Source: Candidatus Altimarinota bacterium (GTDB taxonomy: Bacteria; Patescibacteriota; Gracilibacteria; GCA-2401425; JAJOLG01). From it: 9,296 nucleotides of DNA. Below are positions 1-9,296 of the stretch, in pieces. The notes below the pieces were generated by a model. The model saw nothing but the letters and a program-made list of their open reading frames with translations, did no database searches and was not told the origin of the DNA. The stretch lies in NCBI GenBank assembly GCA_021129445.1, contig JAJOLG010000014.1:1-9296 (forward strand), read 5' to 3'. The stretch's first letter is position 1. Each line of letters begins with the position of its first letter. Made by a program: the position numbers and the translations under genes.

Positions 1-30
1 AATAAGTAAATGGTTAAAAAGTAAATTTAT

Positions 31-1041
31 ATGAATTTTTATAAAAAATATTTAGAGGAAATTTGAGAAAAAAAGTTTAGAATTCAGCAAGTTGATAAAG
101 CAATTTATCAGGATTTAGTTGAGGGCTTTGGAGAAATTACAACTTTATCAAAAACTTTGAGGGAAAAAATGTCAAAAGATTTGGATTTTTTTCGTTTAAA
201 AAAAATAAATGAAAAAGTGTCAAAAGACTGAACTCAAAAGGTTTTATTTGAAACAAAAGAGTGATTTAAGGTTGAATCTGTTTTGATGAGGCATGATAAT
301 TTTAGAAATACAGTTTGTGTTTCTTGTCAGGTTTGATGCGCTCAATGATGTACTTTTTGTGCAACTTGAAAACTTTGATTAAAAAGAAATTTAAGTTCCG
401 ATGAAATTATTGAGCAGGTTTTGTATTTTCAAAGAAAATTGAAAAAAACTGAGCCTTGACATAAGGTGACAAATATTGTTTATATGGGAATGTGAGAACC
501 ATTTCATAATTATGAAGAGGTTTTGGATTCGATAAAAAATATTCACGATCAGAAAAAAATGTGATTGGGGGCAAGGCATATTACAGTTTCAACTTCGTGA
601 GTTTTGCCTAAAATAAAGGAATTTATGAAGGAGGATTTGCAATTAAATTTGGCAATTTCGATTCATGCCGGAACTGATGAAACTCGTTCAAAAATTATGC
701 CAGTAAATAAAATTTATCCATTGCAAGATTTAATTGATACATTGGAGGAATATGTAAAAAATACTTGAAGAAGAATTTTTTATGAATATGTGATGTTAAA
801 ATGAGTAAACGATAAAGAATCTGAATTTGAAGCACTTTGAAAATTATTGGAGTGAAAATTGGCACATCTAAATATTATTCCGTATAATTCTGCACCAAAT
901 GATATTTATGAATGTTCATCAAGAAATACAATGTATAAATTTAAAGAAATTTTGAAAAAATATGATGTTCCTGCGACAATTCGTGTTTCACTTTGACAAG
1001 ATATTGATTGAGCTTGTGGGCAATTAGCTTGAAAAGAATAA
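31..1041 (+). CDS. rlmN: RlmN-family radical SAM RNA methyltransferase (UGA read as Gly)
   Basis: Read with UGA = Gly this is a 336-residue protein, close to the usual length for RlmN, which methylates C2 of an adenosine in 23S rRNA (and some tRNAs) using a [4Fe-4S] cluster and SAM. The cluster motif CAQGCTFC supplies C103, C107 and C110. C96, seven residues before the first cluster Cys, and C329 in GACGQL match the two catalytic cysteines of the family. MGMGEP (residues 152-157) and GQDIDGACGQL are further family hallmarks. Eighteen of 24 glycines are TGA, several at invariant positions, so the code assignment is Gly rather than Trp. The start is the ATG at 31, because an in-frame TAA lies just upstream at 22-24. 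No Shine-Dalgarno sequence and no promoter are visible in the 30 available bases. The stop is TAA. A 99-nt gap follows before the PKD-protein gene. Identification is firm; the substrate range is inferred from the family. Confidence 0.95.
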
Positions 1042-1088
1042 TTTTTTACCTAAAAAAAAATTTTTTTACATTTTGGCAATTTTTTTTC

Positions 1089-1118
1089 ACTGAAAAATAT
1101 TTTTTTTTCAGTAAAATA
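1089..1118 (+). promoter_or_regulatory. Putative promoter with inverted repeat upstream of the PKD-protein gene
   Basis: A 9-bp inverted repeat ACTGAAAAA / TTTTTCAGT (1089-1097 and 1104-1112, 6-nt loop) runs into GTAAAATA (1111-1118), whose TAAAAT is one change from the -10 consensus TATAAT. The G of GTAAAATA is 30 nt before the ATG at 1141, implying a short leader. The same arrangement, AAAAATATTTTT followed by GTAAAATA, occurs before the genes at 4916 and at 8010 (minus). No T-tract follows the repeat, so it is not a normal terminator for rlmN. The rest of the 1042-1140 gap is A/T runs with nothing else recognised. Confidence 0.5.
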
Positions 1119-1140
1119 CATTGAATAAAAAAAATATTTT

Positions 1141-3765
1141 ATGCTTAAAAAAATTTTATTTTGAATATTTTTATCGCTTTTCATCTTTTCTGAAATGACT
1201 TTTGCATCAGCAAAAGTTGTTGTTCCTGCTTGACAAAATTTAAAAATTCATGCTGAGAGTGATATTTTGAATTGAGATTATTCTTGGGTTTTGATGTCAA
1301 GTGATTGATATATTTTACTTACTCAAAATTGACCAATTTTTAATACAAAATTTAAAAATGCTTGAAAATTTAATCTTAATTTGACAATTACAGACAAAAA
1401 AACTTGAAAAACAAAATTTACAAAAACTCAAATAATTGTCTGACAGCCAAATAAATTTTGGAACGATTTTAATGTGAAAGTTGCTTCTTTACCAGTAATT
1501 CACGATTGAAATGAAATTTATTTACCATGAAATGAATGAAAAATATTTTTTTCTTTTTGAAAATCAAAGTGAGTTAAGCAGATTTTTTTAGATAAAAATA
1601 TTGAAGTTGATGAAAAAACCGATAGATATGATAATGTTTCAGAAAATTGAGACAAAGATTGAAATCCGCAAAATGATAATGTTTTATGAGCTTGTAAAAG
1701 TTTTGAAAAATGTAAACAATTTAATGTTAGCCTTAAAAAACCAAAAAATGCAAATTCTGTAAAAATAAAATTTACATTTTTGTGATTTTCTTGAAAAAAA
1801 GAAGATAGAATTTTTACAATTTTATTTAATCACAAAGAGAAAAAGCCTGATTGATTTAAAATTAAAATAAATTCTGTTCCAAAAATTGATAAGAAAGATT
1901 GAGAAAAAATTATTTTTGTTCCATTTTGAATAAATGAGGCAATAATTGATTTATCTGCATCTTTGTGAGATTTTTTGGAATATGAGATAAATTGAAAAAA
2001 AATTTCTGAATGAGAATATTTTGTTGCAAAAAGGTGAGTTCAACATGAAAAAATTTTGAAAATTAAATTAAAATCTTGAAAAAAAATTAAAACGGATAAA
2101 ATAAAAATTATTTGGTGAAAAAAATGAGAACGCAAAGATATGGAGGTTTTTTCATCAACGAATCAAAATTTTGTTTGAAAAAAAATTTTTTTCTGAGTGA
2201 CGAATTTGGATACAGAAAAATATTTTGTTGAGTGGGATTTTGATTGAGATTGAAAAATTGATGTAAAAAATAAAGTTTACACAAATTTTAAATTTGAAAA
2301 AGAGTGAAAATTTGAGACAAAAATTTTTATAAAGGATAAAAAAACTGAAAAAATTTTTAAGGAATCAGTTTTAAAAATTGAAATTAGAAAACAAACAGAA
2401 ACAGAATTTTTTGTATCTGAACCAGTTGCAGATTTTGATTTTGAGATAAAATGACCAAATGTAAAATTTAAAAATAAATCAAAAGTTTCTGAAAAGTTAT
2501 TAAATAAAAGATTTAAGAGCTTTTGGAAATTTTGAGATTGAAATGTTTCGAATGAAAAAAATCCAGAATTTTTATATTCTGAAAAGTGAGAATATAAAGT
2601 TGAGTTAATTATTACTGATACTGCTTGAAATACAAGTTCTATTAAAAAAACAATTGAAATTACAGATTTAAATTTAGAAAAAAATATTTTAAAAAACAAA
2701 ACTTGAAATGTTTTGTGAAATGATGAAGATTTGATTAATAATGCGGAAAATACAGAAGGTACAGAAGAAAATATTGATGATGAAAATTGAAGTGTTGATT
2801 TTTTTGCAGATGAATGAAATAATGAAGTTTATGTTGATGAAAATAATAAAAATGAAATAAAAAACAATCTTGATAATTGAAATCCGTGAGAGGCTTTGCA
2901 AAAATTTTTGTTGTATTTAGCGATTTTAATTGCATCTATTTTGTGAATTGTGTGAATTTATTTGATAATTCAAAAAATCAAATATCCTGATATGGAATTT
3001 TCTGAAATTCTTGATGAGGAAAGGGAAAGAATTTTATCGTGGATTGAAGGAGAGGAATATAAACATCCAGAAATTAAGGAGGTTAAAAAAGATAAAATTG
3101 AGGAAAAAGTTGAAAATATTGAGCCTGAAATTAAGAAAATTGAAGAGAAAAAAACTGAAAAAGTTTCAGATGTGAAAAAAATTGAAGACAAAAAAATAGA
3201 GGAGAAAAAACCTGAAAGAGTTGAAAAAAAAGAAGTGAAAGTTGAAAAAAAACCTGAAAATCCTTTTGTAGATTTTTGAGAAAAAGATGAGGTAAAAAAA
3301 TCTGAAAAATCTGAAAATAAAATTGATAATCCATTTGCAAATTTTTGAGAAAAATCTGATAAAAATGTAAAAAAACAAGATGATAAAAAAACAAATGAAG
3401 TAAAAAATCCTTTTGTAGACTTTTGAAAAAAAGATGATTCAGAAAAAAAATCCAATGTTTTAAATGAAAAATTAAATAAAAAAAATTCGACAAATATTTG
3501 ACATAAACCGCAAAAAAATCCTTTTGAAAATTTTTGAATTGGTGAAAAAAATATCGTAAAACCGCAAAATAATTGACAAAAAACACAAAATAATAATTGA
3601 TGAAATATTGTAAAAACATCACAAAAATCTGAAAAAAAAGTTGTGAATAATTGATGAACAAATATTAAAAAATCAAATATTTCGCCACCACCTCCGCCAC
3701 CGCCGGCATCAGTTTTAAAAAATGATAAAAATGAAGATGACGATTTACCAGATTTCTTAAAATAG
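1141..3765 (+). CDS. Secreted, membrane-anchored PKD-domain protein with NPFxxFG-repeat cytoplasmic tail
   Basis: This 874-residue protein exists only with UGA = Gly; under the standard code it breaks into fragments. It starts with a signal peptide (residues 1-24, K-rich start, hydrophobic core, likely cleavage after FASA). The outer part contains PKD/Ig-like segments at about 30-100, 350-400 (EWDFDGDGKIDV) and 440-505 (WKFGDGN). An Asn/Glu/Asp-rich linker follows, then one transmembrane segment at about 585-612. The C-terminal about 260 residues are Lys/Glu-rich and probably disordered: four NPF-x-(D/N)-FG repeats, Gly/Asn/Gln stretches, seven consecutive prolines (849-855) and an acidic end EDDDLPDFLK. 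Predicted topology is a large extracellular domain, one membrane pass and a long intracellular tail. PKD domains are common in adhesion and carbohydrate-binding surface proteins; the role here is unknown. I do not recognise the whole protein as a named family. ATG 1141 is chosen because it begins the signal peptide 30 nt after GTAAAATA. The stop is TAG, and a terminator follows directly. Confidence 0.9.
3259..3537 (+). repeat. Four NPF-x-(D/N)-FG repeats in the PKD-protein tail
   Basis: Near-identical heptapeptide units NPFVDFG, NPFANFG, NPFVDFG and NPFENFG are encoded at 3259-3279, 3328-3348, 3406-3426 and 3517-3537 (protein residues 707, 730, 756 and 793 onward). They are separated by 16, 19 and 30 charged residues. 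In all four the final Gly is a TGA codon. Conservation of the short motif inside diverged spacers suggests a repeated docking peptide rather than a structural repeat; that is inference. Confidence 0.85.
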
Positions 3766-3766
3766 C

Positions 3767-3797
3767 AAAAAATCCTGAATTAAATTCAGGATTTTTT
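3767..3797. terminator. Bidirectional hairpin terminator between convergent genes
   Basis: A perfect 14-bp inverted repeat (3767-3780 and 3784-3797, loop TAA) has a TCCTGAAT core flanked by A6 on the left and T6 on the right. It therefore gives a U-tract in both directions. It starts 2 nt after the PKD-protein stop and ends 9 nt before the stop of the minus-strand exonuclease gene, so it can serve both. Confidence 0.9.
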
Positions 3798-3806
3798 AAT
3801 TTTAAA

Positions 3807-4733
3807 TTAAAATAACATTAACTGCTCTTCCAATCTTTTATCGCTTTCAATTTTTTCTAATTTTCTAACAAGTGAAAAAAATTCCTCATTTCTTAAAAAT
3901 TTTTCTCATTCACTTTTTATTCAAGAAAATTTTACATTTTCCAAAGAAAAATTATCAAGCGGAACATCGGTGCGAATTGTTGTCATATCAATTAAATCGT
4001 CAATTTTTTCTTTTCAATTTAATAATTTTTTTCTAATTGCTCATTTTATAAAATCACATTTTAAATCAGGATTTTTTTCTAATTTTTCAAATTCTTCAAA
4101 AATTTTTTTTGCACTTCAAAATTTTTTTATCAATTTTGTTGCTCAAATGTCTCAAATTCACTCAATTCATTTAATATTATCAGAAGTGTCTCATGCAATT
4201 GCTTTTAAACAAATAATTTGTTTTGGTGTTAATCAGTATTTTTCAAATACTTTTTCTTCATCAAAATAAATAACTTCTTTGTATCATTTGTGCGGAATTG
4301 CAACTGTTGTTTTTCAATTTTTTACAAGTTGTAAAATATCCATATCACCAGTCACAATAATTGTTTCCAGGTTTTCAAATTCCAAATTTTTTATTGCAAG
4401 CGATCATATTAAATCATCAGCTTCATATCAATCAACAGCAAAAACCGGAATTCACATTTTTTCAACCATTTCATAAATTTTTGGCATTTGCTCTTTTAAA
4501 TCGTCCGGAGTTATCTTTCTTTGTGCTTTGTAATTTTCATATTTATCGTGTCTAAAGCTTTTAAATAAATCAAAAGTTATAACAAAATAATCAGGATTTT
4601 CTTTTTCAATGATATTTAAAAGTATTGATGCAAATCAAAAAATTGCTCATTTTTTCATATTTGACATCGCATAATATGCACGAAAAATAAGATGATGTCA
4701 GTCGATAATTACAAATTTTTCTTTTTTATTCAT
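3807..4733 (-). CDS. Stand-alone Pol I-type 5'-3' exonuclease (FEN-like 5' nuclease)
   Basis: Read on the minus strand with UGA = Gly this gives 308 residues, the size of the N-terminal 5' nuclease domain of DNA polymerase I without the polymerase. Such enzymes remove RNA primers and 5' flaps using two metal ions. The acidic active-site set is present: D11 (IIDGHH), D55 (TFD), E104, D106 and D107 (GYEADDLIG), D130 and D132 (VTGDMD), D182 and D185 (GDTSDN). The basic arch region RHDKYENYKAQR (61-72) follows the second motif. The helix-hairpin-helix segment GIEGIGDIGATKLI (189-202) is the usual DNA-binding element. The ATG at 4733 sits just before KFVIIDG, as expected for the family; no Shine-Dalgarno sequence is seen. 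The stop is TAA. It is convergent with the PKD gene and divergent from prsW, so it is probably transcribed alone. Whether a polA with its own exonuclease exists elsewhere cannot be seen here. Confidence 0.92.
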
Positions 4734-4915
4734 AAATTTTTTTTCAAGGCTAAAAAAAATTTTTTAATAGTGCAAAAAATTTTTTATAAAGTTGTAAAAA
4801 TAATTACTTAAAAATTTTTGTTAAAAAAAAATTTTTTAATGAAAAAAACAATTTTTCAAGCTTTTAAAAAAAATATTTTTCAGTAAAATAAATAGAATTA
4901 CATAAATAAAAAAAT
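4734..4915. other. Divergent intergenic region between exonuclease and PrsW genes
   Basis: This 182-nt spacer consists mostly of A and T runs and contains no gene. It should hold promoters for both flanking genes. The rightward one is listed at 4869-4890. Leftward, a weak -10-like TATTAA (reverse complement of 4764-4769) lies about 31-36 nt before the exonuclease ATG, but it lacks the GTAAAATA element seen for other genes here. Confidence 0.5.
4869..4890 (+). promoter_or_regulatory. Putative promoter of the PrsW gene
   Basis: AAAAATATTTTT (4869-4880) is followed immediately by CAGTAAAATA (4881-4890). The ten bases CAGTAAAATA are identical to those at 1109-1118 upstream of the PKD gene. The GTAAAATA box begins 33 nt before the ATG at 4916. 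TAAAAT would be the -10 hexamer; no clear -35 is seen. Confidence 0.5.
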
Positions 4916-6037
4916 ATGGATATTTTTTCAAAATTTTTAGAAATGGATTTCGCAACGATGGTTTTTATACTGATTTTGTGTATTGCACCAGCGATTGTTT
5001 GGTATAATATTTTTGAAAGAGAGTATAAAGAAAAATTATCAACAAGTTTTTATGCAATTATTGCATGATGACTTTCAACAATTCCTGTTTTGGCTTATCA
5101 GCAACTTTGGTGAAAAGAGGTGAATATGGTTTTTTTAAAGACAGAAGCCATTAATTTTCAAGAAAATATTTCACAATTATTTTGATTTTCGTGATATTGA
5201 GATATGCTTTCAATGGCAACTTCGTCCAATTTTTTCACAGTTGCAGTTTTGACACTTTTTACAGTTTTTCTTTGAGTTTGATTTTTAGAAGAGGTTTCAA
5301 AGCATGTTTTGGTAAATCCAGCTTTTATGTTTAAAATGATTATAATTACAATTTTAGCATGAATTGGACTTTTTATTACCTGATGAGCATCTTTAATTTG
5401 AATAATGTGACTTTTATTTTACATTTTATTTTTAAGTTTTATGCCAAAAATGTTAAAATTTAAATCAATTGATGATATTGTTTCAATTTGAATTTCTTCT
5501 GCGATTTGATTTGCTTTGGTTGAAAATATTATTTATTTTTCGCACAGATGGGTTGATATTTCATCAACTTTGTGAATTGATTCTGTTTTAAATGCAAATA
5601 TGTGAAGTTTGTGAGAATTTTTATGATTTGTTGCTATTAGGGTGACAATTGTGACGATGATTCATATTTTGTGTTCGTGAGTTTTGGCATATCATTTTTG
5701 ACTTGCATATTTTGCAAAACCTAAGCTTCAAGACGAAATCAGAGAGTGAAGAAAACATCCAATTATTGAAAAAATTCATAAAATTTTCTGAACACCGGAA
5801 GATAAAATTTTCCATTATGAGCAATTATTTTTAGCATTATTTTTAGCGACTTTACTTCATTGAATTTATAATTTAATTGCTCAATTAAATTTTTCAATTT
5901 TGTGAATTCCGGCAATTGCACTTGCGATGCCAATTTATTTTATTTGATGATTTTTGTACTTATTTTCAAAATTAGAGGAAAAAGAAAATAGAAAAAAATT
6001 TTGACAATTGCATGTAAAAGAGGAGTTTTGAGAGTAA
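4916..6037 (+). CDS. prsW: PrsW-family intramembrane glutamic-type protease
   Basis: The 373-residue hydrophobic protein (UGA = Gly) has about eight to nine predicted membrane segments. It carries the family motifs in order: EEVSK (E125, E126, K129), ENIIY (E203, Y207), a His-containing helix with HILCSG (H250) and LHGIYN (H315). In Bacillus subtilis PrsW makes the site-1 cut of the anti-sigma factor RsiW; related enzymes are predicted membrane proteases. The target here is unknown: no anti-sigma factor is adjacent, and the nearby STAS gene belongs to another transcription unit. The N-terminal about 110 residues, with two membrane segments and a loop, are less typical. The C-terminus is charged (KLEEKENRK). 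ATG 4916 is the first in frame after the promoter-like element and has no Shine-Dalgarno. The stop is TAA and a terminator follows 18 nt later. The family call is firm; biological role unknown. Confidence 0.85.
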
Positions 6038-6055
6038 AAAATAAATTATAAAATT

Positions 6056-6085
6056 AAAAAGCCAAAATTAAAATTTTGGCTTTTT
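6056..6085. terminator. Bidirectional hairpin terminator after PrsW and STAS genes
   Basis: A perfect inverted repeat, AAAAAGCCAAAATT (6056-6069) and its complement (6072-6085), has a GCC/GGC core and T5 on each strand's downstream side. As the direct loop is only 2 nt, the real stem is probably a few base pairs shorter. It lies between the convergent PrsW stop (6037) and the STAS stop (6110) and can serve both. Confidence 0.88.
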
Positions 6086-6109
6086 AAAATATTTCTTTAA
6101 ATAATTTTT

Positions 6110-6457
6110 TTAATCATCAATGGATAAAAGTGCTTCTTCGTCATTATCATAAGTCTCAATTACGGCAGTAAGTCAAACCAAATCAATAATATCAAAAATT
6201 TCGTCATTCGGCTCAGAAAAAATAAGTTTTTTTCATTTCTCGTCAAAATCTCAAACTAATCAAGAAAACCATCAAATTACCATTGAATTTATAAAAGTTA
6301 ATTTATCTAAATTTAAAATTAAAAAATCTTTATCTAAATCCAAAAATGGCAAAACAAGATTTTTTAATTCATCAATATTTGATTCATCAACTTCTCAATT
6401 TAATTTAATAATTTCAATATTATCTTTAATTGTTTTTATACCAGTTAATTGTGACAT
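6110..6457 (-). CDS. STAS-domain protein (anti-sigma-factor-antagonist-like)
   Basis: This single-domain protein of 115 residues has the size and pattern of SpoIIAA/RsbV-type STAS proteins. It has an N-terminal strand pair (IEIIKLNGEVD), a helix, then LILNLDKLTFINSMVIGWF (47-64), where S58 occupies the site that is phosphorylated in canonical anti-anti-sigma factors. The C-terminal FDIIDLVGLTAVIETYDNDEEAL matches the usual final helix and strand. Canonical members partner with a kinase/anti-sigma factor; none is visible in this window, so the partner is unknown. The canonical DSSG around the phospho-serine is NSMV here, so control by phosphorylation is uncertain. It is the last gene of the leftward cluster, 59 nt after the ferredoxin gene. 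That gap includes a TAAAAC/TAAAAAAATA stretch weakly like the promoter boxes elsewhere, so it may also have its own promoter. The stop is TAA. Confidence 0.85.
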
Positions 6458-6516
6458 ATTTATTTTTTTAGTTCTTAGTTTTAGAATATTAAAAATTTTT
6501 ATTAAAAAATCAAGAC

Positions 6517-6804
6517 TTAATCTTTATCTTTAAATTTTTTAAATTCATTCATTAAATTTCACATTTTAAGCGTGTTAACTTTTGAAATCATTTGTTCTTT
6601 TCAATTTTTCTCAATTTTAATATTTGGTCAATCTTTGCATTTTCACATACATCAAGTTTTTAAAACTTCAACATTTCAATCTTTTGTTTTTCATCAATCT
6701 TTGCAATCTTTTAAATTTAATTCATCGCAAGCCCTGTCTAAAACATATTGAGACATTATTTCTTTGCATTTATTTCAGCAGCAAACTTTTATTTTTACAC
6801 TCAT
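6517..6804 (-). CDS. Small thioredoxin-like [2Fe-2S] ferredoxin
   Basis: A 95-residue protein (UGA = Gly) with a Cys pattern of the NuoE/thioredoxin-like ferredoxin type: C8-x4-C13 (CCGNKC) near the start and C52-x3-C56 (CMGKC) followed by DGPNIKI, the typical GP turn and strand after the second Cys pair. C9, C26 and C34 are additional cysteines. These proteins bind one [2Fe-2S] cluster and carry electrons in the cytoplasm; some are subunits or partners of oxidoreductases. No redox enzyme is nearby, so the partner is unknown. The C-terminal Lys-rich tail (KKFKDKD) is not part of the fold. The ATG is 3 nt after the TAA of the TraC-domain gene and in the same frame, so the two are almost certainly cotranscribed. 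Glycines in both motifs are TGA. I am sure of the cysteine pattern and fairly sure of the family. Confidence 0.82.
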
Positions 6805-6807
6805 AAT

Positions 6808-7491
6808 TTAATAAATATTTTTTTCATTTCTTGAAATATCTGGATTATAAATTTCATAAAATAATTTAATTATTTCATTTGTTGAAATTTGCTTTGCTTG
6901 TATTCATAATCAGGATAATCACTCTGTAATTGTATTAATTCTCGGTTTTATTCTTTTTTTCAATTTTTCAAATCTTTTCAGTCTAATTCTAATGTCAGAA
7001 GCAGACTCCTTTTTTCATCCTCAAAAAACATCTATTAAGAAATCCAAAAATCAAGTTTTTTTTGTTGAAATTCATCAGACTGGTACAATTACATAAAATT
7101 GCTTATCCATAATATTCGCATATTCAACAAGTTTTTTAATGTAAGCGGTGTATTCATAAGTTTGATTTTGCAAAAGTTGATTTTCTTGATTTTCTGCAAT
7201 TTTATTTATTGATTCAATATAATTATCAATATCAATTTTTTTTGATCTGATGTAAATTTGAATTGGAAAATCTAATAAATTTAAAAATCACTGATAACCA
7301 GAAATAATTGATTTTTGTTCTTCTTCAGATTTTAAATTGAAATTTATCGTTGAACATTTTAAAATTGCTCTAACTCATCAATTTTTCGTTGTAATTAAAT
7401 CATCATTAATCTCTCAGAATTCCAAAAAATTTTGAGTTGTTGCGACTAAATTTTTTCTTCCTGCTCGAACTGATTCTTTTTTATTTTCCAT
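6808..7491 (-). CDS. TraC-domain protein (VirB4/TraE N-terminal-domain-like, no ATPase)
   Basis: The 227-residue protein directly follows a PrgI-like gene. Its sequence resembles the N-terminal TraC-like domain of conjugation VirB4-type proteins: an early strand region with GGVRAILKCSTINFNLKS (55-72), then FLNLLDFPIQIYIRSKKIDID, a middle helix, KQFYVIVPV (115-123), and a C-terminal part RLKRFEKL...GLGIQAKQISTNEIIKLFYEIYNP. No Walker A or B motif is present and the protein ends where the ATPase domain would begin. In many CPR genomes PrgI and TraC-domain genes lie next to a separate VirB4-type ATPase gene; here no ATPase gene follows. The start is ATG 7491, 3 nt after the PrgI stop; the alternative of a PrgI fusion is excluded by TAA. 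The likely site of action is the inner face of the membrane with PrgI; this is inferred from gene context. Confidence 0.75.
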
Positions 7492-7494
7492 ATT

Positions 7495-8010
7495 TTATCA
7501 AAATCTTTGTAATAATTCTTCTTTTTCTTCAATATTAAGTTCATATTTTTCATTTGAATTAAAAATATTTTTTTCAGCATTTCAAAAAATTTCATTTTTC
7601 ATTTCATCAAAATCATTTTTTTTATCTGCTTGATTTTTTATTTCCAAATTCATTTTTTTATGAGTTTTTTTATCAGGTTGTACATAATTCAAAACATCAA
7701 AATATTGTCATCAAACCAGTCAATTATTGAAAAATCTTTTCTGTGGAATGAATATTTTTGAGATTAAAAGTGCTACCCATCTGTGAAATTCAAGGTGATT
7801 GATTTTTAAAAATGCAGATGCAACAAATAATCCTCAAACTACAAAATTTATAGTTCCCCAAACCGCCGGAACATATCCAGCTGTAAACATTGCTTGAAAA
7901 ATTGCATAACAAATCACTCATCAGATTGACAAAATAATCAATTGCCTCATTGTTAGAAAAGGCAAAATTCTATCTTCAAGCTCGGTATTTGCAGGAATTT
8001 TAAATCTCAT
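7495..8010 (-). CDS. PrgI-family membrane protein (type IV secretion/conjugation component)
   Basis: A 171-residue protein starting MRFKIPANTELEDRILPFLTMRQL, an N-terminus characteristic of PrgI-family proteins of Gram-positive and CPR conjugation-type systems. Two membrane segments lie at about 22-42 and 49-69, followed by FHRWVALLISKIFIPQKR, also typical. The C-terminal about 60 residues are charged and low in complexity (Asn, Lys, Glu) and probably form a cytoplasmic tail. PrgI-type proteins are small membrane partners of the VirB4-like ATPase. It is the first gene of the leftward cluster and has a promoter-like element about 29 nt upstream. There is no Shine-Dalgarno. The penultimate codon is TGA (Gly) followed directly by TAA, showing the two codons functioning side by side as sense and stop. 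Family call is fairly sure; whether the system makes a conjugation, DNA uptake or adhesion apparatus is unknown. Confidence 0.82.
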
Positions 8011-8031
8011 TTTTTATTTTTTTAATCAAAA

Positions 8032-8057
8032 TATTTTACATAAAAAAATATTTTTTT
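8032..8057 (-). promoter_or_regulatory. Putative promoter of the PrgI-TraC-ferredoxin-STAS cluster
   Basis: On the minus strand the palindrome AAAAAAATATTTTTTT (8057-8042) is followed by AT and GTAAAATA (8039-8032), which begins 29 nt before the PrgI ATG. This matches in order and spacing the elements before the PKD and PrsW genes. Like the PKD promoter it has a TGAAAAA sequence at the upstream end of the palindrome. Confidence 0.5.
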
Positions 8058-8110
8058 CACTATTAAAAGGTTTATTTTTTGTGAAAATGTTTTATTTTTA
8101 TGTTTTTTTA

Positions 8111-8139
8111 TTGACATTAAATAAAATTTAATTTATTAT
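8111..8139 (+). promoter_or_regulatory. Sigma70-type promoter-like sequence
   Basis: TTGACA (8111-8116) and TATTAT (8134-8139) are separated by exactly 17 nt, a consensus -35 with a one-mismatch -10. It points toward the lipoprotein gene, about 330 nt away, so any transcript would have a long leader. A second TTGACT (8164-8169) with TATAAT (8184-8189) has a short 14-nt spacer and is weaker. In such AT-rich DNA chance matches are likely. Confidence 0.35.
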
Positions 8140-8269
8140 TATAAAAATGTTTTAAAAAAAGTCTTGACTTTTTAAAAAATTTTTATAATAATATCCTTCC
8201 TTTTTTAAAGCAAAATCTTTTTGACTTTAATTTAGGAAAAGAAAATTCAAATAATTGGTTATTTTATTT

Positions 8270-8288
8270 AACTTAAAAATGTTAAGTT
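8270..8288 (+). repeat. 7-bp inverted repeat (small hairpin)
   Basis: AACTTAA (8270-8276) and TTAAGTT (8282-8288) can pair around a 5-nt loop, followed by TTTATATAATTTT. It could be a weak hairpin in a long leader transcript. AT-only pairing apart from one C:G pair makes it unstable, and no function is assigned. Confidence 0.35.
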
Positions 8289-8320
8289 TTATATAATTTT
8301 CTCCGCTCTGTAGTTTTTAT

Positions 8321-8374
8321 ATTAAAGAGATTGTTGAAAAATTTTTTATAAGATTTTTTTGCTGTCTCTTTAAT
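8321..8374. repeat. 10-bp inverted repeat with 34-nt spacer upstream of the lipoprotein promoter
   Basis: ATTAAAGAGA (8321-8330) and its exact complement TCTCTTTAAT (8365-8374) flank 34 nt. The right arm ends 15 nt before the TATAAT at 8390. It could be a pair of binding sites for a regulator, or a hairpin if transcribed from an upstream promoter. Confidence 0.45.
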
Positions 8375-8389
8375 TATATGACTGCAGGG

Positions 8390-8395
8390 TATAAT
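8390..8395 (+). promoter_or_regulatory. Putative -10 box for the lipoprotein gene
   Basis: A perfect TATAAT preceded by GCAGGG, with T-rich tracts upstream (8341-8375) and no clear -35. This resembles Campylobacterota sigma70 promoters, which often rely on the -10 and periodic T-tracts. Transcription would start at about 8402, giving a leader of about 67 nt. Confidence 0.5.
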
Positions 8396-8422
8396 TTTAA
8401 AGGGCTGGTTTTAGCTTAATGT

Positions 8423-8440
8423 GACAATTGAAAAATTGTC
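8423..8440 (+). repeat. 7-bp GAAA-loop hairpin in the lipoprotein leader
   Basis: GACAATT (8423-8429), loop GAAA, AATTGTC (8434-8440), followed by TTTT. It ends 16 nt before the Shine-Dalgarno sequence. With two C:G pairs and a GNRA-type loop it could fold in the mRNA; it may stabilise the 5' end or attenuate weakly. Confidence 0.45.
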
Positions 8441-8456
8441 TTTTGAATAAAGAAAT

Positions 8457-8463
8457 AAGGAGG
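8457..8463 (+). promoter_or_regulatory. Strong Shine-Dalgarno site of the lipoprotein gene
   Basis: AAGGAGG lies 5 nt before the ATG at 8469 and fixes this start. None of the seven UGA = Gly genes in the window has such a site, so this is part of the evidence for a different origin of the region. Confidence 0.88.
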
Positions 8464-8468
8464 AAGTT

Positions 8469-9296
8469 ATGAAAACTTCATTTATTAAAAAAGTTAGTTT
8501 TAGTATGTTAGTTGCTACTGTTGTAGTTGGTTTTACAGGTTGTGGCGGAGGAGGATCAAGCTCTCCTGAGATTTCACCATCAGTAAATAATAAAGAAATT
8601 ACCGTAGTTGATGGATACATATTAAACGCATCTGTAAAAGATGCACATGGACAAACAGCAGTAAAAAGCTATAGTAAACCGGGGACTTATATTTTTTCAG
8701 AAAATATAAGTTATCCAGTAACTGCAACTGGTGGTATTATTGATTTAAACAACAATGGGGTTGTTGATAGTACTGATGTTATTTTTGATCAAAATATGAC
8801 AGCATCTTCTGGTCTTGTCATATCTCCGATTACAACTTTTGAATCAAAAGGTGGTAACTTGGAGGTTTTAGCTCAGAAAACAGGCTTAACGGTTAATGAG
8901 TTGAAATTGGATTATTTGGCAACAAATAATCCAGAAGTTGCAAAAATAGCAAATCTTCTTTATTTTATAAATAAAGAGAATAAAGTAGTTGCAACTAATG
9001 TTGCTTTTGATAACTATCAAGGAACAGAAAGTGTAAACAGTGCTTTACAAAATTTTTCTGTTACAGGGGTGTTGTCAAATGAAGCAGCGAATGCTGCCAT
9101 ACAAGACCTTTCATTATCAAACGAGACTAATGCTTCAAAAATTGAAGAATTAGTTATTGATAATAAGGGGCTTGTAACAGTAGATGAAGCAAGTACTAGT
9201 GGAGCTGGATCAGGAGACACTGGATTAGTTTATACTATTTTTGACCCTATAAACGAATCAGAAATGGATTTATCATCTGAAAATTTAACAGCAATA
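8469..9296 (+). CDS. Surface lipoprotein, 3' end outside window; standard-code gene style
   Basis: The first 276 residues of a longer protein. The start has a lipoprotein signal peptide: MKTSFIKK, a hydrophobic stretch, then lipobox FTGC with C25 as the lipidated residue, followed by a Gly/Ser linker. An EF-hand-like calcium loop DLNNNGVVDSTD (92-103) sits in a YPVTATGG...SGLVISPITTF context that recurs in surface lipoproteins of Campylobacterota and other marine bacteria (from memory, not searched). The rest is a Ser/Thr/Asn-rich secreted region with no recognised domain. It contains 23 Gly codons, all GGN, and no in-frame TGA, unlike the genes to the left. It also has a strong Shine-Dalgarno site and richer codon variety. 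It reads correctly under either code. It is probably either acquired from a standard-code bacterium or brought in by contig chimerism. Function beyond a cell-surface or periplasmic-facing anchor is unknown. Confidence 0.85.
   Translation, partial: MKTSFIKKVSFSMLVATVVVGFTGCGGGGSSSPEISPSVNNKEITVVDGYILNASVKDAHGQTAVKSYSKPGTYIFSENISYPVTATGGIIDLNNNGVVDSTDVIFDQNMTASSGLVISPITTFESKGGNLEVLAQKTGLTVNELKLDYLATNNPEVAKIANLLYFINKENKVVATNVAFDNYQGTESVNSALQNFSVTGVLSNEAANAAIQDLSLSNETNASKIEELVIDNKGLVTVDEASTSGAGSGDTGLVYTIFDPINESEMDLSSENLTAI

Follow-up and report, generated by a model that had tools for sequence, protein, structure and literature searches.

Organization of the contig

The window analysed here is an entire contig (C31, 9,296 bp), one of 77 in a draft genome that totals 672,893 bp and is rated as 94.8% complete and 0.54% contaminated. 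Open reading frames (ORFs) of the draft genome were called under translation table 25, and codons were then counted in each ORF. About 33 kb of the genome lay outside this reading, namely the eleven small contigs C67-C77, which are N-masked, and the parts of C1 and C2 that lie past 20 kb; the remainder is referred to below as the readable genome. The features of the contig that bear on its origin are as follows.

31-1041, plus strand: rlmN (Pfam Radical_SAM and RlmN_N), native, code 25
6808-7491, minus strand: native code-25 ORF of 227 aa with no Pfam match, located next to prgI in the relatives that were compared
7495-8010, minus strand: PrgI-family protein gene, native, code 25 (Pfam PrgI, 4.8e-8; 8 of 11 glycines TGA)
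8011-8200: native-like intergenic DNA, 9% GC (figure for 8011-8193), with similar stretches in other native contigs
8111-8139, plus strand: near-consensus promoter-like TTGACA-17-TATTAT, from a promoter scan
8134-8193: AT-rich hairpin of 25 bp overlapping the promoter-like site, from a hairpin search
8200-8390: interval within which native DNA gives way to foreign DNA, with a changepoint in composition near 8360
8390-8395, plus strand: TATAAT, the probable -10 box of the foreign gene
8423-8440, plus strand: stem-loop GACAATT-GAAA-AATTGTC in the leader
8469-9296, plus strand: 5' part of a Campylobacterota-type lipoprotein gene (276 codons, no stop), cut by the contig end at 9296

Homologues of the PrgI-family protein were found in 48 of 59 other relatives searched. 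In nearly every one of the 17 relatives compared, whether recoded or not, the PrgI-like gene lies next to the 227-aa ORF; the pair is therefore an old conserved module, while the remaining neighbours vary. Synteny upstream of prgI is too variable among the relatives to predict the native neighbour. The plus-strand promoter at 8111-8139 may point at the former native right-hand neighbour. The left part also encodes an 874-aa PKD-domain protein (1141-3765). It starts with a signal peptide, has a membrane helix late in the sequence and bears a charged tail of NPFVDFGEK-like repeats; TGA encodes 56 of its 59 glycines.

Two coding styles within one contig

Two translational and compositional styles occur within this single contig. 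TGA accounts for 86.6% of the 12,427 glycine codons in native contigs of the genome and for 157 of the 175 glycines in the eight ORFs to the left of the lipoprotein gene. A recount agreed with the initial annotation of rlmN (18 of 24 glycines as TGA); the free use of TGA ascribed there to six other leftward genes was also found, although these genes number seven. In the lipoprotein ORF, from 8469 to the contig end, all 23 glycines are encoded by GGN and none by TGA, again as first counted. The nominal chance of this outcome at the native TGA share of 0.866 is about 9e-21, glycines within one gene not being fully independent, and is lower still than the 10^-14 originally claimed. A TGA share below 10% was observed in 11 of the 370 ORFs of the draft genome with at least 15 glycines. 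Ten of these 11 lie on contigs C21, C60, C62, C64 or C66, and the eleventh is the lipoprotein ORF. No other TGA-free ORF with at least seven glycines was present in native contigs; of the roughly 480 native-contig ORFs with six or more glycines, one of 82 aa with six glycines is likewise without TGA. The lipoprotein ORF is also set apart by its non-glycine codons, for which its score is 1.9 SD below the native gene mean, with AGT, ATA and AAC raised.

A search for prfB (TIGR00020), in which 10 of 14 controls were positive, gave no match in the readable genome, about 33 kb in masked contigs and the C1 and C2 ends being unread. Such an absence is expected for code 25 from the literature. The left part of the contig is from a code-25 organism that reads UGA as glycine, as its TGA-rich glycines and the failure to find prfB indicate. 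No tRNA with a UCA anticodon was among the 26 tRNAs found in this incomplete and partly masked genome, and such a tRNA may lie in the unread sequence. Two genes for CCA-anticodon tRNAs were observed (L034, 12830-12904; L038, 1944-2019) in this genome, in which UGA is the main glycine codon.

Initiation signals differ in the same manner. The sequence AGGAGG is located at 8458-8463 on the plus strand, 5 nt ahead of the lipoprotein ATG at 8469. GGAGG was found upstream of none of 468 native genes and AGGAG upstream of one of 468, in keeping with the earlier statement that a Shine-Dalgarno site is confined to the lipoprotein gene. The 3' end of the 16S rRNA retains CACCTCC, which contains the anti-Shine-Dalgarno sequence CCTCC. 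The AGGAGG site is thus foreign in style.

The switch had initially been placed at 8011. Instead, the segment from 8011 to 8193, with 9% GC, resembles native intergenic DNA, and GC climbs thereafter to 30% over 8360-8468 and to 33% over the lipoprotein ORF, compared with 18% in native noncoding DNA. Third-order Markov log-likelihoods were compared for three model pairs; two of them put the changepoint at 8360 and the remaining one at 8502. The junction is placed between about 8200 and 8390 because of the rise in GC, the Markov changepoint, and the TATAAT, leader and Shine-Dalgarno site, which fit the foreign gene. An Rfam search gave no match at the leader.

The lipoprotein gene and its relatives

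The lipoprotein begins with a signal sequence and the lipobox FTGCGGGGSS, followed by a domain that is common to lipoproteins of Nitratiruptor plasmids. A tblastn search of 72,556 plasmids (7.3 Gb) yielded a single matching record, a Nitratiruptor plasmid, and two further Nitratiruptor plasmids bear relatives of the matched protein. In pairwise BLASTP comparisons with plasmid lipoproteins of Nitratiruptor sp. YY09-18 and YY08-26, E values of 8e-5 and 2e-8 were obtained at about 30% identity. The TATVV/FTGCGGGGSS N-terminus is common to the lipoprotein and these relatives, and the domain after the linker is also homologous. The affinity to Campylobacterota suggested in the initial annotation is therefore supported, Nitratiruptor plasmid lipoproteins being the best relatives found.

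Among 378 other genomes of the host phylum, no convincing homologue of the lipoprotein was found; native and widespread TGA-free homologues, which the initial annotation had named as an argument against both transfer and chimera, are thus not apparent there. Four weak matches from these genomes, with E between 2e-4 and 9e-3 and mostly involving the signal region or short pieces, were not accepted as homologues. Campylobacterota origin of the foreign part is likely, judging from few distant relatives, because of the Nitratiruptor homology and the lack of a convincing homologue in the host phylum. Scans of genome contigs with the protein and with an alignment (A1) gave no confirmed relative, and a scan of viral contigs with the protein gave no confirmed match. 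A second alignment (A2) produced a single match in viral contigs, limited to the signal region. Pfam, NCBIfam and PDB sequences contained no meaningful match to the lipoprotein, and a plasmid DNA search with 8230-9296 returned only short, AT-rich chance matches. A single-sequence structure model of the lipoprotein was discarded (pLDDT 33).

The Nitratiruptor hypothetical proteins WP_199201783.1 and WP_201338762.1 share with the lipoprotein a signal peptide, the FTGCGGGGSS lipobox, a Ser-rich linker and a DGY-L-A...PG-Y-F...D-N domain, and the leaders of both genes also carry TATAAT. In the window protein, however, the linker is much shorter and the C-terminal half is not confidently alignable with theirs, and its leader has AGGAGG where the Nitratiruptor leaders have AAGGAAG. 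On the Nitratiruptor plasmids NZ_AP023064 and NZ_AP023066, the lipoprotein relatives lie beside peptidylprolyl isomerase and prepilin-type genes, and a type II secretion gene set is present on the plasmids.

Origin of the foreign segment

Five contigs of the bin, C21 (12.6 kb), C60, C62, C64 and C66, together about 26 kb, are standard-code throughout, with essentially no TGA as glycine. They carry genes for HtpG, PPK2, KdsA, a type I restriction system and Zorya-like proteins, and one of them encodes a T9SS sorting domain, typical of Bacteroidota. By their code usage and gene content these contigs are therefore classed as contaminants, at least one of them Bacteroidota-like. C21 encodes an extended cluster of vWA, Hsp70-like and membrane proteins that includes weak ZorA-like and ZorB-like matches; the cluster may represent a variant anti-phage system belonging to the contaminating organism.

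The contig is probably an assembly chimera, in which the join of code-25 and standard-code DNA is artificial. The first 8.2 kb would derive from a member of the Patescibacteria, of BD1-5/Gracilibacteria type, in which UGA is read as glycine. The source of the final 0.9 to 1.1 kb would be a bacterium with the standard code, probably one of the Campylobacterota. The foreign piece would bring a promoter, a leader and a Shine-Dalgarno site, together with the initial 276 codons of a gene for a secreted lipoprotein, and the assembler probably joined both pieces in very AT-rich intergenic DNA at about 8200-8390. In its own organism, the product would be an ordinary surface lipoprotein with a signal peptide, a lipid-anchored Cys, a Gly/Ser linker and a globular domain. 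A chimera is favoured because the foreign DNA is open at the contig end, with native DNA on its left only and its right side ending inside a gene, and because its continuation is absent from the readable bin, no 21-mer of 7900-9296 recurring in the readable rest of the genome. It is favoured further because no comparable gene, foreign and flanked by native DNA on both sides, was seen inside native contigs and because the bin is contaminated. Several observations count against it. Misassembly is rarer than mis-binning as an error of metagenome-assembled genomes (MAGs) (PMC8201837), the junction has no N run such as marks scaffold gaps elsewhere in the genome, and the contaminant contigs are Bacteroidota-like or unassigned and not Campylobacterota. 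Contig ends in the draft genome overlap by 55 nt, which suggests that a de Bruijn k of 55 was used in the assembly; a chimera at this k needs a shared 55-mer or wrong repeat resolution, and no shared repeat marking the join was found.

GGN codons still specify glycine in code 25, and a standard-code gene is thus readable there except that its TGA stops are read through. A recent horizontal transfer, in which the lipoprotein gene passed from a neighbour or host among the Campylobacterota into a code-25 Patescibacterium and kept the donor codons and ribosome-binding site, is accordingly the main rival, though we think it unlikely. The unbroken sequence without N and the retained anti-Shine-Dalgarno sequence of the 16S rRNA are in its favour, a variable insertion would likewise end a contig, code-11 genes are tolerated by code 25, and Gracilibacteria phages compatible with code 11 are reported (PMC10746230). 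However, apart from the 82-aa ORF, the lipoprotein gene would be the sole case of its kind among the native ORFs with at least six glycines, and, as it happens, this one runs off the end of its contig. The surroundings of the junction yielded no integrase, no IS end and no att-like repeat, and the donor-style promoter and leader would have come along with the gene. In a more specific proposal, the recipient is a code-25 Patescibacterium with a predatory or episymbiotic life, and the lipoprotein gene arrived recently from a Campylobacterota neighbour together with its promoter and Shine-Dalgarno site, readable unchanged; this is slightly more doubtful again. The initial annotation had offered both an acquisition from a Campylobacterota-like organism and a chimera; that affinity is supported, and a transferred lipoprotein gene with donor codons is possible, but the single mixed case, the open contig end and the contaminated bin lean towards the chimera.

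That a mobile element compatible with code 11, such as a prophage or plasmid, starts here with the lipoprotein gene as cargo is very improbable. The Nitratiruptor relatives are indeed plasmid-borne, and phages with such compatibility exist in Gracilibacteria; yet the lipoprotein has no phage homologue of note (a PHROG match at E 0.0039 covers the signal region only), and all Gracilibacteria prophages carried dense TGA (PMC10746230). The least credible reading is of a native gene that avoids TGA because GGN codons, or a strong Shine-Dalgarno site, are required for its product. Nothing beyond its presence on this contig speaks for it, and against it stand the singular behaviour of the gene, the lack of GGAGG at any of the 468 native genes and the result of the search in the phylum sample.

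Neither the gene type nor the mechanism is new, whether a chimera or a transfer is accepted. If the transfer were true, it would illustrate a one-way code compatibility, with standard-code genes entering a code-25 genome freely save for their TGA stops, and would give a hint at the host or prey. As a chimera, the contig is a warning, and the TGA share per gene is a sharp and cheap detector of contamination in code-25 draft genomes; here it picks out five contigs as contaminants and one as mixed, in a bin whose marker-based contamination is 0.54%.

The code-11-compatible Gracilibacteria phages (PMC10746230) resemble this contig in that TGA-free genes are linked to a code-25 host, and differ from it in that the contig is without a phage gene or phage homologue. 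A further parallel to the probable chimera is provided by the chimeric and mis-binned MAG contigs of the GUNC paper (PMC8201837): a foreign lineage is likewise joined within one contig, and separate foreign contigs occur in the same bin at low marker-based contamination. What sets this contig apart from those chimeras is that genetic-code usage itself reveals the switch.
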